Below the pieces are notes generated by a model. The model was not told the origin of the DNA and searched no databases. It saw nothing but the letters and a program-made list of their open reading frames with translations. Shown here piece by piece: positions 1 to 64,000 of a stretch of 64,000 bases of DNA. The position numbers and the translations under genes are program-made. Origin of the DNA: a virus; IMG/VR virus record IMGVR_UViG_3300017971_000001, positions 181,277 to 245,276 of that record. One strand, given 5' to 3'. Positions within the stretch are counted from its first letter, which is position 1. The number at the start of each line of letters is the position of its first letter.

Positions 1-555
1 AAGTTCGACACGATCGAGGAAGCTGCAGCCCACGCGGTCTCTTCCATGTTCGGCCTGACGGCTTACGTCTCTGATCTGATCAAGGGCCAGGACGTCCAGG
101 AGCTCGAGGCCGAGCTCGGGTTCCTCAAGCACCGGCGTCTGGTCGGCAAGACCCGCGAGTCCCTTGGAGGCGCGACGGTCGAGGACGTCAAGGCGATCCG
201 CAAGGAAGAGGTCGAGGCGCTGCACGAAGGCGACGGGGTCGACGAGAACGTCCTCGTCGGGGCGGGCAGCAAGGACAGCGACATGGCCGCGGCCGACGAG
301 GAAGCCGCTGGGCTCCGACTCGACCACGACGGCGACGTGTTCGAGATCGGCGCGCAGATCAGCTACCGGCTGATCACGCCGTTGGGCAACACGATCGCGG
401 TCTCCGAACGGCCCTTTTCGATCGATCGAGTCGTCAGTTTCATGCGCTTCAACCACGTCTTGAAGAACGACCTGGCGCTGCTCCGCGAGCAGGAAAACCA
501 GGTCAGGAGCGCGGTCAACCAGACCTTTAGCTGGTCTACGAAGGCGGCTGCCTAG
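1..555 (+). CDS. C-terminal part of an unknown protein (5' end outside window)
   Basis: The frame is open from base 1, so the ATG at 46 is probably internal and the gene starts upstream. The visible 184 residues are rich in Glu and Asp (an acidic helical stretch around residues 35-90) and end in a region with alternating hydrophobics (about residues 110-175). I recognise no catalytic motif. It ends with TAG at 553-555 and is followed by a 349-base gap, so it is the last gene of its transcription unit. Function unknown. Confidence 0.6.
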   Translation, partial: KFDTIEEAAAHAVSSMFGLTAYVSDLIKGQDVQELEAELGFLKHRRLVGKTRESLGGATVEDVKAIRKEEVEALHEGDGVDENVLVGAGSKDSDMAAADEEAAGLRLDHDGDVFEIGAQISYRLITPLGNTIAVSERPFSIDRVVSFMRFNHVLKNDLALLREQENQVRSAVNQTFSWSTKAAA

Positions 556-784
556 CGGCGGGAAGCGGCCAGCGCGGACGATCGACGCGCTTGTCTGAGC
601 TACGGAAAACGGTGCTCACCCGCCCAAGATTGCCACGGCCGAGAGCGAGATCGGCCACCTGAGAGGCCCAAAAATTCGTCCGAAAATTTGATCCCGCGAG
701 CAAGCTCGGCGCAAAACGCGTTGAGCTCAAGGTATGTACTTTCACCTATGGAATAAATTACATAAGCCCATACCCGGACTCCAT

Positions 785-811
785 TTGACTCCGAGACTTT
801 TCGTATATAGA
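785..811 (+). promoter_or_regulatory. possible promoter in a 349-base AT-richer gap
   Basis: The stretch 556-904 has no credible gene. Its second half (about 730-880) is clearly richer in A and T than its surroundings. TTGACT at 785-790 is followed after 15 bases by TATAGA at 806-811; the spacer is short for a sigma-70 promoter, so this is tentative. It would drive the exonuclease gene at 905. I see no terminator hairpin in the gap. Confidence 0.3.
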
Positions 812-904
812 CAAACAAAAACCACGGAGCCTGCCCGCCAGTTGTCCTACCCCCTTGATATCAATGCTTTTCGAACCAAAGAGCCCTCAACGGGGCCCGG
901 AAGA

Positions 905-1585
905 ATGAGCGGAAAGCACGCCATGACCTACGCCGCGCAGCGGATTGCCTGGATCGATTTCGAGACAACTGGACTGGTCGACGTGCCCGATCAGCCGGCC
1001 TGGCCGCTCGTTTTGGAGGTCGCTCTCGTCGTCACCTGCTCGCGCTTGAAGGTCCTCGACGCGCGCGAATTTGTGATCAAGACGCCTCCCGAAAAGCTGT
1101 TTGGGGAGTGCGACGGCAAGTCCTACCTGAACGATTTCACGCGGGAAATGCACACCAAGAACGGGCTGATCAGGGAACTCGAGGCGGGCGCCGGGAAAGG
1201 GATCGCGGAGGTCGACGTGATCCTCTACTCGATCCTGGCTGAGCACGAGGTCGAGATCGAAGTTGAGCGTGACGGGAAAACCGAGCTCAAGCCCTACAAG
1301 CCCGTCCTCGGCGGCGCCTCCCCGGGCGCGCTGGATCGGCCGATCCTCCGCAAGTATTTTCCGCTCACGAACAGCGCTCTCAGCCACCGAAGCCTGGACG
1401 TCAGCACGCTCAAGCTTGCCTTTCGCAACTGGTTCGACGGCCCTCTGGGCGAAGTCGATAGCAAGGACGAAGCTGAGCACCGGGCCATGGCGGACACGCT
1501 CGCGGCGATCCGGTTCGCCTCGATCTACCGGGACGCGATCGGCCGGATTCCGCTGCCGGAAAGCAGCAAAGTCGCTCCGGTGTGA
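905..1585 (+). CDS. DEDDh 3'-5' exonuclease, oligoribonuclease-like
   Basis: The 226-residue protein carries the oligoribonuclease signature in order: WIDFETTGL at residues 16-24 (Asp18 and Glu20 as metal ligands of motif I), a LEVALVV strand, MHTKNGL, a LDVSTLK block shared with Orn proteins, and HRAMAD near the C-terminus (His192, Asp197; the H-x4-D motif III). Such enzymes degrade short RNA oligonucleotides to nucleotides. It is longer than bacterial Orn (about 180 residues), with an insertion in the middle. The frame is open from 734, but ATG 905 (or 923) fits the conserved fold; the upstream extension looks non-coding. It overlaps the next gene by 4 bases. Confidence 0.8.
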   Translation: MSGKHAMTYAAQRIAWIDFETTGLVDVPDQPAWPLVLEVALVVTCSRLKVLDAREFVIKTPPEKLFGECDGKSYLNDFTREMHTKNGLIRELEAGAGKGIAEVDVILYSILAEHEVEIEVERDGKTELKPYKPVLGGASPGALDRPILRKYFPLTNSALSHRSLDVSTLKLAFRNWFDGPLGEVDSKDEAEHRAMADTLAAIRFASIYRDAIGRIPLPESSKVAPV

Positions 1586-1818
1586 AGGACCCAGAGGTCT
1601 ACGAGGTCTGCCAGAAGCGAGCCTACCGGAGCGCTTCTTCTGCCCGAGCGGCCACGCGAAAGATCAAGAACCGCGTGGCCGTTTACCTCTGCAGCGAGTG
1701 CCATTACTACCACGTCACCAACCGAGACACCTCTCGCCGCAAGCGCTTTCGCAAGCGGCCGAAGAGTCGGAGGACGGAGCGGCAGCGCGCCGATCGTCAG
1801 CGCCGGCGCGACGGCTGA
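1582..1818 (+). CDS. small basic protein with a CxxC-HxxxH-type zinc knuckle
   Basis: A 78-residue protein starting at GTG 1582, overlapping the exonuclease stop in a GTGA arrangement. Residues 37-44 (CSECHYYH) hold two Cys and two His in a short knuckle like those of many small phage zinc-finger proteins, followed by a strongly Arg/Lys-rich tail. The likely role is nucleic-acid binding; nothing more specific can be said. Confidence 0.65.
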   Translation: MKDPEVYEVCQKRAYRSASSARAATRKIKNRVAVYLCSECHYYHVTNRDTSRRKRFRKRPKSRRTERQRADRQRRRDG

Positions 1819-1878
1819 AACGAATTTGCTCCTCAACGCTGGGATTATTTGCAGCAGCTGATCAGAATAGAATCCAGC

Positions 1879-2022
1879 ATGGACGAACTGGCTTACCTGG
1901 GGTCGCAGCGCCGCGAAAAGCGTCGCTGCCAGCGCGCACCGCGCGAAGGGCACCACAGTGGGTCAGGACGGAAGGAGCAGCGCTGGGGCGCTGCTCGATC
2001 AGACCGAGTGGGAACGAAGTAA
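1879..2022 (+). CDS. possible 47-residue basic peptide
   Basis: An ATG-started frame of 47 codons ending in TAA at 2020-2022, rich in Arg, Lys and Gly, overlapping the start of the next gene. There is no obvious ribosome-binding site, so it may be a chance frame. It lies in the 139-base stretch after the zinc-knuckle gene, which otherwise holds nothing I can name. Confidence 0.2.
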   Translation: MDELAYLGSQRREKRRCQRAPREGHHSGSGRKEQRWGAARSDRVGTK

Positions 2023-2449
2023 CACCTGCCGACGCATGTTCTTGGCGCTCATTGACGCCGGGGAGGACATGCAGAAAATCGTTGAGGAGCTCCTGTCTCT
2101 CGCCGATCTCTATCGGCCAGAGAGTCAGAACTCCCTCACAGCGCATTACTATTGGCGCAACGGCTTGCGAGACGGGAAGAACCCAGACAAGGAGGTCGCA
2201 GACCGAACCTACCTGGTGTTCCGCTACGTGAGCCAGGCCTTCAGTGAGCCAGTCCCCCCTGTCGTCATGGGCGGCGGCGAGCCGATCATTTGCACGGTGA
2301 TCCGAAAGCACGTCCCTCAAGCGCCCCGGGGGTTCTCAAGTCTGGCCCGCCGAGTCGGCGATCCAAAGAACCCGCCTGCAGCCTCCGCGCTTAGCACCCC
2401 CTTCAAGAGCTTGGTCAGCGTCAGCGACCCAACAGAGGATTCCTGGTGA
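1958..2449 (+). CDS. unknown 163-residue protein
   Basis: Starts at GTG 1958, preceded by AAGGG at 1946-1950, and ends with a GTGA overlap into the phosphatase gene. The first two thirds look helical (residues 20-60 contain MQKIVEELLSLADLY); the C-terminal third is rich in Pro, Ser and Ala and probably disordered. An internal ATG at 2036 is an alternative start. I do not recognise a family. Confidence 0.5.
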   Translation: MGQDGRSSAGALLDQTEWERSNTCRRMFLALIDAGEDMQKIVEELLSLADLYRPESQNSLTAHYYWRNGLRDGKNPDKEVADRTYLVFRYVSQAFSEPVPPVVMGGGEPIICTVIRKHVPQAPRGFSSLARRVGDPKNPPAASALSTPFKSLVSVSDPTEDSW

Positions 2450-2913
2450 GCGAGCCAACCCTCCTCATGACCCATGCCTCCGGTGGCGAGCTCCACCAGG
2501 GCGGCCGGCTCGAGGCGACGCGGGCTGCGGACGGGCGTCTGAAGTGCGATTTCTTGGTCCTGGCGGCCAAAGAGATTCGATTTTCAGGCGAAGGTCAGCT
2601 GAACGGAGTCGTTATTCCGCTCACGGACGGGACTCCGCTCTCAGCGCAGGACTGGTGCTCGATCTACAAGCACGCACTCGAGACTGCGAAGGAATGCGCC
2701 GACCAGGTCTTGAACGGAAAGATCGTCTACGTGACCTGTGCTCAGGGTTGGAACCGCAGCGGCCTGATCGCCGGCATGACGCTTTGCTTGCTGGGCTGGG
2801 ACGACAAGGAGGCGATCGATCGGATCCGTGAGGTTCGTAGCTGGGGCGCACTCAGCAACCGCGCGTTCACAAGTATGGTCAGCGGAAATCGGACTGGAGT
2901 CGGCTTCGTCTGA
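2446..2913 (+). CDS. dual-specificity / tyrosine phosphatase-like protein
   Basis: The 155-residue protein contains the Cys-x5-Arg phosphatase loop VTCAQGWNRSG with Cys98 as nucleophile and Arg104 binding phosphate, then a helix and a SWGALSNRAF segment. Size and layout match compact dual-specificity phosphatases, although the usual His before the Cys is Thr. It would remove phosphate from Ser/Thr/Tyr residues or from another phospho-compound. It starts at GTG 2446, overlapping the previous stop by 4 bases. A kinase-like protein is encoded at 17865-18746. Confidence 0.75.
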   Translation: MSEPTLLMTHASGGELHQGGRLEATRAADGRLKCDFLVLAAKEIRFSGEGQLNGVVIPLTDGTPLSAQDWCSIYKHALETAKECADQVLNGKIVYVTCAQGWNRSGLIAGMTLCLLGWDDKEAIDRIREVRSWGALSNRAFTSMVSGNRTGVGFV

Positions 2914-2963
2914 GCTTCAGGTTCTTTTCGTTGCTTGACTTGTGGCAAATTTCGACTTTCTGA

Positions 2964-2992
2964 TTGACCCGGGCGATCCGGTCCTCTATCTT
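2964..2992 (+). promoter_or_regulatory. candidate sigma-70-type promoter
   Basis: TTGACC at 2964-2969 and TATCTT at 2987-2992 are separated by 17 bases, in the 186-base gap after the phosphatase gene. An overlapping weaker candidate has TTGACT at 2935-2940. Transcription would begin near 3000 and run through the peptidyl-tRNA hydrolase-like gene into the tRNA-like cluster and the repeat array, where the first strong terminator lies at 5412. Confidence 0.45.
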
Positions 2993-3108
2993 TCCGTCCA
3001 TGCAGAACCGAGCTTGACAGTCAGGGACGCGCCCCAACCCAGAGGGGCAAGACGAGCGACCGCAAGGCACTCTCCACTTCGGATCGAGGGCCTCGTTTCA
3101 CGCACTAC

Positions 3109-3528
3109 TTGATCGTTCGTCGCGACCTGCCGCTCGGAGTCATTGCTGCCCAGCTTGCTCATGCCGCTCGTGAGAGTTCGCGCACGCGCTGGACGCTCCC
3201 CGAAAAGCACCTCCACTTCAAGCGCTGCAAGCGCGACCCGGACGAAGTCGTCTACGTGGTCGTGCTCTCCGTTGACTCGGGGCCCGAGCTCCGCGAGCTC
3301 GCGTCCAAGCTCGAGCGCCGGCGGATCCCCACTTACTTGATCGAGGAGCCCGACCTGGACGGTCAGGCGACCGCGGTCGGCGTCGGCCCGGTCGATACCG
3401 GTCGAGCCTGGAAGGCTGTCCGTCGTGTGCTCGGCCAGCTTCCCCTATTCGGTCCGTCGGATCGATCAACGCTCAAGCGAGCCCATTTCAGCAAGGTGAA
3501 TCGGTGGCCGAGTTCCGCAAGCTCATGA
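3109..3528 (+). CDS. PTH2-type peptidyl-tRNA hydrolase-like protein
   Basis: The N-terminal block HYLIVRRDLPLGVIAAQLAH matches the start of PTH2 enzymes (a beta strand, then the AAQ...HA helix), and the region near DGQATAVGVGPV matches the later PTH2 strand. These enzymes release peptidyl groups from tRNA. The start is problematic: TTG 3109 begins inside the conserved strand, and there is no in-frame ATG, GTG or TTG between it and the stop at 2965. ACG at 3100 would give a normal N-terminus. It lies directly upstream of the tRNA-like cluster, which fits a tRNA-related job. The C-terminal 25 residues overlap the next gene. Confidence 0.65.
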   Translation: MIVRRDLPLGVIAAQLAHAARESSRTRWTLPEKHLHFKRCKRDPDEVVYVVVLSVDSGPELRELASKLERRRIPTYLIEEPDLDGQATAVGVGPVDTGRAWKAVRRVLGQLPLFGPSDRSTLKRAHFSKVNRWPSSASS

Positions 3529-3806
3529 CCCAGGACCGCCTACTCGCGTTCGAGCGCCTGCTCGAAGACGGGATCGACGAGACCCTCTTCGGCCACCCGC
3601 CGGACTCCAAAGACAAGGAGGCATGGAACCGTTACGCCCAGGGCGTGGACTTGCTCGAGCCGGCCCTCGAAGCGTTCAAGAGTTCGGTCTGCGAGGCGCT
3701 CGGCTGCGCGCCTGTGATCAACGACTACTGCATGAGGCCGAAGTGCGATCACTGTGCATTCTGCGGCAAGTCTATGCCCGGAGAGGCGCCTAGAGAACAA
3801 GATTAA
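3504..3806 (+). CDS. small protein with a C-terminal four-cysteine zinc site
   Basis: A 100-residue protein starting at GTG 3504, with AAGGTGA five bases upstream, overlapping the previous gene. Residues 8-70 look helical and acidic; the C-terminus has Cys-x4-Cys-x2-Cys-x2-Cys (CMRPKCDHCAFC), a probable zinc site. It ends 4 bases before the first tRNA-like element. Family unknown. Confidence 0.6.
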   Translation: MAEFRKLMTQDRLLAFERLLEDGIDETLFGHPPDSKDKEAWNRYAQGVDLLEPALEAFKSSVCEALGCAPVINDYCMRPKCDHCAFCGKSMPGEAPREQD

Positions 3807-3810
3807 ACAA

Positions 3811-3885
3811 GCGCGGGTAGCTCAACGAGGAGAGCGGCCAGTGAAATACCTGGAAGGGAGCGGCGTGCAAGTCCCGCCCCGCGCA
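3811..3885 (+). tRNA. tRNA-like element 1, possibly Phe(GAA), aberrant arms
   Basis: A 7-bp acceptor stem (GCGCGGG with CCCGCGC) and a D arm (GCTC...GAGC) are perfect. The anticodon arm has only CCAG/CTGG with an eight-base loop containing TGAA, so the best reading is GAA. The T arm GCGG-C-G...C-CCGC needs a bulged C, and its loop reads TGCAAGT instead of TTCRANT. No CCA is encoded. Either a poorly functional tRNA or a tRNA mimic. Confidence 0.5.
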
Positions 3886-3889
3886 ACAC

Positions 3890-3956
3890 GGTCCGGTAGC
3901 TCAATGAAGAGCGTAGCCTTCGGGCTGAGGTGGTAGGTCACACCTGCCCCGGACCA
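3890..3956 (+). tRNA. tRNA-like element 2 with a shortened anticodon arm
   Basis: Only 67 bases long. The acceptor stem (GGTCCGG with CCGGACC) is perfect, the D arm is normal, and the T stem GGTAG/CTGCC pairs, but its loop is GTCACAC rather than the usual T-loop. Where the anticodon arm should be there is a tight AGCC-TTCG-GGCT hairpin with a four-base loop, so no anticodon can be presented normally. It looks like a tRNA mimic or a decayed tRNA. Confidence 0.4.
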
Positions 3957-3963
3957 ACAACAA

Positions 3964-4128
3964 GAGCCTGTAGCTCAGAGGGCTCATGGGATACCCGCGA
4001 CGGAGTGCGCACGAAGTCGTCGGTAGAGCATGGGGGCAAGGATCGTCGGTCGGGCTAGCTACCCAATCGTCTCTTTGCTGGAGCACCTGCCTAAAAAGCA
4101 GGAGGTCGCGAGGTTCGAATCCCGCCAA
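3964..4128 (+). other. tRNA remnant(s): interrupted D arm, anticodon and T arms
   Basis: TAGCTCAG at about 3971 and TCGGTAGAGCA at about 4018 look like two halves of one D arm separated by some 40 bases. A second TAGCT at 4058 is followed by GGAGCA at 4080, a 5-bp anticodon stem CCTGC/GCAGG with loop CTAAAAA, and a T arm with the classical TTCGAAT loop but a bulged A. No matching acceptor stem is found, because the next tRNA begins at 4129. This reads as rearranged or insertion-split tRNA sequence. Confidence 0.4.
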
Positions 4129-4204
4129 GCAGGAGTAGCTCAGCTACGAGAGAGCGTTCGGCCTCGAGTCGAAAGGTCGCGGCGTGCAATCCCCGCCTCC
4201 TGCA
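4129..4204 (+). tRNA. tRNA-like element 4, anticodon TCG or CGA unclear
   Basis: The acceptor stem GCAGGAG/CTCCTGC is perfect and the D arm is normal. The anticodon stem TTCGG/TCGAA encloses CCTCGAG; position 33 is C, not T, so the anticodon is TCG (Arg) by position, or CGA (Ser) if the frame shifts. The T arm has the same bulged C and TGCAA loop as element 1. Class I size (76 bases), no encoded CCA. Confidence 0.5.
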
Positions 4205-4240
4205 TTCTTCGGATCCAAGTTTCCACGCCTCGGCGTGAGG

Positions 4241-4290
4241 AAAGACCGTAGCTCGTGCAAGGCGGGCTGGATCCATGTCGGTGGTCTTTG
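4241..4290 (+). other. 50-base mini tRNA-like element
   Basis: AAAGACC at 4241-4247 can pair with GGTCTTT at 4283-4289, and TAGCTC follows the 5' strand as in a D arm, but there is no room for both an anticodon arm and a T arm. It may be a deleted tRNA. Its place between two fuller tRNA genes supports tRNA ancestry. Confidence 0.3.
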
Positions 4291-4337
4291 ATAATCTTTC
4301 CCGCGAACTAGACCTCCGGTCTTTGAAATCTGATCAA

Positions 4338-4412
4338 CCGCCAGTAGCTCAGTTGGTAGAGCGTCGCGTCTAAGCAGCGCGAAGGTCAAGGGTTCGAGTC
4401 CCTTCCGGCGGA
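4338..4412 (+). tRNA. tRNA gene, best fit Leu(AAG) but anticodon uncertain
   Basis: The most normal tRNA of the cluster: acceptor CCGCCAG/CCGGCGG with one A-C mismatch, a canonical D arm (TAGCTCAGTTGGTAGAGC), and a perfect T arm AAGGG-TTCGAGT-CCCTT. The anticodon stem CGCGT/GCGCG encloses CTAAGCA, giving AAG, but this requires an extra base between D arm and anticodon arm. A Leu tRNA would normally have a long variable arm, which is missing, so identity is open. No CCA encoded. Confidence 0.7.
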
Positions 4413-4415
4413 ACA

Positions 4416-5413
4416 CGAGCGAGTCCAGCAGACCGACCCGAACAGAGATCACGAGCGAGCCGACGAGCAAGACACGAACAGCGACTTCGAGCGAGCCGCT
4501 ACCGACGACACGAGCATGGTATGCGAACGAGCAATGAGTTCGAATTCGATCGAAGGTGAAGAGCGAGTCGACTTTGCGGAATCGACCGTAGCAGATCAAC
4601 GAGCCACCAGGTAAGAACCGACCCTAAGCAGCGAACGAGCCGCTAGAAGCGAATCGATCATGGCGAGCTAGCGAGCCATTGCCCCAGACACGAGCACCAA
4701 GGATAAGCGAGCTAAGGAACTCCGAGTCGAACATAGCCCATGAGCGAGCCCCTCATGCAGACACGATCAGAGATCGGGACCGAGCGCTCTGCGACGACAC
4801 GATCAAAGCCCGCGACCGACCGAATCTTGAGGTGAGAATCGATCCAGCATTGCGAGTGAGCCATGGACCGGGAAACGAGAAGCAAGCACAAGCGAGTCTC
4901 AGAACACGATCCGAACAACGACGAGGAACGAGCCTTAGCGCTCGACGCGAACGTCAAGAACAAGCGAGCCTCAGATCCACGACCTGACCGAAGAGGTAAA
5001 GCGAACCATGCGCCGGGAATCGATCGCTACGAACAAGTGATCCGTAGCCTTCGAATCGAACGAAGAGAACGTGAGAGCCCCAGTTAGGGACCCGATCTAG
5101 ACGAACGAGCGAGCCTTAATGTCCGACACGAGCAGCAGGAGCGGGAGCGAGTCCTGGTAGTCGAACCGACCAGACAGCCACGAACGAGCCTTTCACGTCG
5201 ACGCGAGCATAGACGTGGATCGAGTCCTCAGCACAACGAATCGAGCATGGCGGAAGAGCGAGCCCTCGGCGTCGAAATGATTCATGAATCAAGAGCGAGT
5301 CGAACCCGATAACTCGAGCAGGGTTCCCGACCGAGCAGCCACTATCACCTAGACAAGATCGTGAAGAAGGAGCGAGCCTAAGCTCTGGACTTCAGCGTGA
5401 CCGACAAGCGAGC
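4416..5413 (+). repeat. non-coding array of 28 two-box units with 36-base period
   Basis: No credible gene lies between 4413 and 5463. Aligning by eye, a box CGAG(C/T)C or close variant starts at 4420, 4456, 4492, 4528, 4564, 4600, 4636, 4672 and 4708 (exactly 36 apart), then at 4745, 4781, 4821, 4857, 4893, 4929, 4965, 5002, 5038, 5074, 5110, 5148, 5185, 5221, 5259, 5296, 5332, 5373 and 5409. In most units a second box CGANC begins 19 bases after the first. The remaining bases vary freely. The + strand is rich in A and G. The array follows the tRNA cluster and ends at a strong terminator. Possible roles: iterons of an origin or partition site, a protein-binding scaffold, or a repetitive RNA. 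Confidence 0.8.
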
Positions 5414-5449
5414 CCGCCCGCCGGACCCCGGCAGGCGGGCTTCTTTTTT
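5412..5449 (+). terminator. strong intrinsic terminator closing the tRNA/array region
   Basis: GCCCGCC (5412-5418) pairs with GGCGGGC (5434-5440), and GCCGG (5420-5424) with CCGGC (5428-5432), leaving one C-A mismatch and a three-base loop; TTCTTTTTT follows at 5441-5449. The stem begins inside the last array unit. Confidence 0.85.
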
Positions 5450-5463
5450 GCGAGAATGAAACC

Positions 5464-6537
5464 ATGACCTACCGAATCAATGCCCGCGGTGACCGCGGGC
5501 GGCGCGAGCTCGAGCGGGCAGGCGACGTCGAGGCTCAGGCTTCCGCGCTGAACGAGCGCCGTAGGACCGGAGAGATCAGCGAGGGTGCCCTCTCTGCGCT
5601 CGTAGACCTTGGCTACGAACCTGCGTCCCTGCTCGTTGGTCGCGAAGGTGGAACGGCGCCGATCTACCGCTGGTCGAGCTTGCGCTACCCCGACCGTGAG
5701 ATCTTCGACGTCGAGCGCCGGATCCATGACTACGGGAAGAAGGTGATCGCTCACTTCGCCTTCGAGTCGATCGCAACGTTGATCGGCCTGGCGAATCAGC
5801 GCGGAATGCTGGTCCACGACAGCAACCGAGACACCGAGCTCTTCAAGTCTGGCATGCGCGCGGTCCCCTTCGGTGAGATCGGTGTCGACGAGATCGTGGT
5901 CGAATACGGACTCGCGCCGCTGGCCTATATCGACCTCTGCGCCGAGGTGCTCGAGGACCCGTCCACCATGCTTCCCAACGCAGCTGAGATTCGAGAGATC
6001 GAGACCCAACTGCGCGATATGCAGGCCCAAGAGGAAGAGGGTCGCCAGGTCGACGACGAGATCAACGAGCTCGAGGGCCGCCTCTACTACGCCCAGAACC
6101 CAGGTCAGTACGCCCGGGACATGAGGGACGCGGCTCACGTTGCCTCTGAGCACGCTCGCGACGAAGCCGAAGGGGCCGCTTTTCATTTCTCGGATCAGAG
6201 CTTGTCGCTTCCGCTGCTCTGGTACGCGCTGGCGGAGGCGTGTGCCTCGCTGATCGATATCTTCTTCGGGTTTCGAATGCTGGAAGGAGAGAGTTTCTCG
6301 TTCACCCAGTCCGGCACGACCTACCTGCCCAACGAGGACCTCAGCCCACGCAGTCTGCTCGAGGTCATGGCGAACTGCGCCTACGGCTACGGCTACACGA
6401 ACGACCCTACGAACTTTCACCGTCCGTTCGGGGTTGCGATCGGCGGTTTCGACAGCATGTCCAAGCACTTCTGGCCGAGATTCGTCTCGGACTTTTCTCC
6501 GGACATGATCGAAACCATTCTTGAGGAGGGGTTGTGA
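5464..6537 (+). CDS. helical-module protein, unknown function
   Basis: 357 residues. The N-terminal 60 residues (GRRELERAGD..., then LSALVDLGYEPASLL) match the module shared with many genes in this window: an Arg/Glu helix, a G-D turn, a second helix and a LGxxPA segment. The rest is mixed helical with an acidic stretch around residues 175-215 and no catalytic motif that I recognise. It is the first of three adjacent family members (5464, 6534, 7373) with overlapping starts and stops. Confidence 0.7.
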   Translation: MTYRINARGDRGRRELERAGDVEAQASALNERRRTGEISEGALSALVDLGYEPASLLVGREGGTAPIYRWSSLRYPDREIFDVERRIHDYGKKVIAHFAFESIATLIGLANQRGMLVHDSNRDTELFKSGMRAVPFGEIGVDEIVVEYGLAPLAYIDLCAEVLEDPSTMLPNAAEIREIETQLRDMQAQEEEGRQVDDEINELEGRLYYAQNPGQYARDMRDAAHVASEHARDEAEGAAFHFSDQSLSLPLLWYALAEACASLIDIFFGFRMLEGESFSFTQSGTTYLPNEDLSPRSLLEVMANCAYGYGYTNDPTNFHRPFGVAIGGFDSMSKHFWPRFVSDFSPDMIETILEEGL

Positions 6538-7373
6538 GCGACCGGAGGGAGAGGCAGGCAGAGCGGGTAGGGGACGAGGTCGGTCGACTCAAGGCCCTGC
6601 ACCGCCGCGGCGTCCTGCCGTTCTGGAAGCTCGAACTCCTCGCCTGGCTCGACTATGAGCCTGCGAAGGAACTGGCAGAAGCGCCGGGCGAAGTGCGACT
6701 CCTCGACGCGGCGGACCTCGTCGCTCCGAACTGGAGGATTCGAACTCGGATCTTTTCGGCTTATCTCGCAGGCGCCCTTGGTTGGTATGGGCGGAACATT
6801 TACGAGCCGAATTTGTTCAGCGCACTCGAGAGCGGCCTGCCGCGCGAATCGTTGGAGTATCCCCTCGAAGTTCTTCGATACGTCCAAGAGCAACTCATGG
6901 CGGTGACCTGGATTCGCTCCGAAGGGGCGGGGTTCTTTCCGGACGCCGATTACCTGATTTCGGAATTCCTCCGGGTCGTCGGCGAATCACCTCTGGTCGG
7001 TGCAGGCACCCTAGGTTCTTTCTTTAGAAATGTTGCACACCTGGTCTTGCTCGCACGGTCCGGTGCCCCCGGCTCCAGTCCTACTTACCCCTACCAACCC
7101 CTCGACAACGCCGCTTACCACGTTGTCGTCGCTCTGGAACTCGAGGAGGAGGGCCTTTTCGATCTCGGTGAGAGCACGATCGAGAACTTCGAACGGACTC
7201 GGATAGAAGTCGGCAGGGAAATGCTGGGCACGAACGAAGCAACGAGCCAAATGATCGCTCAGCACGGCCTTCAGCGAGTCGTCGCTCGCCGTATTCTCGA
7301 CAGGGCCGGCAAGGAGTTCCTGCTGAGTTGGTTCTTGGTGGACCGGGATCCCTGGCTTGAGAGGACGTCCTAA
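6534..7373 (+). CDS. helical-module protein, unknown function
   Basis: 279 residues, starting at GTG 6534 in a GTGA overlap with the preceding gene. The N-terminus has the family module with WKLELLAWLDYEPAKEL as its last part. The body is mostly predicted helix with hydrophobic patches around residues 75-95 and 155-175. It shares overall length, order and C-terminal style with its two neighbours, suggesting duplication. Function unknown. Confidence 0.7.
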   Translation: MSDRRERQAERVGDEVGRLKALHRRGVLPFWKLELLAWLDYEPAKELAEAPGEVRLLDAADLVAPNWRIRTRIFSAYLAGALGWYGRNIYEPNLFSALESGLPRESLEYPLEVLRYVQEQLMAVTWIRSEGAGFFPDADYLISEFLRVVGESPLVGAGTLGSFFRNVAHLVLLARSGAPGSSPTYPYQPLDNAAYHVVVALELEEEGLFDLGESTIENFERTRIEVGREMLGTNEATSQMIAQHGLQRVVARRILDRAGKEFLLSWFLVDRDPWLERTS

Positions 7374-8164
7374 TGGCCGACGCAGAGCTCAGGCGCGCGA
7401 AGCGCGAGGGTGGCGACGAGGCGGTCGCCGAGGTCATGAAGCGCCGCATGCGCGCCGGCGAGCTCGAGCCCTGGAAGGTCAAGTTGCTCTCGTGGCTCCA
7501 CTGCCGGCCTGCCATGCTGATCTACGAGCCAGGCTCTGGCGGCAGTCTGCTGGGTGAGATCTGGCGCCTGATCGGCGCCGAGGGTATCTCTCTCGAGAAG
7601 CCCTGGCCGACGACGGTGTTCTGCGCGGGACTCCTGACGGCGTTCGAGGATCTGATCCCTCAGCCTTCCGGTGAGCCTCGGGTCCAAGAGCTCGTGGAGA
7701 TCACAGCGGACCTTCGTCGATACTGCGCTGGCCAGGCGAGCGAAGGGGAATTGGTGTCCGTGCTGCCCACGGTTGCCGGACATGCCGCCCATTTCGAGTC
7801 GCACACCATTGCGCAGAGGTACGCCAGAGCGGTTATGCATGCGCTCGTAGCTGCGCAGGCTTCCAACTTCCCAGCCAGCAGCGCTCAGGCGAGAGAGTGC
7901 CTTGGCATGCTCTCAGACGCGTGCTACTACGCCTGGGAGTACTACACCGGCGACCCGGACGACTATTCTGAGTTCGCTCCGTTCGTTGAACTGCTCGACT
8001 CGACCTGCAAGGCGCACAACCCGGTCGACTACGTGGCCGTAGGGACGAGCGTCGACGAAGGAGGGCCTGGTTACTACTTCGACATGGACGTGATCTCCGA
8101 GTGCGCCTCGATCATGCTCTCCAGGATCGCCCGCGGCTTTGTTCACGATTGGTTGTTGCGTTAG
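7373..8164 (+). CDS. helical-module protein, unknown function
   Basis: 263 residues, ATG at 7373 overlapping the previous TAA by one base. The N-terminal module is clear (ELRRAKREGGDEA, then WKVKLLSWLHCRPAML). The remaining sequence is helical with several conserved-looking Trp and Tyr. Third member of the local triplet; function unknown. Confidence 0.7.
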   Translation: MADAELRRAKREGGDEAVAEVMKRRMRAGELEPWKVKLLSWLHCRPAMLIYEPGSGGSLLGEIWRLIGAEGISLEKPWPTTVFCAGLLTAFEDLIPQPSGEPRVQELVEITADLRRYCAGQASEGELVSVLPTVAGHAAHFESHTIAQRYARAVMHALVAAQASNFPASSAQARECLGMLSDACYYAWEYYTGDPDDYSEFAPFVELLDSTCKAHNPVDYVAVGTSVDEGGPGYYFDMDVISECASIMLSRIARGFVHDWLLR

Positions 8165-8191
8165 CCTGTAGGATCTCGCTATCCTGCACCC

Positions 8192-8731
8192 GTGAGACGT
8201 TGGTGCGCTGTCTGCAAATCCAGTAAGCACGACGCGAGCGAGTGCAAACGCGCGCGCGAGGTGATCGAGCGTAGGAAGAAGCGAGGCGGGAAGAATCGAG
8301 GCAGGAAGAGCGTCCTCGCAGAGGCCCGTCCTGAGCCCGCGGAGCCTTCACTCGAGCAAAGACTCAAAGAACTCGGACGTTCAGTCTCGAAGCTCAAGAC
8401 CCCAAAGAGGGAGTCCGCGACCTTCGCTGAGGTCGCAGAGAACGCCAGGTCTGAGAGCCGCTTCTTCCCCAGCTTCCTTGACGATCTGTTCAGCGGGACG
8501 CGCCTTCTTCCCGCCGGCGTTTTCCCTATCTCTTGGTTCAAGTGCGTTGGGGTCGTCGAGCGGTCGGACGAGGACTCACGCTACTACGACGAGAACACGC
8601 CGAAGTCGTCTTTGCGGGTCATGCTGAGCGACGACGATTTCGACACCCGGCTCCCGTTCTCGAGTTCTGGTTTCGGCTGGTCACCGTGCGGCGGAGGCTG
8701 GCGCAAGAACATGCACAGGAGCGATTTCTGA
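8192..8731 (+). CDS. CCHC zinc-knuckle protein
   Basis: 179 residues from GTG 8192. The first residues contain CAVCKSSKHDASEC, a C-x2-C-x4-H-x4-C knuckle of the retroviral nucleocapsid type, followed by an Arg/Lys-rich helix; together these suggest single-stranded nucleic-acid binding. The C-terminal half is Ser/Asp/Phe-rich and of unknown fold. The following 168 bases, between it and the convergent gene ending at 8900, hold no gene or convincing terminator. Confidence 0.65.
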   Translation: MRRWCAVCKSSKHDASECKRAREVIERRKKRGGKNRGRKSVLAEARPEPAEPSLEQRLKELGRSVSKLKTPKRESATFAEVAENARSESRFFPSFLDDLFSGTRLLPAGVFPISWFKCVGVVERSDEDSRYYDENTPKSSLRVMLSDDDFDTRLPFSSSGFGWSPCGGGWRKNMHRSDF

Positions 8732-8899
8732 CCCGCAGGAGAAGGGGGCGTAGTGGATACGCTTCGCTCTCCATTGGAGAGGGCCAGCGCTTCGCCTGGG
8801 GCTACGGACTCGCCGTGGGCGTCTTTCACCGCGTCCCCTCTGGACTCAGGTCGTGCGGCCTGGGTCAGAAGTTCGCTTGGGGGAGAGGGGACAGCGAGC

Positions 8900-9604
8900 T
8901 TATTTCTCCGTTATCTTCCGCACGAGCTCGAGCACGCCCTTCTTGTCAGCGAATCCGTAGGTCTTGATCTTGCCGCGGCGCTTGCGGCCCATGCTCTCGA
9001 CCATGGCCTCCATGAAGGCCTCTTGGCCGCTGCCGCTATCGTCGCCGGACTTCCAGTTCTCGCCCGCTTCGCGCAGCGGTCGTGCAGGCAGCTGGTGCTT
9101 GACGACGAACCCGTTGTCGATCGTGTGGATCACGACGCGAGACGGGCAGTCCTCGACCGACTCCGGGATCACGCCGCCCGAGTTGAACGCTCCGACCAGC
9201 CCGGCAGGCCCGGCAGGCCCGATCACGGCGACGGTCTCCTCAGACTCGATCTTGACGATCTCGTCCAGAGAGTCGCTCAGGGTCTTGAGGAGTTCGATCT
9301 GGTCGCTGTAAAGTTCGACCTTCCGCACGCGCTTGGCGAAGACCGTCTGGGGGTCGTCGCTCAGCGCTTTCCCGACCTTGCACTGCGCCGCTCCCTGAGC
9401 CTCTCTGGCGGCCGTGACGGCCTCGCTCTCGCTGTAGTCAAACTCGCAGACCTCGCCTTCTTCGCCCTCTGCCCAACTGGGGGCCGGCAGGGGAAACGTT
9501 TGAGCCCGAAGGAGCGACCGGCCGAGCTCCCCTTCGATCTTCACGAGGTGGAAGCGGTCGAGGAAGTTGGCGTTTTCTCCGAGGTGGATCGTGACCGTGT
9601 TCAA
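8900..9604 (-). CDS. unknown protein with a short collagen-like GPAGPAG run
   Basis: 234 residues, apparently starting at TTG 9604, three bases after the upstream gene's stop. It has a beta-rich first half (residues 1-75), a coiled segment, a short GPAGPAG stretch near residue 135 and a Lys-rich C-terminus. It is the last gene of the long minus-strand unit. No family recognised. Confidence 0.6.
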   Translation of the reverse strand: MNTVTIHLGENANFLDRFHLVKIEGELGRSLLRAQTFPLPAPSWAEGEEGEVCEFDYSESEAVTAAREAQGAAQCKVGKALSDDPQTVFAKRVRKVELYSDQIELLKTLSDSLDEIVKIESEETVAVIGPAGPAGLVGAFNSGGVIPESVEDCPSRVVIHTIDNGFVVKHQLPARPLREAGENWKSGDDSGSGQEAFMEAMVESMGRKRRGKIKTYGFADKKGVLELVRKITEK

Positions 9605-9607
9605 GGC

Positions 9608-10321
9608 TCAGCCCACCAAGATCTTGGCCGCGAGGCCGGCGACGGTCGCCCAGAGCAGGACTTCGCGACGCTCGGCGACGGCGTTGATCGTCCAGGCAGT
9701 CCTGTCCTTGATCTTGTCGATCAGGCGATTGGGGGCCTCGGTCGTCAGCACGCCGGCGGGGATCAGGTGTCGGTTTCCCTTGCGGTCTTCGCAGACCCAG
9801 CAGTCCTTGAGCGTGACCATGCGGTAGTGGTTCTTCTTGCCGTTGGGCTCAAGGATCGGGAACTCAGCGCCGTGAGGGTGCTGATACTTCTCGACGAGCT
9901 TGAAGGGGCCCTCACCGGCGATCCCGGCCCAGACGGTCATACCGACCTGAAGGCGCTCGCTCTTCTCCTCGGGTTCGACCGGAGCCTCAGCCGGAGTCTC
10001 AGCCGGAACCTTCGTCGCCGTGTTCTGCGACGCGGGTCCCTGGAGCCACCGGTGACGCTCGCTCTTAGGCGCTCCGCCCAGCGAGTAGGTCTGGCCGGCC
10101 CGTTGAGTCTCGCTGATCGAGAAGGCCGGCGGGCCGGAAAACCCGCTCGGATACGACTCCTTCGGGAAGCTGGCCTTGGGCTGCCCACGCGCTCCGAGCT
10201 CCGAACGTCGGGCCTGATAGGCCTCTTCGTTTGCTCGTTCACGTCCCTGGTCGCGCTCGGCCTTGTGGGACTCCCAGGACGGGCCGCCGCGATAGCCGCC
10301 CTCAAACGCAAACTCCGTCAT
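9608..10321 (-). CDS. unknown protein with possible C-terminal membrane helix
   Basis: 237 residues; ATG 10321 has GGAG five bases upstream. The first 110 residues are charged, Gly/Pro-rich and probably disordered; residues 125-200 look like a small beta domain (LQVGMTVWAG, then HYRMVTLKDCWVCED with a Cys); the last 22 residues (around LLWATVAGLAAKILVG) could form a membrane helix. The C-terminal-anchor layout resembles the virion membrane proteins at 34-39 kb. Confidence 0.6.
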   Translation of the reverse strand: MTEFAFEGGYRGGPSWESHKAERDQGRERANEEAYQARRSELGARGQPKASFPKESYPSGFSGPPAFSISETQRAGQTYSLGGAPKSERHRWLQGPASQNTATKVPAETPAEAPVEPEEKSERLQVGMTVWAGIAGEGPFKLVEKYQHPHGAEFPILEPNGKKNHYRMVTLKDCWVCEDRKGNRHLIPAGVLTTEAPNRLIDKIKDRTAWTINAVAERREVLLWATVAGLAAKILVG

Positions 10322-10395
10322 GCGATCTCCTCACCGCGGCGCCGGGGCCGCAGTCGCGAGTGTACGACGAAAAGCGGAAGTGAGAATGTCTAGCG

Positions 10396-10809
10396 CTAGC
10401 GATTCAGCCGCTCGAAGAGCTCGTCCGGATCATTGAGAACTCGTTCTGCGGACTCGTAGGGGCTGAGGATATCGAGGTCTCCGTCCCATTGGGACTGGGC
10501 CAGCAGGACCTTGCCCAGCATGAGGTCGAAGGACTCGACCTCCCACCCCAGTTCCTCTTCAACGACTTCCCAGGGAGCGTCCTGCATTTCCTCGCCGGCG
10601 TAGTCCTTGAAAAAAGTGTTGACGTGGTCCAGCCAGTCCTGGGGATTCTCTCCACCCCAGACCTGGAGCTCTCCCCCCGCGTCACGGTAGTTAACCAGCA
10701 GGCGAGGCCTGAGGTCGAACTGAGCAAGGAACTCAAGCAGGAGACCTGGTTCGTTGCGTAGGATCGCGCTAGCGCGACTCAGGATCTCGTCAGGACTCAT
10801 GCGGCTCAC
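10396..10809 (-). CDS. unknown acidic protein
   Basis: 137 residues, acidic, alternating helix and strand, with many Trp, Leu and Glu. GTG 10809 overlaps the previous stop in a GTGA pattern; ATG 10800 is an alternative. No motif recognised. A 74-base gap separates it from the next gene. Confidence 0.6.
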   Translation of the reverse strand: MSRMSPDEILSRASAILRNEPGLLLEFLAQFDLRPRLLVNYRDAGGELQVWGGENPQDWLDHVNTFFKDYAGEEMQDAPWEVVEEELGWEVESFDLMLGKVLLAQSQWDGDLDILSPYESAERVLNDPDELFERLNR

Positions 10810-11696
10810 AGGCCCAGCCTTCCCAGCGCGCCTTCGACGCTTGCGCGCAGCTTCTCTCGCTGCTGTTCGAGTTCATTCGCGGCTCGCTCGAGCGCTTGTT
10901 GCTTGCGCTCCAGAATGTCGAGCTCGCGCGAAATGTTGGTCGTGCTGATTTCCTTCTGAGCGACCTGCATGGCGGCGGGGTGTTCAGCGACCCAGTCGGA
11001 AATGAATTCGGCGAGCGGCTCTTCGATTATGTCCCGAATTCGATTTTCAAGGTCTCGAGCTCGAGGGGGCCGGCGGCCGTGGAATTCGACCGAGAGCCCT
11101 CGCTCCATTCCGTAGAGCCCACCGAGGTATTCGACGGATCCGTCTGGGTGGACGACGAGCGCCGCCTTGCCGAACGCCTCCCAGAACTTTCCGCGGCCGC
11201 GACGCGCGCCGAGGGGCTCCCCGCGAGGGCATATGCTGTAGCTGAACGACGCCTTGCGAATCACCTGCCCTTGCCGTCCGGAGAGCGAAGAGTTGACCGG
11301 AAGCGACTCGACCACAGGAGGGTCGACGTGATCGATTCCGGCAGAGACTTCCGTTTGCTCTTCGTAGGGGTCTCGTTCGTACTTGGTGCCCGCGTTGTAG
11401 AGAGCGAGGTTGCCGACCTGAACGTAGACCACGTCGCTCGTGACGGGAACAATGCAGAGCCCTGGAGAGGGCCCTTCCGGGTTCCATTCGTAGTCGATCG
11501 GGTAGGACTGCAAAGCGTTGATCGTGACGTTGGGCTTTCCCCAGTAGCCCGTCATGTAGCTTGGCATTTCTCCTTCGACGTCGCCGCGGCGAATGAGTTC
11601 GTGTGCCAGCGCTTCAGCGGCCGCTGCGTCTCCGGCGCGGACCATGCGCGCCATGTCGCGGAGTCGCTCGTCGCTGGGGTTGTGTCGATAGCTCAT
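10806..11696 (-). CDS. helical-module protein with C-terminal coiled coil
   Basis: 296 residues. The N-terminus carries an RHNP motif and the module DERLRDMARMVRAGDAAA. A middle beta-rich domain (residues 55-215) precedes a coiled coil of about 50 residues (ISRELDILERKQQALERA). Overlaps neighbours at both ends by 4 bases. The module, central domain and coiled coil suggest an assembly protein, but the function is unknown. Confidence 0.65.
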   Translation of the reverse strand: MSYRHNPSDERLRDMARMVRAGDAAAAEALAHELIRRGDVEGEMPSYMTGYWGKPNVTINALQSYPIDYEWNPEGPSPGLCIVPVTSDVVYVQVGNLALYNAGTKYERDPYEEQTEVSAGIDHVDPPVVESLPVNSSLSGRQGQVIRKASFSYSICPRGEPLGARRGRGKFWEAFGKAALVVHPDGSVEYLGGLYGMERGLSVEFHGRRPPRARDLENRIRDIIEEPLAEFISDWVAEHPAAMQVAQKEISTTNISRELDILERKQQALERAANELEQQREKLRASVEGALGRLGL

Positions 11697-11920
11697 GAAA
11701 ACCTCGTGCTCCGGCCGGGGGAAGCCCCTCCACCGAAGCAGGATCGTATCCGAGGGCGCCGCCTGATCCTTGCTCGACTTTCCTGTATGAGCTCGAGCAG
11801 CGCCTTTCGGCGCCTTGAGCGAGTCACTCGACAGATTCCGCAGCCCTTGTATTGAGGGAGCGCGAGCGGCTCTTTGCAGGCTGAGCAGGTTGCGATTTTG
11901 AATGTTGGGTCAGCGCTCAC
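11693..11920 (-). CDS. small zinc-ribbon-like protein
   Basis: 75 residues from GTG 11920, which overlaps the upstream TGA. Two Cys pairs (CSAC, then CGIC about 15 residues later) form a probable zinc ribbon, followed by an Arg-rich helix and tail. The start/stop overlaps at both ends support it being real. Probably nucleic-acid binding. Confidence 0.55.
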   Translation of the reverse strand: MSADPTFKIATCSACKEPLALPQYKGCGICRVTRSRRRKALLELIQESRARIRRRPRIRSCFGGGASPGRSTRFS

Positions 11921-12366
11921 TGGATCTCCGGGTGTTCGTTGTCCCACCATTGGACCTGGAATTCCCAGTCGTCGTAGACCAACTCGTCGTCGAGGTCGTA
12001 GGGGAAGCTATTGAAGTCAATGTCCCCGTGTCTTTCAACGTACTCTTTCGCGAATCTGAGCACTTCGCGAGCCTCTCTGGACGAGAAGCCGCCGATCGTG
12101 TTGGCGTAAGCGTAGTCGACGACCTGATAGGCGCGCCCTCCGTCCCAGGACTCGATCTCCTCGATCTCGAAGCGGCCGTCCGGAGGCCGGAAACCTCGCC
12201 GCTCGCGGTAGTCGGGCGGAAGGTAAACGATTCGGCTGCGAACCTGGTGCGCCTTGTCCCATTCGTCCTGACGTTCGAGTTCGAGCGCATACGCTTCTCC
12301 GAGCTCGCGCGATCGATCGCCGGCGAGCCATTGGCGCTCCAAGTTACGCAGGCGCTTGTCGCTCAA
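11917..12366 (-). CDS. helical-module protein (149 residues)
   Basis: The best start is TTG 12366, in a TTGA overlap with the upstream gene, because it puts SDKRLRNLERQWLAGD at the N-terminus just as in its relatives; the longer in-frame extension lies inside the previous gene. The rest is acidic with many Asp, Trp and Tyr. Function unknown. Confidence 0.6.
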   Translation of the reverse strand: MSDKRLRNLERQWLAGDRSRELGEAYALELERQDEWDKAHQVRSRIVYLPPDYRERRGFRPPDGRFEIEEIESWDGGRAYQVVDYAYANTIGGFSSREAREVLRFAKEYVERHGDIDFNSFPYDLDDELVYDDWEFQVQWWDNEHPEIQ

Positions 12367-14051
12367 AACAACGAGTCCCCGAGATCGTGCCCTTCCTTCC
12401 AGGCCTGGCGCATGCCTCCCGCGGGCGCCTCGGCAACGATCTCGAGCGTTTCGAGGAGCCCGTCCCGACTCTTGCGCTGAACGCGGATTTCGTCCAGCCA
12501 CTCGAGTTCGAGCCAGGGAAGCGGGATCGGCATGTCGATTTCTACTCGGTCGCCGCTCGGCTCAGGCATGTAGACGCTCCGCGTTACCGGGTCTTCGATT
12601 CGGAAGACGCCGAGCGTGACTTGGTGCTCGTCCGGGCGGACCTGAGAGAGGTCCGGTGCCATTCCTGGCAGTGGGCGAAGGGAGTCGTAGTGACTCGAGC
12701 CAGCGTATCCGTTGGGGAAGACGAAGCGCAGCGTCTCCAGAACGAGATCGCCGGCGCGTGGAATGGGGTGGGACCCCCATGCGCCCCTGCGCTCCATAGC
12801 CGCCATGCCCATGCGGAAACTTCCGGGGGCGAGGTACTCACGAATGGCGAGATCGGGCTCAGGGATCATGCCCTTGCGCACGTCGATCAGGTTCTGCAGC
12901 GCCTTCTCGCGCAGGGCGGCGGGCAGCTGGTCGAAGACGGGCGCGAACTGCGTCGTCAGTCGAGTCAGGCGCTCGATCGCGTCCGGGTCACCTGCCGCGG
13001 CCGCGCGCTCGAGCTCGCGAAGTCGGCGGTCGCCTCGCTCGGGATTGCGTCGCTTGCGACGCCGGCGGCGGAGCGGGTTGTTGCTGTAGGCGTGCTTCTT
13101 GCACTTCTTCTTGTACTTCTCCAGGCGAGCGCACATGGGGCACTCGGCGGGGGTCATGGAGGTAATCTCTCTTCGCTTCGGAGGGAGCGCGCCGGGTCCG
13201 ACGCTCCCGCGACTCTCTCCAAGCCACGCCAGCAGCAACCGCTCCATGACCTCCATGACCTGGTTGACCGAGAGGCCGATCGACGTGCCTCCGAAGCAGG
13301 GCGGGAAATGAACTCCTCCGCAGACTCCGCATTCGTGGTTTGGGTCGAAATATTCGACGTCTACGTCGAGTGGATCAAAGTCTTCGTCGAATCGATCTTC
13401 CTCGAACTCTTCAATGCTGACTTCGTCAATCTTGTTGGCCATGATCAAAGCGGCCCAAACCAGGAGATCGTAAGGCCCGATCGAGACGTAGTAGTGAGGA
13501 GGGATTTCCTGATAGGGCTCGTCCTCGCTGGAAGCGATCTGGATCAGAAGATCGGCCTGCTGGATCACGCCCTCAAAGCTGTTCGCCATGTTGAAGACGT
13601 TTGCGCGGCTCAGCCCTCGACCTGAGAGATAGTGCCGCCCCCAGTCGCTGTCGAGGATCGTAGGAATGACGAGCTCGACGTCCGAGATCGTGTGAAGCTC
13701 GATCATGGGGAGTTCGAACAGGGTCTTGCACCACTGGTTGAATTCTCGATTTCCCCAGGCTGGGTCATGGTCGAAATCGTAAAGCGCTCCTACGGTCCCC
13801 ATGCGGTCAGAGCTCTGAAGCGAGCGGACGGCACTGCGCACGAATTCGATCAGTCGGGCGCCGCCTGCGTCCTGCCCGGCGAGCTCGGCGAGGCTATGAC
13901 TACGGTTCGTTCTTGGGGTCCTGCCCGCGGCGGCGAGGAGTCGCTCGTATTCTTCCTGAGCTTCAGGGTCCCCCAGCGCTGCCGCCCGGCGCACGCGCTC
14001 GATCCGCTCGTCCAGACCTGCATTGCGCCGGTATCCGTAATAGCGCCTCAC
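12363..14051 (-). CDS. large protein with two helical modules and zinc-type cysteines
   Basis: 562 residues from GTG 14051. One module lies at the N-terminus (LDERIERVRRAAALGDPEA) and a second in the middle (GDRRLRELERAAAAGDPDA), the latter preceded by an Arg-rich linker with RRNP. Between them are two Cys clusters, CGVCGGVHFPPC and CPMCARLEKYKKKC, probable zinc sites. The double module suggests a fusion of two ancestral family genes. Function unknown. Confidence 0.65.
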   Translation of the reverse strand: MRRYYGYRRNAGLDERIERVRRAAALGDPEAQEEYERLLAAAGRTPRTNRSHSLAELAGQDAGGARLIEFVRSAVRSLQSSDRMGTVGALYDFDHDPAWGNREFNQWCKTLFELPMIELHTISDVELVIPTILDSDWGRHYLSGRGLSRANVFNMANSFEGVIQQADLLIQIASSEDEPYQEIPPHYYVSIGPYDLLVWAALIMANKIDEVSIEEFEEDRFDEDFDPLDVDVEYFDPNHECGVCGGVHFPPCFGGTSIGLSVNQVMEVMERLLLAWLGESRGSVGPGALPPKRREITSMTPAECPMCARLEKYKKKCKKHAYSNNPLRRRRRKRRNPERGDRRLRELERAAAAGDPDAIERLTRLTTQFAPVFDQLPAALREKALQNLIDVRKGMIPEPDLAIREYLAPGSFRMGMAAMERRGAWGSHPIPRAGDLVLETLRFVFPNGYAGSSHYDSLRPLPGMAPDLSQVRPDEHQVTLGVFRIEDPVTRSVYMPEPSGDRVEIDMPIPLPWLELEWLDEIRVQRKSRDGLLETLEIVAEAPAGGMRQAWKEGHDLGDSLF

Positions 14052-14353
14052 GACCGCGCCTTTTCCAACTGCTTCTGCAGCTTGTCGATCTCACGCTCGA
14101 GCTTCTTGGCCTGCTTGGCCTGCTCGTCCTTGCGGGCCTTGCGCCGCTCGCCGACCTTTTCGACCGCGCAGGTCACGCCGCGGACGCCCTTGCCGAGCTT
14201 GTAGCCAATGAAGACGCCGAGCAGTCCGCCGATCAGAATGGCCGGGAGGGTCGGAATCAGGTTGACGCTGAAGGCGTCTCCGACGAACCCATTGATCCCA
14301 GAGGGCTGTTGCTGGGGCTGAGGCGCTGGTTGCTGAGGGACGGTGTAGTACAT
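14048..14353 (-). CDS. single-TM protein with coiled-coil tail
   Basis: 101 residues: a Pro/Gln-rich start, one membrane helix at about residues 33-52 (LPAILIGGLLGVFIGYKLG), then a Lys/Glu coiled coil to the end. It overlaps the next gene by 4 bases. The layout is compatible with a spanin-like or virion membrane protein; it cannot be told which. Confidence 0.6.
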   Translation of the reverse strand: MYYTVPQQPAPQPQQQPSGINGFVGDAFSVNLIPTLPAILIGGLLGVFIGYKLGKGVRGVTCAVEKVGERRKARKDEQAKQAKKLEREIDKLQKQLEKARS

Positions 14354-14357
14354 GGAG

Positions 14358-14885
14358 CTATCCGTGCATGGCGGCCAGGAGGAGCTCGACCACTTCGTCC
14401 GTAGGGTGGTGAGGCGTGAGCTCGTCTTGGTAGTTCTCGACGACTCTCTCTATTGTCTCTGAATCTCCCTGGGCTTCCAGCAGGTCCCTTGCAAGCAGGA
14501 GGCCGAGCCAGGCCCGCGCGAGTGTGACGAAACGCAGGCGTTGCTCTGGGTCCAGTGCCTCCGCGCCCGTCAAGTCGGCTCCGCTGGCCTCCCAGTGGCT
14601 TTCTGCTTGGACAATAACGCTGTCCGCCAGGACGAACGTTAGATCGAACAGCTGCCGGAAAGCAGCCCTTTGGAGGGCGGGGCTCCGTCGGAACAGTTCG
14701 CCGAGTGCTTCGATCGCGGGTCGCTTGTAGGCATGGTCGATCCGAGCTCGGTCGAACATGCCCAGCGGGATCTCTTCGCCGCGTCCGGCCAGGATCATGC
14801 CCTGGACGTACATGTCGAGCGCGTCCTGATCGCCGGCGTTGGCCTCGCGATAGAGCTCCTGAAGCACCTCGTCACGACTGCTCAT
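14358..14885 (-). CDS. divergent helical-module protein
   Basis: 175 residues. The start VLQELYREANAGDQDALDMY is a divergent copy of the module; the remainder is almost all helix with Leu/Ala-rich repeats. It overlaps the small zinc protein upstream by 14 bases. Function unknown. Confidence 0.6.
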   Translation of the reverse strand: MSSRDEVLQELYREANAGDQDALDMYVQGMILAGRGEEIPLGMFDRARIDHAYKRPAIEALGELFRRSPALQRAAFRQLFDLTFVLADSVIVQAESHWEASGADLTGAEALDPEQRLRFVTLARAWLGLLLARDLLEAQGDSETIERVVENYQDELTPHHPTDEVVELLLAAMHG

Positions 14886-15030
14886 GGTCGTCCTTGGGTT
14901 CGTCGTGAATGAAGGATTGGCAGGAAGGGCACCACAGCAACCACAATCGGGACCCGCTCTCCTTCTCCCAAGCTGGCTTGAGCTCGGGCTTGAATCCGCA
15001 GGCGTCGCAGGGCTCGAAAAGGGGGATCAT
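14872..15030 (-). CDS. 52-residue zinc-ribbon protein
   Basis: A short frame from ATG 15030 to TGA 14872. Two CxxC pairs (CDAC at residues 8-11, CPSC at 34-37) about 22 residues apart form a classic zinc ribbon, and an acidic C-terminus follows. The ATG overlaps the TGA of the upstream gene (ATGA), and it fills the otherwise empty space between two genes, which supports it being real. Confidence 0.6.
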   Translation of the reverse strand: MIPLFEPCDACGFKPELKPAWEKESGSRLWLLWCPSCQSFIHDEPKDDHEQS

Positions 15031-16904
15031 TCTGACTGCGGCCCTAGGAGCTCGAGCGCGATCCGCCGCTTCTCCCTCCCAAGCGGAGACAGCGCGCTTG
15101 CGCCTGCGCTCTCACGAAGGAAGTAGAGGTCGTTGCTCGAGTAGCTTCCCTCACGATCTCCGTAGCGAGCGATCAGGTCTTGATCCCAGCTTCGCGCGCC
15201 CTTGTCCATGCCGGGGTAGTGGTAGAAGTCGTAGAACGACCTCCAGATCCTCCCTGTGAAGCGTTCCTGCTCGGCGGGGTAGTAGGACGTGTGTAGATAC
15301 GTGTAGGCCGGATCTGCGAACTGGTGCGGGCTCCAGAAGGGACCGGGCACGCGATCTCCTTCCTCCAAGATTCCGCGCCGCAGGAGCTCGTCCACGTAGT
15401 GCCGGCGGTCCTCGATCGATCCTGTTTGAGCCGCGCGCTCGAGCTCGCGCAGGCGCTCGTCACCTTTGTTGGGATTTTCGCGCGCCCGTCGGACGACCTG
15501 AATGTTCTTCCAGGGAATCGTGCCCAGGTAGATCGAGGCGACTCCGCCGCATTCGTAGTCGTCGACGTAGCGCTTGCCGTATTTCTTGGCCCCCTCGATC
15601 AGCCAGGCGTCTCCCTCGGGCGTGCCGAAGACGCTCCGGACGTCGAAGTATTCTTCAGGCGCGACGCCGAGGACCCAGTAGCGCTCGTAGGGGTCCATGA
15701 GGTTGTAGTCGGGGACGAGCAGGTCGGGGTCGGGCACCTCGACGCCGAGAAGTCGTCTCGTTTTTGGGTCGGTTGAGTAGTGGCCTCCCCAGCACCAACT
15801 TTCAGAGGTTTCGCTGCCAAGGAATGGATAGACCAGTCCTCGCTCGCGGATCTTGGGAAGCTTCCACTTGGTCGTGCCGTGGTAGTAGTCGAACTCCTCG
15901 AAATCGTCGATCGGATTCTTCCTCGGGCGTCGGTATCCCCGCGGCGGCCAGGTCCCAATGAAGGTCCTGAGTCCAGCTTCAGAGTCGTCCAGCGCTATTT
16001 CGAGATCCATGCCGCTTCCGCGCTCAATGAAGTCAGGGATCTCTCGCAAGGAACCGGCGGAGATCTGGAGGCGGTGATCCTCGGGGTCGAGCTCGAGGAC
16101 CTGGTCCGCCTGCCTGTTCATTCGCTTGCGGATCACGGCGATCGCGTAGGGCGTGAGCGTTCTGCTTTGATTGAGTTCGAAGATCGTGTCCAGGAAGTCC
16201 CGGTTGAGACGAACCTCCTCCAGGAGCTCCTGCGCCTGAAAGGCGTGAAAGTCGGAGCGGGCGGGATTGTTTTGCACGCTCGCGGTGATCCCGAAGTGCT
16301 CCTGCTCAGTTGGGCTGTAGATCCGATACCTTCCGCAGTGGGGGCCGTATCGCTTCCCGCGCAAGCCGACGACCTCCACGCAGGTCTTGTAGTCCAGCGG
16401 CTCCATGAACAGCAGGTCGACGATCCCGATCGGATACCAGGGCGCCGGGTTCGGCCAGTCGAGCATGTAGGTGCGGTTCTCTAGGTAGCGCAGCAGGTCC
16501 TCGTGCGTGTCGACGGTATGGAACCAGAGTTCGTCGTATGAATGAACGACGCCGCGCTCAACGATCAGGAACCGTCCCGAGAGCGCGCTGCGCATGTCCG
16601 TGTTTTCGGGGTCGAAGGCGTCCCGAAAATCGTTCTGGCTGAACTCTGTCGCCCATTCGAGATAGGGAGGCGCGGTTCCGTCCCTGATTTGATCGATCAG
16701 GGTGTAAGCGCGAACGCTGTAGTTGGACTTCTCCCCGACTGCCAGGCGCGCGTAGTGCAGCATGTCCCGCGCCTCATGGTCGCCCTCCTGAGATCGCCTC
16801 TCGAGCTCGCCGTTGCGGTAGAGTTCGATCAAGAGTTCGTCGTAGGCGTCCCGGTCGCCTTCGGCTGCGAGTCGCTCAAGCCTGCGAATCCTCGGGTCGC
16901 TCAT
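15027..16904 (-). CDS. large protein: two helical modules around an ART-like domain
   Basis: 625 residues, start chosen at ATG 16904 (ATGA overlap), which aligns SDPRIRRLERLAAEGD with its relatives. After an unknown domain, an RKNP linker leads to DYYHGTTKWKLPKIRERGL at about residues 360-380; the HGT followed by an I-x2-x-GL helix is typical of ADP-ribosyltransferase / RNA 2'-phosphotransferase folds, with later VDDYECGG and YLG strands. A second module (KGDERLRELERAAQTG) then starts a C-terminal domain, preceded by RENP. It may modify a protein or nucleic acid with ADP-ribose, but catalytic residues beyond the HGT are not certain. Confidence 0.6.
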   Translation of the reverse strand: MSDPRIRRLERLAAEGDRDAYDELLIELYRNGELERRSQEGDHEARDMLHYARLAVGEKSNYSVRAYTLIDQIRDGTAPPYLEWATEFSQNDFRDAFDPENTDMRSALSGRFLIVERGVVHSYDELWFHTVDTHEDLLRYLENRTYMLDWPNPAPWYPIGIVDLLFMEPLDYKTCVEVVGLRGKRYGPHCGRYRIYSPTEQEHFGITASVQNNPARSDFHAFQAQELLEEVRLNRDFLDTIFELNQSRTLTPYAIAVIRKRMNRQADQVLELDPEDHRLQISAGSLREIPDFIERGSGMDLEIALDDSEAGLRTFIGTWPPRGYRRPRKNPIDDFEEFDYYHGTTKWKLPKIRERGLVYPFLGSETSESWCWGGHYSTDPKTRRLLGVEVPDPDLLVPDYNLMDPYERYWVLGVAPEEYFDVRSVFGTPEGDAWLIEGAKKYGKRYVDDYECGGVASIYLGTIPWKNIQVVRRARENPNKGDERLRELERAAQTGSIEDRRHYVDELLRRGILEEGDRVPGPFWSPHQFADPAYTYLHTSYYPAEQERFTGRIWRSFYDFYHYPGMDKGARSWDQDLIARYGDREGSYSSNDLYFLRESAGASALSPLGREKRRIALELLGPQSE

Positions 16905-17380
16905 GCGTAGTCGAGCTCCGTCACGGGCCAGCTTGCGTAGCACGCATTGCAGCTGATCCAGTCAGCCGGCCCTGCGTCGTCCGCGCTCTCGAACAGGCCA
17001 GTGACGTAGAGCACTCCGTCTTCGGCCTCACCCGCTTCTGCGAAGCGTAGTTCGTAGCTGCAGAGGCTGAAGCCCGCGCCTTCGATCTCGTGACCGCGGG
17101 GGCACTCGGTCACACTCTTGTGATTAGGGAACCAGCCAGCATGCGGCTCACCTCGCTGCTGCCAGGGTCGCGTGGCGTTGGCGAGCAGTAGATTCCGAGC
17201 TATGCGGGAGCAGACTTCAGGGGGCAGGGCGCCCTGCAGCCAGCGAATGTTCGCCTCGTCAGCCATGAACTCGGGGGTGAGGGCTCCTGTCCGCAGGAGC
17301 TCTTGGTACAGAAGGGGTCCTGCCTCGGGGTCGCCCTCGGCCACCCGGCGCTCCAGTTCTCGTAAGCGTCGATCGCTCAT
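16901..17380 (-). CDS. helical-module plus zinc-ribbon protein (copy 2)
   Basis: 159 residues from ATG 17380 in an ATGA overlap. The module MSDRRLRELERRVAEGDPEA is nearly identical to the upstream gene, and both share GWFP..., CPRGH and CxxCYASWP, so this is a tandem duplicate. The four Cys (CPRG..C and CNAC) plus His make a likely zinc ribbon. Confidence 0.7.
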   Translation of the reverse strand: MSDRRLRELERRVAEGDPEAGPLLYQELLRTGALTPEFMADEANIRWLQGALPPEVCSRIARNLLLANATRPWQQRGEPHAGWFPNHKSVTECPRGHEIEGAGFSLCSYELRFAEAGEAEDGVLYVTGLFESADDAGPADWISCNACYASWPVTELDYA

Positions 17381-17868
17381 ATGTCCCACTCAATCTCGAT
17401 CTGATTGATCGGCCACGAGGCGTAGCAAGTTCGGCAGGTTAGGTGGTCTGTGAGCGAAGTCGATTCGCCAATGATTCGATCGGAGCCCACGCTGACGTAT
17501 TCGCCGTCGTCGTCAGTGACCGTGTCCGTTGCAAACGAAGTTGCTTCGTAGGCGTCCAGTGTGAACGTGTGAAGCTGGTGCGAGTGCCCCCGCGGGCACG
17601 TGAGCGGACTGTGGTGATCTGGGAACCAGCCCCCAAGATTCTCCCCCTCAAAGAGCATGGTCGAGACTGCCAGAAGCGCCGTTTCTGCGATTTGTCCCAG
17701 GAGTTCGGCGGGCATTGCAGCTTGGAGCAGTCGGACGTTGTTGTGATCCGCAATGAATTCCGGCGTGATCATTCCAGCGCGAGCGAGCTCTTGGTACAGG
17801 AGGAGCCCGGCCTCGGGGTCGCCCTCGGCCACCCGTCGCTCCAGTTCTCGTAAGCGTCGATCGCTCAT
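17377..17868 (-). CDS. helical-module plus zinc-ribbon protein (copy 1)
   Basis: 163 residues, the tandem paralogue of the gene at 16901. N-terminal module at residues 1-35, LGGWFPDHH, CPRGHSH, and CRTCYASWP near the end. The middle segments between the conserved blocks have diverged strongly, while the first 20 residues are almost unchanged, which points to selection on the module. Confidence 0.7.
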   Translation of the reverse strand: MSDRRLRELERRVAEGDPEAGLLLYQELARAGMITPEFIADHNNVRLLQAAMPAELLGQIAETALLAVSTMLFEGENLGGWFPDHHSPLTCPRGHSHQLHTFTLDAYEATSFATDTVTDDDGEYVSVGSDRIIGESTSLTDHLTCRTCYASWPINQIEIEWDI

Positions 17869-18746
17869 AGAAGGCTCTCGTCCGGCTCAATGATCGGGAT
17901 TCTCTGCCTCAGTTGCTCGCGATACCATTCGGGCAGACCGCGGAATGGGTTCATGGAGAAGGGCTTGACGTCGATCGCTTCGTAGTCGATCGCGGGGTTG
18001 TCTTTGCCGGGATCACCGAGGTCGGTCACGACCAGTTTCTTGTGGGCTGGCACGCGGTACTTCCGCTTGAGGTTGTGGCAGCGCTGCCCGACGTTCTCGA
18101 AGTGGACGTCGCCCAGCATGATCCGCTGGCGCTGATAGGCGTAGCGCAGCAGGTCGCCCACGTATTGGCCCGGGGTCTTGTTGAGCTTCTTGGTGAGCTT
18201 GTAGAACTCCTTCTCTGCTTCCTTGCGGCAGCGCGCGAGCTCCCCCGGCGTGCCTGAGGATCCAGAGAGCTCGGCGTCGATCGCTTCGTAGAGGCAGGCG
18301 CAGCATTCAGGGATCGCCTCAAGGGCGTCGTAGACCCGCTTGTATCCGCGCTTCGGCTTTCCACGCCGATCGCGGAAGTCCATGCTCACCGCTTCCCGCA
18401 GAATGAAGTAGATCGAGGAGTAGCCCTGGTCGTCGTCGTAGAAGTCCTCGGCCGACTGGCGGACCATGCGGAAGTACGCCATGCCGGGGTGGAGGCGCAG
18501 ACTGGGCTTGCTGATCACCAGCGCGACGTGCGGCCCCTCCGTGTTGTCGATCGTTGCCTTGAGCACGAATTTGGGGTCCTTGGTCGGCCAGACCGTCCCC
18601 CAGTATCCGTATCCCAGCGGCTCGTCGATATCCCCCAGGAAGTTCTTCGACGTTCGACCTAGGGACTTTGCGCACAACTTCTCAAGCTTGGGCCAGTACG
18701 GCTCAACCCACTTGATCATTCGTTCGCTGCGGCGCTTGTGGCTCAT
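17865..18746 (-). CDS. protein-kinase-like phosphotransferase
   Basis: 293 residues. A glycine loop GYGYWGTVW (residues 45-53), a VLK lysine at 63, a catalytic loop LGDVHFENVG (Asp213, His215, Asn218) and TDLGDPG (Asp242) in place of DFG appear in the order expected for the protein-kinase / aminoglycoside-kinase superfamily. It would transfer phosphate from ATP to a protein or small molecule. It sits inside the helical-module gene run; a phosphatase-like gene lies at 2446. Confidence 0.7.
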   Translation of the reverse strand: MSHKRRSERMIKWVEPYWPKLEKLCAKSLGRTSKNFLGDIDEPLGYGYWGTVWPTKDPKFVLKATIDNTEGPHVALVISKPSLRLHPGMAYFRMVRQSAEDFYDDDQGYSSIYFILREAVSMDFRDRRGKPKRGYKRVYDALEAIPECCACLYEAIDAELSGSSGTPGELARCRKEAEKEFYKLTKKLNKTPGQYVGDLLRYAYQRQRIMLGDVHFENVGQRCHNLKRKYRVPAHKKLVVTDLGDPGKDNPAIDYEAIDVKPFSMNPFRGLPEWYREQLRQRIPIIEPDESLL

Positions 18747-18755
18747 GGGACCTCG

Positions 18756-19955
18756 CTACAACCAGTCTGGCAGAAAGCGAGGGCGCTGCCACCCGCCTGG
18801 GTTGTTGCGCAGCTTGGCCTGCTTGAGCAGGTTCCTTAGCGCTGTATCGCTGACGCCAATTTCCCTGGACGCGCTTGCGATCGAGGGGTGCCGGGACATG
18901 AGCTCCTTGAGTTCGCGTTTGGTGAATCGGTCTGCGAGCGCCTTCTTCTCGGGGATCTCTACACCCAGGCGCTGAGCCAGCGGTCGAATCGTGTCCTTTC
19001 GGACCTTGAGGATTCGGGCTGCGCCGACGATTCCGCCGCCCTCTTCAAGGGCCTCTCTCAGCTGATCGGCAAAGATCGGGTCTTCCCGCCGCTCAAGGAA
19101 CACCGCTCCTTCGTAAGTCCTCGAGACCTCCTCGGCCTTGTCCACGGCGGACGCTGGGATCGTTTTGATCTCGCGGCCTCCGACCCCAAGCCACGACTTC
19201 ATGGTCCCGTGTGACACGTCGAGCAACTTCGCCATTTGGCGAACGCTGAGGTCGAGGTATTCGCGTGTCGCTCGAAGAACAGGACGGGCCTCCTTAACGG
19301 GGACCCTCTCTTTCATTCGGACCTTTCCGATTCCCTTCTTTCCGGCCGATCGCGCTTCGGCGTTTTTTGCGCGCAGCCAATCTTCGATCTCTTCTATGTC
19401 CAGCCAGATCCGAATTTCGTTTTTCTTGGCGCTGTCGTCTCGGGTGTGAGGCGCTCCCCTTTGAACCCAGGAGAGCACGGTTCCCTTATTGGCGCCGGTC
19501 GCCTTGGCGACGTCGGCGATTGTGTCTTGACGGTCACTGCCCTTGAGCTTGTAGATTGGCCTCAAGTCGCGATACGCCTGACGCAGCCGCTCAGCCTCTT
19601 CAATTGCCGCGACGACCGCGGCCGAGACTTCCTCTAGGTTCACGCCGTAGAGGCCCCGAGGGTCTCGCATACCGAGCTCGTAAGCGAGATCTGGGTCGCC
19701 GGGGCGGAGGAACGACCGCACGCCCTTCTTGTAACGCTCGAACGCCCGTTCCTGCGAGGTCCTCGTTCCTTTAGACTTCCGCCTCTCCCCAGAAGACTCA
19801 GGCCTGTAAGCGTCGATCCAATCGTTCTTGGTGATATAGACCAAGCCATGACGGCGCCGATTGGCTGCCGCGTTGCGCGCGAGCTCCTCGAGCGTAATCA
19901 GATCGTTCATTCGCCGTCGAGCGGCTTGAACCTGCCAGGCCTGTTCGCGACTCAC
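18756..19955 (-). CDS. DNA-binding protein with about four helix-turn-helix units
   Basis: 399 residues from GTG 19955. Four HTH-like segments are visible: TIADVAKATGANKGTVLSWV, SVRQMAKLLDVSHGTMKSWL, GIVGAARILKVRKDTIRPLA and SIASASREIGVSDTALRNLL, each of about 20 residues, spread over residues 140-380. The spaced units suggest binding to a long or repeated DNA target. RNNP follows the last HTH. A regulator or a binder of the 36-base array are both possible; the latter is speculation. Confidence 0.65.
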   Translation of the reverse strand: MSREQAWQVQAARRRMNDLITLEELARNAAANRRRHGLVYITKNDWIDAYRPESSGERRKSKGTRTSQERAFERYKKGVRSFLRPGDPDLAYELGMRDPRGLYGVNLEEVSAAVVAAIEEAERLRQAYRDLRPIYKLKGSDRQDTIADVAKATGANKGTVLSWVQRGAPHTRDDSAKKNEIRIWLDIEEIEDWLRAKNAEARSAGKKGIGKVRMKERVPVKEARPVLRATREYLDLSVRQMAKLLDVSHGTMKSWLGVGGREIKTIPASAVDKAEEVSRTYEGAVFLERREDPIFADQLREALEEGGGIVGAARILKVRKDTIRPLAQRLGVEIPEKKALADRFTKRELKELMSRHPSIASASREIGVSDTALRNLLKQAKLRNNPGGWQRPRFLPDWL

Positions 19956-19956
19956 G

Positions 19957-20523
19957 CTACTTGCTCTTCGGCTTCCACTTGCCGCTCAGCACGTCAAGGA
20001 TCCACTGCTTGGCCTTGTAGTAGCTGACCATTCGCTCTCCGCCGATCGTCTTGTAGTGGCGGCTCAGCGCGTAGGCCTCGGCTTCAGTGTCGCGCGGCGT
20101 CCAGCGACCTGCTTTCTGCAGCGTTGTGATCTCCAGGTAGCCTGCCGCTTGCTCTTCTGCCCACATGAAGTCGGCGTCGGTCAGGTAGCGAGCCGTCCAG
20201 ACCCGCAGCGCAATCTCTCCAGGCAGTCCCTTGTAACGGAACTGGCGGCGCGCGTGCTCGCGCTCGTGACGCATGAGCGCCTCGCGATCGACGCTTCCGT
20301 AAGGATAGCGCTTGTTGAAGGCGGCAATGTCTTCGACGTAGAGCTTGCTGCCGTAGGTCGTGACGGTTCCTGCGCTGGTGAAGGGAGTCGGCGGGCGTTC
20401 GACCACTTGCGTGATCGGCCGCCATTCTTCCTCCAGGTCCATGCGGTGGCACCCGGAAAGAGCGAGCAGGAGAGCCAAGGCCGCAAGCGGCTTGGTGGAG
20501 ATCGGGGATCGCTCGCGGTTCAT
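19957..20523 (-). CDS. lipoprotein with HExxH metallopeptidase motif
   Basis: 188 residues. A signal peptide (residues 10-24, LAALALLLALSGC) ends in a lipobox with Cys25. HEREH at residues 86-90 is the zinc metallopeptidase motif HExxH; a candidate third ligand is in the EEQAAG segment near residue 130. It would be anchored in a cell membrane, facing the periplasm if the host is Gram-negative. Possible roles are lysis, entry or virion processing. Confidence 0.65.
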   Translation of the reverse strand: MNRERSPISTKPLAALALLLALSGCHRMDLEEEWRPITQVVERPPTPFTSAGTVTTYGSKLYVEDIAAFNKRYPYGSVDREALMRHEREHARRQFRYKGLPGEIALRVWTARYLTDADFMWAEEQAAGYLEITTLQKAGRWTPRDTEAEAYALSRHYKTIGGERMVSYYKAKQWILDVLSGKWKPKSK

Positions 20524-20544
20524 TTGGCTCTCCTGCTCATGTTT

Positions 20545-20826
20545 CTACAGCCCGAATGAGCTCTTCATTTTCTCGAGCTTGTCGACCAGCGCCTTCGCGA
20601 CGCGTTTGGCTTCGTAGTCGTCGTTGTCGGTCGTGGGCTGAATGTTGACCATGTTGAGACCGAGCTTGACGATCTTCCCGTCGATCTTGCTGAGCTTGTC
20701 CTTGTAGGGCTCGAGCTTCTTGACCGCAGGCTTGAGCAGCGGGTCGTCGGTCTGCAGGTCGTTCTTGAGGACTTCGAGAATGAGGGCCTCGGCCTTCGCC
20801 TTGATCAAGGTCTTGCGGTCGCTCAC
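20545..20826 (-). CDS. small helical protein, unknown
   Basis: 93 residues, rich in Lys, Leu and Asp, probably all helix. It has no cysteine pairs or membrane segment. Closely packed between neighbours (9 and 21 bases). Function unknown. Confidence 0.55.
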   Translation of the reverse strand: MSDRKTLIKAKAEALILEVLKNDLQTDDPLLKPAVKKLEPYKDKLSKIDGKIVKLGLNMVNIQPTTDNDDYEAKRVAKALVDKLEKMKSSFGL

Positions 20827-20835
20827 GCGTCGCTC

Positions 20836-21402
20836 CTAAAAGAGGTTGAGCAGCTTTCCGCCTACGAAGATAGCACCCCCGACCAAACCGACCTTCTTCG
20901 CTGTATCGAGCAGCGCCTTGTTCCTCTCGGACCGCTCCTTGGCCTCGCGCGCCTCGCGCTGCGCCTTGAGTTTTGCGAGCTCGGCTCGCTCCTTCGCGTC
21001 CTTTTGGGCCCGAACCCTTCGGATCACGGCGCGCAGCTGGGCGGCCTGGACCTGCTCCTGGAAGCGCCGCTCTTCGAATTCCTCGCGCTCTTGCTCCAGC
21101 TGAGCCTCGAGCGCGCGGACGTTGGCGAAGGGGTCTTCGCTGTCGGTGCTGCTGTCGTCGCTCGTAGCGATCCCTGCCTCCTCAGCCGCGGCCTGGCAGA
21201 TCGTCTTCCCGAGCGGGGCGACGTCGTAGACCACCCAGCCGATACCGGGGCAGCAGGTCTTCTTCTCTCCCGCCGCGAGCTCTGGCTCAGGTCCGCAAAC
21301 GTCTACGGATCCAAGGCTTCCCATGCCTAGGAGGCCAGCACGTCGCGCGCGCTGGCGCTTGAGGAGGGCGGACGTATTGAGCGTGAAGGGCATGTAGCTC
21401 AT
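20836..21402 (-). CDS. coiled-coil protein with C-terminal membrane segment
   Basis: 188 residues. The N-terminal MSYMPF... and a short GLLGMGSLGS segment recall the Gly/Met-rich motifs of the virion membrane proteins at 34-39 kb. Residues 90-165 form a highly charged coiled coil, and the last 18 residues (VGLVGGAIFVGGKLLNLF) are a likely membrane anchor. Four cysteines lie in residues 35-70. Perhaps a virion membrane protein encoded apart from the main cassette. Confidence 0.6.
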   Translation of the reverse strand: MSYMPFTLNTSALLKRQRARRAGLLGMGSLGSVDVCGPEPELAAGEKKTCCPGIGWVVYDVAPLGKTICQAAAEEAGIATSDDSSTDSEDPFANVRALEAQLEQEREEFEERRFQEQVQAAQLRAVIRRVRAQKDAKERAELAKLKAQREAREAKERSERNKALLDTAKKVGLVGGAIFVGGKLLNLF

Positions 21403-21448
21403 TAGGGCTCCCTTTCTTTGATCCTACCGAGAGAGCCCGGCCCTGCAG

Positions 21449-21706
21449 CTATTCGTCCTCGTCCCAGTCAGACCCGTTCCAGGGCAGGCAGCCGTCTTCG
21501 ATCAGGCTGACAACGATCATGCAGAACAGCATGGGTAGAAACGCGACGACGGTGTAGAAGGCCAGCAGGGCGTTGATCCAGAACCCGCCCTCCTGGCCTC
21601 TCCAGTAGATCTCACGATAGACGTCGTGCATGGCGGACCCGGCCAGCCAGCAAACGAACCAGGCCGCTTCAACGAATCCGGTAAGGAGTGTTCGCAGCAG
21701 GTCCAC
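21449..21706 (-). CDS. small two-TM protein, holin candidate
   Basis: 85 residues from GTG 21706, inside the 3' end of the upstream gene (38-base overlap). Two hydrophobic segments, residues 10-27 and 43-70, and an acidic C-terminus (DWDEDE). The size and topology fit a holin, but no adjacent lysis enzyme proves it. Confidence 0.5.
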   Translation of the reverse strand: MDLLRTLLTGFVEAAWFVCWLAGSAMHDVYREIYWRGQEGGFWINALLAFYTVVAFLPMLFCMIVVSLIEDGCLPWNGSDWDEDE

Positions 21707-23219
21707 CGGGCCTCCAGGGTGACGTCGGGTCGAACAGGATCCAATCGACAGCGGGTTTGGTCAGCGTGTAGAGGAAGTCTTCGTAGAACGGATCGTAGGG
21801 CCTGCGCCGGCTCGGGCCGATCATGAGCGCGTGGTCGAGCGCAAGCGGCAGTCGATCCGCAGGCCAGCCGTACGACCAGCCGAGGCAGTTCCCCTCATAT
21901 TCGTTCGAGATTCCGGCGCCGATCGCGTAGAGGAGCTCGCGCATGGCTTCAAAAGCCGCGCCGCGGACAGGGTTGATATGAAGGGAGTGGAGCTCTCGGA
22001 GTTGCTGCTGCCAGCGACTTCTGCGCTGTTCTGCAAGTCCTGGCACATGCCTGTTGAAGTTTGTCCACCCCCAGAACACCTCGGAGCGCCTGGGCCATTC
22101 TTCGTCAACAACGGGAATGAGCTCGAGCAACTCCTCGACGCGATCGCAGATTTTCCCTGAGAGCTTGTAGTAATCAGGGTCGTCGTGGGGCGTGGCGAGA
22201 AGCTCTGCGTATTCTTCTCCGATCGTAGAGAGCTCGACTGGCAGGTAGCGGCGGATCGCGCGCGCCAGGCCGACGATCAGGTTGCGAGTGATTCGCCCGG
22301 ACCCATGCATGCCGCCGAGGTCTTTGTTGTTGGTGAGGGTGCTCAGGAAGCTTCTCAGCGACTTGCCGCCCATGTTCAGACGCCAAGCACCGTAGGTCTG
22401 CGGTGTCTCTTCGGCGGCAGCAGGAAAGAGCAGCGCGTGCGCAGCTGCGTATCCCATGGGCGAGATCTCGCCAGCGCGCAGGAGGTTGAGTAGGTGTGCC
22501 TGCTCTTCTTCGATCGTCTCGAACGAGCGCTCGAGCTTTCGCGCTGGTTCGTCGGGGTTCGATCGCACGCGCGGTCCTGCGGTGCCGAGAATGTAGCGAG
22601 CGAGAAGCTGCCGCTGCGCCGCGCGGACGCGCTCCCTCAGGCCATGGTCGATTGTCTGGGCAGTGTCAATGTGGTAGGCCGCGCCCTGCTGGGATCTCAT
22701 GGTGCGGAGCACAGCGGCGGGACTACCTTCTCGCTCGACCGCCTCCACGGCTTCGATAATGGTGTAGATCGCGAGTCGCCCTCGCAGGTCGTAACCCGGA
22801 AGCTGGGTCCATGAGCCCTGGAGTTCCTCAGCAGACGCCAGCAGTGCTTTTCTGAGGCATTCCAGCGACCCGTTCTCCGCGTATTCGCGCATGATCTTGA
22901 TCGCCTTGAAGATCTTGTTCGCGAACGCCCCGACGTGATCCTCGAACATTTCCAGAGTGGACTCGGCGATATCGGCGACGTAGGAGGCTCTTTGCTGGGG
23001 CGCTAGCAGGTCCCCGACCGCACGCTGAATGTCGTAATCCCTAAAGAGGGCCGTCGCGAACGTGTTCGGTTCTTCGATCTCGGCCGCGGCGGGGTGGCCC
23101 AGCAAGGCTGCGACGCGCAAGCGGCGCTCGCTCAGGTCCCCGGCGCGCAAGCGAAGCAAGAGCGCCTCGGCCGAGTCGGGATCGAGTTCGCGCAGTCGCT
23201 CTCGAAGCCGCCGGTCCAC
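21669..23219 (-). CDS. large helical-module protein
   Basis: 516 residues. The N-terminus has the module in full (DRRLRERLRELDPDSAEA..., then LRVAALLGHPAA). The middle is helical, with RSNP near residue 215 followed by a second, weaker module-like stretch ending MGYAAAHALLFPAA. The C-terminal 150 residues are of mixed structure with several Trp. Function unknown. Confidence 0.65.
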   Translation of the reverse strand: MDRRLRERLRELDPDSAEALLLRLRAGDLSERRLRVAALLGHPAAAEIEEPNTFATALFRDYDIQRAVGDLLAPQQRASYVADIAESTLEMFEDHVGAFANKIFKAIKIMREYAENGSLECLRKALLASAEELQGSWTQLPGYDLRGRLAIYTIIEAVEAVEREGSPAAVLRTMRSQQGAAYHIDTAQTIDHGLRERVRAAQRQLLARYILGTAGPRVRSNPDEPARKLERSFETIEEEQAHLLNLLRAGEISPMGYAAAHALLFPAAAEETPQTYGAWRLNMGGKSLRSFLSTLTNNKDLGGMHGSGRITRNLIVGLARAIRRYLPVELSTIGEEYAELLATPHDDPDYYKLSGKICDRVEELLELIPVVDEEWPRRSEVFWGWTNFNRHVPGLAEQRRSRWQQQLRELHSLHINPVRGAAFEAMRELLYAIGAGISNEYEGNCLGWSYGWPADRLPLALDHALMIGPSRRRPYDPFYEDFLYTLTKPAVDWILFDPTSPWRPGGPAANTPYRIR

Positions 23220-23221
23220 AG

Positions 23222-23998
23222 CTAGACCTCAGGTTCGATCGTAGGCCAGACCTCGGACAACAAGCAGCGCGCGAGGTGACCGTCCGCCCAGGCGAGTTCT
23301 TCGTTGTAGGTGCCCCAGGCAGCCCGACGCGTTTCTTCGTTGACGTTGTTCTGATTGGCGCCGTGGCCCGGCCCTCCGTATTCAAGGTTCTCTTCGTCGA
23401 AGAAGCGCTGCCGGTAACAGCCCGCCATTTTCAGCGGCACGGCCTTGAGGTGTTCGTGAGGCTGGCGCCGGCAGCCGATCGAAACGTAGTAAGCGAGCTC
23501 GATCGCTTGGCTGTAGGCTGAGAGGTAAATCCGCGTCACCCTTCGATACTCTGCGCTCTCGCGGAGCTCCTCTCCCGCGACGTCGGGCGGAGTCAGGGTG
23601 GAGCCGTTGACCCATGCCCTTGCAGCTTCGATTGCTCTGTAGGCGAGCTCGGGCAGCCCTGCGATATGAAGGGAATCGCTTTCGACAGCGAACTCGTTGA
23701 TCGAGCGCGTCGCACAATCGGCTGCGAAGAGGACGGCTTCCCGCTGACCGATCGCGGCCTTGTTGAGGATCTCGACGGCGAACGATCCGTCTGAGAACAC
23801 AGGCTCCGGGGTCATGTCGGGCGGGGGAGGGAGAACCTGCTGGGCAATCGGGTCACCGAGATAGCTCGCTAGGGAGACGTTTTCAGGTGCCAGCTGACCA
23901 GCGCGAATGCGCGCGATCAGATTGGCGACTGGGTCGCCCCCGCGGCGAGATCGCCGAATGCCTTCGTCCGCGTTTCTTCGGTAGAGCTTCCGGCGCAC
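23222..23998 (-). CDS. helical-module protein
   Basis: 258 residues; begins with an Arg-rich RRNA segment and the module (ANLIARIRAGQLAPENVSLA, then SYLGDPIAQQV). The rest is helical with a Cys/Arg-rich patch around residues 165-180. Function unknown. Two bases separate it from the 516-residue relative downstream. Confidence 0.65.
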   Translation of the reverse strand: MRRKLYRRNADEGIRRSRRGGDPVANLIARIRAGQLAPENVSLASYLGDPIAQQVLPPPPDMTPEPVFSDGSFAVEILNKAAIGQREAVLFAADCATRSINEFAVESDSLHIAGLPELAYRAIEAARAWVNGSTLTPPDVAGEELRESAEYRRVTRIYLSAYSQAIELAYYVSIGCRRQPHEHLKAVPLKMAGCYRQRFFDEENLEYGGPGHGANQNNVNEETRRAAWGTYNEELAWADGHLARCLLSEVWPTIEPEV

Positions 23999-24006
23999 GG
24001 CGGCTC

Positions 24007-24477
24007 CTAGATCATGGCAATCAGGAGCGGCAGTAGGGCCTTGGCAGCCTTGACGCCGATTTCCTTGAGGGTCTTCTTGAAGTCCTCGACCGCCTGGTCC
24101 AGTTGGCGCTTCTGTTCGTTTCCGCGCTCAGCGGTCGCGATCAGCTTGGCGGTGACCTCGTCCCAGGAGGACTCCTTGATCGAGATCAGCGCAGCCTGCT
24201 TGGCGGAGTCGTCATATCGACCCAGGGCCAGCAGCGAGAAAACTGAGCGCAGGCCGTGCGCGCCCAGGACGACAAAGGTTTCCCGGTTGGCCTCGAGGCT
24301 GTCGAGCGCGAACACAGCCTGTTCGCGCACTTCCTTGAGTTCGCCGTCTCCCGAGGGGACTAGATCGCGAGCCTCCTCGATTGCCTTGTCGAACCCAGAT
24401 TCCACCCATTCCCGCTGGCGCTCAGCGTCCGAGGCGGACTCCAGTCCCTTTTTGATCAGGCTGTCGAGGAGGCTCAT
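24007..24477 (-). CDS. helical protein with hydrophobic C-terminus
   Basis: 156 residues from ATG 24477, with AGGAG seven bases upstream; the longer frame to 24510 lies inside the previous gene. Mostly amphipathic helix, ending in KALLPLLIAMI, a short hydrophobic tail that could touch a membrane. Function unknown. Confidence 0.6.
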   Translation of the reverse strand: MSLLDSLIKKGLESASDAERQREWVESGFDKAIEEARDLVPSGDGELKEVREQAVFALDSLEANRETFVVLGAHGLRSVFSLLALGRYDDSAKQAALISIKESSWDEVTAKLIATAERGNEQKRQLDQAVEDFKKTLKEIGVKAAKALLPLLIAMI

Positions 24478-24487
24478 GCGATCTCTC

Positions 24488-24991
24488 CTAGAAGCCGGGC
24501 GGGTGGGCAATGTCGTGCAGCTTGTAGGGAGGCAGCACGAGGCTACCGCCCTTGGTCTTGCCGCCGAGGAGCTTGGCGGCGACGGCGGGGTTGCTCCGCG
24601 TCTTCCGCTTCTTGCTCGTCTTCTTCTTGGCCTTCTTGCGCGTCGTCTTCTTGCGGGCGGTCTTCTTCTTGGTCGTGCGCTTCTTGGTCGTGCGCTTCTT
24701 CTTGGCCTTCTTGCGCGTCGTCTTCTTCTTGGTCTTCTTCTTGGTCGTCCGCTTCTTGCGCGTCGTCTTCTTCTTGGTCTTCTTCTTGGTTGTGCGCTTC
24801 TTCTTGGCCTTCTTGCGCGTCGTCTTCTTGCGCGTCGTCTTCTTGCGCGTCGTCTTCTTGCGCGTCGTCTTCTTGCGGGCAGTCTTCTTGCGGGCAGTCT
24901 TCTTGGTGGTGCGCTTCTTGGTCGTGCGCTTCTTGGTGGTGCGCTTCTTGGTGGTGCGCTTCTTGGTCGTGCGCTTCTTACGGGCGGCCAT
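24488..24991 (-). CDS. lysine-rich histone-like protein
   Basis: 167 residues. Residues 1-130 are almost entirely repeats of Lys, Thr and Arg such as KKRTTKK, AKKK and RKKTT, like eukaryotic H1 tails and bacterial AlgP/H1-like proteins. The last 30 residues (after RSNP) form a short non-repetitive tail. Expected to bind and condense DNA. The repeat makes an artefactual long frame on the + strand. Confidence 0.7.
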   Translation of the reverse strand: MAARKKRTTKKRTTKKRTTKKRTTKKRTTKKTARKKTARKKTTRKKTTRKKTTRKKTTRKKAKKKRTTKKKTKKKTTRKKRTTKKKTKKKTTRKKAKKKRTTKKRTTKKKTARKKTTRKKAKKKTSKKRKTRSNPAVAAKLLGGKTKGGSLVLPPYKLHDIAHPPGF

Positions 24992-24993
24992 GG

Positions 24994-25368
24994 CTACTTG
25001 TCCTCCAGGAGTTCGTCGTTTTCGTCGCCAGGAAGCTCGATCGGCTTCAGGTTGAGTTGCTTGGGGTCAGGGCCTTCGTCCAGCTGGAACTGGATCGAGT
25101 GCCAGGAGAATCGGTTGGCGTGCAGCGCGTTGAGCAGCTTCTGGGTCAGCGTCTTGACCCTGGGGGGCGTCGCGGCGAGGTCGGCGCTGGTGATTCCAGC
25201 AACGCCGCCGGCGCTTTCTCCGGCGACGACCTTCGAAGCGAGTTCGTGGTAACGCTCGCTTGCGGCGACGCCAACCGCGGTCGTGTCGATCACGGCCTCG
25301 GTCGCTACAGACCAGCACCCGCTGGTGAATGCCGTCAGCGCGATCAGCAACATGGTTCGTTGGAGCAT
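24994..25368 (-). CDS. small lipoprotein
   Basis: 124 residues from ATG 25368, with GGGAAGAG just upstream. Residues 1-17 form a signal peptide with a lipobox-like FTSGC (Cys18). The mature part is soluble and of unknown fold. Candidate outer-membrane lysis or entry lipoprotein; only the lipidation signal is supported. Confidence 0.55.
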   Translation of the reverse strand: MLQRTMLLIALTAFTSGCWSVATEAVIDTTAVGVAASERYHELASKVVAGESAGGVAGITSADLAATPPRVKTLTQKLLNALHANRFSWHSIQFQLDEGPDPKQLNLKPIELPGDENDELLEDK

Positions 25369-25418
25369 GGTCTCTTCCCTTAGTTCAAAACTACCAGGCT
25401 TCTTGAGCCCTGCAGATT

Positions 25419-25838
25419 TTAGCGCCGGTCGCTGTTCCACAAACGGCACCAGCCCTTTTTGTCGATCGTTCCGCCGACCTGGGAGCAGACGACGTCGCCC
25501 TCCGAAAGGTTCTGGTAGCTGCTCGAGCAGTTGCTGCACTGCTGGGTCCCGACGGGCTTCGGCTGGTACGCTGCGTCCTCTTTGCTCATTTTCAGCGGGG
25601 CAGTCCCGGTGCCGAGCATGCTGTAGAGCAGGGGAACTTGGGATCGATCGGCTAGGGGGAGTCGGCGAAAGATTCCTGTGTAGGCCTTGACCATGGACGG
25701 CCCAAGTTGCGAGAGGTGGACCCCTTCGTGGAGGAGCTCAGCGGCAAGTTGCTCGAATTCGAGGGCGGCGAATTCGTCTGCCTTGACCCCGGCTCTGGGG
25801 TAGGTGTAGCGCTCTCCGCTCTCTTCGCTTTCGCTCAA
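25419..25838 (-). CDS. protein with HiPIP-like cysteine pattern
   Basis: 139 residues. The C-terminus has QCSNC, then a Cys in DVVCSQVGG, then GWCRLW, the spacing and GWC-x-W ending seen in high-potential iron-sulfur proteins and in small phage proteins of that pattern. The N-terminal 90 residues are helical. It may bind a 4Fe-4S cluster or zinc; role unknown. Confidence 0.55.
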   Translation of the reverse strand: MSESEESGERYTYPRAGVKADEFAALEFEQLAAELLHEGVHLSQLGPSMVKAYTGIFRRLPLADRSQVPLLYSMLGTGTAPLKMSKEDAAYQPKPVGTQQCSNCSSSYQNLSEGDVVCSQVGGTIDKKGWCRLWNSDRR

Positions 25839-26176
25839 TCCTTGATCTTCCTTAGGCGCTTCAGGAGCTCTTCGTCGTCGAGGCCTTCTTCGTCGAGGCA
25901 GTCGTCGCTGTCGAGGATCGATTGCTCCGACATTGCCCGAAAAGCCATGCGCGTCTTCTTGGGAAGGGAGATCTTACTCGAGGGGGGCTTCTTCTTCACA
26001 GGAGCGGAAGAAGGCGGAGGCGGCGGCGGGGGGCAGACTGCACCGGCTCCATTGACTCCATTGACGCCCTTCCTCAGATATCGACGGGTCTCTGAGCGTT
26101 GCGCCTTGGCGTGAATCTTGGGAAGGGCTTCGTCGATCTTCGCCAAGATCTCGTCCAGGGTCTCTTTGTTCTGCAT
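25835..26176 (-). CDS. charged low-complexity protein
   Basis: 113 residues: a Lys/Glu helix, a Pro-rich run (seven Pro), a Lys/Ser segment, then an acidic Asp/Glu/Leu C-terminus. Its ATG overlaps the previous TAA. Probably disordered; function unknown. Confidence 0.5.
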   Translation of the reverse strand: MQNKETLDEILAKIDEALPKIHAKAQRSETRRYLRKGVNGVNGAGAVCPPPPPPPSSAPVKKKPPSSKISLPKKTRMAFRAMSEQSILDSDDCLDEEGLDDEELLKRLRKIKD

Positions 26177-26517
26177 TACTCGTCTCCGTCGAGTTCTTCT
26201 TCGATCTCTGGAGGCTCGAGGCCAGCCAGGGCCTCGACGGATCGTTGCACGCGGACGGCAAGTCGCAACATGCGCTCTTGCAGTTGATCCGTGCGCTCCT
26301 GCGATTCTGTGCGAATCGTGAGGACTTCGTCCTTGAGCGCGTTGATTTGATCCTGGAGTTGCTGCTCTCGAGAGAGGCCCTCGAGCCTCTCCATGAACTG
26401 CGTCCGCTCGGTTTCCCGGGCCTGCCAGAGTTTCCAGGAAATGGTCGCCAAGACGATCGCAACAGGACCCGACCCTGCGAGGACCTCAACGGCGCGACTA
26501 AGGAGTGTGGCTTCCAC
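26176..26517 (-). CDS. single-TM coiled-coil protein, first gene of the minus-strand unit
   Basis: 113 residues if started at GTG 26517 (GAGG five bases upstream); the frame extends to TTG 26583. A membrane helix (PVAIVLATISWKLW) near the N-terminus is followed by a coiled coil of about 70 residues and an acidic end. This N-in, coiled-coil-out layout is typical of inner-membrane spanins, but also of virion proteins. Confidence 0.55.
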   Translation of the reverse strand: MEATLLSRAVEVLAGSGPVAIVLATISWKLWQARETERTQFMERLEGLSREQQLQDQINALKDEVLTIRTESQERTDQLQERMLRLAVRVQRSVEALAGLEPPEIEEELDGDE

Positions 26518-26583
26518 GTTGGCCTCGCTCTCTGCTTTCTCTTTCAAGCGTACGGGGTTTTCCGCCCCCTGCAATCTGCCCAA

Positions 26584-26837
26584 AGGGCAGTGTTCGATAT
26601 TGGAGGTGAGGGGGAGATAAGGGGGAGCGCGCGGCGCGCTGCTGCGTAGGCGCGCGCGTCTACTTGCACACGAGAAGAATATTTTTTGAAAGTGTTGGTC
26701 ACGCTGACTTCACGCAGTTGCAAGTGCATGAGAGTGTGGAAAAAACTGATCGAGAGGCCTGGACCCTATAGGTGGGTCACCTCAACAAAACGAGGTTAGC
26801 AGGAAGGCGTTTTTCCGATTTCCGGGCCTGCGAATTC
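26584..26837. promoter_or_regulatory. divergent intergenic region with probable promoters
   Basis: This 254-base stretch separates the minus-strand unit from the rightward virion genes. It is partly AT-rich (ATATTTTTTGAAA near 26685-26700) and contains CGCGCGGCGCGC and GGCGCGCGCG runs around 26630-26658. TATAGG near 26768 could serve the + strand and TATTCT (complement near 26685) the - strand, but no -35 is convincing. Its position makes promoters here likely. Confidence 0.4.
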
Positions 26838-27284
26838 ATGGCGAAGTCAGAAGATATTACGGAGGCCCCGAAGATCCCCAAGAAGGGCGAGAAGGGCGTG
26901 ACCGATCGGTTCGTGGCCTGCAACGCCGCGCCGTGGAGTCACCCGGAAGAGCCTTCAGCGTGCCGTGTCCGCTGGTCATGGAACAAGAAGCTCCACTTTT
27001 TCGCGACTTGCCCTGTCTGCCGAGCTCGGACCTTCCTGAACGACTGGCGCGTCGAGGACGGCTACAACGTAGTCGAGGCGGAGTCCCAGGGCTTGAAGCC
27101 TTACGGGCTCAAGCGTGGCGAAAAGGAGATCCTCCTCCGAGAGCTTGGGCTCCGTCCTGCCACGCCGACTCAATATCCGATTCCGCCGCCGCCCCGCCTT
27201 CCGCCACCGATCTACCGAGGACTTCCTCAGCCGCCCCGTATGCGCCTGATCAAGAAGTCGAGCAAGAAGTCAAAGAAGAAGTAG
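26838..27284 (+). CDS. zinc-site protein with Pro-rich, Lys-rich tail
   Basis: 148 residues from ATG 26838 (an in-frame upstream start at 26772 is less likely). Cys residues at CNAAPW, CRVRW and CPVC form a probable zinc site in residues 25-75. A Pro-rich stretch and a KKSSKKSKKK tail end the protein. Probably nucleic-acid binding. Confidence 0.55.
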   Translation: MAKSEDITEAPKIPKKGEKGVTDRFVACNAAPWSHPEEPSACRVRWSWNKKLHFFATCPVCRARTFLNDWRVEDGYNVVEAESQGLKPYGLKRGEKEILLRELGLRPATPTQYPIPPPPRLPPPIYRGLPQPPRMRLIKKSSKKSKKK

Positions 27285-27308
27285 CGAGCGACTCGCCAGA
27301 GGAGAGAC

Positions 27309-30008
27309 ATGAGCGACGTTGATCACGAAGACGATCACGAAGACGATCACGACGATTCGCCGCCGGTGTTCGAGGACGATCACGAAGACGAGGCGCCGCC
27401 TCCGCCGCGCCAGGAGTCGCGTCCTCGGCGTCGCAGCGGCGGTTCCCGTCAGCAGCGCCCTCGCCGGAACCGCGATCGTCCTTACGACGACGGTTACAGC
27501 CAGGAGCCCAACTACTTCAACCGCGGTTTCGATCCCCGTCGGCGCGGGCCCCGTCCGCTGGATCTTGCGCAAGAGCGCGACGAGGCCTTTTTGCGCGTGA
27601 AGCGCGTCAAGGTCAGCAAGGGCTGCGACGAGGACGAGGTCGGAATCGGTCACGCCGGCATGGTCGCCGACGAGCTCGGCTTCGAGGAGGAGATCTCCAA
27701 GAGGTTCGGCGGAGGCGTCTACGAGGTCACCGGTCTCTACGACGGACGGCTGAAGGCGACCAAGGTCACGATCGCTGGCAAGAGCAAGCCGATCGGAAAT
27801 ACCGAGAAGGAAGAGGACGAAGACGAGGAAGAGGAGGAGCTCACGGATCTCTCCGCGATCTCTTCGTTCCGCCGTCGGCGGCGTTCATACGACGACGAGG
27901 ACTACGACCTCGGAGGGTCCATGCGAGGAGGCTACGACGACTACCCCAGCCGGCGCCGGCGCTACGGAGGCGGTTACCGGAGTCGCTACGGTCGAGGCGG
28001 CTATGAGGGGGGATACGGAGACGGGCCCTACGGCGGAGGCTCCGGATACGGTGGCTACGGGGGGCCCGGCGGCCCCGGCGGCTACGGACGCGATCCCTAC
28101 GGCGGGGGCGGTTATGGCGGAGGGGGCTATGGAGGCCCTGGCGGCTACGGGCCTCATGCTCCCGCCCCTGGCCCGCACCAGTTCCAGCCGAATCCCGGTC
28201 TGCCTGGTCCTGCCGGTCAGTTCGGCCAGAACCCCTACACGTCGCCTCAACAGCCTGGCCAGCAGGGCGTCTACGTCAAGAACGACGACAGCAAGAACGA
28301 GGAGCTTGAGGCCCTGCGCGAGGAACTCGAGGCCATGCGTGAGAAGGCGCAGGAGGTCGCTGATCGCGCTGCTGAGGAGCGCGAGAACCGGCGGCTTGAG
28401 GAAATGCGCCACCAGCACGCCGAGCGCGAGCAGGAGCTCAAGCGCCTGATCGACTCCATGAAGGGCGACAGCGAGCGCCAAATGGAACTCCTGCGCCAGC
28501 AGGCTGAGAAGCAGGTAGAGGAACTCCGCCGGCACATGGAGCAGCGCGAACGCGACGCCAAGGAGCAGCAGGCCAAGCTCGAGCAGGCCCTGCGCGAGAG
28601 TAGCCGCGATCACCAGAACACGATCGCGCAAATGCAGACACAGTTCCAGTCCGCGCTCGCTCAGGCCCAGGCCGCTGAGGGCAAGGGCGGCACCGCGATC
28701 GAGAAAATGCTCGAAATGCAAATGATCCAAATGCAGCAGGGTCAGCAGCGTTTGGAGCAGGAGCGGCTCGATCGCGAAATGCGCTGGCGTGAGGAGCGCG
28801 AGCTCAAGCGCGCCGAGGCGGACAAGCGCGAGGTTGAGTACCGGCGCGACAAGGACCGCCAGGAAGAAGTGCGCCGGGAGGACCGCGAGCGCGAGGAGGC
28901 CCGTCGGCGCGAGAGCGAGCGCCACTACCAGCAAATGCTGGAAATGGGCATGCAGCAGCGCCAGACGCCCGAGCAAATGCTCGCCATGCTCAAGACCATG
29001 GTCGACCTCACTCCCCGCGAGAACGCGACCGAGAAGGTCATGGAGCTCGCCCAGGCTGCTATGGCCATGCGCGAACTCCTCGGCGGGAACGAGCAGTCCG
29101 AGAACAAGTGGGCCGATATCGTCGAGCGCGGCGGCAAGGCTCTCGTCAGCGCGGTCGGCAACCTTCAGGCCAATCGGGCTCAGGCTCAGCAGCAGCAACA
29201 GCAGGCGCTCGTGGCTCAGCAGCAGGCTATGCAGGCCCTGCCGGGCCCGCAGCAGCAGGCTCAGCGACAACTGGCCATGCAGCAGGCGATCGCTGCTCAG
29301 CGACAGCAGCAGGCCATGCAGGCTCAGCAGGCCCACGCTCAACAGAACGCTGCTCCCGAGCAGCGCGAGCCGCAGCCGGAGCACTGGGGTCGGGTTCTGG
29401 GCTTCACGGTCGATTCGTTCAACTCGGGGAACGACCCCGACTCGACGGCGACTCACTTGCACACCATGGTCACCGTGGGCATGCAGGTGCCTCAGATCAT
29501 GGAGAAGCTCGAGGAGACGTCCCCCGACGAACTCCGTTTCCAGCTGGGCTTCCTCCAGCTTTCCCCGGAAATGCAGTCGAGTCCCTTCCTGGCCAAGGTC
29601 AACCAGTTGGTCGCGGTCATGGACACCCCGGAAGGTAAGGCGTGGGTCACCGCGCTGCTCGAGTCGATCTGCGAAATCCAGAGCGAGATTCGCGAGGCGC
29701 GTTACGGAGCCGAGCAGGCGCAGGCCCAGGCGCAGACTCAGCCTGTTCACCACGCCCAGTCGCACCAGGGCCCTCGGGCCCAGAGCTCTCAGGTTCAGCA
29801 GGCCCAGGTTCAGCAGCCTCAGATCGAGCGCCCGCCCCACCCGCCGGCCGGCGGAACGTCGGCGCAGTTCGCAGCCAACAGCAACGGCGCGGACCTCGAA
29901 GACGAGGAGGACTTCTCCAGTCCGCAGGAGGGCGGGAGCTCCGAGGCGTTCGCGGCCCAGTCTCGCGGGCCGGCGGGCGAACCGCCCCGCGGTGAGTGGA
30001 ACGAGTAG
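27309..30008 (+). CDS. 899-residue coiled-coil protein with glycine/tyrosine-rich region
   Basis: Order of parts: an Asp/His-rich acidic start (residues 1-40), an Arg-rich segment, a small beta domain at residues 90-160 with KRFGGGVYEV, an acidic patch, a Gly/Tyr/Arg-rich low-complexity region (195-280, GGYGG repeats), a long coiled coil (325-600), a Gln/Ala-rich run (620-690), a helical domain (695-800) and a disordered C-terminus. Low-complexity GY/RGG regions promote RNA binding and phase separation. A virion core or assembly protein is likely. Ends at a terminator. Confidence 0.7.
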   Translation: MSDVDHEDDHEDDHDDSPPVFEDDHEDEAPPPPRQESRPRRRSGGSRQQRPRRNRDRPYDDGYSQEPNYFNRGFDPRRRGPRPLDLAQERDEAFLRVKRVKVSKGCDEDEVGIGHAGMVADELGFEEEISKRFGGGVYEVTGLYDGRLKATKVTIAGKSKPIGNTEKEEDEDEEEEELTDLSAISSFRRRRRSYDDEDYDLGGSMRGGYDDYPSRRRRYGGGYRSRYGRGGYEGGYGDGPYGGGSGYGGYGGPGGPGGYGRDPYGGGGYGGGGYGGPGGYGPHAPAPGPHQFQPNPGLPGPAGQFGQNPYTSPQQPGQQGVYVKNDDSKNEELEALREELEAMREKAQEVADRAAEERENRRLEEMRHQHAEREQELKRLIDSMKGDSERQMELLRQQAEKQVEELRRHMEQRERDAKEQQAKLEQALRESSRDHQNTIAQMQTQFQSALAQAQAAEGKGGTAIEKMLEMQMIQMQQGQQRLEQERLDREMRWREERELKRAEADKREVEYRRDKDRQEEVRREDREREEARRRESERHYQQMLEMGMQQRQTPEQMLAMLKTMVDLTPRENATEKVMELAQAAMAMRELLGGNEQSENKWADIVERGGKALVSAVGNLQANRAQAQQQQQQALVAQQQAMQALPGPQQQAQRQLAMQQAIAAQRQQQAMQAQQAHAQQNAAPEQREPQPEHWGRVLGFTVDSFNSGNDPDSTATHLHTMVTVGMQVPQIMEKLEETSPDELRFQLGFLQLSPEMQSSPFLAKVNQLVAVMDTPEGKAWVTALLESICEIQSEIREARYGAEQAQAQAQTQPVHHAQSHQGPRAQSSQVQQAQVQQPQIERPPHPPAGGTSAQFAANSNGADLEDEEDFSSPQEGGSSEAFAAQSRGPAGEPPRGEWNE

Positions 30009-30034
30009 AACAACAACTCCTGTTGCAGAGGGGT

Positions 30035-30068
30035 GCGGGCTCGGGGGAACTCGGGCCCGCGCCTTTTT
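30035..30068 (+). terminator. intrinsic terminator
   Basis: GCGGGC (30035-30040) pairs with GCCCGC (30055-30060), extended inward by TCGGG/CTCGG with one wobble pair, then TTTTT at 30064-30068. It separates the 899-residue protein gene from the next coiled-coil gene. Confidence 0.75.
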
Positions 30069-30114
30069 GAGCAGGGGCGCAGCCGCGGGTTAGTCTGAAG
30101 TGAGGAGTTCCGTC

Positions 30115-30930
30115 ATGTCGTATTTGCAAATGTCCGGCCTCTTCGACAACGCCGACTGGGCCAAGGCCGCCGGTAGCACGACCGACGTTTTCGGCTTGCG
30201 CGCCAAGGAGGCCCGCAAGGCTGCCGAGGAGCAGCAAGAGCACGAGCGCATGCTGCAGGCTCAGACTTTTGAGCAGCGGCGTCTTGTGAGTCAGGACGAG
30301 CGAGAGGCCGCCGCGGTCGATCGCATGCGGGACCGGGTCCGTCTCAAGGTCCAGGAGATCGAGCAGGTCGCACTCTCTGCTGCCCAGGCAATGGAGAAGG
30401 CCCGGAAGTTGATCGAGCTCCCCCAGCTGGCTGGCGACCCAGTCCTCGAGGAAGTGGAGAGCGAGATCGGCTCGCTCGAAGTGGCTGTTGTCCAGATCCA
30501 GGCCGGGACCGTGGTTGACACGGCGACGTTCGACACCAAGCGCCTCGCCGTTGCCTACAGCGACGCCCAGGCGGGCCTGATTGCCATGCGCTCGATTCTC
30601 TCCAGGGCTCTGGGCGTCGTCGAAAAGTTGGAAGGGCGCCTGAACGAGCTCAAGGCAGAGCGCCGTCGCCTGCAGGAGCTCGAGCGTCAGCGGCAAGCCC
30701 AGCTGGCCCAGGAGAAGGCGCGCCAGCGGGCGGCTGAAGCAGCGGCGCGCGAGCGCGAGCAGAAGGCTCGGCAAGAGGCTGAGCGCCAGGCGCGTCTTGA
30801 GAGGATTCAGGCGATCCGTCGCCTGGACGATCAAATCGCCCGCGAGCGCGCTGCGATCCGTCGCCTCAAGACGGAAGTCGTGGAGATTCGTGCGCGGGCT
30901 GCGGAGCGCGCTGCCCTGGCAAGGAGTTAG
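30115..30930 (+). CDS. coiled-coil protein with virion-type N-terminal motif
   Basis: 271 residues from ATG 30115 (GAGG upstream). The N-terminus MSYLQMSGLFDNA resembles the starts of later genes such as MSYLTMSDLGALG at 36014. Two long coiled coils (residues 25-110 and 165-270, very rich in Arg, Glu, Gln, Ala) flank a hydrophobic helical middle. Likely a structural or scaffolding protein. Confidence 0.65.
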   Translation: MSYLQMSGLFDNADWAKAAGSTTDVFGLRAKEARKAAEEQQEHERMLQAQTFEQRRLVSQDEREAAAVDRMRDRVRLKVQEIEQVALSAAQAMEKARKLIELPQLAGDPVLEEVESEIGSLEVAVVQIQAGTVVDTATFDTKRLAVAYSDAQAGLIAMRSILSRALGVVEKLEGRLNELKAERRRLQELERQRQAQLAQEKARQRAAEAAAREREQKARQEAERQARLERIQAIRRLDDQIARERAAIRRLKTEVVEIRARAAERAALARS

Positions 30931-30932
30931 TT

Positions 30933-31340
30933 ATGGCGAAGGACGACGTCAACGATCCGGGCCAGAAGTTCCTGCGCGACTTCTTGAGCCAACTCATGGC
31001 GCTGCAGCGAACGAATCAAGAGCTCGTCCAGGTCATGCTGAAGACGTATCAGCAGCAGCAGCAGATCCTGACCCAGCAGGCGAGCCTCACCCAGCAGATC
31101 GGGAATATGACGGCTCACCTGGACGGCCTGAGCCAGCGCGCGGACTACCTCTACGAGCGCATGGGCGAGCTCGGCTCGATCTTGATCGACGAGCAGCAGC
31201 CCCAGAGCCAGACGTATTACCCGACCCAGCCGACGCACTACGCTCCGAACCCGATCGAGCAGATCGGCGGCGCTGTCGCGAACACGCTTTTCGGTGCCGG
31301 GGCGACGCAGCGACGCAGTGGCAGGCGCCGGAGGCGCTGA
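30933..31340 (+). CDS. coiled-coil protein with polybasic tail
   Basis: 135 residues. Residues 10-85 form a Gln/Leu coiled coil, followed by a Pro/Tyr/Gln linker and a RRSGRRRRR C-terminus that could bind DNA. Two bases after the preceding gene, so co-transcribed. Confidence 0.6.
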   Translation: MAKDDVNDPGQKFLRDFLSQLMALQRTNQELVQVMLKTYQQQQQILTQQASLTQQIGNMTAHLDGLSQRADYLYERMGELGSILIDEQQPQSQTYYPTQPTHYAPNPIEQIGGAVANTLFGAGATQRRSGRRRRR

Positions 31341-31399
31341 TAGGCTGAAAGCAAGTCTCGACTTGCGCACTTTTTAGTGCAAAGCCTGCGGAGCCTTTT

Positions 31400-32176
31400 G
31401 TGCTGCTGCCAATCCGTCAAATCAACGTGACGCCCGAGGGGATTCCGATCCTCGCCGGCAGCGCCTCGCCTGAGACAAAGCGTCCCCCGGCTGCGATCCG
31501 CCGAATCCGTTCCGCGGTCCCAGCCAACCCTACTATTGCGCCCATGCGCCCGACGCCCCCGATCGTGTCCATGCACGGCGCAGGCGCTCCCTACGGAAAA
31601 ACGTGGGGCCCTCCTGTCAAATACGTGCGGATCCCTGGCGGAGAGCAAGGGACCGTTGCCACGCTCAAGGTCATGAAGCAGGTCGTGCTCGGGCCCTGGG
31701 GGCACAGGAACCCCGAGGTCGTCGAACTCGCGCGTATGATCACGGACGGAGCCAGCCCCGGACCTGAGAAGAACTACCGCGAAATGGCGGGCCGGATCCT
31801 CGAGTTCATGAAGACGCACGTCGACTACCGACTCGACCCGTCCGGCCTCGAGTACGTTCCGACGCCTTGGTACACCTTGCTCGTCTCGGGCAAGGAAGAC
31901 TGCGACGGCCACAGCGTTGCGACAGCCGCCCTGGCCATGGCGCTGGGCATGAAGGCCGCCTTCCGTACCGTCAAGGGCGACCCGAATCGAAAAGATCAGT
32001 GGAGCCACGTTTACCCCGTAATCGGGTTCGTCGAACGCGGCAAGACTGTCTGGCTGACTGCGGACAGCACGCAGGCAGAAAGCTACCTGGGGTGGGATCC
32101 CCCGCAAGAAAAGCTCTTCGGAATGAAGACGTGGGTGATCACGCCCAGTATGGAGGACCGAGAATGGGAGGCCTGA
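31400..32176 (+). CDS. transglutaminase-like cysteine protease/hydrolase
   Basis: 258 residues from GTG 31400 with GGAG upstream. The catalytic triad of the transglutaminase-like fold is visible: Cys168 in KEDCDGHSV, His203 in WSHVYPVIG and Asp222 in LTADST. An N-terminal extension of about 70 residues is Pro/Arg-rich. The position at the head of the membrane-protein cassette suggests maturation of virion proteins or peptidoglycan attack; the substrate cannot be read from sequence. Confidence 0.7.
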   Translation: MLLPIRQINVTPEGIPILAGSASPETKRPPAAIRRIRSAVPANPTIAPMRPTPPIVSMHGAGAPYGKTWGPPVKYVRIPGGEQGTVATLKVMKQVVLGPWGHRNPEVVELARMITDGASPGPEKNYREMAGRILEFMKTHVDYRLDPSGLEYVPTPWYTLLVSGKEDCDGHSVATAALAMALGMKAAFRTVKGDPNRKDQWSHVYPVIGFVERGKTVWLTADSTQAESYLGWDPPQEKLFGMKTWVITPSMEDREWEA

Positions 32177-34080
32177 TTTTGGGTGGGCGCGGAAGTCGCC
32201 CCCCGCGGAAGCCGGCGCGCGTTCGTCGCGCTGGACTGGGCGGCCTCGGAGCCGGCCCCTGGGACAACTTCAACGCCGCTCAGTTCACCGAGCGCTGCAA
32301 TCCTGGACTCAAGAGTCAGGCGGGCGGCAACGCTCAGCAGATCATGGCCGCGTTCAGCGCTGCAGACGCTGCTCTGACCCGAGCCGAGCGCGACCTCACG
32401 CTCGCCAGCGATCGCCTCTCGACGGTCGGCTTCGATCCCGTCGCTGACTTCGAGGCGGCGCAGCTGGAAGACGACCTCGGCTTCGCGATCGATCAGGTCA
32501 GCGATCTTCGCCGTGACCTGGGCGCGACGTTCGACGACTTCAGCAACAGCATGCGTTCTGCGTTTGACAGCAACTTCTGCCCGCTCGTCCCTGGCGCCGG
32601 GATCGCGCAGGCGGACCAGTTCCTGCCCGCGATCAAGCGAATCCAGGCCGCGGCCTCCGCTTTGACGGGTGACCTCAAGGCGCGCGTCGCTTCGACGGAG
32701 CGCGCGATCGTCGCTCGAATCGATCGCGAGAACCGCGAGCGTGCCGCGGCTGAGGCGGCCCAGCTTGCTGCTGAGCAACGGGCAATCCGCGAGGCTGAGG
32801 AGGCCCGCCGGCTTGCCGAGCTCGAGGCCGAGCGTGAGCGCCTGCGCCTGGAGGCGGAGGAGCGCGAGCGTCAGCGCGAGTACGATCTTCAGCAACAGGC
32901 CCTCGAAGAGCAGCGACTTCGCGAGCAGCGCGAGGCCGAGGCGATCGCGCGTGAAGAGCAGTATCGGCGCGAGGTCGAGGAGCGGAGGCTTGAGGCCGAG
33001 GAGCGTGCTCGGCAAATGGAGCTCGACCGAATCCGCATGGCGGAGGAGGCCGAGGAGCGCCGGCGTCAGCTGGAACTCGAGGCCGAGCAGCGCCGCGAGG
33101 CCATGGAGCAGGAGCGCATTCTCCGAGAGGAGCAGCGTCGACTGCGCGCTGAGGAGCGCGAGGCCGAGCTCGAGCGCCTGACGCTCATGCAGGAACTCGC
33201 CGCCAGCGGACTCCCCCTTCCCGTTGCCACTCCGGCGACCGGGCCGGCGACGTCGTTCGCCTACCCCGGCGCGGCCGCGGCGCAGCTTCCCGCTTCGATC
33301 TATGGCCAGCAGCTTCCTGCTGGTTTCACCACTCCGCCCGGGTTCCAGTCCCCGGCGCTCTCCCCTGGCGCCCCGCAGATCACGGCGTATCCCGGTGCGC
33401 CCGGCGCCGCTCCGGTTCAGCAGCAGATTCAGCCGTTCCAGCAGAGCGCTCCGCTGCCGTTTCAGCAGAGCGCCCCGCTGCAGCCTGCGCCCACGGCCCC
33501 GCCGCCGGCGCCTGGGTTCCAGTGGGCGTCGTTCGATCCGGCAGGCGAGCTCTTCGGTATGGGGCCGATCGCCACTTCGGCCAAGCTGCGCGGAGGCATG
33601 ATCGAGGAGGGCTTCAAGGTCTACGGACCGAATGCTCAGGGCGACTACACCTTCTTCAACCCCGACGGCCAGCGGATCTCCGTCAAGACCATGGCGGGCC
33701 GGACGACCAACCTCGTCACTGAGGACGAGGTCATGGCCGGTCCGATCATGCACGAAGTGGACGGTCAGCAGCGCGTGATCTACAGCCCGCCCGCCGAGGG
33801 TGGCTCGAGCGACGATAGCGCTGCGATCGCTTCGGCGATCGCCCAGATCGTTTCGGCGGGCGCTCAGGCGACCGGGAACGTGCTGGTCGCGCGTGAGCAG
33901 CGCAAGGCCGCGGAAAGGTCTTCCGACGGGTTCCAGATTCCTGGCTACCCCTCGCTCACGATCCGTCAGGAGGGCCCGCAGGGCCTGAACCCCCTGGTCG
34001 TCATTGGCGGCCTGGCGGTCGCTGCCTTGGGAACGTTCGCGGTGATCAAGGTCGCCACGCGCGGCAAGGACGAGGAGTAG
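32164..34080 (+). CDS. large coiled-coil protein with C-terminal membrane anchor
   Basis: 638 residues from ATG 32164, overlapping the previous gene by 13 bases. Gly/Leu-rich basic start (GGLILGGRGSR), helical domain (residues 40-165), a very long Glu/Arg coiled coil (170-350), a Pro/Ala/Gln-rich linker with repeated QQSAPLPFQQSAPL, a beta domain (450-540), and one membrane helix near the end (LVVIGGLAVAALGTFAVIKV) with a charged tail. It is the largest of the C-terminally anchored proteins and heads their run. Confidence 0.65.
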   Translation: MGGLILGGRGSRPPRKPARVRRAGLGGLGAGPWDNFNAAQFTERCNPGLKSQAGGNAQQIMAAFSAADAALTRAERDLTLASDRLSTVGFDPVADFEAAQLEDDLGFAIDQVSDLRRDLGATFDDFSNSMRSAFDSNFCPLVPGAGIAQADQFLPAIKRIQAAASALTGDLKARVASTERAIVARIDRENRERAAAEAAQLAAEQRAIREAEEARRLAELEAERERLRLEAEERERQREYDLQQQALEEQRLREQREAEAIAREEQYRREVEERRLEAEERARQMELDRIRMAEEAEERRRQLELEAEQRREAMEQERILREEQRRLRAEEREAELERLTLMQELAASGLPLPVATPATGPATSFAYPGAAAAQLPASIYGQQLPAGFTTPPGFQSPALSPGAPQITAYPGAPGAAPVQQQIQPFQQSAPLPFQQSAPLQPAPTAPPPAPGFQWASFDPAGELFGMGPIATSAKLRGGMIEEGFKVYGPNAQGDYTFFNPDGQRISVKTMAGRTTNLVTEDEVMAGPIMHEVDGQQRVIYSPPAEGGSSDDSAAIASAIAQIVSAGAQATGNVLVAREQRKAAERSSDGFQIPGYPSLTIRQEGPQGLNPLVVIGGLAVAALGTFAVIKVATRGKDEE

Positions 34081-34084
34081 CGAC

Positions 34085-34411
34085 GTGTCCGGGTTGACCT
34101 TGGGGCTCGGTGACGATCTGGACGACGTGCGCGCCCAGGTCGCTGCTCAGCAGGCTGAGAAGGCTGCTGAGGAGAAGGCTCGTCAAGAAGCGAGTCGGCC
34201 CCAGGTCACCCAGGTCACCAACGAGACCTACCACATTCGCCCCTACCAGTGGGTCCCTCGGCTGACTCAGCGGCGCAGTCTGCTGAACGAACCTGAGGCG
34301 CCCGCGCCCCTTCAACTGCCCGGCATTGTTCGCGAGGGGACCAATTGGCCCCTCGTGATCGGTGGCTCGCTGGCTGCAATCGCATTCATTGCTCTCGTTC
34401 TGAAGAGATAG
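34085..34411 (+). CDS. small tail-anchored membrane protein
   Basis: 108 residues from GTG 34085. N-terminus MSGLTLGLGDDLDDV (Gly/Leu motif of the cassette), a short charged helix, a Pro-rich linker, then one membrane helix (residues 87-106, VIGGSLAAIAFIALVL) ending in KR. Probably embedded in a virion membrane. Confidence 0.65.
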   Translation: MSGLTLGLGDDLDDVRAQVAAQQAEKAAEEKARQEASRPQVTQVTNETYHIRPYQWVPRLTQRRSLLNEPEAPAPLQLPGIVREGTNWPLVIGGSLAAIAFIALVLKR

Positions 34412-34412
34412 C

Positions 34413-34634
34413 GTGGACTCTGCAACGAACAATCCGCTGCTCTTCGGCGCAGGCGCTGCAGCGCTGACCTACGGTCTCCGCTCGGCGTCCTCGGACAAGG
34501 ACCGTGAACGTCTTCCGACGCCACTCGCGGCGTTCATTGGCATGACGGCCCTGGTCGCGTTGCTTCAAGGGCTCGGGTCATTCTTGAGCGGAATGCGCGC
34601 GATCGATCAGCCTTCCCTCCCCTTTCCTCGTTAG
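34413..34634 (+). CDS. small two-TM membrane protein
   Basis: 73 residues from GTG 34413, one base after the previous stop. Hydrophobic segments at residues 8-22 and 38-60 flank a charged loop. No family recognised; membership in the membrane cassette suggests a virion membrane protein. Confidence 0.55.
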   Translation: MDSATNNPLLFGAGAAALTYGLRSASSDKDRERLPTPLAAFIGMTALVALLQGLGSFLSGMRAIDQPSLPFPR

Positions 34635-34642
34635 GAGTTCGC

Positions 34643-34990
34643 GTGGCTTTGCAAATGCACCAACTCCACGGCTTGGGGAATGCGGCGACGGTGATCGCCT
34701 CGGTCGTCGGGCCCGCGGCTCAGGCGGGCGCGGATATCTTCCGCACCACGCAGGAGAAGAAGATCGCCGAGAAGGAGCTCAAGCAGCGGCGCGCTGAGTC
34801 CGCGACCTACGCTGAACTCTCGAGGGAGGCGCTTGAGGCGAGCGAGCGTCAGCAGGTCCTCGCGCAAGCCCTGGCGCTGCGCCAGGCCCAAGCGCGGCGA
34901 GCTCAGACCCAAACCTACATGCCCTACTACCTGGGCCTTGGCGCGCTGGCGTTGCTTGCGGTCGCCGCGGCCGCGGCAGCGAGGAAATAG
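34643..34990 (+). CDS. small tail-anchored membrane protein
   Basis: 115 residues from GTG 34643 (AGGAG upstream). N-terminus MALQMHQLHGLGNAA, a Gly/Ala hydrophobic helix, an Arg/Glu/Gln coiled segment, then a C-terminal membrane helix (YLGLGALALLAVAAAAAA) ending in RK. Confidence 0.65.
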   Translation: MALQMHQLHGLGNAATVIASVVGPAAQAGADIFRTTQEKKIAEKELKQRRAESATYAELSREALEASERQQVLAQALALRQAQARRAQTQTYMPYYLGLGALALLAVAAAAAARK

Positions 34991-34992
34991 AT

Positions 34993-35298
34993 ATGGCCAA
35001 GCGGCACCCCAGCGCGAACAAGGTTATCAGAGCTCTAGAAGGTTTGAATGTCGCCGCGCTCCTGCTTGACGAGAAGATCGACGACCTCCTCTATTACTTG
35101 GAGGTCGACGAGGACGACACGGAGTGGCCTGACGTCAATGCCGCCGCGCTCCTCCTCGACGAGGCGGGAGGACCCAAGCGATCTGCGGTCATGGGCAAGA
35201 TCAAGAAGATCGAGCAGGCCCAGCAAGAACTCTGCAAGGCACTCGCGGCCGCCATGCCCACGACCAAGGCTCGTCAGATTCTGAGTCGAAAGCGGTAG
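34993..35298 (+). CDS. soluble helical protein with an internal repeat
   Basis: 101 residues. NVAALLLDEKIDDLL and NAAALLLDEAGG are two related segments about 35 residues apart. Basic at both ends (SRKR at the C-terminus). It is the one clear cassette member without a membrane segment. Function unknown. Confidence 0.6.
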   Translation: MAKRHPSANKVIRALEGLNVAALLLDEKIDDLLYYLEVDEDDTEWPDVNAAALLLDEAGGPKRSAVMGKIKKIEQAQQELCKALAAAMPTTKARQILSRKR

Positions 35299-35302
35299 AG
35301 CT

Positions 35303-35650
35303 ATGCCCGTCAACCCTTCCTGGCTTCAGTCCGTGCGCGAGAAGAACCGCGCCAAGTTCGGCATGGCCGGCATGAGTGGAGGTATGTCCGGGCTCGGAGA
35401 TCACAGCGCGCAGGCGCTGGTTGACGCGCTGAACGCGAGTCGCGACCAGCGCTCGGTGGCGCTCAAGAAGGCGGAGCCTCAGAAGGAATACGAGCAGGGC
35501 TCGGTGGAGTCGATCCTTCAGTCTCTGCCCGAACTCCAGGTTCAGCCGACGCCGGAGATTCCTCGCGGCGTCTTGTATGTGGGCGGAGCGATCGCGGTCG
35601 GCCTGACGCTCTTGATCGGGATCTCGCTGTTCCGAGGAGGTTCAGAATGA
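35303..35650 (+). CDS. small tail-anchored membrane protein
   Basis: 115 residues. The N-terminal third carries FGMAGMSGGMSGLGDH, a Met/Gly motif like those of its neighbours. A charged middle is followed by one membrane helix (residues 89-109, VGGAIAVGLTLLIGISLF) and a short RGGSE tail. Overlaps the next gene by 4 bases. Confidence 0.65.
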   Translation: MPVNPSWLQSVREKNRAKFGMAGMSGGMSGLGDHSAQALVDALNASRDQRSVALKKAEPQKEYEQGSVESILQSLPELQVQPTPEIPRGVLYVGGAIAVGLTLLIGISLFRGGSE

Positions 35651-35964
35651 TCGGCCTGGGACAGTTCGACGAAGCCGCGCTCATGTCCAAGCAGCGCGAG
35701 CTCCAGAAGTTGCGCGCTGAGCGCGAGGCGCTGGAGGACGAAGTCGACGCGCTCCGAGTTGAGCTCTCGAAGCCGGCGCCTCGCCCGGAACTGGTTCGCC
35801 AGGCCTCTCCGGACGCGGCTCGGATCCCCGTGGTTCAGCAGGAGCGCGTGCCGCAGCAGCGCGGTCCGATCGTGGTCCCGCAGGCCCCTACTTCCCAGTT
35901 CGGCTTGATTGCTGCTGGCGTGGCGGCGCTCGGCGCCTTCCTCTACTTTCGCAGTCGAAAGTAG
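35647..35964 (+). CDS. small tail-anchored membrane protein
   Basis: 105 residues. MIGLGQFDEAALM start, a coiled coil at residues 12-45, a Pro/Gln linker and a C-terminal membrane helix (FGLIAAGVAALGAFLYF) ending in RSRK. Same plan as its neighbours. Confidence 0.65.
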   Translation: MIGLGQFDEAALMSKQRELQKLRAEREALEDEVDALRVELSKPAPRPELVRQASPDAARIPVVQQERVPQQRGPIVVPQAPTSQFGLIAAGVAALGAFLYFRSRK

Positions 35965-36013
35965 TTGGTGGCAGGGCCAGCAGACTTGCCTACGATCGAG
36001 CTAGGGAGTCTGT

Positions 36014-36547
36014 GTGAGCTACCTGACCATGAGCGACCTCGGCGCGCTGGGTCAGCAGCGGAGTGCTGCTGAACAGGCGAAGAGTGTCTGCGCACAGTTC
36101 AAACAGCGCGCGACCGACGAATCGCTGACTGAAAAGAAGCGACTGGCGGCCGAGCGTGGGTACTTGGCCTGCAAGAAGTCGTTCTTGAACAAGAAGAACT
36201 CGAGTCAGGCGGTTTCTGCCGGAAGGCTCCAAGAGGACATTTTCGAGACCGGACTCCTCCCCAGCGAGGAGCGCGCGATCGAGCGGAGGGCGAAGGGCGG
36301 CACGATCGACGTCGTCCCGCCGCCCGACTGGACGGTTCGCTCCGAAGGCAGCACCGCCGACGCCCTGGAGGACATTCGCCGCCAGGTCGAACTCCAGCGA
36401 CTCGAAGAAGAGCGGGAGCGAATGCGGCGTGAACTTGAGACCCTGCGAACACGGCCCTCGGGCACTGGTCTTGCCGTTGGAGCCGGAGCGGCCCTGGTTG
36501 TGGGCACTCTGGGCGTGATCGCGTTGTTGTTGCGGAGGGGTGCATGA
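36014..36547 (+). CDS. tail-anchored membrane protein
   Basis: 177 residues from GTG 36014. N-terminus MSYLTMSDLGALGQQRS, two cysteines in the helical region, a charged coiled coil (residues 110-145), then a membrane helix (AGAALVVGTLGVIALLL) ending in RRGA. The N-terminal motif matches the gene at 30115. Overlaps the next gene by 4 bases. Confidence 0.65.
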   Translation: MSYLTMSDLGALGQQRSAAEQAKSVCAQFKQRATDESLTEKKRLAAERGYLACKKSFLNKKNSSQAVSAGRLQEDIFETGLLPSEERAIERRAKGGTIDVVPPPDWTVRSEGSTADALEDIRRQVELQRLEEERERMRRELETLRTRPSGTGLAVGAGAALVVGTLGVIALLLRRGA

Positions 36548-37590
36548 GCGGACTCGAACTGGGAATGGGCGACTACATGCAGGTCGGCCCGGCGGCTCGC
36601 TTCGTGGGGCCGAACGCCGCTCAGGTGATCATGCGCGGGCCGCACGGAATGCGTCTCGCTGCTGACCCGGTCAAGACCCGCGAGGGTCGCGTACGCGGGT
36701 CCGGCTTCCGCTTCTGGGCCGAGCAGGAGCTTCCCTTCCTGGAGAAGCACCAGTCCTGGAACCCCGGGGCTCGGGTCGTGGGGCTCATGGGGCTCTCTGG
36801 GTTGGGCCTGATCAAGGGGCCCGGCTATCGCTACACCGACAGCAACGACTGGAAGAAAAAGACCAATGAGGCGATCGGCCTCCTCGCCCGTCTCACCTAC
36901 GAGCCGAATTCCGGACGCGTGCCCATTTCTAGCGCCGTTCTCAGCGGCCTGAATGTCCAGATCTCAGCAATCGACAGGGTCCTCAAAAAGGACGAGTCGA
37001 ACACTCGGATCTCGGAGGCGGAGATCGGTCAAGCAGACCGGGCGCGCCAAAACGCGATCAACATTCTCAACAAGTATCGAAGCGATACCCGCAGCTTCAC
37101 TGGCCCGGTCAGCGACTCGATCAATGCTGTGATCGGTCATTTCAACAACGTCGCCAACTACCTCCTTGACGTTCAACACGCGCGGCGATACGACCGCAAG
37201 GACGAGTTCTCCGATCTCCGGGCTCAAGCCGCCATGCGAGACCGGGAGCAGAGTTCTCAACCGCAGGTCGATCGCGACACTCGCGAGACCAGTCTCGACA
37301 GCATTCGCGCTCAAGTTGCCATGCGGGAGGCCGAGCGCAAGGGGTCGAGCTCGAGCTCTACGAACCGAAGCCAGCCCGCCAAGGCGACCGATCCCTGGTG
37401 GCGCTCGAGCGCCAAGGAAAAGGCGCGCGAAGGAGGCCGCACGACGCTCGGCACCGACGAGCTCAAGATCTCACTCAACACGGGCGGGTCGGGTAGCGGC
37501 CTCAGCACGCCGGTCATGGTCGGCGTCGCGGTCGTCGGCACGCTCGGCGCCCTGGCGGCGCTCAAGGTCCTGATCGGAGTTCGTTCGTGA
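36544..37590 (+). CDS. tail-anchored membrane protein, 348 residues
   Basis: N-terminus MSGLELGMGDYMQVGP, nearly the same motif as the C-terminal GMGDYMELNP of the 44788 protein. A basic hydrophobic region (residues 30-100), a helical domain (100-220), a Ser/Arg-rich linker with two related segments (LRAQAAMRDRE and IRAQVAMREAE), and a C-terminal membrane helix (VMVGVAVVGTLGALAALKVL). Confidence 0.65.
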   Translation: MSGLELGMGDYMQVGPAARFVGPNAAQVIMRGPHGMRLAADPVKTREGRVRGSGFRFWAEQELPFLEKHQSWNPGARVVGLMGLSGLGLIKGPGYRYTDSNDWKKKTNEAIGLLARLTYEPNSGRVPISSAVLSGLNVQISAIDRVLKKDESNTRISEAEIGQADRARQNAINILNKYRSDTRSFTGPVSDSINAVIGHFNNVANYLLDVQHARRYDRKDEFSDLRAQAAMRDREQSSQPQVDRDTRETSLDSIRAQVAMREAERKGSSSSSTNRSQPAKATDPWWRSSAKEKAREGGRTTLGTDELKISLNTGGSGSGLSTPVMVGVAVVGTLGALAALKVLIGVRS

Positions 37591-38072
37591 GTGGGCTCCT
37601 TATGAACCAACTCGGACTTCTGCCTTCCGGCTGGAAGTGTCCTTACTCGACTCGCTCCGAGCTCGAGCGCGAGATTAGCGCGCTCGAGGTCCGCGCCTCG
37701 AACATGGATCCCGAGGACGTCCGCGCTCGCACGGAAGAACTCCGCGAGTGCCACATGCAAATGAGCGGTCAGGCGACCTATCGCTCGCACAAGGAGCGCC
37801 TCGACCTCCTGCAGCGCGCTTCCATGATCGCCCGCGGCAAGAAGTTGGCGAACGTCGATTCGACCGGACGGTTCCACCCGGATCCCCGCACGAGCGTGGT
37901 CGACCACCTCCCTACTGCAATCGAAGAGCGGGCTGAAGAGTTGCTCGAGGCGGGCGAGCGGGCCTTCGAGGCGATCACCCCCACCACGACCACCAAGATC
38001 CTGATCGGCGTCGGCCTCGGCGTGGCCGGTCTCTACTTTCTCAACAGCATTCTCAAGACCCTGAAGGGCTAG
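37587..38072 (+). CDS. tail-anchored membrane protein
   Basis: 161 residues from GTG 37587, overlapping the previous stop by 4 bases. N-terminus MSGLLMNQLGLLPSGW, then a helical region with Cys and His (residues 20-75), and a C-terminal membrane helix (ILIGVGLGVAGLYFLNSIL) ending in KTLKG. Confidence 0.65.
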   Translation: MSGLLMNQLGLLPSGWKCPYSTRSELEREISALEVRASNMDPEDVRARTEELRECHMQMSGQATYRSHKERLDLLQRASMIARGKKLANVDSTGRFHPDPRTSVVDHLPTAIEERAEELLEAGERAFEAITPTTTTKILIGVGLGVAGLYFLNSILKTLKG

Positions 38073-38076
38073 AGCC

Positions 38077-38904
38077 ATGCCTCCACCGATCATTCCTTTC
38101 CAACCTCAGGGCGCTGGCTGGGGTCCCCGGACTCCGCAGCACTCTCTCTACCCCAGCTTTACCCCCAACTGGAGCCCTGCTCCGGAGATCCCTGGCACGA
38201 CGGAGCCCGGCGGGGGAATGGTCTCGTTTACGTCACAAGGAGTAGCCGGTATGAACGGCATGGGCGACATGTTCACCTACCCCCAGGGCACCAACCCGCA
38301 GGAGTTCTACGCGAACTCGATCCCCAAGTCCCCGATTCCGATTCCGCAGCAACAGGCTCCCTTCGAACCTCCGCACGCGGCGCGGGTCACCGAAGGAGCC
38401 ATGGCCTGGGAAATGTCCACGGCTCCCTTCGACCTGGCCCCTCCCGCTCCTGCGCTCGCCCCTTCGGCGGCACCCGCCAAGATCGCCGAGGTTCACGCCA
38501 TGGGCCGGGCCGCGAGTGAGGCCAAGGCGCTCGAGGCCGCCCAGGCCGCCAAGGTCGCTGCCGACAACGCGGTGCGCGCGGCCCGGGTCGGAGCACCTCA
38601 GGTCGCCAACACCAACGCCGCGACGGCTGAGGCCGCGGCCAACGTGGCTGCCGCCTCTGCCAAGACCCCCCAGGGCCAGAAGCTCGCCGCTACGGCTCAG
38701 GGTCATGCGACGAAGGCCAAGGCCGCGGCTCGGATCGCTGCCAACGGCGGGAGCAACGGCATGAGCGATTTCCTGGAGCTCAGCGGCATGCACGGCATGG
38801 GTGCCGGCATGAACTGGATCCAGAGCAACAAGTGGTGGCTCCTCGGCGCCGGCGCTGTGGCCCTCGGTCTCTACATGACCAAGGGCAAGTATTGGGGCAA
38901 GTAA
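38077..38904 (+). CDS. tail-anchored membrane protein with GMSDFLELSGM motif
   Basis: 275 residues. Pro-rich N-terminus, a GMNGMGDMF segment, an Ala-rich helical stretch (residues 125-220), then GMSDFLELSGMHGMG and a C-terminal membrane helix (WWLLGAGAVALGLYM) ending in KGKYWGK. The GMSDFLELSGM coding bases are almost identical to those at about 46450 in the 44788 gene. Confidence 0.65.
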   Translation: MPPPIIPFQPQGAGWGPRTPQHSLYPSFTPNWSPAPEIPGTTEPGGGMVSFTSQGVAGMNGMGDMFTYPQGTNPQEFYANSIPKSPIPIPQQQAPFEPPHAARVTEGAMAWEMSTAPFDLAPPAPALAPSAAPAKIAEVHAMGRAASEAKALEAAQAAKVAADNAVRAARVGAPQVANTNAATAEAAANVAAASAKTPQGQKLAATAQGHATKAKAAARIAANGGSNGMSDFLELSGMHGMGAGMNWIQSNKWWLLGAGAVALGLYMTKGKYWGK

Positions 38905-38907
38905 GCC

Positions 38908-39225
38908 ATGCAGCACTGGAAGGAACCCGCTCCGCTGGGCGAGGCACAGCGGATCGGATACACAAAGAACTCGGTCATGGCCATGCCCGCGGCCTCGGCG
39001 TCTCGCTCGCCGAGCATGTCGGCTTACATGGCCCCGATCGATCTCCCGCCGGTCGTCAACAGCCCTGGCCCCACTTCGGGCGGAGGTCTCGCTGGCCGCG
39101 TGGGTGACTTCGCGACCTCAGCGGGCGGATCGACCGTGACCCTCCTGCTCGGCCTGGCGGTCGGCTACTACCTCGGCAAGAACTACGAACTGTTCGCGGC
39201 TCGGCCTGCGGCAGAAGAGTTGTAG
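38908..39225 (+). CDS. small membrane protein
   Basis: 105 residues. Pro/Ser-rich first half, one membrane helix at residues 72-92 (STVTLLLGLAVGYYLG) and a soluble tail of about 13 residues. Here the helix is followed by an acidic rather than basic tail. Confidence 0.6.
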   Translation: MQHWKEPAPLGEAQRIGYTKNSVMAMPAASASRSPSMSAYMAPIDLPPVVNSPGPTSGGGLAGRVGDFATSAGGSTVTLLLGLAVGYYLGKNYELFAARPAAEEL

Positions 39226-39228
39226 TCC

Positions 39229-39531
39229 ATGGATCGACAGCAACCCTACACCCCGTGGGTCGAAGCGCCTACGGGCTTGACGGTTCCGCCTCGGCAGCTG
39301 CCGGCGGCGCACGTCAACCAGTTGAGCAATCCGCGCCTGCTCGAGCAGCAGCGCGGCATGGCCCAATTGGCGGTAGGTGCTGCTGGATTCCTCCTCGCCG
39401 GCTACCACGGCTACCGGCGGAACGACTCCTACCTCTGGGGCCTGCTGTGGGGTCTCGGCGGATTCACTTGTCCTGTGGTGACGATTCCGATCGCCATTTC
39501 GCAGGGTTATGCCAACCCACTCAAGGGGTAG
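39229..39531 (+). CDS. small membrane protein, probably two TM segments
   Basis: 100 residues. After a Pro-rich start, hydrophobic segments at residues 45-60 (LAVGAAGFLLAGYHGY) and 68-90 (LWGLLWGLGGFTCPVVTIPIA). Last of the membrane-protein run. Confidence 0.6.
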   Translation: MDRQQPYTPWVEAPTGLTVPPRQLPAAHVNQLSNPRLLEQQRGMAQLAVGAAGFLLAGYHGYRRNDSYLWGLLWGLGGFTCPVVTIPIAISQGYANPLKG

Positions 39532-39533
39532 TC

Positions 39534-41039
39534 ATGCTCAGCTTCAACGAGCTCCAGGGCTTTGCCCAGGCCCACTCTGGTGACTACCGGTTCGGGCTTG
39601 ACGGCCGGAAGAAGGCGTGCTGCAGCAGCTGCGCGCACAACGGTCCGTGTGAAGGCGACAGCCACCAGCACGGGCTCGGGCGTCCGATCGATATCAACGA
39701 CTGGAAGAAGTGGATTCGTCACGAAGAAGCCGACACCATGCCGCCTGGGTTCCCTCCCCCCGCCCGTAGCTTCAGCCCGGCCTTCTCGGGACTCCGTGGC
39801 GCTACGGTCCTTACAGGCGAAGGGGATATGGACGATCCTCTGGACGCGCCACCGCTCGGGTACAAGTACGTCCAGACCACCAAGCCAAACACGACGGTCA
39901 TGGCGAAGCCCATGGGCGTTGTTCCGAAGCAGAGGCGGCGCGACGTCACGCGCATGATCGAGGAGCTCGAGTTCCTCGCGGCGACCCCCGGCGTCCACCC
40001 TCGCGCCCTCGCTTCCAAGATCTGGCAGGCGCGCAAGGCGCTCATGGAGAGCCAGGACTGGAGCTACGCCAGCTACAGCAATCCGCGCATGCGCTACGAC
40101 AGCAAGCGCGATCTGGAGGCGCGCCTTGCCTCGGTCGAGCGAGTCCTGGGTGTGGGCGACGTCAGCCCCAAGACCTTCGCGTTCTTCTACGGCATGGGCG
40201 GTCTGGGCAGGTGGCAGGGCCAGCAGGATCCGATCAAGAAGCTCGCGCAGTGCATTCAGGGGGCGATCTGCTTCCCGAAGGGCTACTGCTGCCCGTCTGG
40301 GACGCACTTCGACGAGCCCTACTACGACGACCCGCTCTACTTCGATCAGGGCTATCCCGAATACCCTGAGTACGGATACCCGGAGACCGGCGATCCTCGC
40401 CTTCCGCCGCCCATGGGCGACCCGCGTCAACCCCCTCCCTTCTTCGAGGAGACGTGGGGCGAGCCGCGTCGTCCGGGTGAGACCTATATCCCCGGACCCA
40501 AGTTGACCGAGCGCGGCCCCGTTACCTCGATCCCGGGCGCTCCGATCACGAGCATTCCTGGCGGATCGATCGGACCCGCCGGCGCCATTTCCACCGGCGG
40601 TGGAAAGATCGGACCTGCGAACGCTGGCCTGATCGCTGCGGGCGGGGTCGCTTCCGGTGCCGCGGCATCCATGCCCAACTCGGGCGCCGGTCCTGGCTCG
40701 ATCCTTCCTGGCGGAACGAAGACTTCGACTTCGACGGGCGGATCGCTTTCGGTGGACGAGGCGGTCAAGGCAGTCTCCATGCCGAATCAAAAGAAGTCCG
40801 TTCAGCTGCTCAAGCCAGGCACGGGAATCCTTTCGCGCCCGTATGTCGGCGCGCCCGAGCTCGTGCAGACGGGCCCTTCGGCTCAGGACTTTCAAGAAGC
40901 AGAGCGTCAGCGCCGCGCCGCTCGTCCCGGTTGGGGCGGAGGCGACGGCGGCGGAAGCATGGTCTCCCTGGGAGGCCTCTCTGCCCTGCAGCACAGCATG
41001 AACGCGGCCCGCATTGCGGCTCGCCGCCGGCGGAGGTGA
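39534..41039 (+). CDS. large Pro/Gly-rich virion-type protein with cysteine clusters
   Basis: 501 residues from ATG 39534. The N-terminus has CCSSCAHNGPC and a DINDWKKW segment; a helical domain follows (residues 125-215, with the SNP motif), then FYGMGGLGRWQ, a second cysteine cluster CIQGAICFPKGYCC, an acidic Tyr/Pro-rich part and a long Gly/Ser/Pro low-complexity region. The end has SLGGLSALQHSMNAAR and an Arg-rich tail. Probably structural; the cysteines could bind metal or form disulfides. Confidence 0.6.
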   Translation: MLSFNELQGFAQAHSGDYRFGLDGRKKACCSSCAHNGPCEGDSHQHGLGRPIDINDWKKWIRHEEADTMPPGFPPPARSFSPAFSGLRGATVLTGEGDMDDPLDAPPLGYKYVQTTKPNTTVMAKPMGVVPKQRRRDVTRMIEELEFLAATPGVHPRALASKIWQARKALMESQDWSYASYSNPRMRYDSKRDLEARLASVERVLGVGDVSPKTFAFFYGMGGLGRWQGQQDPIKKLAQCIQGAICFPKGYCCPSGTHFDEPYYDDPLYFDQGYPEYPEYGYPETGDPRLPPPMGDPRQPPPFFEETWGEPRRPGETYIPGPKLTERGPVTSIPGAPITSIPGGSIGPAGAISTGGGKIGPANAGLIAAGGVASGAAASMPNSGAGPGSILPGGTKTSTSTGGSLSVDEAVKAVSMPNQKKSVQLLKPGTGILSRPYVGAPELVQTGPSAQDFQEAERQRRAARPGWGGGDGGGSMVSLGGLSALQHSMNAARIAARRRRR

Positions 41040-41047
41040 GAAGAGAT

Positions 41048-42079
41048 ATGAAGCGACGCATTCGTAAGAACCCTTGGTTCAGCCCTCCGGCCATGCAGTA
41101 CGTGGCGCGGTTTACTCCGCCCCTCATGCTCAACCCGCCTCGGAGCAATCCGCGGGTCTACGGCGACTACGGCCCGCCGGCGCTGCCCCCACGGCGCAAC
41201 CCTCGGGTCTATGGTGACTACGGCCCGCCGGCGCTGCCCCCGCGGCGCAACCCTTCCCAGGTCTACTCGATCAGCTGCGACGGCGAGCACGTCGACTTGA
41301 TCCGCGCGACCTCGCCCGGCAAGGCTCGCTCGATCGCCTCCAAGCGTCACGGCATTCCCTTTCTCGAGCTCGACGTCATGGCGACCGGGGCGGCGAACCC
41401 TCCCCGCGCTCGCAAGATCGACCTCAAGGGAGACTTCCCGCTCATGAACAAGCGCCACCGACGGCGCCCGCGTTACTCGACCTATCGGACTGAAGACGTC
41501 GAGCGGCACATGCGCTACCCGCGCCGGCGTCGCTTCGATCCCGAGCCGGTCGGATACCGGGATAACCCCTGGGTCACCATGTACGGCCCGCGGCACACCG
41601 GCCCCTTCCAGCGCAAGCGCGACGCGCGGGACTTCGCTGACACGCGTCGGGGGCGCTACGGCGAGCACCACTCGGTTCACCGGCTCTACTCGCCGGGCGG
41701 GCAGTATGGTCGTCGCTCGCCGCATGTTCCGATCAAGCGTCGGCGCAACCCGGCCTACGGCGACTACAGTCCGCCTGCGGCCCCCTACGGCATGAATCCC
41801 CGGGGCCGGGGCGGGAAGCCTTCGCTTCACAGGGCGGCCGCCGCTGCTTCTCGTCGCGCTGCTCGGAAGATCGACGAGATCCTCAGCCAGATCGCCGAGA
41901 TTCCCAGTCTCACGATCCGTGATATCGAAGACGTGGTCGACGGCCTCCTCCACGTTCACGCTGGCCGAATTCTGCGCAAGCACAAGCTCTCGAGGTCGCG
42001 TCACAGCGATATCGAGCAAATGATCTCGGACGCGCTTTCGTATCGCAGCGAGGCCTACAACGAGATCATTCTCCGCTAA
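41048..42079 (+). CDS. arginine-rich virion-type protein with RxNP motifs
   Basis: 343 residues from ATG 41048. Begins KRRIRKNPWF, contains two exact 17-residue repeats beginning NPRVYGDYGPP, a diverged third copy (NPAYGDYSPPA), a small ordered domain (residues 70-110) and a helical C-terminal 80 residues. Arg and Tyr dominate the linkers. Likely DNA-associated or structural. Confidence 0.6.
   Translation: MKRRIRKNPWFSPPAMQYVARFTPPLMLNPPRSNPRVYGDYGPPALPPRRNPRVYGDYGPPALPPRRNPSQVYSISCDGEHVDLIRATSPGKARSIASKRHGIPFLELDVMATGAANPPRARKIDLKGDFPLMNKRHRRRPRYSTYRTEDVERHMRYPRRRRFDPEPVGYRDNPWVTMYGPRHTGPFQRKRDARDFADTRRGRYGEHHSVHRLYSPGGQYGRRSPHVPIKRRRNPAYGDYSPPAAPYGMNPRGRGGKPSLHRAAAAASRRAARKIDEILSQIAEIPSLTIRDIEDVVDGLLHVHAGRILRKHKLSRSRHSDIEQMISDALSYRSEAYNEIILR
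41147..41248 (+). repeat. tandem 51-base coding repeat
   Basis: Two adjacent 51-base copies encode the same 17 residues; they differ at only a few silent positions (for example TACGGC versus TATGGT), so the duplication is not brand new. Confidence 0.85.
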
Positions 42080-42142
42080 TGGATCGGGTCGTCCGCCGAG
42101 CAGTTCGCTACTTGCTCCTAGAGAGCCTTGAGGGGTAAAACA

Positions 42143-43492
42143 ATGCACCGACGCGAATACAACCCCCGCTACTCGTTCTCCGAGCCGCGCCCAAACCCTG
42201 ATTGGCACCCGGGCGGTGGCATGCGGATCGGGGGTCGGTATCGCCCTGGCAGCGGACGCTTCCATGCGCACCGCGGATCGGGCTATCGCCACGGCGGCGG
42301 CCGTCGCTACGACGGCGAGTACTACCCCGGCGGTGGCTACTACCCCCAAGCCAATCCTGCGGTCGCCGGTATTCAGATCGGCGACAAGGTCATGCCGGCC
42401 TCGCGCTTCCATGCGCGCCGCTGCCCCTTCGTGCGCGGCCGCGTCGTCGACCTGAAGCACAAGAAGTACGGCGACCTCGCTCGCGTCGAGACAGAAGACG
42501 GTCGGATCGTGACCGTCACGCTCGACACGATCAAGCGCTGCGGCATGCGCACGCGCAGCAACCCGCGGCGTGTCCGTCGCAACTGGGTCCCCAGTCACTG
42601 GAACGAGTGCGAGTCCTGCGGCAACCGGTGCTATCCGCACGAGCGCCTGTGCGTCTACTGCGAGCAGGCTGAGTTCGATCGCCTGCCGGGTCATATGACC
42701 GAGCTCAAGCGTTGCCCGAAGTGCGACCGCTTCGCATGCCTCGGCGGGCGTCACTGCAAGCCTCGGCCTCGCGGTTCTGGCCCCGGCCCCTACCTCGAGA
42801 ACCCTTACGCCTCCAGGGCGAAGGCGAAGGAACTCGCGCGCCTGGTCGAGTCCAAGCCAGGAATCCGCAAGATCGCTCGCCGGACCTACAGCCACGGCAC
42901 GGTCCCCCGCGAGGTCGAGTGCGAACTCGAGCCCCTCGGGCCGTCCATGCTGCTCGGTAGTCGTCGCTACGGGCGGACCAAGGGTGGCATGGTCGACTCC
43001 TACGCCAAGGAGTTCGACTTCCCTGCCCCCAACGAAGAGGAGCGGAAGTTCGTTGTCTGCAAGGGCGCGAACGAAATCGAGGCTGTCGCTGACGCATTGC
43101 CTCCGGGCCGCGGCTTCAAGAAGCGGCTTGAGTCCGCGCTCTCGACGAAGCGCTTCCAGGGCAAGCTCCCCGTGCAGAAGCGAATCGATCGAATCATGAA
43201 GGGCGGCATGCTGACGCAGCGTCAGACGACTGCGTTCTTGAAAAGCACGGACGCTGATCGCCTCTACGAGTTGGCGGAGCTCAAGCGCCGGGTCGACCGC
43301 GTCTTCTACCCGAGTATGCGGAAGCTGCTCATGCACGAAGAGGTTTCGGAGAAGCTGAGGCCCGCCCCGGCCCGCAAGAAGCGTTCGACCAAGAAGAAGG
43401 CTGGCAAGAAGGTCAGCAAGAAGAAGGTCGCCGCCGCTAAGAAGAAGGCCAAGAAGAAGACGACCAAGAAGCGTCGCCGGCGGGGTGCTTAA
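42143..43492 (+). CDS. basic protein with zinc sites and histone-like tail
   Basis: 449 residues from ATG 42143. A Gly/Arg/Tyr-rich N-terminus; an SH3/KOW-like strand region (GDKVMPASR..., RVVDLKHKKYGDLARVETED); zinc motifs CESCGNRCYPHERLCVYC and CPKCDRFACLGGRHC; a helical domain; and a C-terminal 50-residue run of Lys/Ala/Thr like histone H1 tails. The combination suggests a genome-binding protein, probably packaged. Confidence 0.65.
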   Translation: MHRREYNPRYSFSEPRPNPDWHPGGGMRIGGRYRPGSGRFHAHRGSGYRHGGGRRYDGEYYPGGGYYPQANPAVAGIQIGDKVMPASRFHARRCPFVRGRVVDLKHKKYGDLARVETEDGRIVTVTLDTIKRCGMRTRSNPRRVRRNWVPSHWNECESCGNRCYPHERLCVYCEQAEFDRLPGHMTELKRCPKCDRFACLGGRHCKPRPRGSGPGPYLENPYASRAKAKELARLVESKPGIRKIARRTYSHGTVPREVECELEPLGPSMLLGSRRYGRTKGGMVDSYAKEFDFPAPNEEERKFVVCKGANEIEAVADALPPGRGFKKRLESALSTKRFQGKLPVQKRIDRIMKGGMLTQRQTTAFLKSTDADRLYELAELKRRVDRVFYPSMRKLLMHEEVSEKLRPAPARKKRSTKKKAGKKVSKKKVAAAKKKAKKKTTKKRRRRGA

Positions 43493-44775
43493 TGGCCGCT
43501 CGCAAGAAGCGCGCCAAGCGCGCCAAGAAGAAGGTTCCGGGGCCGCGTCGGTATCACATTGAGCGCGCTATGGGCTGGGTCGATCACGGACTCGCTCACC
43601 CGGGCGAGCACGAGCACGCTTTGCGCGAGGCGCACGATCACCTGGTCCATGCCAAGCAGGCAAGGCGGAACCCTCGCCGTCTACCCGTGCGCAGCAACCC
43701 CATGCTGGCAGTTGTTGGCAATCCGCCTCGGCGTCGTCGCGTTCGCCGCAACCCCATGCTCGCGATCGTCGGGAATCCGCACGAAGAGGAAATGACCCCG
43801 GGCGCCATGCGCCGCCGGATCACCGAACTCAAGCTCGAGCTTGACGACGCGAAGTACTTCAAGCACTCGCCTATGCGGATCGCAGGACTCGAAGACGAGA
43901 TCGCCGAACTCGAAGACGCGCTTGACGCTGCAGAGGAACAGTTCGAGCGTAGGTCGCGCGCTGGACTTTCTCGCTCTCGCGTTGAAGACGAGCGCCGCCG
44001 TGAGCGCGAGCGCTACATGCGCGATCGCCGGCGCAACCCGCGTCCTGAAGTTCACCCGCTCGCCTACGAAGCGCGCCGCCGTTACCACGAAGACCTCATG
44101 GCAGGCCATGGAGACGCCGCTGAATACTGGCGCGGCCAGGCCGGGGCGTTCTTCACGGACGCGGTTCACCCCGACTACATGCGCGAGATCTACGAACTCG
44201 AGCAGCGCGAACTCGAACGCCGGAACCGAAACGCGACTGGCAAGCGCGCCAAGAAAAAGTCTGGCCGCAAGGGTGGCAAGAAGTCCAAAAAGCAAGTTGC
44301 AGGGCCAGGCGGACGGGATAGCTTGAAGAAAGAGGGCAGGAAGGTTCGCAAGAATCGGACTGCAGGGAAGTCCAAGAAGGCGAAGCCAAAACTCAAGCGC
44401 TACACGCTCGAGGAAGCCAGGAAGAAGTTCGAAGGATTCGACGAAGCGCTGAAGGCCTACAAGCGTTTTCACAAAGCGAATCCGAGCCACGTCGACGTCT
44501 ACGAAATTGACGACGGCAAGCCTGGCAAAACGGTTGACCGAGTTCATGCAGCACTCCACCGGACAGTCGAAACCAACTACCTCGTGCCTGACGGCTGGGA
44601 GTCCAACAAGAATGGCTCCCTCTGGAAGCACGAGCACGTTGAAGGCTTCAGCCTCGACAACCCCGTTGGCGAACCTGATCCGGAAGACTTCCCGCTCGAA
44701 GTGCTCGACCCAGCAACCGGCACGACTCGCAAGTTCGGCGGTCGCTTCCGCGTCACGACGTGGTGGTACGACTGA
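43492..44775 (+). CDS. basic multi-domain protein with RxNP repeats
   Basis: 427 residues; ATG overlaps the previous TAA. A polybasic start, a helical hairpin, tandem NPMLAVVGNP and NPMLAIVGNP segments each preceded by RSNP or RRNP, a coiled coil (residues 100-180), a Lys-rich linker (245-300), and a C-terminal globular domain of about 120 residues ending in WWYD. Likely DNA-binding virion protein. Confidence 0.6.
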   Translation: MAARKKRAKRAKKKVPGPRRYHIERAMGWVDHGLAHPGEHEHALREAHDHLVHAKQARRNPRRLPVRSNPMLAVVGNPPRRRRVRRNPMLAIVGNPHEEEMTPGAMRRRITELKLELDDAKYFKHSPMRIAGLEDEIAELEDALDAAEEQFERRSRAGLSRSRVEDERRRERERYMRDRRRNPRPEVHPLAYEARRRYHEDLMAGHGDAAEYWRGQAGAFFTDAVHPDYMREIYELEQRELERRNRNATGKRAKKKSGRKGGKKSKKQVAGPGGRDSLKKEGRKVRKNRTAGKSKKAKPKLKRYTLEEARKKFEGFDEALKAYKRFHKANPSHVDVYEIDDGKPGKTVDRVHAALHRTVETNYLVPDGWESNKNGSLWKHEHVEGFSLDNPVGEPDPEDFPLEVLDPATGTTRKFGGRFRVTTWWYD

Positions 44776-44787
44776 GCGAGGTGCGCT

Positions 44788-46641
44788 GTGTATCTGATCC
44801 CTGTTCTCAATCCGCCGCCCAGCGCCATGCCCCTCGCTGGGACCAAGACGAAGCGCAAGCCCAAGCGGGCCGCGCCCAAGAAGACCAAGTCGGCCGGGAG
44901 GAAGTCCGTGGCTAAGAAGAAGGTTCGCAAGAACAGCAGCCGCAAGCGCACGAGCAGCTACTCCGGTGGCCGCGCTCAGCGCAAGCGCTACCCCAGCGGC
45001 AAGCGCCGCAACCTGACCTGGGTCGAGGCTGCGCGATCGTCTGGCGCGGTCTACACGCCGAACTCGCTCATGACCAAGAAGGACGGCCGCGGTCGGCTGA
45101 AGTTCGTCCCGGTCACGAGCGGCAAGGTCGGTAAGCCCATGTCGAAGCAGGACGCGCTCGCGGCCAAGCGCCCGGTCGTCGGCTTCCTACCCAAGTGGCT
45201 GATCGACTTCTGGTACGACTCGGGCGCTGCGGACATGAAGACCGCGCGTCAGCAGAAGAGCAAGAAGTACAAGGACGCGGTCCAGTACTTCAACGCGGCC
45301 CAGAAGGCGCTCGCCGAGCAGCGGAAGAAGCGCGGCACCAGCTGGAAGCGCGCGACCCAGTACAAGACCAAGGGCCGCGGCAAGAACAAGAAGAAGGTCC
45401 GGGTCCCGGACTTCGAGATCCTGGACGACGGCTCGGTCAAGTTCCGATCGGGCCGTGGTCCCAAGACGTCAATCACCCTGTTTCGAGGCTTTGCTCCGTC
45501 GGAGGTGCAACAGCGGCACCTCATTGAAGGCGGTTTCGCGGGCAAGGCTGGACCTGGAGGAGGTCGCGTGAAGCTGAACCGAAAGCGGAAGCGCCGGGCG
45601 AAGGTTCGCAAGAACCCGGCGCGTAAGAAGAAGGCCGTGAGCAAGAACAAGCCACGGCGTAGCAAGAAGAAGACGAAGAGTCGGAAGAAGAGCCGCCGTC
45701 GCGCGGTCCTGAACAACCGGCCCAAGTCCAAGCGTCGGAAGAAGGCGACGAAGCGCAAGGCCGCGCGCCGCAAGAGCACGAAGCGTCGGAAGAATCCTGC
45801 GCGCAGCCGCAAGCGGCGCGTGCGGAAGAACCCGGCTCGCAAGTCGCACTCGCGCAAGCGTCGTCGTCGCAAGAGCAGCGCTCTGAGCCGGGTTCGCCAG
45901 AACCCCATGGGCGCGACCAAGAAGAACCCCATGGGCGCGCTGAAGCAGTACCTCGACAAGCTGCAGACCGCTTCGCCCTACGTCACTGGCGCTCACCTCG
46001 TGATCGGCATGGGCGTCAGCGGGCTCTTCTGCGGCGGTCTCCGTCAGTTCCCCGTCGTCGGGCGGATCTTCAGCCTTCGTGGTCGTTACCTGGGCGCCGC
46101 CGGCCGTTTCGCCGGTTGCCTCGGCGCGGCTTCGCTGGCTGGCCTGACCGGAACCCTGCTCGAGCGCACCCTGGGCAAGAACGTCAAGTTCCTCCAGAAC
46201 GCTGGCGGCAACTTCTTCGTGGCTGGTGTCGCCCTCGCGGTCGGCAACCTCCTCCTCGAGCTCATTCCCGGCGCCTCGTCGATCCTGCCTGGGATCAGCA
46301 ACCCCCGCGGCATGCGCACCATGCGGCACATGTCCATGGCGGCTCCGGCCGGCGAAGAGGGCATGGGCAGCTACGGCAGCAGCGTCCTGAGTCCCGAGGA
46401 CCTGGTCGCTGGCGAGTCGAGTGCCCGTCTGACCAACGAGTTCCACGGCATGAGCGACTTCCTGGAGCTCAGCGGCATGGGCTCGTCGGGCGGTCAGCCG
46501 ATTCCGATCGAGGACCTGCGCGGCTACCCCGGCTGGTATGGCGGTGGCAACTCGATCTCGGGCATGGGCGACTACATGGAGCTCAACCCGACCGCTCCCC
46601 TCGTCACCGACGGGTTCAACCCCGGCACCGAGAACTTCTAG
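44788..46641 (+). CDS. polybasic DNA-binding and membrane-spanning protein
   Basis: 617 residues from GTG 44788. Lys/Arg-rich N-terminus, an ordered domain (residues 70-260), a 130-residue stretch almost wholly Lys/Arg with RKNP motifs (265-390), then hydrophobic segments at about 405-500 (for example LVIGMGVSGLFCGGL and FFVAGVALAVGNLLLEL) and a C-terminus with GMSDFLELSGM and GMGDYMELNP. It could tie the genome to a virion membrane and capsid. Confidence 0.65.
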   Translation: MYLIPVLNPPPSAMPLAGTKTKRKPKRAAPKKTKSAGRKSVAKKKVRKNSSRKRTSSYSGGRAQRKRYPSGKRRNLTWVEAARSSGAVYTPNSLMTKKDGRGRLKFVPVTSGKVGKPMSKQDALAAKRPVVGFLPKWLIDFWYDSGAADMKTARQQKSKKYKDAVQYFNAAQKALAEQRKKRGTSWKRATQYKTKGRGKNKKKVRVPDFEILDDGSVKFRSGRGPKTSITLFRGFAPSEVQQRHLIEGGFAGKAGPGGGRVKLNRKRKRRAKVRKNPARKKKAVSKNKPRRSKKKTKSRKKSRRRAVLNNRPKSKRRKKATKRKAARRKSTKRRKNPARSRKRRVRKNPARKSHSRKRRRRKSSALSRVRQNPMGATKKNPMGALKQYLDKLQTASPYVTGAHLVIGMGVSGLFCGGLRQFPVVGRIFSLRGRYLGAAGRFAGCLGAASLAGLTGTLLERTLGKNVKFLQNAGGNFFVAGVALAVGNLLLELIPGASSILPGISNPRGMRTMRHMSMAAPAGEEGMGSYGSSVLSPEDLVAGESSARLTNEFHGMSDFLELSGMGSSGGQPIPIEDLRGYPGWYGGGNSISGMGDYMELNPTAPLVTDGFNPGTENF

Positions 46642-46657
46642 AGCTCTCGGCCCCAAC

Positions 46658-46690
46658 GACTCTGAGCGGGTTCGCTTTCCGCTCCGAGTC
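46658..46690 (+). other. stem-loop in the leader of the capsid candidate
   Basis: GACTC (46658-46662) pairs with GAGTC (46686-46690) and GAGCGG (46664-46669) with CCGCTC (46679-46684), with one mismatch. It lies in the 215-base gap 46642-46856, which has no gene and should hold the capsid promoter, although I cannot point to clear -35/-10 boxes. No U-run follows, so it may be an RNA-stability or processing element. Confidence 0.4.
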
Positions 46691-46856
46691 GCGACTCCGG
46701 ACTTTGGCCAACATTCACGTCTGCTTGCTGTGTCATGAGGGCGCAGTGCTACTCGGCGGCAGTGCAGATTTGAGGCCAGGAATGAAGCGTCAGGATTGGC
46801 GCGCCTGGTAGCCAAGATTGGGTGACCTCGGGAGAGGCCCCACAGGAGTTTTTCGC

Positions 46857-47495
46857 ATGACCATGCGCGTTGTCCCCATTCCCGCGATCGGCGCCGTTGG
46901 CAGCCGCCCCCGCAAGGAGCCGATCTACGACACTGAGGGTTGGGCTCCGGCCGTCCCCCAGCCGTCCGAGATCGTCACCTTCGTCAACTTCTCGGGCTTC
47001 AACACTGGTGGCCTGTCGCTGCAGAAGTCCTTCGGCCGCGACACCAATCTGCAGGGTCAGAATGGTCTGCCCGCTGCACACCACCACTACTGGTATGGCC
47101 TGCGTGTCAAGATCCGCTCGCTCGACGCGGACCTCGGCACGGCCGCCAACGTCGTGGTGTTCGAGGAGATCAACCGGATCCGTGAGCTCGGCTTCACCCA
47201 GTTCCGGTTCGCCAGCAGCGAACTGATCACCGTGCAGGCGGACGAGGCCCCCAGCGGCACCGGCCCCGCCTACGCGAACACGACCCACTCGGCCGCGACG
47301 ATCCTGTCGCTCCCGAGCGGCGTGCCCACCCGCGGAAACGCGAAGGACGTCACGATCAGCGGCCGCCCGGTCGAGATCGTGGCCCTCGAGGCCTTCCGTG
47401 TCGTCTACGGCACCCCCACCGGGATCACCCCGACCGTGTCGCTGTACTGCAGCGTGATCCTCGAGGGTCTGCTGCTGCGCGGAATCACCGGCTAG
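46857..47495 (+). CDS. candidate major capsid protein (beta-rich, 212 residues)
   Basis: ATG 46857 has a strong AGGAG. The protein is nearly all beta strand with no low-complexity: VTFVNFSGFNTGG, YWYGLRVKIRSL, FRFASSELITVQ, PVEIVALEAFRVVYG and a C-terminal SLYCSVILEGLLLRG strand pair, as in single beta-barrel capsid proteins. It stands alone between a 215-base leader and a perfect terminator, as expected for a very highly expressed gene, and directly follows the virion membrane proteins. Capsid identity is inference; no family match was possible. Confidence 0.55.
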   Translation: MTMRVVPIPAIGAVGSRPRKEPIYDTEGWAPAVPQPSEIVTFVNFSGFNTGGLSLQKSFGRDTNLQGQNGLPAAHHHYWYGLRVKIRSLDADLGTAANVVVFEEINRIRELGFTQFRFASSELITVQADEAPSGTGPAYANTTHSAATILSLPSGVPTRGNAKDVTISGRPVEIVALEAFRVVYGTPTGITPTVSLYCSVILEGLLLRGITG

Positions 47496-47532
47496 AAGGT
47501 CTCCTTCTAAAGTCGTGCCATTAAACGGCTTG

Positions 47533-47570
47533 AACAGCCGGCCCGGTAACGGGCCGGCTGTTTCCATTTT
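47533..47570 (+). terminator. strong intrinsic terminator after the capsid candidate
   Basis: A perfect 13-bp stem (47533-47545 with 47550-47562) and a GTAA loop, followed by TCCATTTT. It isolates the 46857 gene from the endonuclease fusion downstream. Confidence 0.85.
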
Positions 47571-47627
47571 ATGAAAGGTCTTCTTCTTCGAGTGACGATA
47601 GGCTCGATCCCTAGAAGGAGGCTCTGC

Positions 47628-49205
47628 ATGAAGTGGAGAGGTCAGACTTTTGAGGGTGAGTCTTTCTACCTTCTTGGCTTGATAGCTGCGGACGGATACG
47701 TGGCGAAAGAAGGGGGAAGCAACCAAAGCAAGGTGTCGATCAACTGCGGCAATTCCGCCGGAGATCAAAAGTTCGCAAAGTATGTCGCCCGCTTGATTGA
47801 TTCAACGTGGGGGCAGAGATTCGGATTTTCATGCACGCTTCGCCATGTGGATCGGAGGCCGCCTCGCGTTCCTTACTGGGAGCCCCATTGCTGCTCCAGG
47901 TCCTTGGCAGGCGCCATTAGGAAATTTTGCGAAGGTCGAATCGGAACGTATTCCTGGCGAATCCCGCCCGCCCTCTTGAGGAGTCCTGGGCCTGAGCTTT
48001 TGTCTTGGATCCAGGGCTTCGCGGACGGAGACGGGACCGTATCCGTCAAGCCGCCCAAGAGGGAGGTGAGAATTTCAAGTGTGAACCGAGAGGGGATTGA
48101 AGATATCAGGCGCGCCCTGTCTCACTTTTCAATCAGCGCGAAAGTTTACGAGCACGATCGCGAGATCGAAAACTGGGAGCCCTCTATAAACATAGTCATT
48201 TGCGACCGCCGCTCGCTTGAGATCTACGCTCAGAAAATCGGATTCCGCCAACCCGACAAGAAGCGCAAGCTCGCCGAGGCGCTTGCGTCCTACAAGCGCG
48301 ATCATGCCAACCTACTTCGACATGAGGTCGAAGATCTGCTGCCCGAAGTGATCCGCAGGCGAGCATGCGGCGAGTCCTTCGCTGAGATCCAGGAGGCGCT
48401 CGAGCTCGCAACCGTCGAAGTTCCTAAGGGCATGCTCAAGCGCGCCGTTCGCTCTGCCAGGGGCAAGTGTGTCGTCTGCCTCAAGTCCCCTGCCACGCAC
48501 TCGATCCCCCGCGTGGTCCGAGGGCGGAGCGGCAAGTATGCCTGCGATCCGTGCCTGATCGAGCTCGAGCCCAAGGAGGAATGGGGCGAGGAGTTCGTCC
48601 AGCTGAAACTTCGAGAGGTTGCAGATTTCCTCGACGAGAACCATTACCTCGGGCGCCGCTCGAGCCGGAACGCGTTCGCGCTGCGGAACAAGCACGGCGT
48701 GCTCGTATTCTCCCGCAAGCCTCAGGCGAGCTCGCTCCCCCGTGACTGGCTCGAGCTCTCGCGCTGGTGCATTGTCTCGGACGACATGAACGCGGGGACG
48801 AAGCAGTGGTCTCGCGCCAAAGCTTGGCTTCGCGAGAACACCGAAGCGACGACCGTCGTCACCTACTCCGATCCGTCCCGGCACGACGGATCGCTGTATC
48901 GAGCGGCAGGGTTCCTTTGGGCTCCTTCTTCTCAGTTCCTGCTCAAGAACTTGTCGCTCACTGGGGAGCGTCACCCGGGCAAGCCTTACGTGGACAAGAA
49001 CCGCTGGGTCTACCCGCTTCGACCCGACGCCCGGCGCGCCGAGGCGCTGACGGTCCGTCACCCTTGGCTTTACAACAGCGACGAGCTCAAGTTCCTCTGC
49101 GACTGGCCGGAGCCGAAGTGGCGCGGTCGCGGCACTCGCTTCTCCGGCGGCGGCAAGGACTACCAGCGCTGGAAGGAGCTTCTCCAGGAGCGATCGAACT
49201 CCTAG
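47628..49205 (+). CDS. LAGLIDADG homing endonuclease fused to a Mom-like domain
   Basis: 525 residues from ATG 47628, preceded by AAGGAGG. Two LAGLIDADG helices, LLGLIAADG near residue 18 and IQGFADGDG near residue 128, identify a homing-endonuclease-type domain. From about residue 285 there is a zinc motif (CVVC...CDPC), then HYLGRR, LELSRWCIVSDDMN and VTYSDPSRHDGSLYRAAGF, the pattern of the phage Mom family (adenine-modifying, GNAT-like). The gene sits just after the capsid gene's terminator, a typical place for a mobile endonuclease. GC is lower at its 5' end than in neighbours, hinting at transfer of that part. Confidence 0.7.
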   Translation: MKWRGQTFEGESFYLLGLIAADGYVAKEGGSNQSKVSINCGNSAGDQKFAKYVARLIDSTWGQRFGFSCTLRHVDRRPPRVPYWEPHCCSRSLAGAIRKFCEGRIGTYSWRIPPALLRSPGPELLSWIQGFADGDGTVSVKPPKREVRISSVNREGIEDIRRALSHFSISAKVYEHDREIENWEPSINIVICDRRSLEIYAQKIGFRQPDKKRKLAEALASYKRDHANLLRHEVEDLLPEVIRRRACGESFAEIQEALELATVEVPKGMLKRAVRSARGKCVVCLKSPATHSIPRVVRGRSGKYACDPCLIELEPKEEWGEEFVQLKLREVADFLDENHYLGRRSSRNAFALRNKHGVLVFSRKPQASSLPRDWLELSRWCIVSDDMNAGTKQWSRAKAWLRENTEATTVVTYSDPSRHDGSLYRAAGFLWAPSSQFLLKNLSLTGERHPGKPYVDKNRWVYPLRPDARRAEALTVRHPWLYNSDELKFLCDWPEPKWRGRGTRFSGGGKDYQRWKELLQERSNS

Positions 49206-49383
49206 CAAACGCTCCCAACAAAGCAAACGCGCACTTGGAACTCGGTGGCAGGGCCAGGCAGGTCGTTTAGCCTCGAGATAGAGAACGTCTGCACCCGCAG
49301 GCAGACCGACAACTTCTCTTCTCTGGCGGGGCTCGTCGGTCCGCGGCGGGCCGGCGAGCGCCGCCGATTCCAAGGAGCACTCC

Positions 49384-50826
49384 ATGCCCGCTCACACGTC
49401 CACGGTCAGCCAGGGCTGGGGAGCCACGCACACCTGCGCCTACTGCCATGGCTTCGGCAGCATTCCGCCCCTGATTCGCGGCAGCGACGGGCGAATGCAT
49501 ATCAATCCCGACTACGAAATGGTGAAGCGGTTCCACCTCGCCGCTGAGCCGTTCGGGGAGACGCTCGGACCTGGCGAGTCGCGCACGTTCACGTTCACGG
49601 TTCCCGCCGAGGAGGAAGGTCTGGGCGACCTGCTGGTCAACGAGTTCTTCGCGCTCTACGAGCCCGAGGGGATCCGCAACGTCTTCGTCGACTTCCTCAA
49701 CCTGCAGACCGATCGCCTGTTCCAGAACGCGCCCGTCCCCACGACGCTGATCATGGGCAACGCGCACCTCAACACCTGCCTGCCCTGCTGTTTCCTGATC
49801 CAGGCGACCAACAGCCTGCAGGTTCGCGTGCGCAACGAAGAGTCGACCGACATTCAGGTTCGTCTCGTCGCCCGCGGCAAGCGCTTCCTGACTCGCGACC
49901 ACGAACTCCGCGCGCGCATGCTCCAGTACTGGAACATGCTCCCCAGCTACAGCTACTTCCTCACACTCGACGAAGAGGAGGTTGTGGTCCCTGCCGGAGA
50001 GACCGTCAGCGCGACCATGAAGGTTCCTGGCCACGGAGACTTCGAAGTCAAGTGGCCGCGCTGTGAAGTGCTGAACGCGGCGACGGGCGCGCAGGAGAAC
50101 GCCAACGGCATTCTGGTCACCGTCGCCGAAGGGATCGGTCGTCAGTGGCAGAGTGATCCGCTCCCGCTCGGCGCGTTCGTCGCGACACCGACGCTCGACG
50201 TGGCCGGGTTCCCGGGCGGGATCTACCGCGCTGCCAGCGCTGGCCACTGCCCCAGCTACACCCAGCTGTTCAAGCGAAACACGTTCGTCCGTCACACGTT
50301 CGAGAACACGAGCGGCACCGACCTGATCGTTCGTCTGACCTACGCTGGCTGCTTCCACCAGGTCGACGAGTGCCCGCCCGGACGCTCGATCGATCGGATC
50401 CGCAGTCTCGAGCCGACGATCGGTCCCATGCTGATCCCGCAGGGCGACTACTGCGCCCCGCAGCAGCAGTACTACCCCGAGGAGCCCTTCTACAACGAAG
50501 AGCCGATCTATCAGTCCCCTCAGGCTTCGGGCGGAATGCAGCCGCCTGCTCAGCAGCCGGGCGGGAGCGCGATCTTCACGACGGTCCCTGGCGGAGCGGG
50601 CTCGGTCCAGGCTGGCGGCCCCAGTAGCTACGTCCCCAAGTACTACGAGGCCGGCGGCGGCGGCATGGCCGTCCCTAAGGCTGAGATCGCCAAGGCGCAC
50701 GGCCTCAAGCCCGGCCAGGTTTACGCTCCCGGCTTCCGCGGAATGCAGGGCATGGGCGCTGGCCCTGTGATCCGCCGCGGGCCCTACGTCTGGGATCCGA
50801 TCGCTCGGACCTGGAAGCGAGGCTAG
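49384..50826 (+). CDS. two-barrel virion protein A, capsid/minor capsid candidate
   Basis: 480 residues, ATG 49384 with AAGGAG upstream. Two beta-rich halves (about residues 35-165 and 190-320) each show alternating strands; the first contains MGNAHLNTCLPCCF and RLVARGKRF, the second FPGGIYRAASAGHCPSY and RLTYAGCFH. The last 150 residues are Tyr/Pro/Gln/Gly-rich and end with GMQGMGAGPV. It is a paralogue of the next gene. The two-barrel plan recalls double-jelly-roll coat proteins but needs structure prediction. Confidence 0.6.
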   Translation: MPAHTSTVSQGWGATHTCAYCHGFGSIPPLIRGSDGRMHINPDYEMVKRFHLAAEPFGETLGPGESRTFTFTVPAEEEGLGDLLVNEFFALYEPEGIRNVFVDFLNLQTDRLFQNAPVPTTLIMGNAHLNTCLPCCFLIQATNSLQVRVRNEESTDIQVRLVARGKRFLTRDHELRARMLQYWNMLPSYSYFLTLDEEEVVVPAGETVSATMKVPGHGDFEVKWPRCEVLNAATGAQENANGILVTVAEGIGRQWQSDPLPLGAFVATPTLDVAGFPGGIYRAASAGHCPSYTQLFKRNTFVRHTFENTSGTDLIVRLTYAGCFHQVDECPPGRSIDRIRSLEPTIGPMLIPQGDYCAPQQQYYPEEPFYNEEPIYQSPQASGGMQPPAQQPGGSAIFTTVPGGAGSVQAGGPSSYVPKYYEAGGGGMAVPKAEIAKAHGLKPGQVYAPGFRGMQGMGAGPVIRRGPYVWDPIARTWKRG

Positions 50827-50829
50827 TCC

Positions 50830-52326
50830 ATGACGTTTCCAGTCGAACCGCCGGTGATCCTCGAGTACGGCATGGGGGACTGCCGGACGTTCATGAACAT
50901 TCCGCCCCTCGTCCATTGGGACGACGGGTCGACGTGTATCAACCCTGACTTCGACGCGGTGACCAAGTTCCACCTCGCCGCCAAGGGGATCGAGTTCGCG
51001 GACCGGAGTCTCGTGACTAACGTCACGATCAACCCCGGCGAGACGGTCGACTTTCAGCTGACCGTCGAGCGTGAGGAGAACGGCCTCGGGCACCTTCTGA
51101 TCAACGAGCTCCTGATTCTGACGAACCCTGAGGGCGCGACAGACCTGACGGTTCAGATCAAGTCGATCCAGGGCGACAGCACCTACATGAACGGGCCGAC
51201 GCCGATCACGCACGTGTTCGGCAACGCGCACCTCAACTGCTGCCTGCCCTGCCCGATCATGCTGTATCCGAATCAGACCTTGATCCTCAAGGTGACCAAC
51301 AATGAGGCCTTCTCGGTCTCGACTCGGATCACGGCCCGCGGCAAGCGGTTCATGCCCTACCACAACATGAGCCTGATCTCCGAGCTCGAGCGCTGCTGGT
51401 CCATGAACCCGAGCTCGCCCTACTTCGCGAGCTTCGACCAGGGCCCGATCACGGTTCCTGCCAATGGAACCGCGCAGGGGCAGATTACGATCCCCGGGGG
51501 CGGCTGGTTCCAGATCGAGTACATCCGCAGCACGCTCGGCTCAAGCGACTTGATCGTTGACGTGACCGAGGGTCGGATCGGCAAGCGCTACATGAACCGC
51601 CCGGTCCGACTGGGCCTCTATGCCACCGAGGACCTGCAGATCACTGGATTCCCGGGCAACCTGTACCGCGCAGCCTCGGCCTGCCACTGCCCGCCGGTCC
51701 AGCAGTTGGTTCGCGGAAACATTCGCATGATCCACGACTTCACCAACCCGACCGGCGCTCCGATCACGGTGAACCTCACCTATGTCGGCTGCTTCCACAA
51801 GGGGGTTGATATCTGCCCGCCGCAGAAGGACCTCGACCGCGTTCGCCGGCACCAGCACATGATCGACTGCTGCGGAGGCGAGCTCTTCCTGGACCTCGCA
51901 GACGAGGAGCCGTGCCCGCCCGCCTCTGTGCCCGCGTTCACTTCGGAGTATCTGAAGTTTGCGGAGGACGGCGAGACCCCCTTCCCACGTCCGCTTGAGC
52001 AGAACATGCCTGCGCCTGAGCCCGTGCCTCAGGTCAAGCAACTGTGGCAACCGGGGGACCACGGCGCGCCGATCTCGCCCATGCAGCTTCCGCCCGATCA
52101 GGCGTACGCGATCAACCATGCTGGCCGCCTCGCGGTCGTGCAGATCGATTCGCAGCGCCGCCCGATTCGCTACGTGCGTCCGGAAGAGCTCCCTATGGGC
52201 ATGGACGCCTCCTACTCCATGTATCGTGCCAACTTTGGGGATCAGGACCCTGAGTTCCGCAAGTGGCTCGCCTCCCAGGGGGGTGGGGTCAGCGGACTGG
52301 GTCAAGGTGAATGGGAGGCACTCTAG
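50830..52326 (+). CDS. two-barrel virion protein B, paralogue of A
   Basis: 498 residues. It aligns along its length with the previous protein: INPDFDAVTKFHLAA, FGNAHLNCCLPCP, ARGKRFMPYHN, FPGNLYRAASACHCPP and LTYVGCFHKG. The cysteines of these blocks are conserved in both, so metal or disulfide stabilisation is likely. The C-terminal 130 residues are a different low-complexity tail ending VSGLGQGEWEAL. Probably a second coat or vertex protein. Confidence 0.6.
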   Translation: MTFPVEPPVILEYGMGDCRTFMNIPPLVHWDDGSTCINPDFDAVTKFHLAAKGIEFADRSLVTNVTINPGETVDFQLTVEREENGLGHLLINELLILTNPEGATDLTVQIKSIQGDSTYMNGPTPITHVFGNAHLNCCLPCPIMLYPNQTLILKVTNNEAFSVSTRITARGKRFMPYHNMSLISELERCWSMNPSSPYFASFDQGPITVPANGTAQGQITIPGGGWFQIEYIRSTLGSSDLIVDVTEGRIGKRYMNRPVRLGLYATEDLQITGFPGNLYRAASACHCPPVQQLVRGNIRMIHDFTNPTGAPITVNLTYVGCFHKGVDICPPQKDLDRVRRHQHMIDCCGGELFLDLADEEPCPPASVPAFTSEYLKFAEDGETPFPRPLEQNMPAPEPVPQVKQLWQPGDHGAPISPMQLPPDQAYAINHAGRLAVVQIDSQRRPIRYVRPEELPMGMDASYSMYRANFGDQDPEFRKWLASQGGGVSGLGQGEWEAL

Positions 52327-53117
52327 TGGCCAGCAACATGCCCGGTTCGGGCGACCCTTTCTCGCGTGCCTACGCGGGCAAGGGCGGAGGCGGGGCTCGC
52401 AAGAAGTCCACCCCAAAGAAGAAGCCTGCTAAGAAGTCGGGCATGGGCAGCATGAACGACCCTTACGCGGGATACGTTCCTGGCATGGAGACGTGCCCGC
52501 CCCTGCCGACCCAGGCGCTTGAGGAGTGCCTGCGGTCCGCGGTCGATCTGCTGGAAGACACGCTCCAGATTTCGGATCTCGCGCCGTGGATCCACCCGCC
52601 CTACCGCTCGGCCTACTACTGCAAGGACGTGCGCGCCGTGGTCAGCACGACAGCTGGCGTCAACGCGGTGACGAACGCCTCCGGGATCGCGCTCGCGGCC
52701 GCGAACTCGACCTTTGTGGCGCTCACTCCGCTCGAAATGGAGAGCGCGGCCAAGCCGGTCACGATCTTCACGCTCAAGACGCCGACGAGCTCGGCGATCC
52801 GCGTCGCTTCCTGGGGAATCGCCAACCTGACAGGTCCGCCCGAGCAGGTCGAGATCCGGGTCAAGGCGGCCACGACCTACGGAACTCCCGGCCCGCCGAA
52901 TCCTGGGATCAGCGGGGCGCAGGTCAGCGACCACCAGCCGACCTTCTTCCTCATGCAGGGAGGTCAGGACCTAGAAGTTCAAGTGCGACTGCGCGACGTG
53001 ACCCAGGGCCCAGCGCTCCTCCGGTTCGGGATCTGCTACTGGGAGTATCCGATCTCCAAGCGCACGGACTCTCGCGACAAGACGCGCCTGCGCAGCGGCT
53101 ACGGAACGGGGTGCTAA
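52326..53117 (+). CDS. beta-rich virion-type protein with basic N-terminus
   Basis: 263 residues; GTG 52326 has GGGAGG eight bases upstream and overlaps the previous TAG. The N-terminus is Lys-rich (RKKSTPKKKPAKK) then GMGSMNDPYAGY; residues 85-245 are mostly strands ending RFGICYWEYPI. Likely a structural protein of the same capsid module. Confidence 0.55.
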   Translation: MASNMPGSGDPFSRAYAGKGGGGARKKSTPKKKPAKKSGMGSMNDPYAGYVPGMETCPPLPTQALEECLRSAVDLLEDTLQISDLAPWIHPPYRSAYYCKDVRAVVSTTAGVNAVTNASGIALAAANSTFVALTPLEMESAAKPVTIFTLKTPTSSAIRVASWGIANLTGPPEQVEIRVKAATTYGTPGPPNPGISGAQVSDHQPTFFLMQGGQDLEVQVRLRDVTQGPALLRFGICYWEYPISKRTDSRDKTRLRSGYGTGC

Positions 53118-53492
53118 GTGAGCTTCCTCAACAGCAAGGAAGTCGTCCCGATCTTTCTGGACGACCGAACCGGCGGATCCGGTCTTACCCCCGGCGAGAC
53201 GGTGACGACCGAGCTCTTTCTGGGGGGTATCCAGAACGGGCGGATCCAAGGCGACTTCTCTTCAAGTTCGCCCGGCGTCTTGACGATCGAGGCCGCGCCC
53301 GCGTTTCCGCTCGCGGCTTTCGGCAGTCCGGACAACCTGACCTACACGATCCCGCTGGACCCGGACCAGCCTAACTACCACTACGACTTCACGATCATTA
53401 TCGTGCTGCCGGCGATTCGGATCACGTTCCAAGATTCGGGTGCCGGAAGCACGTACTTCAGGGCCCGTGTAGCGGCTCTGCCACTTGGGTAG
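53118..53492 (+). CDS. small beta-sandwich-like virion protein
   Basis: 124 residues from GTG 53118, directly after the preceding TAA. Alternating strands (VVPIFLDDRTG, TTELFLGGIQNG, FTIIIVLPAIRITF) with no charged helices. Decoration or spike-base protein is plausible; family unknown. Confidence 0.55.
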   Translation: MSFLNSKEVVPIFLDDRTGGSGLTPGETVTTELFLGGIQNGRIQGDFSSSSPGVLTIEAAPAFPLAAFGSPDNLTYTIPLDPDQPNYHYDFTIIIVLPAIRITFQDSGAGSTYFRARVAALPLG

Positions 53493-53543
53493 TCGCTGCC
53501 AGAAGCAGCAACAGGAGGGGCTTCGGCCCGACAGGAGTTTGAC

Positions 53544-53996
53544 ATGGCTTTCGGAGGAACTCAGGCGAATCTCGCCGCCGGTGCGCGCACTGGTCAGTCC
53601 CGTTTCAGCATTCACGAGGTGACCGGCGTCACGCTCGCCGCTAACGCGGCCGCGTCCCCGGACCGCGCGAACGCTGACACTGGCGCTCTCACCACCAACC
53701 AGGGCGCGATCGACGCTGTCCCCGCCAACACCAACCAGCTGCTCGCTGGCTGGGGCCCCGGCGCGGACAACTGGACCCAGACCGACGTGGACGCGGTCAC
53801 CGCGCTCGCGCAGGACACGGGCGCCAACGTGACCAAGCTGGCGACCAGCAAGGCTCTCGTCGCGAACGTCAACCCCGCTCCCAGCGGCTCGACGATCAGC
53901 AACGAGAACTGCGAGGTCCTGGTCCACAACCTCGGCGCCGGCGCTGCTGACGCGGTCGAGGTCCGTCTGATTCTCGAGTCCACGCTGGTCCGCTAG
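53544..53996 (+). CDS. small Ala/Asn/Thr-rich virion-type protein
   Basis: 150 residues, ATG 53544 with AGGAG upstream. Low charge, Ala/Thr/Asn-rich repeats, ending in strands ([20 protein letters not shown]). The strong ribosome-binding site and composition suggest an abundant structural protein. Confidence 0.55.
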
Positions 53997-54024
53997 ACTC
54001 GAGTCTCAGAAAGTAGAGTCGGGT

Positions 54025-54681
54025 ATGACGATCTTCACGATCCCAGCAGGTCCTCCAGGCGCGACTGGTCCAACCGGTCCAGGTGGAGGCCCGCCCGGCC
54101 CTACGGGTCCGACTGGGGTCCAGGGTCCTACGGGCCCTGGCCCCGGAACGACTGGGCCAACCGGTCCCACTGGCCCCGGCGGCGGACCCTCGGGCGCAAC
54201 AGGCCCGACGGGTGCCGCGGGCGCCACAGGTCCCACCGGGCCTGGCTTCTCTTTCACAGTGGGCGCCGTGATTTCTCCGCCCGCGGGCGTGACCGCGATC
54301 TCGACGACACCGATCACTGACCCCACGACGGTCACGGTCAGTGACCCCAATGGCCTCCGATCTGGCGGTCGGATTGTGATCCCCCAGACGGGCGTCTGGC
54401 TGATCGTCCTCGCTGTCGCCGCGCGGAACTTTTCAACCGTCGGCAACAACGCGCTGATCGCCAGCATTCAACGCAACGGGGTGAACTTCAACGACGAGAC
54501 GATCAATATCGTCTCGAACGGGCTCGGCACCAACTTGATCGAGCAGAAGTGCGTGGTCTCCGCTCCGCTCAACTCGGGGGATCAGATCGGATCCAGGTTT
54601 GTTCTCGTCTCTGGAACCGGTGAACTCGTCGGCAGCGTCGGGCTTGGCGACACTCACCTCTCGGCTTACCGGATCGCCTAG
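54025..54681 (+). CDS. collagen-like fibre protein 1
   Basis: 218 residues. Residues 7-74 are Gly-x-y triplets dominated by GPT and GPTGP, with some GPP. The C-terminal 135 residues are a beta domain ([35 protein letters not shown]) resembling C1q/TNF-like trimer heads, which in collagen-like phage fibres nucleate the triple helix. Likely a virion surface fibre. A prolyl-hydroxylase-like gene lies at 61304. Confidence 0.7.
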
Positions 54682-55463
54682 TGACCCTCTTCACGATTCC
54701 CAGACTCGGCGGCGGCGCGGGCGCGCCCGGCCCAACTGGCCCGACGGGTCCGGCGGGCGGCCCCCCTGGCCCAACGGGACCGCTGGGGCCAACGGGTCCC
54801 GGGCCTGGCGTGACGGGACCTACGGGGCCAACAGGACCCGGTCCCGGCGTGACCGGCCCGACGGGCCCGACGGGATCCGGCGCGGCGCTTCAGCCGCTGG
54901 TCGTCTACCCGAGTCAGGCGGCGAACGCAGGCGTTGGCGGCGGAGACACCGCGGCAGTCGTCTGGGGCGGCGCCGGTGTCGCCGCTTACGTCGGAGCGGC
55001 CTCTGGCTTCGGGCAGCCTGGCGACGGTTGGGCCGTCAGTATTTTCAACCCTCCTGGGAACCCCGCCACAAGCGAGACAGTCGTTCTGGAGACGGGCGGT
55101 GCCTTCACCGGCGCGATCATTGGCTTCCACCTGACACTTGCCGTTCCCAGTAACTTCACCGGCTTTCAGAGCAACGCAATCCAAATTGCGACTCGGAGCG
55201 TTGGCGGCGGCGGGACGACCAGCGTCCAACTCGATCTCTACGATCCGACCAACGACGGCTACCTTGGCACGCCCCAGGCGAGCGCCTCTCGTGCGCTTCC
55301 GACTTCGCTCGAGAACTCCTACACCGATCTCACGATCCTCAGTAGCTCGATCGTGAACTCCTTCACCCCGGGTGGCATGATTCACATTGCTTACCGCGTG
55401 GTCTCTACCACCGGTGCCACTTACGGCGCTGCCTTTTCGAACTTGCGGATCAATTGGCAGTAA
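54681..55463 (+). CDS. collagen-like fibre protein 2
   Basis: 260 residues from GTG 54681, sharing one base with the previous stop. N-terminus MTLFTIP is like MTIFTIP of fibre 1; residues 14-70 are GPT-type triplets; a different beta-rich head follows (residues 75-260). Paralogous stalk with a swapped head, as expected for receptor-binding or host-range fibres. Confidence 0.7.
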   Translation: MTLFTIPRLGGGAGAPGPTGPTGPAGGPPGPTGPLGPTGPGPGVTGPTGPTGPGPGVTGPTGPTGSGAALQPLVVYPSQAANAGVGGGDTAAVVWGGAGVAAYVGAASGFGQPGDGWAVSIFNPPGNPATSETVVLETGGAFTGAIIGFHLTLAVPSNFTGFQSNAIQIATRSVGGGGTTSVQLDLYDPTNDGYLGTPQASASRALPTSLENSYTDLTILSSSIVNSFTPGGMIHIAYRVVSTTGATYGAAFSNLRINWQ

Positions 55464-55535
55464 CGCACCTGCTCGAGTGGAAGGGCCAGCGATTCGTGCG
55501 AGGCTAGAAGGAGAGAAGAGAAGGGACTCTCCACC

Positions 55536-55976
55536 ATGCAAAGTACGATCTGCGGTCGCTGCACGCGTCACCCTCAGCAGCCTGTTCACATGCCGCTCTT
55601 GGTCCAGTTCAAAGTCCACGGGCACCCCACTTTTCGCTATCAATGCACTCGCTGCGGCGGGAAGGCGGACATTCAGTTCCGTCAGGGCCCTGACGGCAAG
55701 ACGTATGGCCAGCAGGTGAACCTCTCGGGTAACCCCAGGGAGTGGCTGCCTCAGCCTGTGAGCCCCAAGGATCAACTCGAGATCCCGGTCGCTTATACGC
55801 TCGGCAACGCGCCGGCGAACGCGCGCCGAACGGAGGTCGAGCCGCTCACGATCGAGACGGCCTACAGCCTCTTGCCTGGCGGGCAGCAGCGTGAGCTTGA
55901 TCCCAACGATCCGAGTCACCCGGCCAACATTCGTCGGCGGATTCAGCCGATCAACCCCCAGAAGGAACTCTTCTAG
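55536..55976 (+). CDS. zinc-ribbon protein
   Basis: 146 residues. CGRC near the N-terminus and CTRC about 30 residues later form a zinc ribbon; the rest is Pro/Gln-rich with few secondary-structure signs. Encoded among fibre genes; role unknown. Confidence 0.55.
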   Translation: MQSTICGRCTRHPQQPVHMPLLVQFKVHGHPTFRYQCTRCGGKADIQFRQGPDGKTYGQQVNLSGNPREWLPQPVSPKDQLEIPVAYTLGNAPANARRTEVEPLTIETAYSLLPGGQQRELDPNDPSHPANIRRRIQPINPQKELF

Positions 55977-55988
55977 GAGGCTCCGGTC

Positions 55989-56315
55989 GTGCCCTTCCCC
56001 GATCTGCAGTTGACCCAGGACCTGAACAAGGGTCCCGGCGGGACGAACGAGCTCTTCGCGGAGGGTGAAGGTGTCCCCGACAACGGAGACAACACGTTCC
56101 GGATCCCATTCCTCGACGCGGGGATCCTGCCGGAAAACATTGACGAGGATCAAATGAAGATCTTCGTCATTCCGGACCGTGTGACGACGGGCGTGACCGA
56201 CGCTTCCTTCGTTTCGCTCAGCGGCGACAAGCAGTTCATGACGATCAACTTTGTTCAGTCCGGCGCCGGCGTCGCGCGCGTCGTGGTCGAGATCACCCAC
56301 AGCGCCACGAGGTAG
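55989..56315 (+). CDS. small beta protein of the fibre region
   Basis: 108 residues from GTG 55989 (AGGAGG upstream). Strand-rich (MKIFVIPDRVTTG, FMTINFVQSGAGVARVVVEI). Probably a fibre accessory or decoration protein. Confidence 0.5.
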   Translation: MPFPDLQLTQDLNKGPGGTNELFAEGEGVPDNGDNTFRIPFLDAGILPENIDEDQMKIFVIPDRVTTGVTDASFVSLSGDKQFMTINFVQSGAGVARVVVEITHSATR

Positions 56316-56317
56316 CC

Positions 56318-57001
56318 ATGCCCGGCCCGATCTTCGTTTTCAGTGGCAATGTGGGCGGCGGAGGTTCCCCTCCGTCGTCGTTCTCTGCGTCCCTGACGCG
56401 CCTTTTCGGCTCCCCGTTCGAGATCGGCGCCCAGCTGATCAATCCCACGTTCACTGCGACCTACAGCCCGATCGGTACCGAGACGTCAGCGACACTTCAG
56501 GACAACGACGGCAACCCAGTCCAGAACGTGCTCGCCTTGCCAAACCCATTGACCATGCCGTTCACCTACCAGCGCGACACGATCGGCGGGTCGGTGACGT
56601 GGACGCTCAACGCGAGCGACGGGGTCAACAACGACAGCGATAACGTGAGTGCCACGTGGCTGCCGCGGGTCTATTGGGGCGTGGACGCGAACCCGGCGCT
56701 TGCGACGGAAGCGGATATCGAGGGACTTACCAACAACGGCCTGCAGTCGAACAAGGCGCTAAACTTCACCTTCAGCGCGACCAACGAATACGTCTACTAC
56801 GGTTTCCCGACGGCGTTTCCAGCCGCCCCGCTCGACTTCCAGATCGGGCCTTTCCCTGGTGGATTCATTCAACAGGTCGCGAGCGTGAACGTCACGGCGA
56901 ACACGCCCGGCGCTCCTGTGCTGACGTATCAGCTATGGCGATCGACCAACGCGCTCAACACTTCGATCTCTGGACCCCAAACGCTCGTCGTGAGCGCATA
57001 G
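56318..57001 (+). CDS. beta-rich fibre-region protein
   Basis: 227 residues, Ser/Thr/Asn/Gly-rich, low charge, strands throughout with an immunoglobulin-like flavour in the middle (SVTWTLNASDGVNNDSDN). Probably part of a surface fibre or spike. Confidence 0.5.
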   Translation: MPGPIFVFSGNVGGGGSPPSSFSASLTRLFGSPFEIGAQLINPTFTATYSPIGTETSATLQDNDGNPVQNVLALPNPLTMPFTYQRDTIGGSVTWTLNASDGVNNDSDNVSATWLPRVYWGVDANPALATEADIEGLTNNGLQSNKALNFTFSATNEYVYYGFPTAFPAAPLDFQIGPFPGGFIQQVASVNVTANTPGAPVLTYQLWRSTNALNTSISGPQTLVVSA

Positions 57002-57010
57002 GAGTAGGCA

Positions 57011-57658
57011 ATGGCCTCGACGGATCCAGGACCGGGGTATCAGCTAGGCGACGTTGCCGTTCCGGCGACGGTTTCCCCGATCGCTACCACTCCAGTGGTG
57101 CGCGCGAGCGATCTCCTCGGAAGCCACCGCACCGTCGACACGATTCTTGAGCGCGATTCGATCAACGCGGTTTACCGCGACGAAGGCATGACGGTCTGGG
57201 TCACTTCGACCAACGAGCTCTACCGGCTCGTCGGAGGGATCGCCAATTCAGACTGGGTGCTCGAGACGTCTGTCACGGCGGGCGAGGTCACCTTCGCTCT
57301 GAACTACGCTGTTGGCGTTGCGGTGCGCGACGTGGTCTACCTCTCCTCGGCGGACACCGTTGATCGCGCAGACGCCTCCGCGCTGGCGACCATGCCCGCG
57401 TTCGGTGTTGTGGCTGCGCTGGATTTCCCGGCTGCCGGCCAGGCACTCGTCAAGCGGATCGGCACAGTCACCGGCTTCGCTGGCCTGAGCGCGAACGATA
57501 TCTACGTTCAAAGCACGACGCCGGGCACAATCCTTCCTGAAGGGTCAGGCGACCCAGCTTTCCCCAGCGTCGCAGGCGAAGTTATTCAGTCGATCGGCCA
57601 GGCGATCAACGCGACGGACCTGGCAGTCGATTGCAGCAGCATGCCCTTGGAGCTCTAG
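57011..57658 (+). CDS. fibre/spike protein with tail-fibre-like N-terminus
   Basis: 215 residues. RDEGMTVWVTSTNELYRLVGG is like a segment common in phage fibre proteins (conversion of a GM-x-V strand to a Tyr-Leu strand before a W). The remainder is beta with Ala/Asp/Thr. Probably a virion fibre. Confidence 0.55.
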   Translation: MASTDPGPGYQLGDVAVPATVSPIATTPVVRASDLLGSHRTVDTILERDSINAVYRDEGMTVWVTSTNELYRLVGGIANSDWVLETSVTAGEVTFALNYAVGVAVRDVVYLSSADTVDRADASALATMPAFGVVAALDFPAAGQALVKRIGTVTGFAGLSANDIYVQSTTPGTILPEGSGDPAFPSVAGEVIQSIGQAINATDLAVDCSSMPLEL

Positions 57659-57660
57659 CC

Positions 57661-57930
57661 ATGCCCGTCCCTCCTAATTTTGAAGTCGGGGATCGAGTCG
57701 AGGTGCGCAGCGCGCCTTCGAATCCCTGGCTACCCGGAGAAGTAACTGCTCTCGGGCTCGGCGCCGCGGGCGACTGCTATCGAGTCCTGCTCGACACTCC
57801 TGTGACGGCGGACGCTTGGGGCGGGGCGACCCGCCGCTACGGCGGCTCGGACACGCTCGAGACCGTCTACGTTCACTACCAGACTGAAGAATTCAACCCC
57901 GTAACGTACATCAAGGCAGAGGGTGCTTAG
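57661..57930 (+). CDS. small SH3/Tudor-like protein
   Basis: 89 residues from ATG 57661. VGDRVEVRSAPSNPWLPGEV is the opening strand pair of an SH3-like or Tudor-like barrel. Encoded between two fibre genes. One of only three CATC tetranucleotides found in the window lies in it (57909). Confidence 0.5.
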   Translation: MPVPPNFEVGDRVEVRSAPSNPWLPGEVTALGLGAAGDCYRVLLDTPVTADAWGGATRRYGGSDTLETVYVHYQTEEFNPVTYIKAEGA

Positions 57931-57932
57931 CC

Positions 57933-60509
57933 ATGGCTCAGGTTAGTCTTTTCACGCGCAGTGCGGGGCGCTCAAACCTGCGCGGGCTCGACGAGTCCGC
58001 AGATCAGGTTCTGGTAAGCCAGATCGAGGGCACGGAAGCCGCCCGCTCTTTGTGGGCGGACACGGCCGCGACGAGCGCCAACCTCGCGACCGGAACGAAC
58101 ATTACCGCGGTCCAACTGGGCGCCGCGGCCTCGACCGTCACGGTGCCTGGAAACCTGACGATCAACGGAACGACGACCACGGTCAACACGACCAACCTCA
58201 CGGTCACCGACGCGCTGATCTACGCCAACGACGGTGGCGCGGACCCCAGCTTTGCGGGTATCGCGTGGGACCAGGGCGCGGCGCTCGACGTGATCACGGT
58301 CTGGAACCCGACCAACAGCCGGATCGAGTTCGGTCGATTCAACACGGTCGGAGGAACGTCGGTCCCCGCAGCCGCTCTGACCACCCTGAGTGACGTTCGT
58401 GTCAACGACCTCTCTCTGGCAGGCACGGAGATCGCCGGCGATTCGGCCGTCACGGTTTCGGCCGCGACCGGATCGGTCACTCTCGACGCCGCTGCCGCCG
58501 GATCGGTCAACTTCGACGTCAACGGTACGACCTTTTGGCAGGTCACGTCCGGCGGTGACTTCACTGCTTTCACCGACGACCAGGACGACATTGGAACGCC
58601 GAGCGCCGGGCGCCCCGCCAACGTCTACGTGTCCAACAGCGCTGTGATCGGCGACGCGAACACAGTGACGGTCAACGGGACTTCGGTCTCGGCGAGTTCG
58701 GACCTTACGATCGAGTCGGATCAGACCACGGACTCGACGCTGACGATCCAGTCGGGTGACGCGATCGAGATCAGCGCCGGCCAGAACAGCGGAGCCGGTG
58801 ACGTCACCGTGTTCGGCGCTGGTCTCGGCACGTTCGGCGTGGGAAGCAACGCCTCCCTCTCGGACTTCATGCTGAGGATCGACAACAACAGCACCGTGAC
58901 CCTTGCCGCTGGCTCCGGCGCCGATCTCTCGCTCGGCTCGGGCGGAACGCAGTGGGTGATCGACAACGCCAACGGCGACCTCTACACGCCGGACAACGTC
59001 GATATCGGTGAGGCGACCCAGGCCAACAGCCCGGACAACATTTACGCCGCGACCAGCGTCACGGTCGGGACCACGGTCACGATCACGACCAACGCGGTGA
59101 CCGGCAGCGCCGGCCTAACGGTGGACACGGCCGCGGCCCTTAGTCTCGGAACGGCCACTGCGACGTCAATCACGATCGGCCGCTCGGGCGTTCTGACGGA
59201 CTTCCCCAGCGGTTCGTCCGTGGACTTCACGGGCGCCACTGTGACCGGCTTGGCGCTCGGGGCCAGTAGCTTGGCGGCGACGCTTGCGGTCGGTAACACC
59301 ACGGGCGGCAACGACATTATCTTCACCAGCGGAGACGTGATCCAGGGTGAAGACGCGGCGGCCGGCGGCAACCTGGCTCTGAATGGCGGCGATTCGTCGG
59401 CCAGTAACAACGCCGGCGGCGCAGTTTCCGTGATCGGCGGCGTGGGCAATGGTTCCGGGGCCGGTGGCGCGCTTACGCTTACCGGCGGCCTGGCTGGCGC
59501 CACGGGAGGCGGCGGCAACATTGTCATGTCCGGCGGCGCCGGAATCGCGGGTATCGGCGGCGCGGTCACGATCTTCGGTGGTCAGTCGGGAGGGGCGAAC
59601 CAAGGCGGAAACGTTATTGTCCGCGCCGGTGCTGCGGCAAACGCAGCCGGAGCTACGCCCGGAACGCTCACGCTCGACGGCGGCGACTCGAGCGGATCCA
59701 GTGGCGCGTCTGGCGGGAACGTCGTGATCACAGGTGGCGATAGCGGCGCTTTTTCCCAGTCCGGCGGAACTGTCTCGATCACGGGCGGCACCGGCTTGGT
59801 CACGGATAACGCCGGCGGCGCAGTCAGCGTCACGGGCGGTCCGGCGATTGGCGGCGACAACGCCGGCGGCGCGGTCTCTGTGACAGGCGGGTCGAGCACG
59901 GGCACGGTCAACGGAGCCGACGTCACGGTCGCCGGCGGTTCGGCTACGGGAACCGGCGTCGACGGTCGGGTGATCTTCACCTCGGGCGGGACGACTTACG
60001 GGCTCACTGCTTCGGGCGTCTCCGGCCCCGCGCTCACGACCACAGCCCAGACTGTGATCGAGGCGATCAACGAGGTCAACGCTAGCGCGGCGACCTTCAC
60101 CCAGACGTTCACCAACAACACGGGTTCGGCGATTCTCGAGGGCGAGGTTCTCGCTCCCAGTGCTACGACCGCAGGTGAGATCGTTCTGGGCGACGCCTCG
60201 TCCGACAACAACGCTTCGCTGGTCGTTGGCTTCGGACCTTCGGGCGGCATTGCTGACGGCGCCTCGGGCGGAGTCTTTAGCGTTCGCGGTCAGTTGGTCA
60301 CCGCTCGCTTCGACGCCTCGCTCACGCTGGCTGAGGGCGAGCTCGTCTTCCTCTCGGAGACTGCGGGCCGAATCACGAACGTGGTCCCGACGACCGTGAA
60401 CACCGTCGCGCAGCAGGTTGGCTGGATCACGGACACGCTCAGCTACGACGGCACGACCGACTTCCTGGCCCAGATCTTCTTCATGGACGGCCCTCGGCTC
60501 GTCAACTAG
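57933..60509 (+). CDS. long beta-repeat spike/fibre protein (858 residues)
   Basis: N-terminal 130 residues resemble adaptor parts of phage fibres (TINGTTTTVNTTNLTVTDAL). The middle has repeated N-x-T strands; residues 470-690 contain at least ten GGAVSVTGG-type repeats of about 18-25 residues (GGNLALNGGDSS, GGAVSVIGG, GGTVSITGG), probably a beta-helix. The C-terminal 150 residues form a different domain. Charge is very low. Likely receptor-binding. Confidence 0.7.
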   Translation: MAQVSLFTRSAGRSNLRGLDESADQVLVSQIEGTEAARSLWADTAATSANLATGTNITAVQLGAAASTVTVPGNLTINGTTTTVNTTNLTVTDALIYANDGGADPSFAGIAWDQGAALDVITVWNPTNSRIEFGRFNTVGGTSVPAAALTTLSDVRVNDLSLAGTEIAGDSAVTVSAATGSVTLDAAAAGSVNFDVNGTTFWQVTSGGDFTAFTDDQDDIGTPSAGRPANVYVSNSAVIGDANTVTVNGTSVSASSDLTIESDQTTDSTLTIQSGDAIEISAGQNSGAGDVTVFGAGLGTFGVGSNASLSDFMLRIDNNSTVTLAAGSGADLSLGSGGTQWVIDNANGDLYTPDNVDIGEATQANSPDNIYAATSVTVGTTVTITTNAVTGSAGLTVDTAAALSLGTATATSITIGRSGVLTDFPSGSSVDFTGATVTGLALGASSLAATLAVGNTTGGNDIIFTSGDVIQGEDAAAGGNLALNGGDSSASNNAGGAVSVIGGVGNGSGAGGALTLTGGLAGATGGGGNIVMSGGAGIAGIGGAVTIFGGQSGGANQGGNVIVRAGAAANAAGATPGTLTLDGGDSSGSSGASGGNVVITGGDSGAFSQSGGTVSITGGTGLVTDNAGGAVSVTGGPAIGGDNAGGAVSVTGGSSTGTVNGADVTVAGGSATGTGVDGRVIFTSGGTTYGLTASGVSGPALTTTAQTVIEAINEVNASAATFTQTFTNNTGSAILEGEVLAPSATTAGEIVLGDASSDNNASLVVGFGPSGGIADGASGGVFSVRGQLVTARFDASLTLAEGELVFLSETAGRITNVVPTTVNTVAQQVGWITDTLSYDGTTDFLAQIFFMDGPRLVN

Positions 60510-60544
60510 CCTGGAAGGGCCTAAGGCACCAGAAGTGGAAACGG

Positions 60545-60580
60545 CAAACCGACTGTTCCTTGGGGCAGTCGGTTTGTCCG
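60545..60580 (+). terminator. intrinsic terminator after the spike gene
   Basis: A perfect 11-bp stem, 60545-60555 with 60566-60576, and a ten-base loop, followed by TCCGTTTC. The U-run is weak, but the stem is clear. Confidence 0.65.
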
Positions 60581-60591
60581 TTTCTGGTAAG

Positions 60592-60621
60592 TTGCAGCAA
60601 GTCCTGGCAGGGGCCTATTTA
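60592..60621 (+). promoter_or_regulatory. candidate promoter for the 60671 gene
   Basis: TTGCAG at 60592-60597 and TATTTA at 60616-60621 with an 18-base spacer, located between the terminator and the ATG at 60671. Confidence 0.4.
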
Positions 60622-60670
60622 CTTGCCACCAGGCCTGTGCTTGCAAGAAGCAGCTAAGAGAAGAGGTTTC

Positions 60671-61198
60671 ATGTCCAAGAGTCGAAAGCCGCGCCGGCGC
60701 AAGGGGTCACCCAAGCCGAACGTGAATCCCCAAAAACCCCAAGAGCCCCAGAAGATCACTCGCGAGCTCAACGATCTCGAGCGCTTGGCCTGCGAGCTCG
60801 TTCAAGTTCGCTCGCAGTTGGCGAACAGTCGCGAGGAACTGAAGAAGGCGGTCGTGGCGCGCTACAAGGAAGAGGCGAGGCTGCGGGAGGCGTTGGCGAA
60901 CATGGAGCTCAAGCTCCTGACCCAAGAGATCAACGATCACAACGCCAAGAACCTCGAGCTCGCCAAGGCTCACAACCTCCCCGATTCGTTCGAGTTCAAG
61001 AAGGACCCTGTGACGGGAAAGCACTCGATCGTCTACGAGAGCGGCGCACCGGTGGGAAACGACGTCGTGCCCCCCGCGGGCGATCTCCCCTCGCCTCCTG
61101 TGTCCGGCGATTCGGCTGACGAGGACGAGGACGAGGACGACTCTACCGAGCCCTCGGAGGAAATCAACGAGGAGGCGACCGCACCGGCGGCCAGCTAA
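60671..61198 (+). CDS. coiled-coil protein with basic head and acidic tail
   Basis: 175 residues from ATG 60671. RKPRRRKG head, a coiled coil at residues 25-100, then an acidic Asp/Glu tail (SADEDEDEDD). Own candidate promoter and terminator suggest separate regulation. Possibly a scaffolding or chaperone-like protein; unproven. Confidence 0.6.
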   Translation: MSKSRKPRRRKGSPKPNVNPQKPQEPQKITRELNDLERLACELVQVRSQLANSREELKKAVVARYKEEARLREALANMELKLLTQEINDHNAKNLELAKAHNLPDSFEFKKDPVTGKHSIVYESGAPVGNDVVPPAGDLPSPPVSGDSADEDEDEDDSTEPSEEINEEATAPAAS

Positions 61199-61229
61199 CT
61201 CAACCAGACCAGTTTGTTCCTTGCTTGGG

Positions 61230-61263
61230 TCCGCCCGCTGGTGCGTTGCCAGCGGGCGGATTC
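61230..61263 (+). terminator. stem-loop terminator
   Basis: A perfect 12-bp stem (61230-61241 with 61249-61260) and a seven-base loop, followed by TTCGTT. The weak T-run makes efficiency uncertain. Confidence 0.6.
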
Positions 61264-61303
61264 GTTGGGTGGCGCCAAATGAAACTGCCTCGATAATTGA
61301 ATA

Positions 61304-62047
61304 GTGAGAGCATTCAATCTTCCATGTCCTCCGGACACGCCGCTGGGCCAAGAGATCCTCGCTCTCGCGCGCAGCGAGGATCCGCAAGACCGCGAGCGGT
61401 TGTTTCAACTGCTCGACGACGCGGGCGCCGAGATCGACGTGCCGGATCAAGGCGAGGTCGCGATCGGCGGCAGGTCGTGTGAATTCTCGTTCACGCACCA
61501 GGTCCTTGAGGTCGAGGGCGTTCTGGACGAAACCTTTTGCCGCGACGTGATCGAGCTCGCCGAATCCAAGGGCGTCTGGAGTGACAGCACGCAAGTCCGG
61601 GGCGGCGGTCCGGTCTACCAGGACGAAAATCGCACCAGCCAGTATCAGCGCTTGCGCGATATCTGCTTTCCTGACTACGCCGACCACTTGCAGCAAAGGC
61701 TGATCGAGGTCGCCAAGTTCTACCAGGCTCGCAACAAGTACCTTGTGTTCAAGGAGCAGGAGATCAGCTGGGAGCTCCTGCGCTACCAGCCCGGCGACAA
61801 GTTCGAGACGCACGTCGACATGATCGCCAACAGCAGCTGGAAGGCGCGGACGCTGACCTTGCTCGCCTACCTGAACGACGACTTCAGCGGAGGGGAGACG
61901 GAGTTCGTCAAGCCGGGCCCTGAGGTGACCGTCCAACCGAAGCGCGGGAAGGCGATCGCCAGCCCGCCGTTCTGGACACACCCGCACCGAGGCTGCCCGC
62001 CGACCAGCGGCAGTAAATACGTCGTCCTTGGGTGGCTGTACGCATGA
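61304..62047 (+). CDS. 2-oxoglutarate/Fe(II) oxygenase, prolyl 4-hydroxylase-like
   Basis: 247 residues. LLRYQPGDKFETHVDM gives the HxD iron ligands (His170, Asp172); LTLLAYLNDDFSGGETEF is the signature strand pair of P4H enzymes; the distal His is His226 or His228, and the 2OG-binding basic residue is the Lys of GSKYVVLGWL. Expected to hydroxylate proline or another residue. Two collagen-like fibres are encoded 6-7 kb upstream. The start is GTG 61304; GATAAT at 61292-61297 ends 6 bases earlier, so the message may be leaderless. Confidence 0.75.
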   Translation: MRAFNLPCPPDTPLGQEILALARSEDPQDRERLFQLLDDAGAEIDVPDQGEVAIGGRSCEFSFTHQVLEVEGVLDETFCRDVIELAESKGVWSDSTQVRGGGPVYQDENRTSQYQRLRDICFPDYADHLQQRLIEVAKFYQARNKYLVFKEQEISWELLRYQPGDKFETHVDMIANSSWKARTLTLLAYLNDDFSGGETEFVKPGPEVTVQPKRGKAIASPPFWTHPHRGCPPTSGSKYVVLGWLYA

Positions 62048-63906
62048 GTTATTGGAAAGCCTGGCTCGCACGTCGCGGCGTGTTCAACGTTCCCGACTCA
62101 GCGCTTCCGCCGGAGCCGCCGCGCGAGACCGTGCGCAGCAACCCGGCTGAGGAGGGAAGGACTTGGTACCTCGACGAAATGGGGGCCATGCCGAAGCTCA
62201 AGAAGCAGGCCAAGGGTCGCGGACGCCGCTTCCGACTCGAACCTCCCGAGGACGCGGTCGAGGCGGTCTATCAGTTCTTGGTTGAAGAAGCTTCGATCCG
62301 CCTCGCTGCGATCAACCGGCACGTCGCTTCAGGCGGGAGCGCCTGCCGAAAGGTCCATGGCGGCTTCCCCCGCTCCCGTGGATTCAAGTGTGTTTCCTTT
62401 TCGGTGGCCTCTGAAGACCGCTGCGGCGGCCGCCCGACGATCGCGAGCATGGCGCACGAATTTGGGGTTAGCCACAAGCGCGCTCGCATGTTCGTCTGCC
62501 AAGCCCAGACGAAGATCGTCAAGGAGGGATACGAATTGCCCCTCGAGGTCCCCGACGTGAGCAAGTTCCGAGCGCTCATTGCCCGAGAGCTCCTGCTCCC
62601 CAAGTACGCTTACTACTTCGCGAGCGGTTCTGCGTCCCCGGGTGAAATCGCAGGTGCTGCTGAGCTCGGCGATCGAATCGGCGCGGGCGTCACGGTCAAC
62701 AAGTGCCGAGAGGGGACCCAGTGCTTCGCCGGCGTCATGGATTTGATTTGGCGCAAGGGGGTCAAGGTTTTCGTTGACTCGGGTGCCTTCGAGGAGGTCG
62801 CGGCCAAGGGCGGAAAGCTCAAGGTCGTCTCACCGATCGACGACGAAGCCTGGGCCGAACGACTCGAGACCTACCTGAAGATCGCGCGTGTCTTCGGCGG
62901 CCGCGCTCACGTCGTCGCTCCAGACCGAGTCGGAAGTCAGAGCGACACGCTGGAGCGCCTCAAGGCGTATCGCGATCAAATGGCCCCCGTAATCGCGAAG
63001 GGGGCCAAGATCTTGGTGCCCGTGCAGCGCGGAAGCAAGTCCGCCTCCGCGTTCTATAAGCAGGCCAAGAAGGCGCTCGGCACGAAGGAGCCGCAGTGCA
63101 TGCCGGCCTTCCCCATGAAGAAGGGCGCCTACTCTCTTGAGGAGCTCCTCTCGTTTGTCCGCAAGGAGAAACCTCACGAAGTCCACTTGCTCGGCCTTGG
63201 CCCCGGCGGCAGCGCGCAGGCCAAGAAGTCTGGAAACAAGAAGGTGGACGCCAGCGAGGTGCTTAGGCGAGTTCACGAGGTCTCTCCGAGGACCAAGATC
63301 TACATGGACTCGGTCCTGGTTCGCTCCGGCGCCGGCCGCGGCTTCCTGAGCTTGAGCCCGAACGTCTACACGCAAGCTCAGGACGTCGTCCGATTCGAGC
63401 TCATTGACGAGGCATTCCAGAAAAGCTGGTTCGGCGGCCAGTCCATGGAGAACTGGATCAAGTGGGTTCAGGGTGAAGGCGGTTACTGGGGCGACGAGCC
63501 TGTGATCGATTACACCAACTGGATCTTCGAGGGGATTGATATTTGGTTCCCACAGGACTTCCGCGAACTCATTCCGAAGGAACTCAAGTTCTTGGGATAC
63601 ACAGGACTGCCGCCGAAGTCCCTTGCGGTCGAAAGTCCCTACGACTACTTGAGCAAGGTCGCCGAGGACTACGACCTCTGGGCCGACCAGTCGTTCAGCT
63701 TCTGGCTGGATCGGCACTTCGCCGCGTTCTTGGGGAGCCTTTACGCTGTGAGGCGCAAGCGTGACGCGATCCCGCTTGCCTGGCAGCAGCGCGACCTCGA
63801 AACCTTTCTTGCTGAACTCCCTTCGCTCGAGTCGGCGATCCCTTACGTCATGTTCCAGGACGAGCACGGGGAATCCGGCCCCTTCGTTATGAGGTTTGAA
63901 TCATGA
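62044..63906 (+). CDS. TGT/DpdA-like base-exchange enzyme with N-terminal HTH
   Basis: 620 residues, ATG in an ATGA overlap with the oxygenase gene. An RSNP linker and an HTH-like segment (SMAHEFGVSHKRARMFV) precede a TIM-barrel-like region: VFVDSGAF (Asp245), HVVAPDRVGS, KILVPVQRGS, MPAFPMKKG and VHLLGLGPGG follow the order of tRNA-guanine transglycosylases and of phage DpdA proteins that insert 7-deazaguanines into DNA. The C-terminal 200 residues are unrelated. No queuosine biosynthesis gene is in the window. Confidence 0.6.
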   Translation: MSYWKAWLARRGVFNVPDSALPPEPPRETVRSNPAEEGRTWYLDEMGAMPKLKKQAKGRGRRFRLEPPEDAVEAVYQFLVEEASIRLAAINRHVASGGSACRKVHGGFPRSRGFKCVSFSVASEDRCGGRPTIASMAHEFGVSHKRARMFVCQAQTKIVKEGYELPLEVPDVSKFRALIARELLLPKYAYYFASGSASPGEIAGAAELGDRIGAGVTVNKCREGTQCFAGVMDLIWRKGVKVFVDSGAFEEVAAKGGKLKVVSPIDDEAWAERLETYLKIARVFGGRAHVVAPDRVGSQSDTLERLKAYRDQMAPVIAKGAKILVPVQRGSKSASAFYKQAKKALGTKEPQCMPAFPMKKGAYSLEELLSFVRKEKPHEVHLLGLGPGGSAQAKKSGNKKVDASEVLRRVHEVSPRTKIYMDSVLVRSGAGRGFLSLSPNVYTQAQDVVRFELIDEAFQKSWFGGQSMENWIKWVQGEGGYWGDEPVIDYTNWIFEGIDIWFPQDFRELIPKELKFLGYTGLPPKSLAVESPYDYLSKVAEDYDLWADQSFSFWLDRHFAAFLGSLYAVRRKRDAIPLAWQQRDLETFLAELPSLESAIPYVMFQDEHGESGPFVMRFES

Positions 63907-64000
63907 GCGGTCCTCCTGCAAATCCCTGGGACGCGATCGCGCGCATGGAGCGCGAGGAGCGCGCCCGCCGTCGCTCCAAGAAGAAGACGACGCGCAAGAA
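63903..64000 (+). CDS. start of a basic protein, cut by the window end
   Basis: ATG 63903 overlaps the preceding TGA (ATGA). The visible 32 codons encode an Arg/Glu helix followed by RRRSKKKTTRK, like the polybasic proteins elsewhere in the window. Confidence 0.55.
   Translation, partial: MSGPPANPWDAIARMEREERARRRSKKKTTRK

What the first reader, a model, noticed from the sequence alone, without database searches (positions are those of the whole stretch)
4416..5413. One-kilobase non-coding array of 28 two-box units with a 36-base period
Box CGAG(C/T)C starts at exact 36-base steps from 4420 to 4708 and keeps that step, with a few small insertions, to 5409. A second box CGANC lies 19 bases after the first in most units (for example 4475, 4511, 4547, 4583, 4619, 4655, 4691). 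Sequence between boxes is unconserved, so this is neither CRISPR nor a simple tandem duplication; box spacing itself seems selected. No reading frame explains it. It could be an iteron-type origin or partition site bound by a cooperative protein, or a regularly decorated RNA. It lies between tRNA-like genes and a strong terminator.
Basis: partly seen in the sequence, partly recalled or inferred. Interest (0 to 1): 0.93.

Follow-up and report, generated by a model that had tools for sequence, protein, structure and literature searches.

The report
Phage guide-RNA (TIGR) array after tRNA
The one-kilobase array is a store of 27 paired short guide sequences of the recently described TIGR-Tas type (RNA-guided DNA targeting, found mainly in phages), unusual here because it sits behind a tRNA gene about 75 kb from the only recognisable Tas gene, which carries an early stop codon.

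Summary
In detail: 36-base autocorrelation 12 s.d. above shuffles, 28 box positions in register over 4418-5414, 12% T, a strong terminator at the end. It is neither an iteron nor a partition site. It is a TIGR array (Tandem Interspaced Guide RNA; Faure et al. 2025, PMC12045711): edge repeat (gAGCGAGYC), spacer A, loop repeat (GAnnCGAnCa), spacer B, in 36-nt units ending in a terminal edge repeat plus terminator. A pattern from this array pulled at least 120 stretches (102 arrays) out of IMG/VR; where a Tas gene lies in the DNA held, 76 of 76 arrays are on its strand at a median 40 nt, and flanking bases of the two repeats covary (98/98, 87/90). The window's own 245-kb virus record holds one such array and one Tas gene (E=1e-46, 42% identical to array-linked Tas proteins), but 75 kb apart; that gene has an in-frame TAG at an otherwise invariant Trp. 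No spacer targets were found. New: the only array lies far from tas, directly behind a tRNA-Leu; a second phage has a tRNA-cluster array 22 kb from its tas. Known kind of system, unusual layout; function in the phage unresolved.

The parts
4338..4412 (+). tRNA-Leu (anticodon AAG); probable 5' leader of the array transcript (co-transcription inferred)
   Evidence: ARAGORN, Rfam tRNA 55.4 bits; no sigma-70 promoter-like site in 3600-5600
4416..5414 (+). [quoted passage not shown]
   Evidence: only array in the record
4418..4425 (+). first edge repeat (AGCGAGTC)
4427..4434 (+). spacer A core of unit 1 (AGCAGACC)
   Evidence: layout
4435..4444 (+). loop repeat of unit 1 (GACCCGAACA)
4445..4452 (+). 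spacer B core of unit 1 (GAGATCAC)
   Evidence: layout
5407..5414 (+). terminal edge repeat (AGCGAGCC), whose 3' part is built into the terminator stem
5410..5449 (+). intrinsic terminator (GC-rich hairpin followed by TTCTTTTTT)
   Evidence: MFE -30.1 kcal/mol, z=-4.58; U-run read from sequence
3890..3956 (+). divergent tRNA in the same cluster upstream
   Evidence: Rfam tRNA 41.1 bits
4129..4204 (+). divergent tRNA in the same cluster upstream
   Evidence: Rfam tRNA 38.9 bits

Best explanation
It is a TIGR array. The transcript, probably read through from tRNA-Leu and ended by the terminator at 5410-5449, would be cut within each edge repeat into about 27 tigRNAs of 36 nt. Each tigRNA holds two short spacers of 8-9 nt and is bound by a dimer of a Nop-domain Tas protein, one protomer on the edge repeat and one on the loop repeat. 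Spacers A and B would pair with opposite strands of one 16-18 bp DNA target. The matching protein is a TasA-type gene (no nuclease domain found) at record position 109591-110742, minus strand, about 75 kb away. Shown here: array anatomy, homology to many Tas-linked arrays, one Tas gene in the same record, the in-frame TAG in that gene. Inferred from Faure et al.: processing, dimer binding, DNA targeting. Unknown: targets, and whether the system still works, since the assembled tas reading frame is interrupted.
For: 36-nt units with two alternating repeats and two short variable spacers, as in the published definition. Terminal edge repeat plus terminator, also as published. The array pattern retrieves 102 arrays in IMG/VR; Salicola phage CGphi29 (found with one of these related arrays) is the paper's SpTIGR. 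76 of 76 arrays with a Tas in the held DNA share its strand, median distance 40 nt. Edge and loop bases covary: offsets 0/18 98 of 98 (shuffles at most 89), offsets 8/26 87 of 90 (at most 67). The array-linked proteins match solved TasR 9mty (E=1.5e-56) and TasH 21kl (E=1.2e-33). The own record has one Tas match, E=1.1e-46, 42-43% identical to array-linked Tas; alone it matches TasR 9mty at 2e-5. No second array in the record, so array and gene pair one to one.
Against: The array is about 75 kb from tas, whereas published arrays lie beside it. The tas frame has a TAG at an otherwise invariant Trp, and TAG is an ordinary stop here (60 of 177 ORFs), so the protein as assembled would be truncated. 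Box C (CCA) is weak in this array and several units have damaged boxes. No spacer-pair target was found in the own genome or related loci beyond swapped-pair controls. No RNA data exist.
Confidence: 0.93

Rival explanations
1. A relic: a TIGR array whose Tas protein was lost to a nonsense mutation and which is now decaying.
For: In-frame TAG at an invariant Trp; repeats less uniform than in most IMG/VR arrays (though those were selected by pattern); no targets found.
Against: 27 units still in register, low T in the repeats, intact terminator, and a tas frame otherwise open end to end: at most recent decay. A single-base assembly error or a minority allele would explain the TAG equally well.
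Confidence: 0.3
2. DNA-level array (iterons, parS-like site or operator) bound by a cooperative protein.
For: Regular spacing and long length.
Against: 36 and 18 bp are not multiples of the helical repeat; in relatives the array is on the strand of tas in 76 of 76 cases; it ends in an intrinsic terminator; the homologues tested by Faure et al. are transcribed and processed.
Confidence: 0.02
3. CRISPR array or other single-repeat memory.
For: Repeats with variable spacers.
Against: Two alternating 8-10 nt repeats and 8-9 nt spacers; the linked gene family is Tas in relatives and in this record.
Confidence: 0.01
4. Chance periodicity or degraded coding repeat.
For: None found.
Against: z=12 against dinucleotide shuffles; no frame open across it; homologous arrays in about a hundred contigs with unrelated spacers.
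Confidence: 0.005

Closest known systems
TIGR-Tas dual-repeat arrays (Faure et al. 2025, PMC12045711)
   Different: Array is about 75 kb from tas instead of beside it, directly behind a tRNA gene; 27 units where 5-15 are most common; edge box C reduced to YC; tas frame interrupted by TAG.
SpTIGR of Salicola phage CGphi29 (TasH)
   Same: Same unit length and repeat type; found independently by DNA similarity to a related array.
   Different: Its effector has an HNH nuclease and its locus is compact; the Tas here shows no nuclease domain.
IS110 transposases with bridge RNA
   Same: Array-linked Tas proteins match Pfam Transposase_20 of IS110 and weakly the IS621 structure 8wt6.
   Different: No array of guides, DEDD nuclease present, a transposon; no DEDD domain was seen here.
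Box C/D snoRNA with Nop5
   Same: Two guides between box C and D motifs on a Nop-domain dimer (by the published structure of TasR).
   Different: Directs RNA methylation, uses K-turns and a further protein; none of that was seen or expected here.

Membership tests
TIGR array | Units of about 36 nt with two distinct alternating repeats of 8-12 nt | tested here: met
TIGR array | Two variable spacers of about 8-12 nt per unit, differing between units | tested here: met
   (27 different pairs)
TIGR array | Box D and box C bases shared between edge and loop repeat | tested here: met
   Strong across 102 arrays. In this array GA/GA (box D) and C at offsets 7/25 agree; offset 8/26 is not conserved in its edge repeat
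[quoted passage not shown]
TIGR array | tas gene next to the array (the paper looked within 5 kb of tas) | tested here: not met
   Only tas in the record is about 75 kb away. Treated as locus layout, not as exclusion: distal arrays also occur in records G001 and G010, which have near-tas arrays too
TIGR array | Processed into 36-nt RNAs bound by Tas | not testable with these tools
   needs RNA data
Tas protein (TasA) | Nop-domain protein related to TasR/TasH, without nuclease domain | tested here: met
   by sequence; no nuclease family in the Pfam scan. Fold not predicted
Tas protein (TasA) | Intact reading frame | tested here: not met
   TAG at an otherwise invariant Trp in the assembled sequence
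CRISPR array | Single repeat of 25-36 nt with spacers of similar size | tested here: not met

The most novel reading that the evidence does not exclude
TIGR arrays can be trans-acting, tRNA-led transcription units: large phages place guide arrays inside tRNA gene clusters far from tas, so that tRNA expression and tRNA processing deliver the precursor of the guide RNAs. Such arrays are missed by surveys that look only a few kilobases around tas.
Probability: 0.35. Interest if true: 0.6.

Novelty: new member of a known kind. Interest (0 to 1): 0.5.

Why it matters
TIGR-Tas was described in 2025 and its natural targets, its spacer source and its RNA-processing enzyme are unknown. This locus shows that an array can sit far from tas and directly behind a tRNA, which bears on processing (tRNA maturation enzymes become candidates) and means that array-first searches, as done here with one short DNA pattern, will find arrays that gene-first searches miss.

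Tried and rejected
Neighbour proteins as handles for related loci: none of three window proteins, nor the Tas protein itself, found relatives by the peptide-pattern scans. Spacer targets: 27 spacer pairs against the own 245 kb (array masked) with gaps 0-2 in three geometries gave no more matches than rotated pairs; 1,026 units from 102 arrays against 1.3 Mb gave 10 exact matches against 2-7 in controls, but fewer one-mismatch matches than all five controls (162 against 185-216), so no signal. Stop-codon recoding as an escape for the tas TAG: rejected, since TAG ends 60 of 177 long ORFs (a crude greedy ORF set) and the tas frame itself ends in TAG. RNA secondary structure of the array: none beyond shuffles (z +0.8 and +1.4). 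ParB-like partners: both genes flanking tas carry a DGQH motif by eye, but Pfam gives nothing significant and they do not resemble each other; only one of 81 other Tas loci has a convincing DGQH gene right beside tas (L072).

Full report
OBSERVATION. The array is real. In 4413-5413 the identity at lag 36 is 0.456 against 0.272 in dinucleotide-preserving shuffles (z=12), with harmonics at 72 and 108. A chain alignment gives 28 box positions from 4418 to 5407, mostly 36 apart, with eight steps of 37-41. The first box reads AGCGAGYC, the second GAnnCGAnCa at offset 17-26; the 8-9 bases after each are close to unconserved. T is 12% over the array, though the spacers alone are more balanced (18% T). 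No long frame crosses it. It starts a few bases after a tRNA-Leu and runs into a terminator hairpin of -30 kcal/mol (z=-4.6) followed by TTCTTTTTT.

RELATIVES. Filtering for low spacer redundancy left 102 arrays. They share one plan: [G]AGCGAGYC[A/G], 8-9 variable bases, [G]AGAnAACC[A/G] or a variant, 8-9 variable bases. Within an array the base at offset 0 equals that at 18 (98 of 98, shuffles at most 89) and the base at offset 8 equals that at 26 (87 of 90, shuffles at most 67). The edge box is constant across loci partly because it was the search pattern. Where a member of one protein family (alignment A1) lies in the DNA held, the array is on its strand in 76 of 76 cases, at a median 40 nt.

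IDENTITY. This is the TIGR-Tas system of Faure et al. (PMC12045711): alternating edge and loop repeats, two short spacers per 36-nt unit, a terminal edge repeat followed by a rho-independent terminator, Nop-domain Tas proteins. The array-linked family matches the solved TasR (9mty, E=1.5e-56) and TasH (21kl, E=1.2e-33), and weakly the IS621 transposase (that 9mty is TasR is my reading of the entry, which the database names only as an IS110-type C-terminal domain protein). Pfam calls the family Transposase_20 of IS110. Salicola phage CGphi29, recovered by DNA similarity, is the paper's SpTIGR example.

THE RECORD'S OWN SYSTEM. The window is 181277-245276 of a 245,276-base IMG/VR virus record. 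That record has one array (chain score 92.9, next best 6.2) and one Tas match (109684-110589, minus, E=1.1e-46), about 75 kb from the array. The frame (L128:9592-10743, minus) is 42-43% identical to array-linked Tas proteins, has an extra segment of about 60 residues in mid-protein, and shows no nuclease domain by Pfam, so it is TasA-like. One in-frame TAG stands where all aligned relatives have Trp. TAG is an ordinary stop in this record, so the gene as assembled is broken; one metagenomic assembly cannot tell mutation from error. The genes flanking tas each carry a DGQH motif, which recalls the ParB-like partners of some tasA genes in the paper, but no profile search supports that; the downstream one belongs to phrog_5931 of unknown function.

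REMOTE ARRAYS. Loci whose held DNA lacked tas come from 22 records, of which 10 have a tas match elsewhere. In G001 (72 kb) arrays flank tas at 44-49.5 kb and another array lies at 67.2-68.2 kb, 22 kb from tas and inside a cluster of ten tRNA genes. In G010 (96 kb) an array on the opposite strand lies 18.5 kb from tas. So distal arrays occur, and tRNA linkage occurs at least twice. What is particular to the window's record is that its only array is the distal one. Two cases do not establish a functional link to tRNAs; phage non-coding genes often cluster.

MECHANISM. By the published biochemistry, the transcript should be cut in each edge repeat into 36-nt tigRNAs whose two spacers pair with opposite strands of one DNA site. 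From the stated cut rule (5' to the nucleotide pairing with spacer base 5, 8-nt 3' overhangs) I derived the target as spacer A followed by the reverse complement of spacer B. With that geometry and its mirror, no target excess was found in the own genome or in 1.3 Mb of related loci. Without a nuclease, TasA would bind or bend the target; what that does for the phage is unknown.

VERDICT. Observation confirmed; the DNA-site interpretation is replaced by a known class of guide-RNA array. It is a new member with an unusual layout, and its activity is in doubt because of the interrupted tas frame.

Noticed in passing
window 3814-4204: Cluster of divergent tRNA-like genes upstream of the array that ARAGORN does not call; Rfam gives 41.1 and 38.9 bits for two (3890-3956, 4129-4204) and a partial match at 4077-4125 whose anticodon loop reads CTAAAAA.
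   Followed up: partly
G000:C1:128149-128557 (L129:8150-8558, minus): The virus record encodes a tmRNA (predicted tag ADQKAHLPTATSRA) next to a tRNA-Gly, plus tRNA-Thr and tRNA-Glu about 8 kb away.
   Followed up: no
window 12363-46641: Several proteins carry repeated Arg-rich RRNP/KNP motifs and 'GMGxYMEL'-like stretches, perhaps targeting or cleavage signals of this phage group.
   Followed up: no
L050 6300-7180 (IMGVR_UViG_3300036863_000086): TIGR array of the GTGCGAGCCA/GTGAAATCCA type inside a ten-tRNA cluster, 22 kb from the same record's tas and its neighbouring arrays.
   Followed up: partly
L062, L027, L087 (one 56.8-kb record): One phage record carries many TIGR arrays on both strands around a single tas gene, far more units than the usual 5-15.
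   Followed up: no
L128:6731-7741 (minus): A tyrosine recombinase (Pfam Phage_integrase, E=4e-23) lies downstream of tas and its neighbour genes on the same strand; the paper speculates that TasA may aid integrases.
   Followed up: no
L072 224-1147: A DGQHR (ParB-like) gene ends 15 nt before tas, resembling the published TasParB arrangement.
   Followed up: no
L019, L067, L096: Pattern hits that are short near-perfect tandem repeats, not TIGR arrays; excluded from the counts by the spacer-diversity filter.
   Followed up: yes
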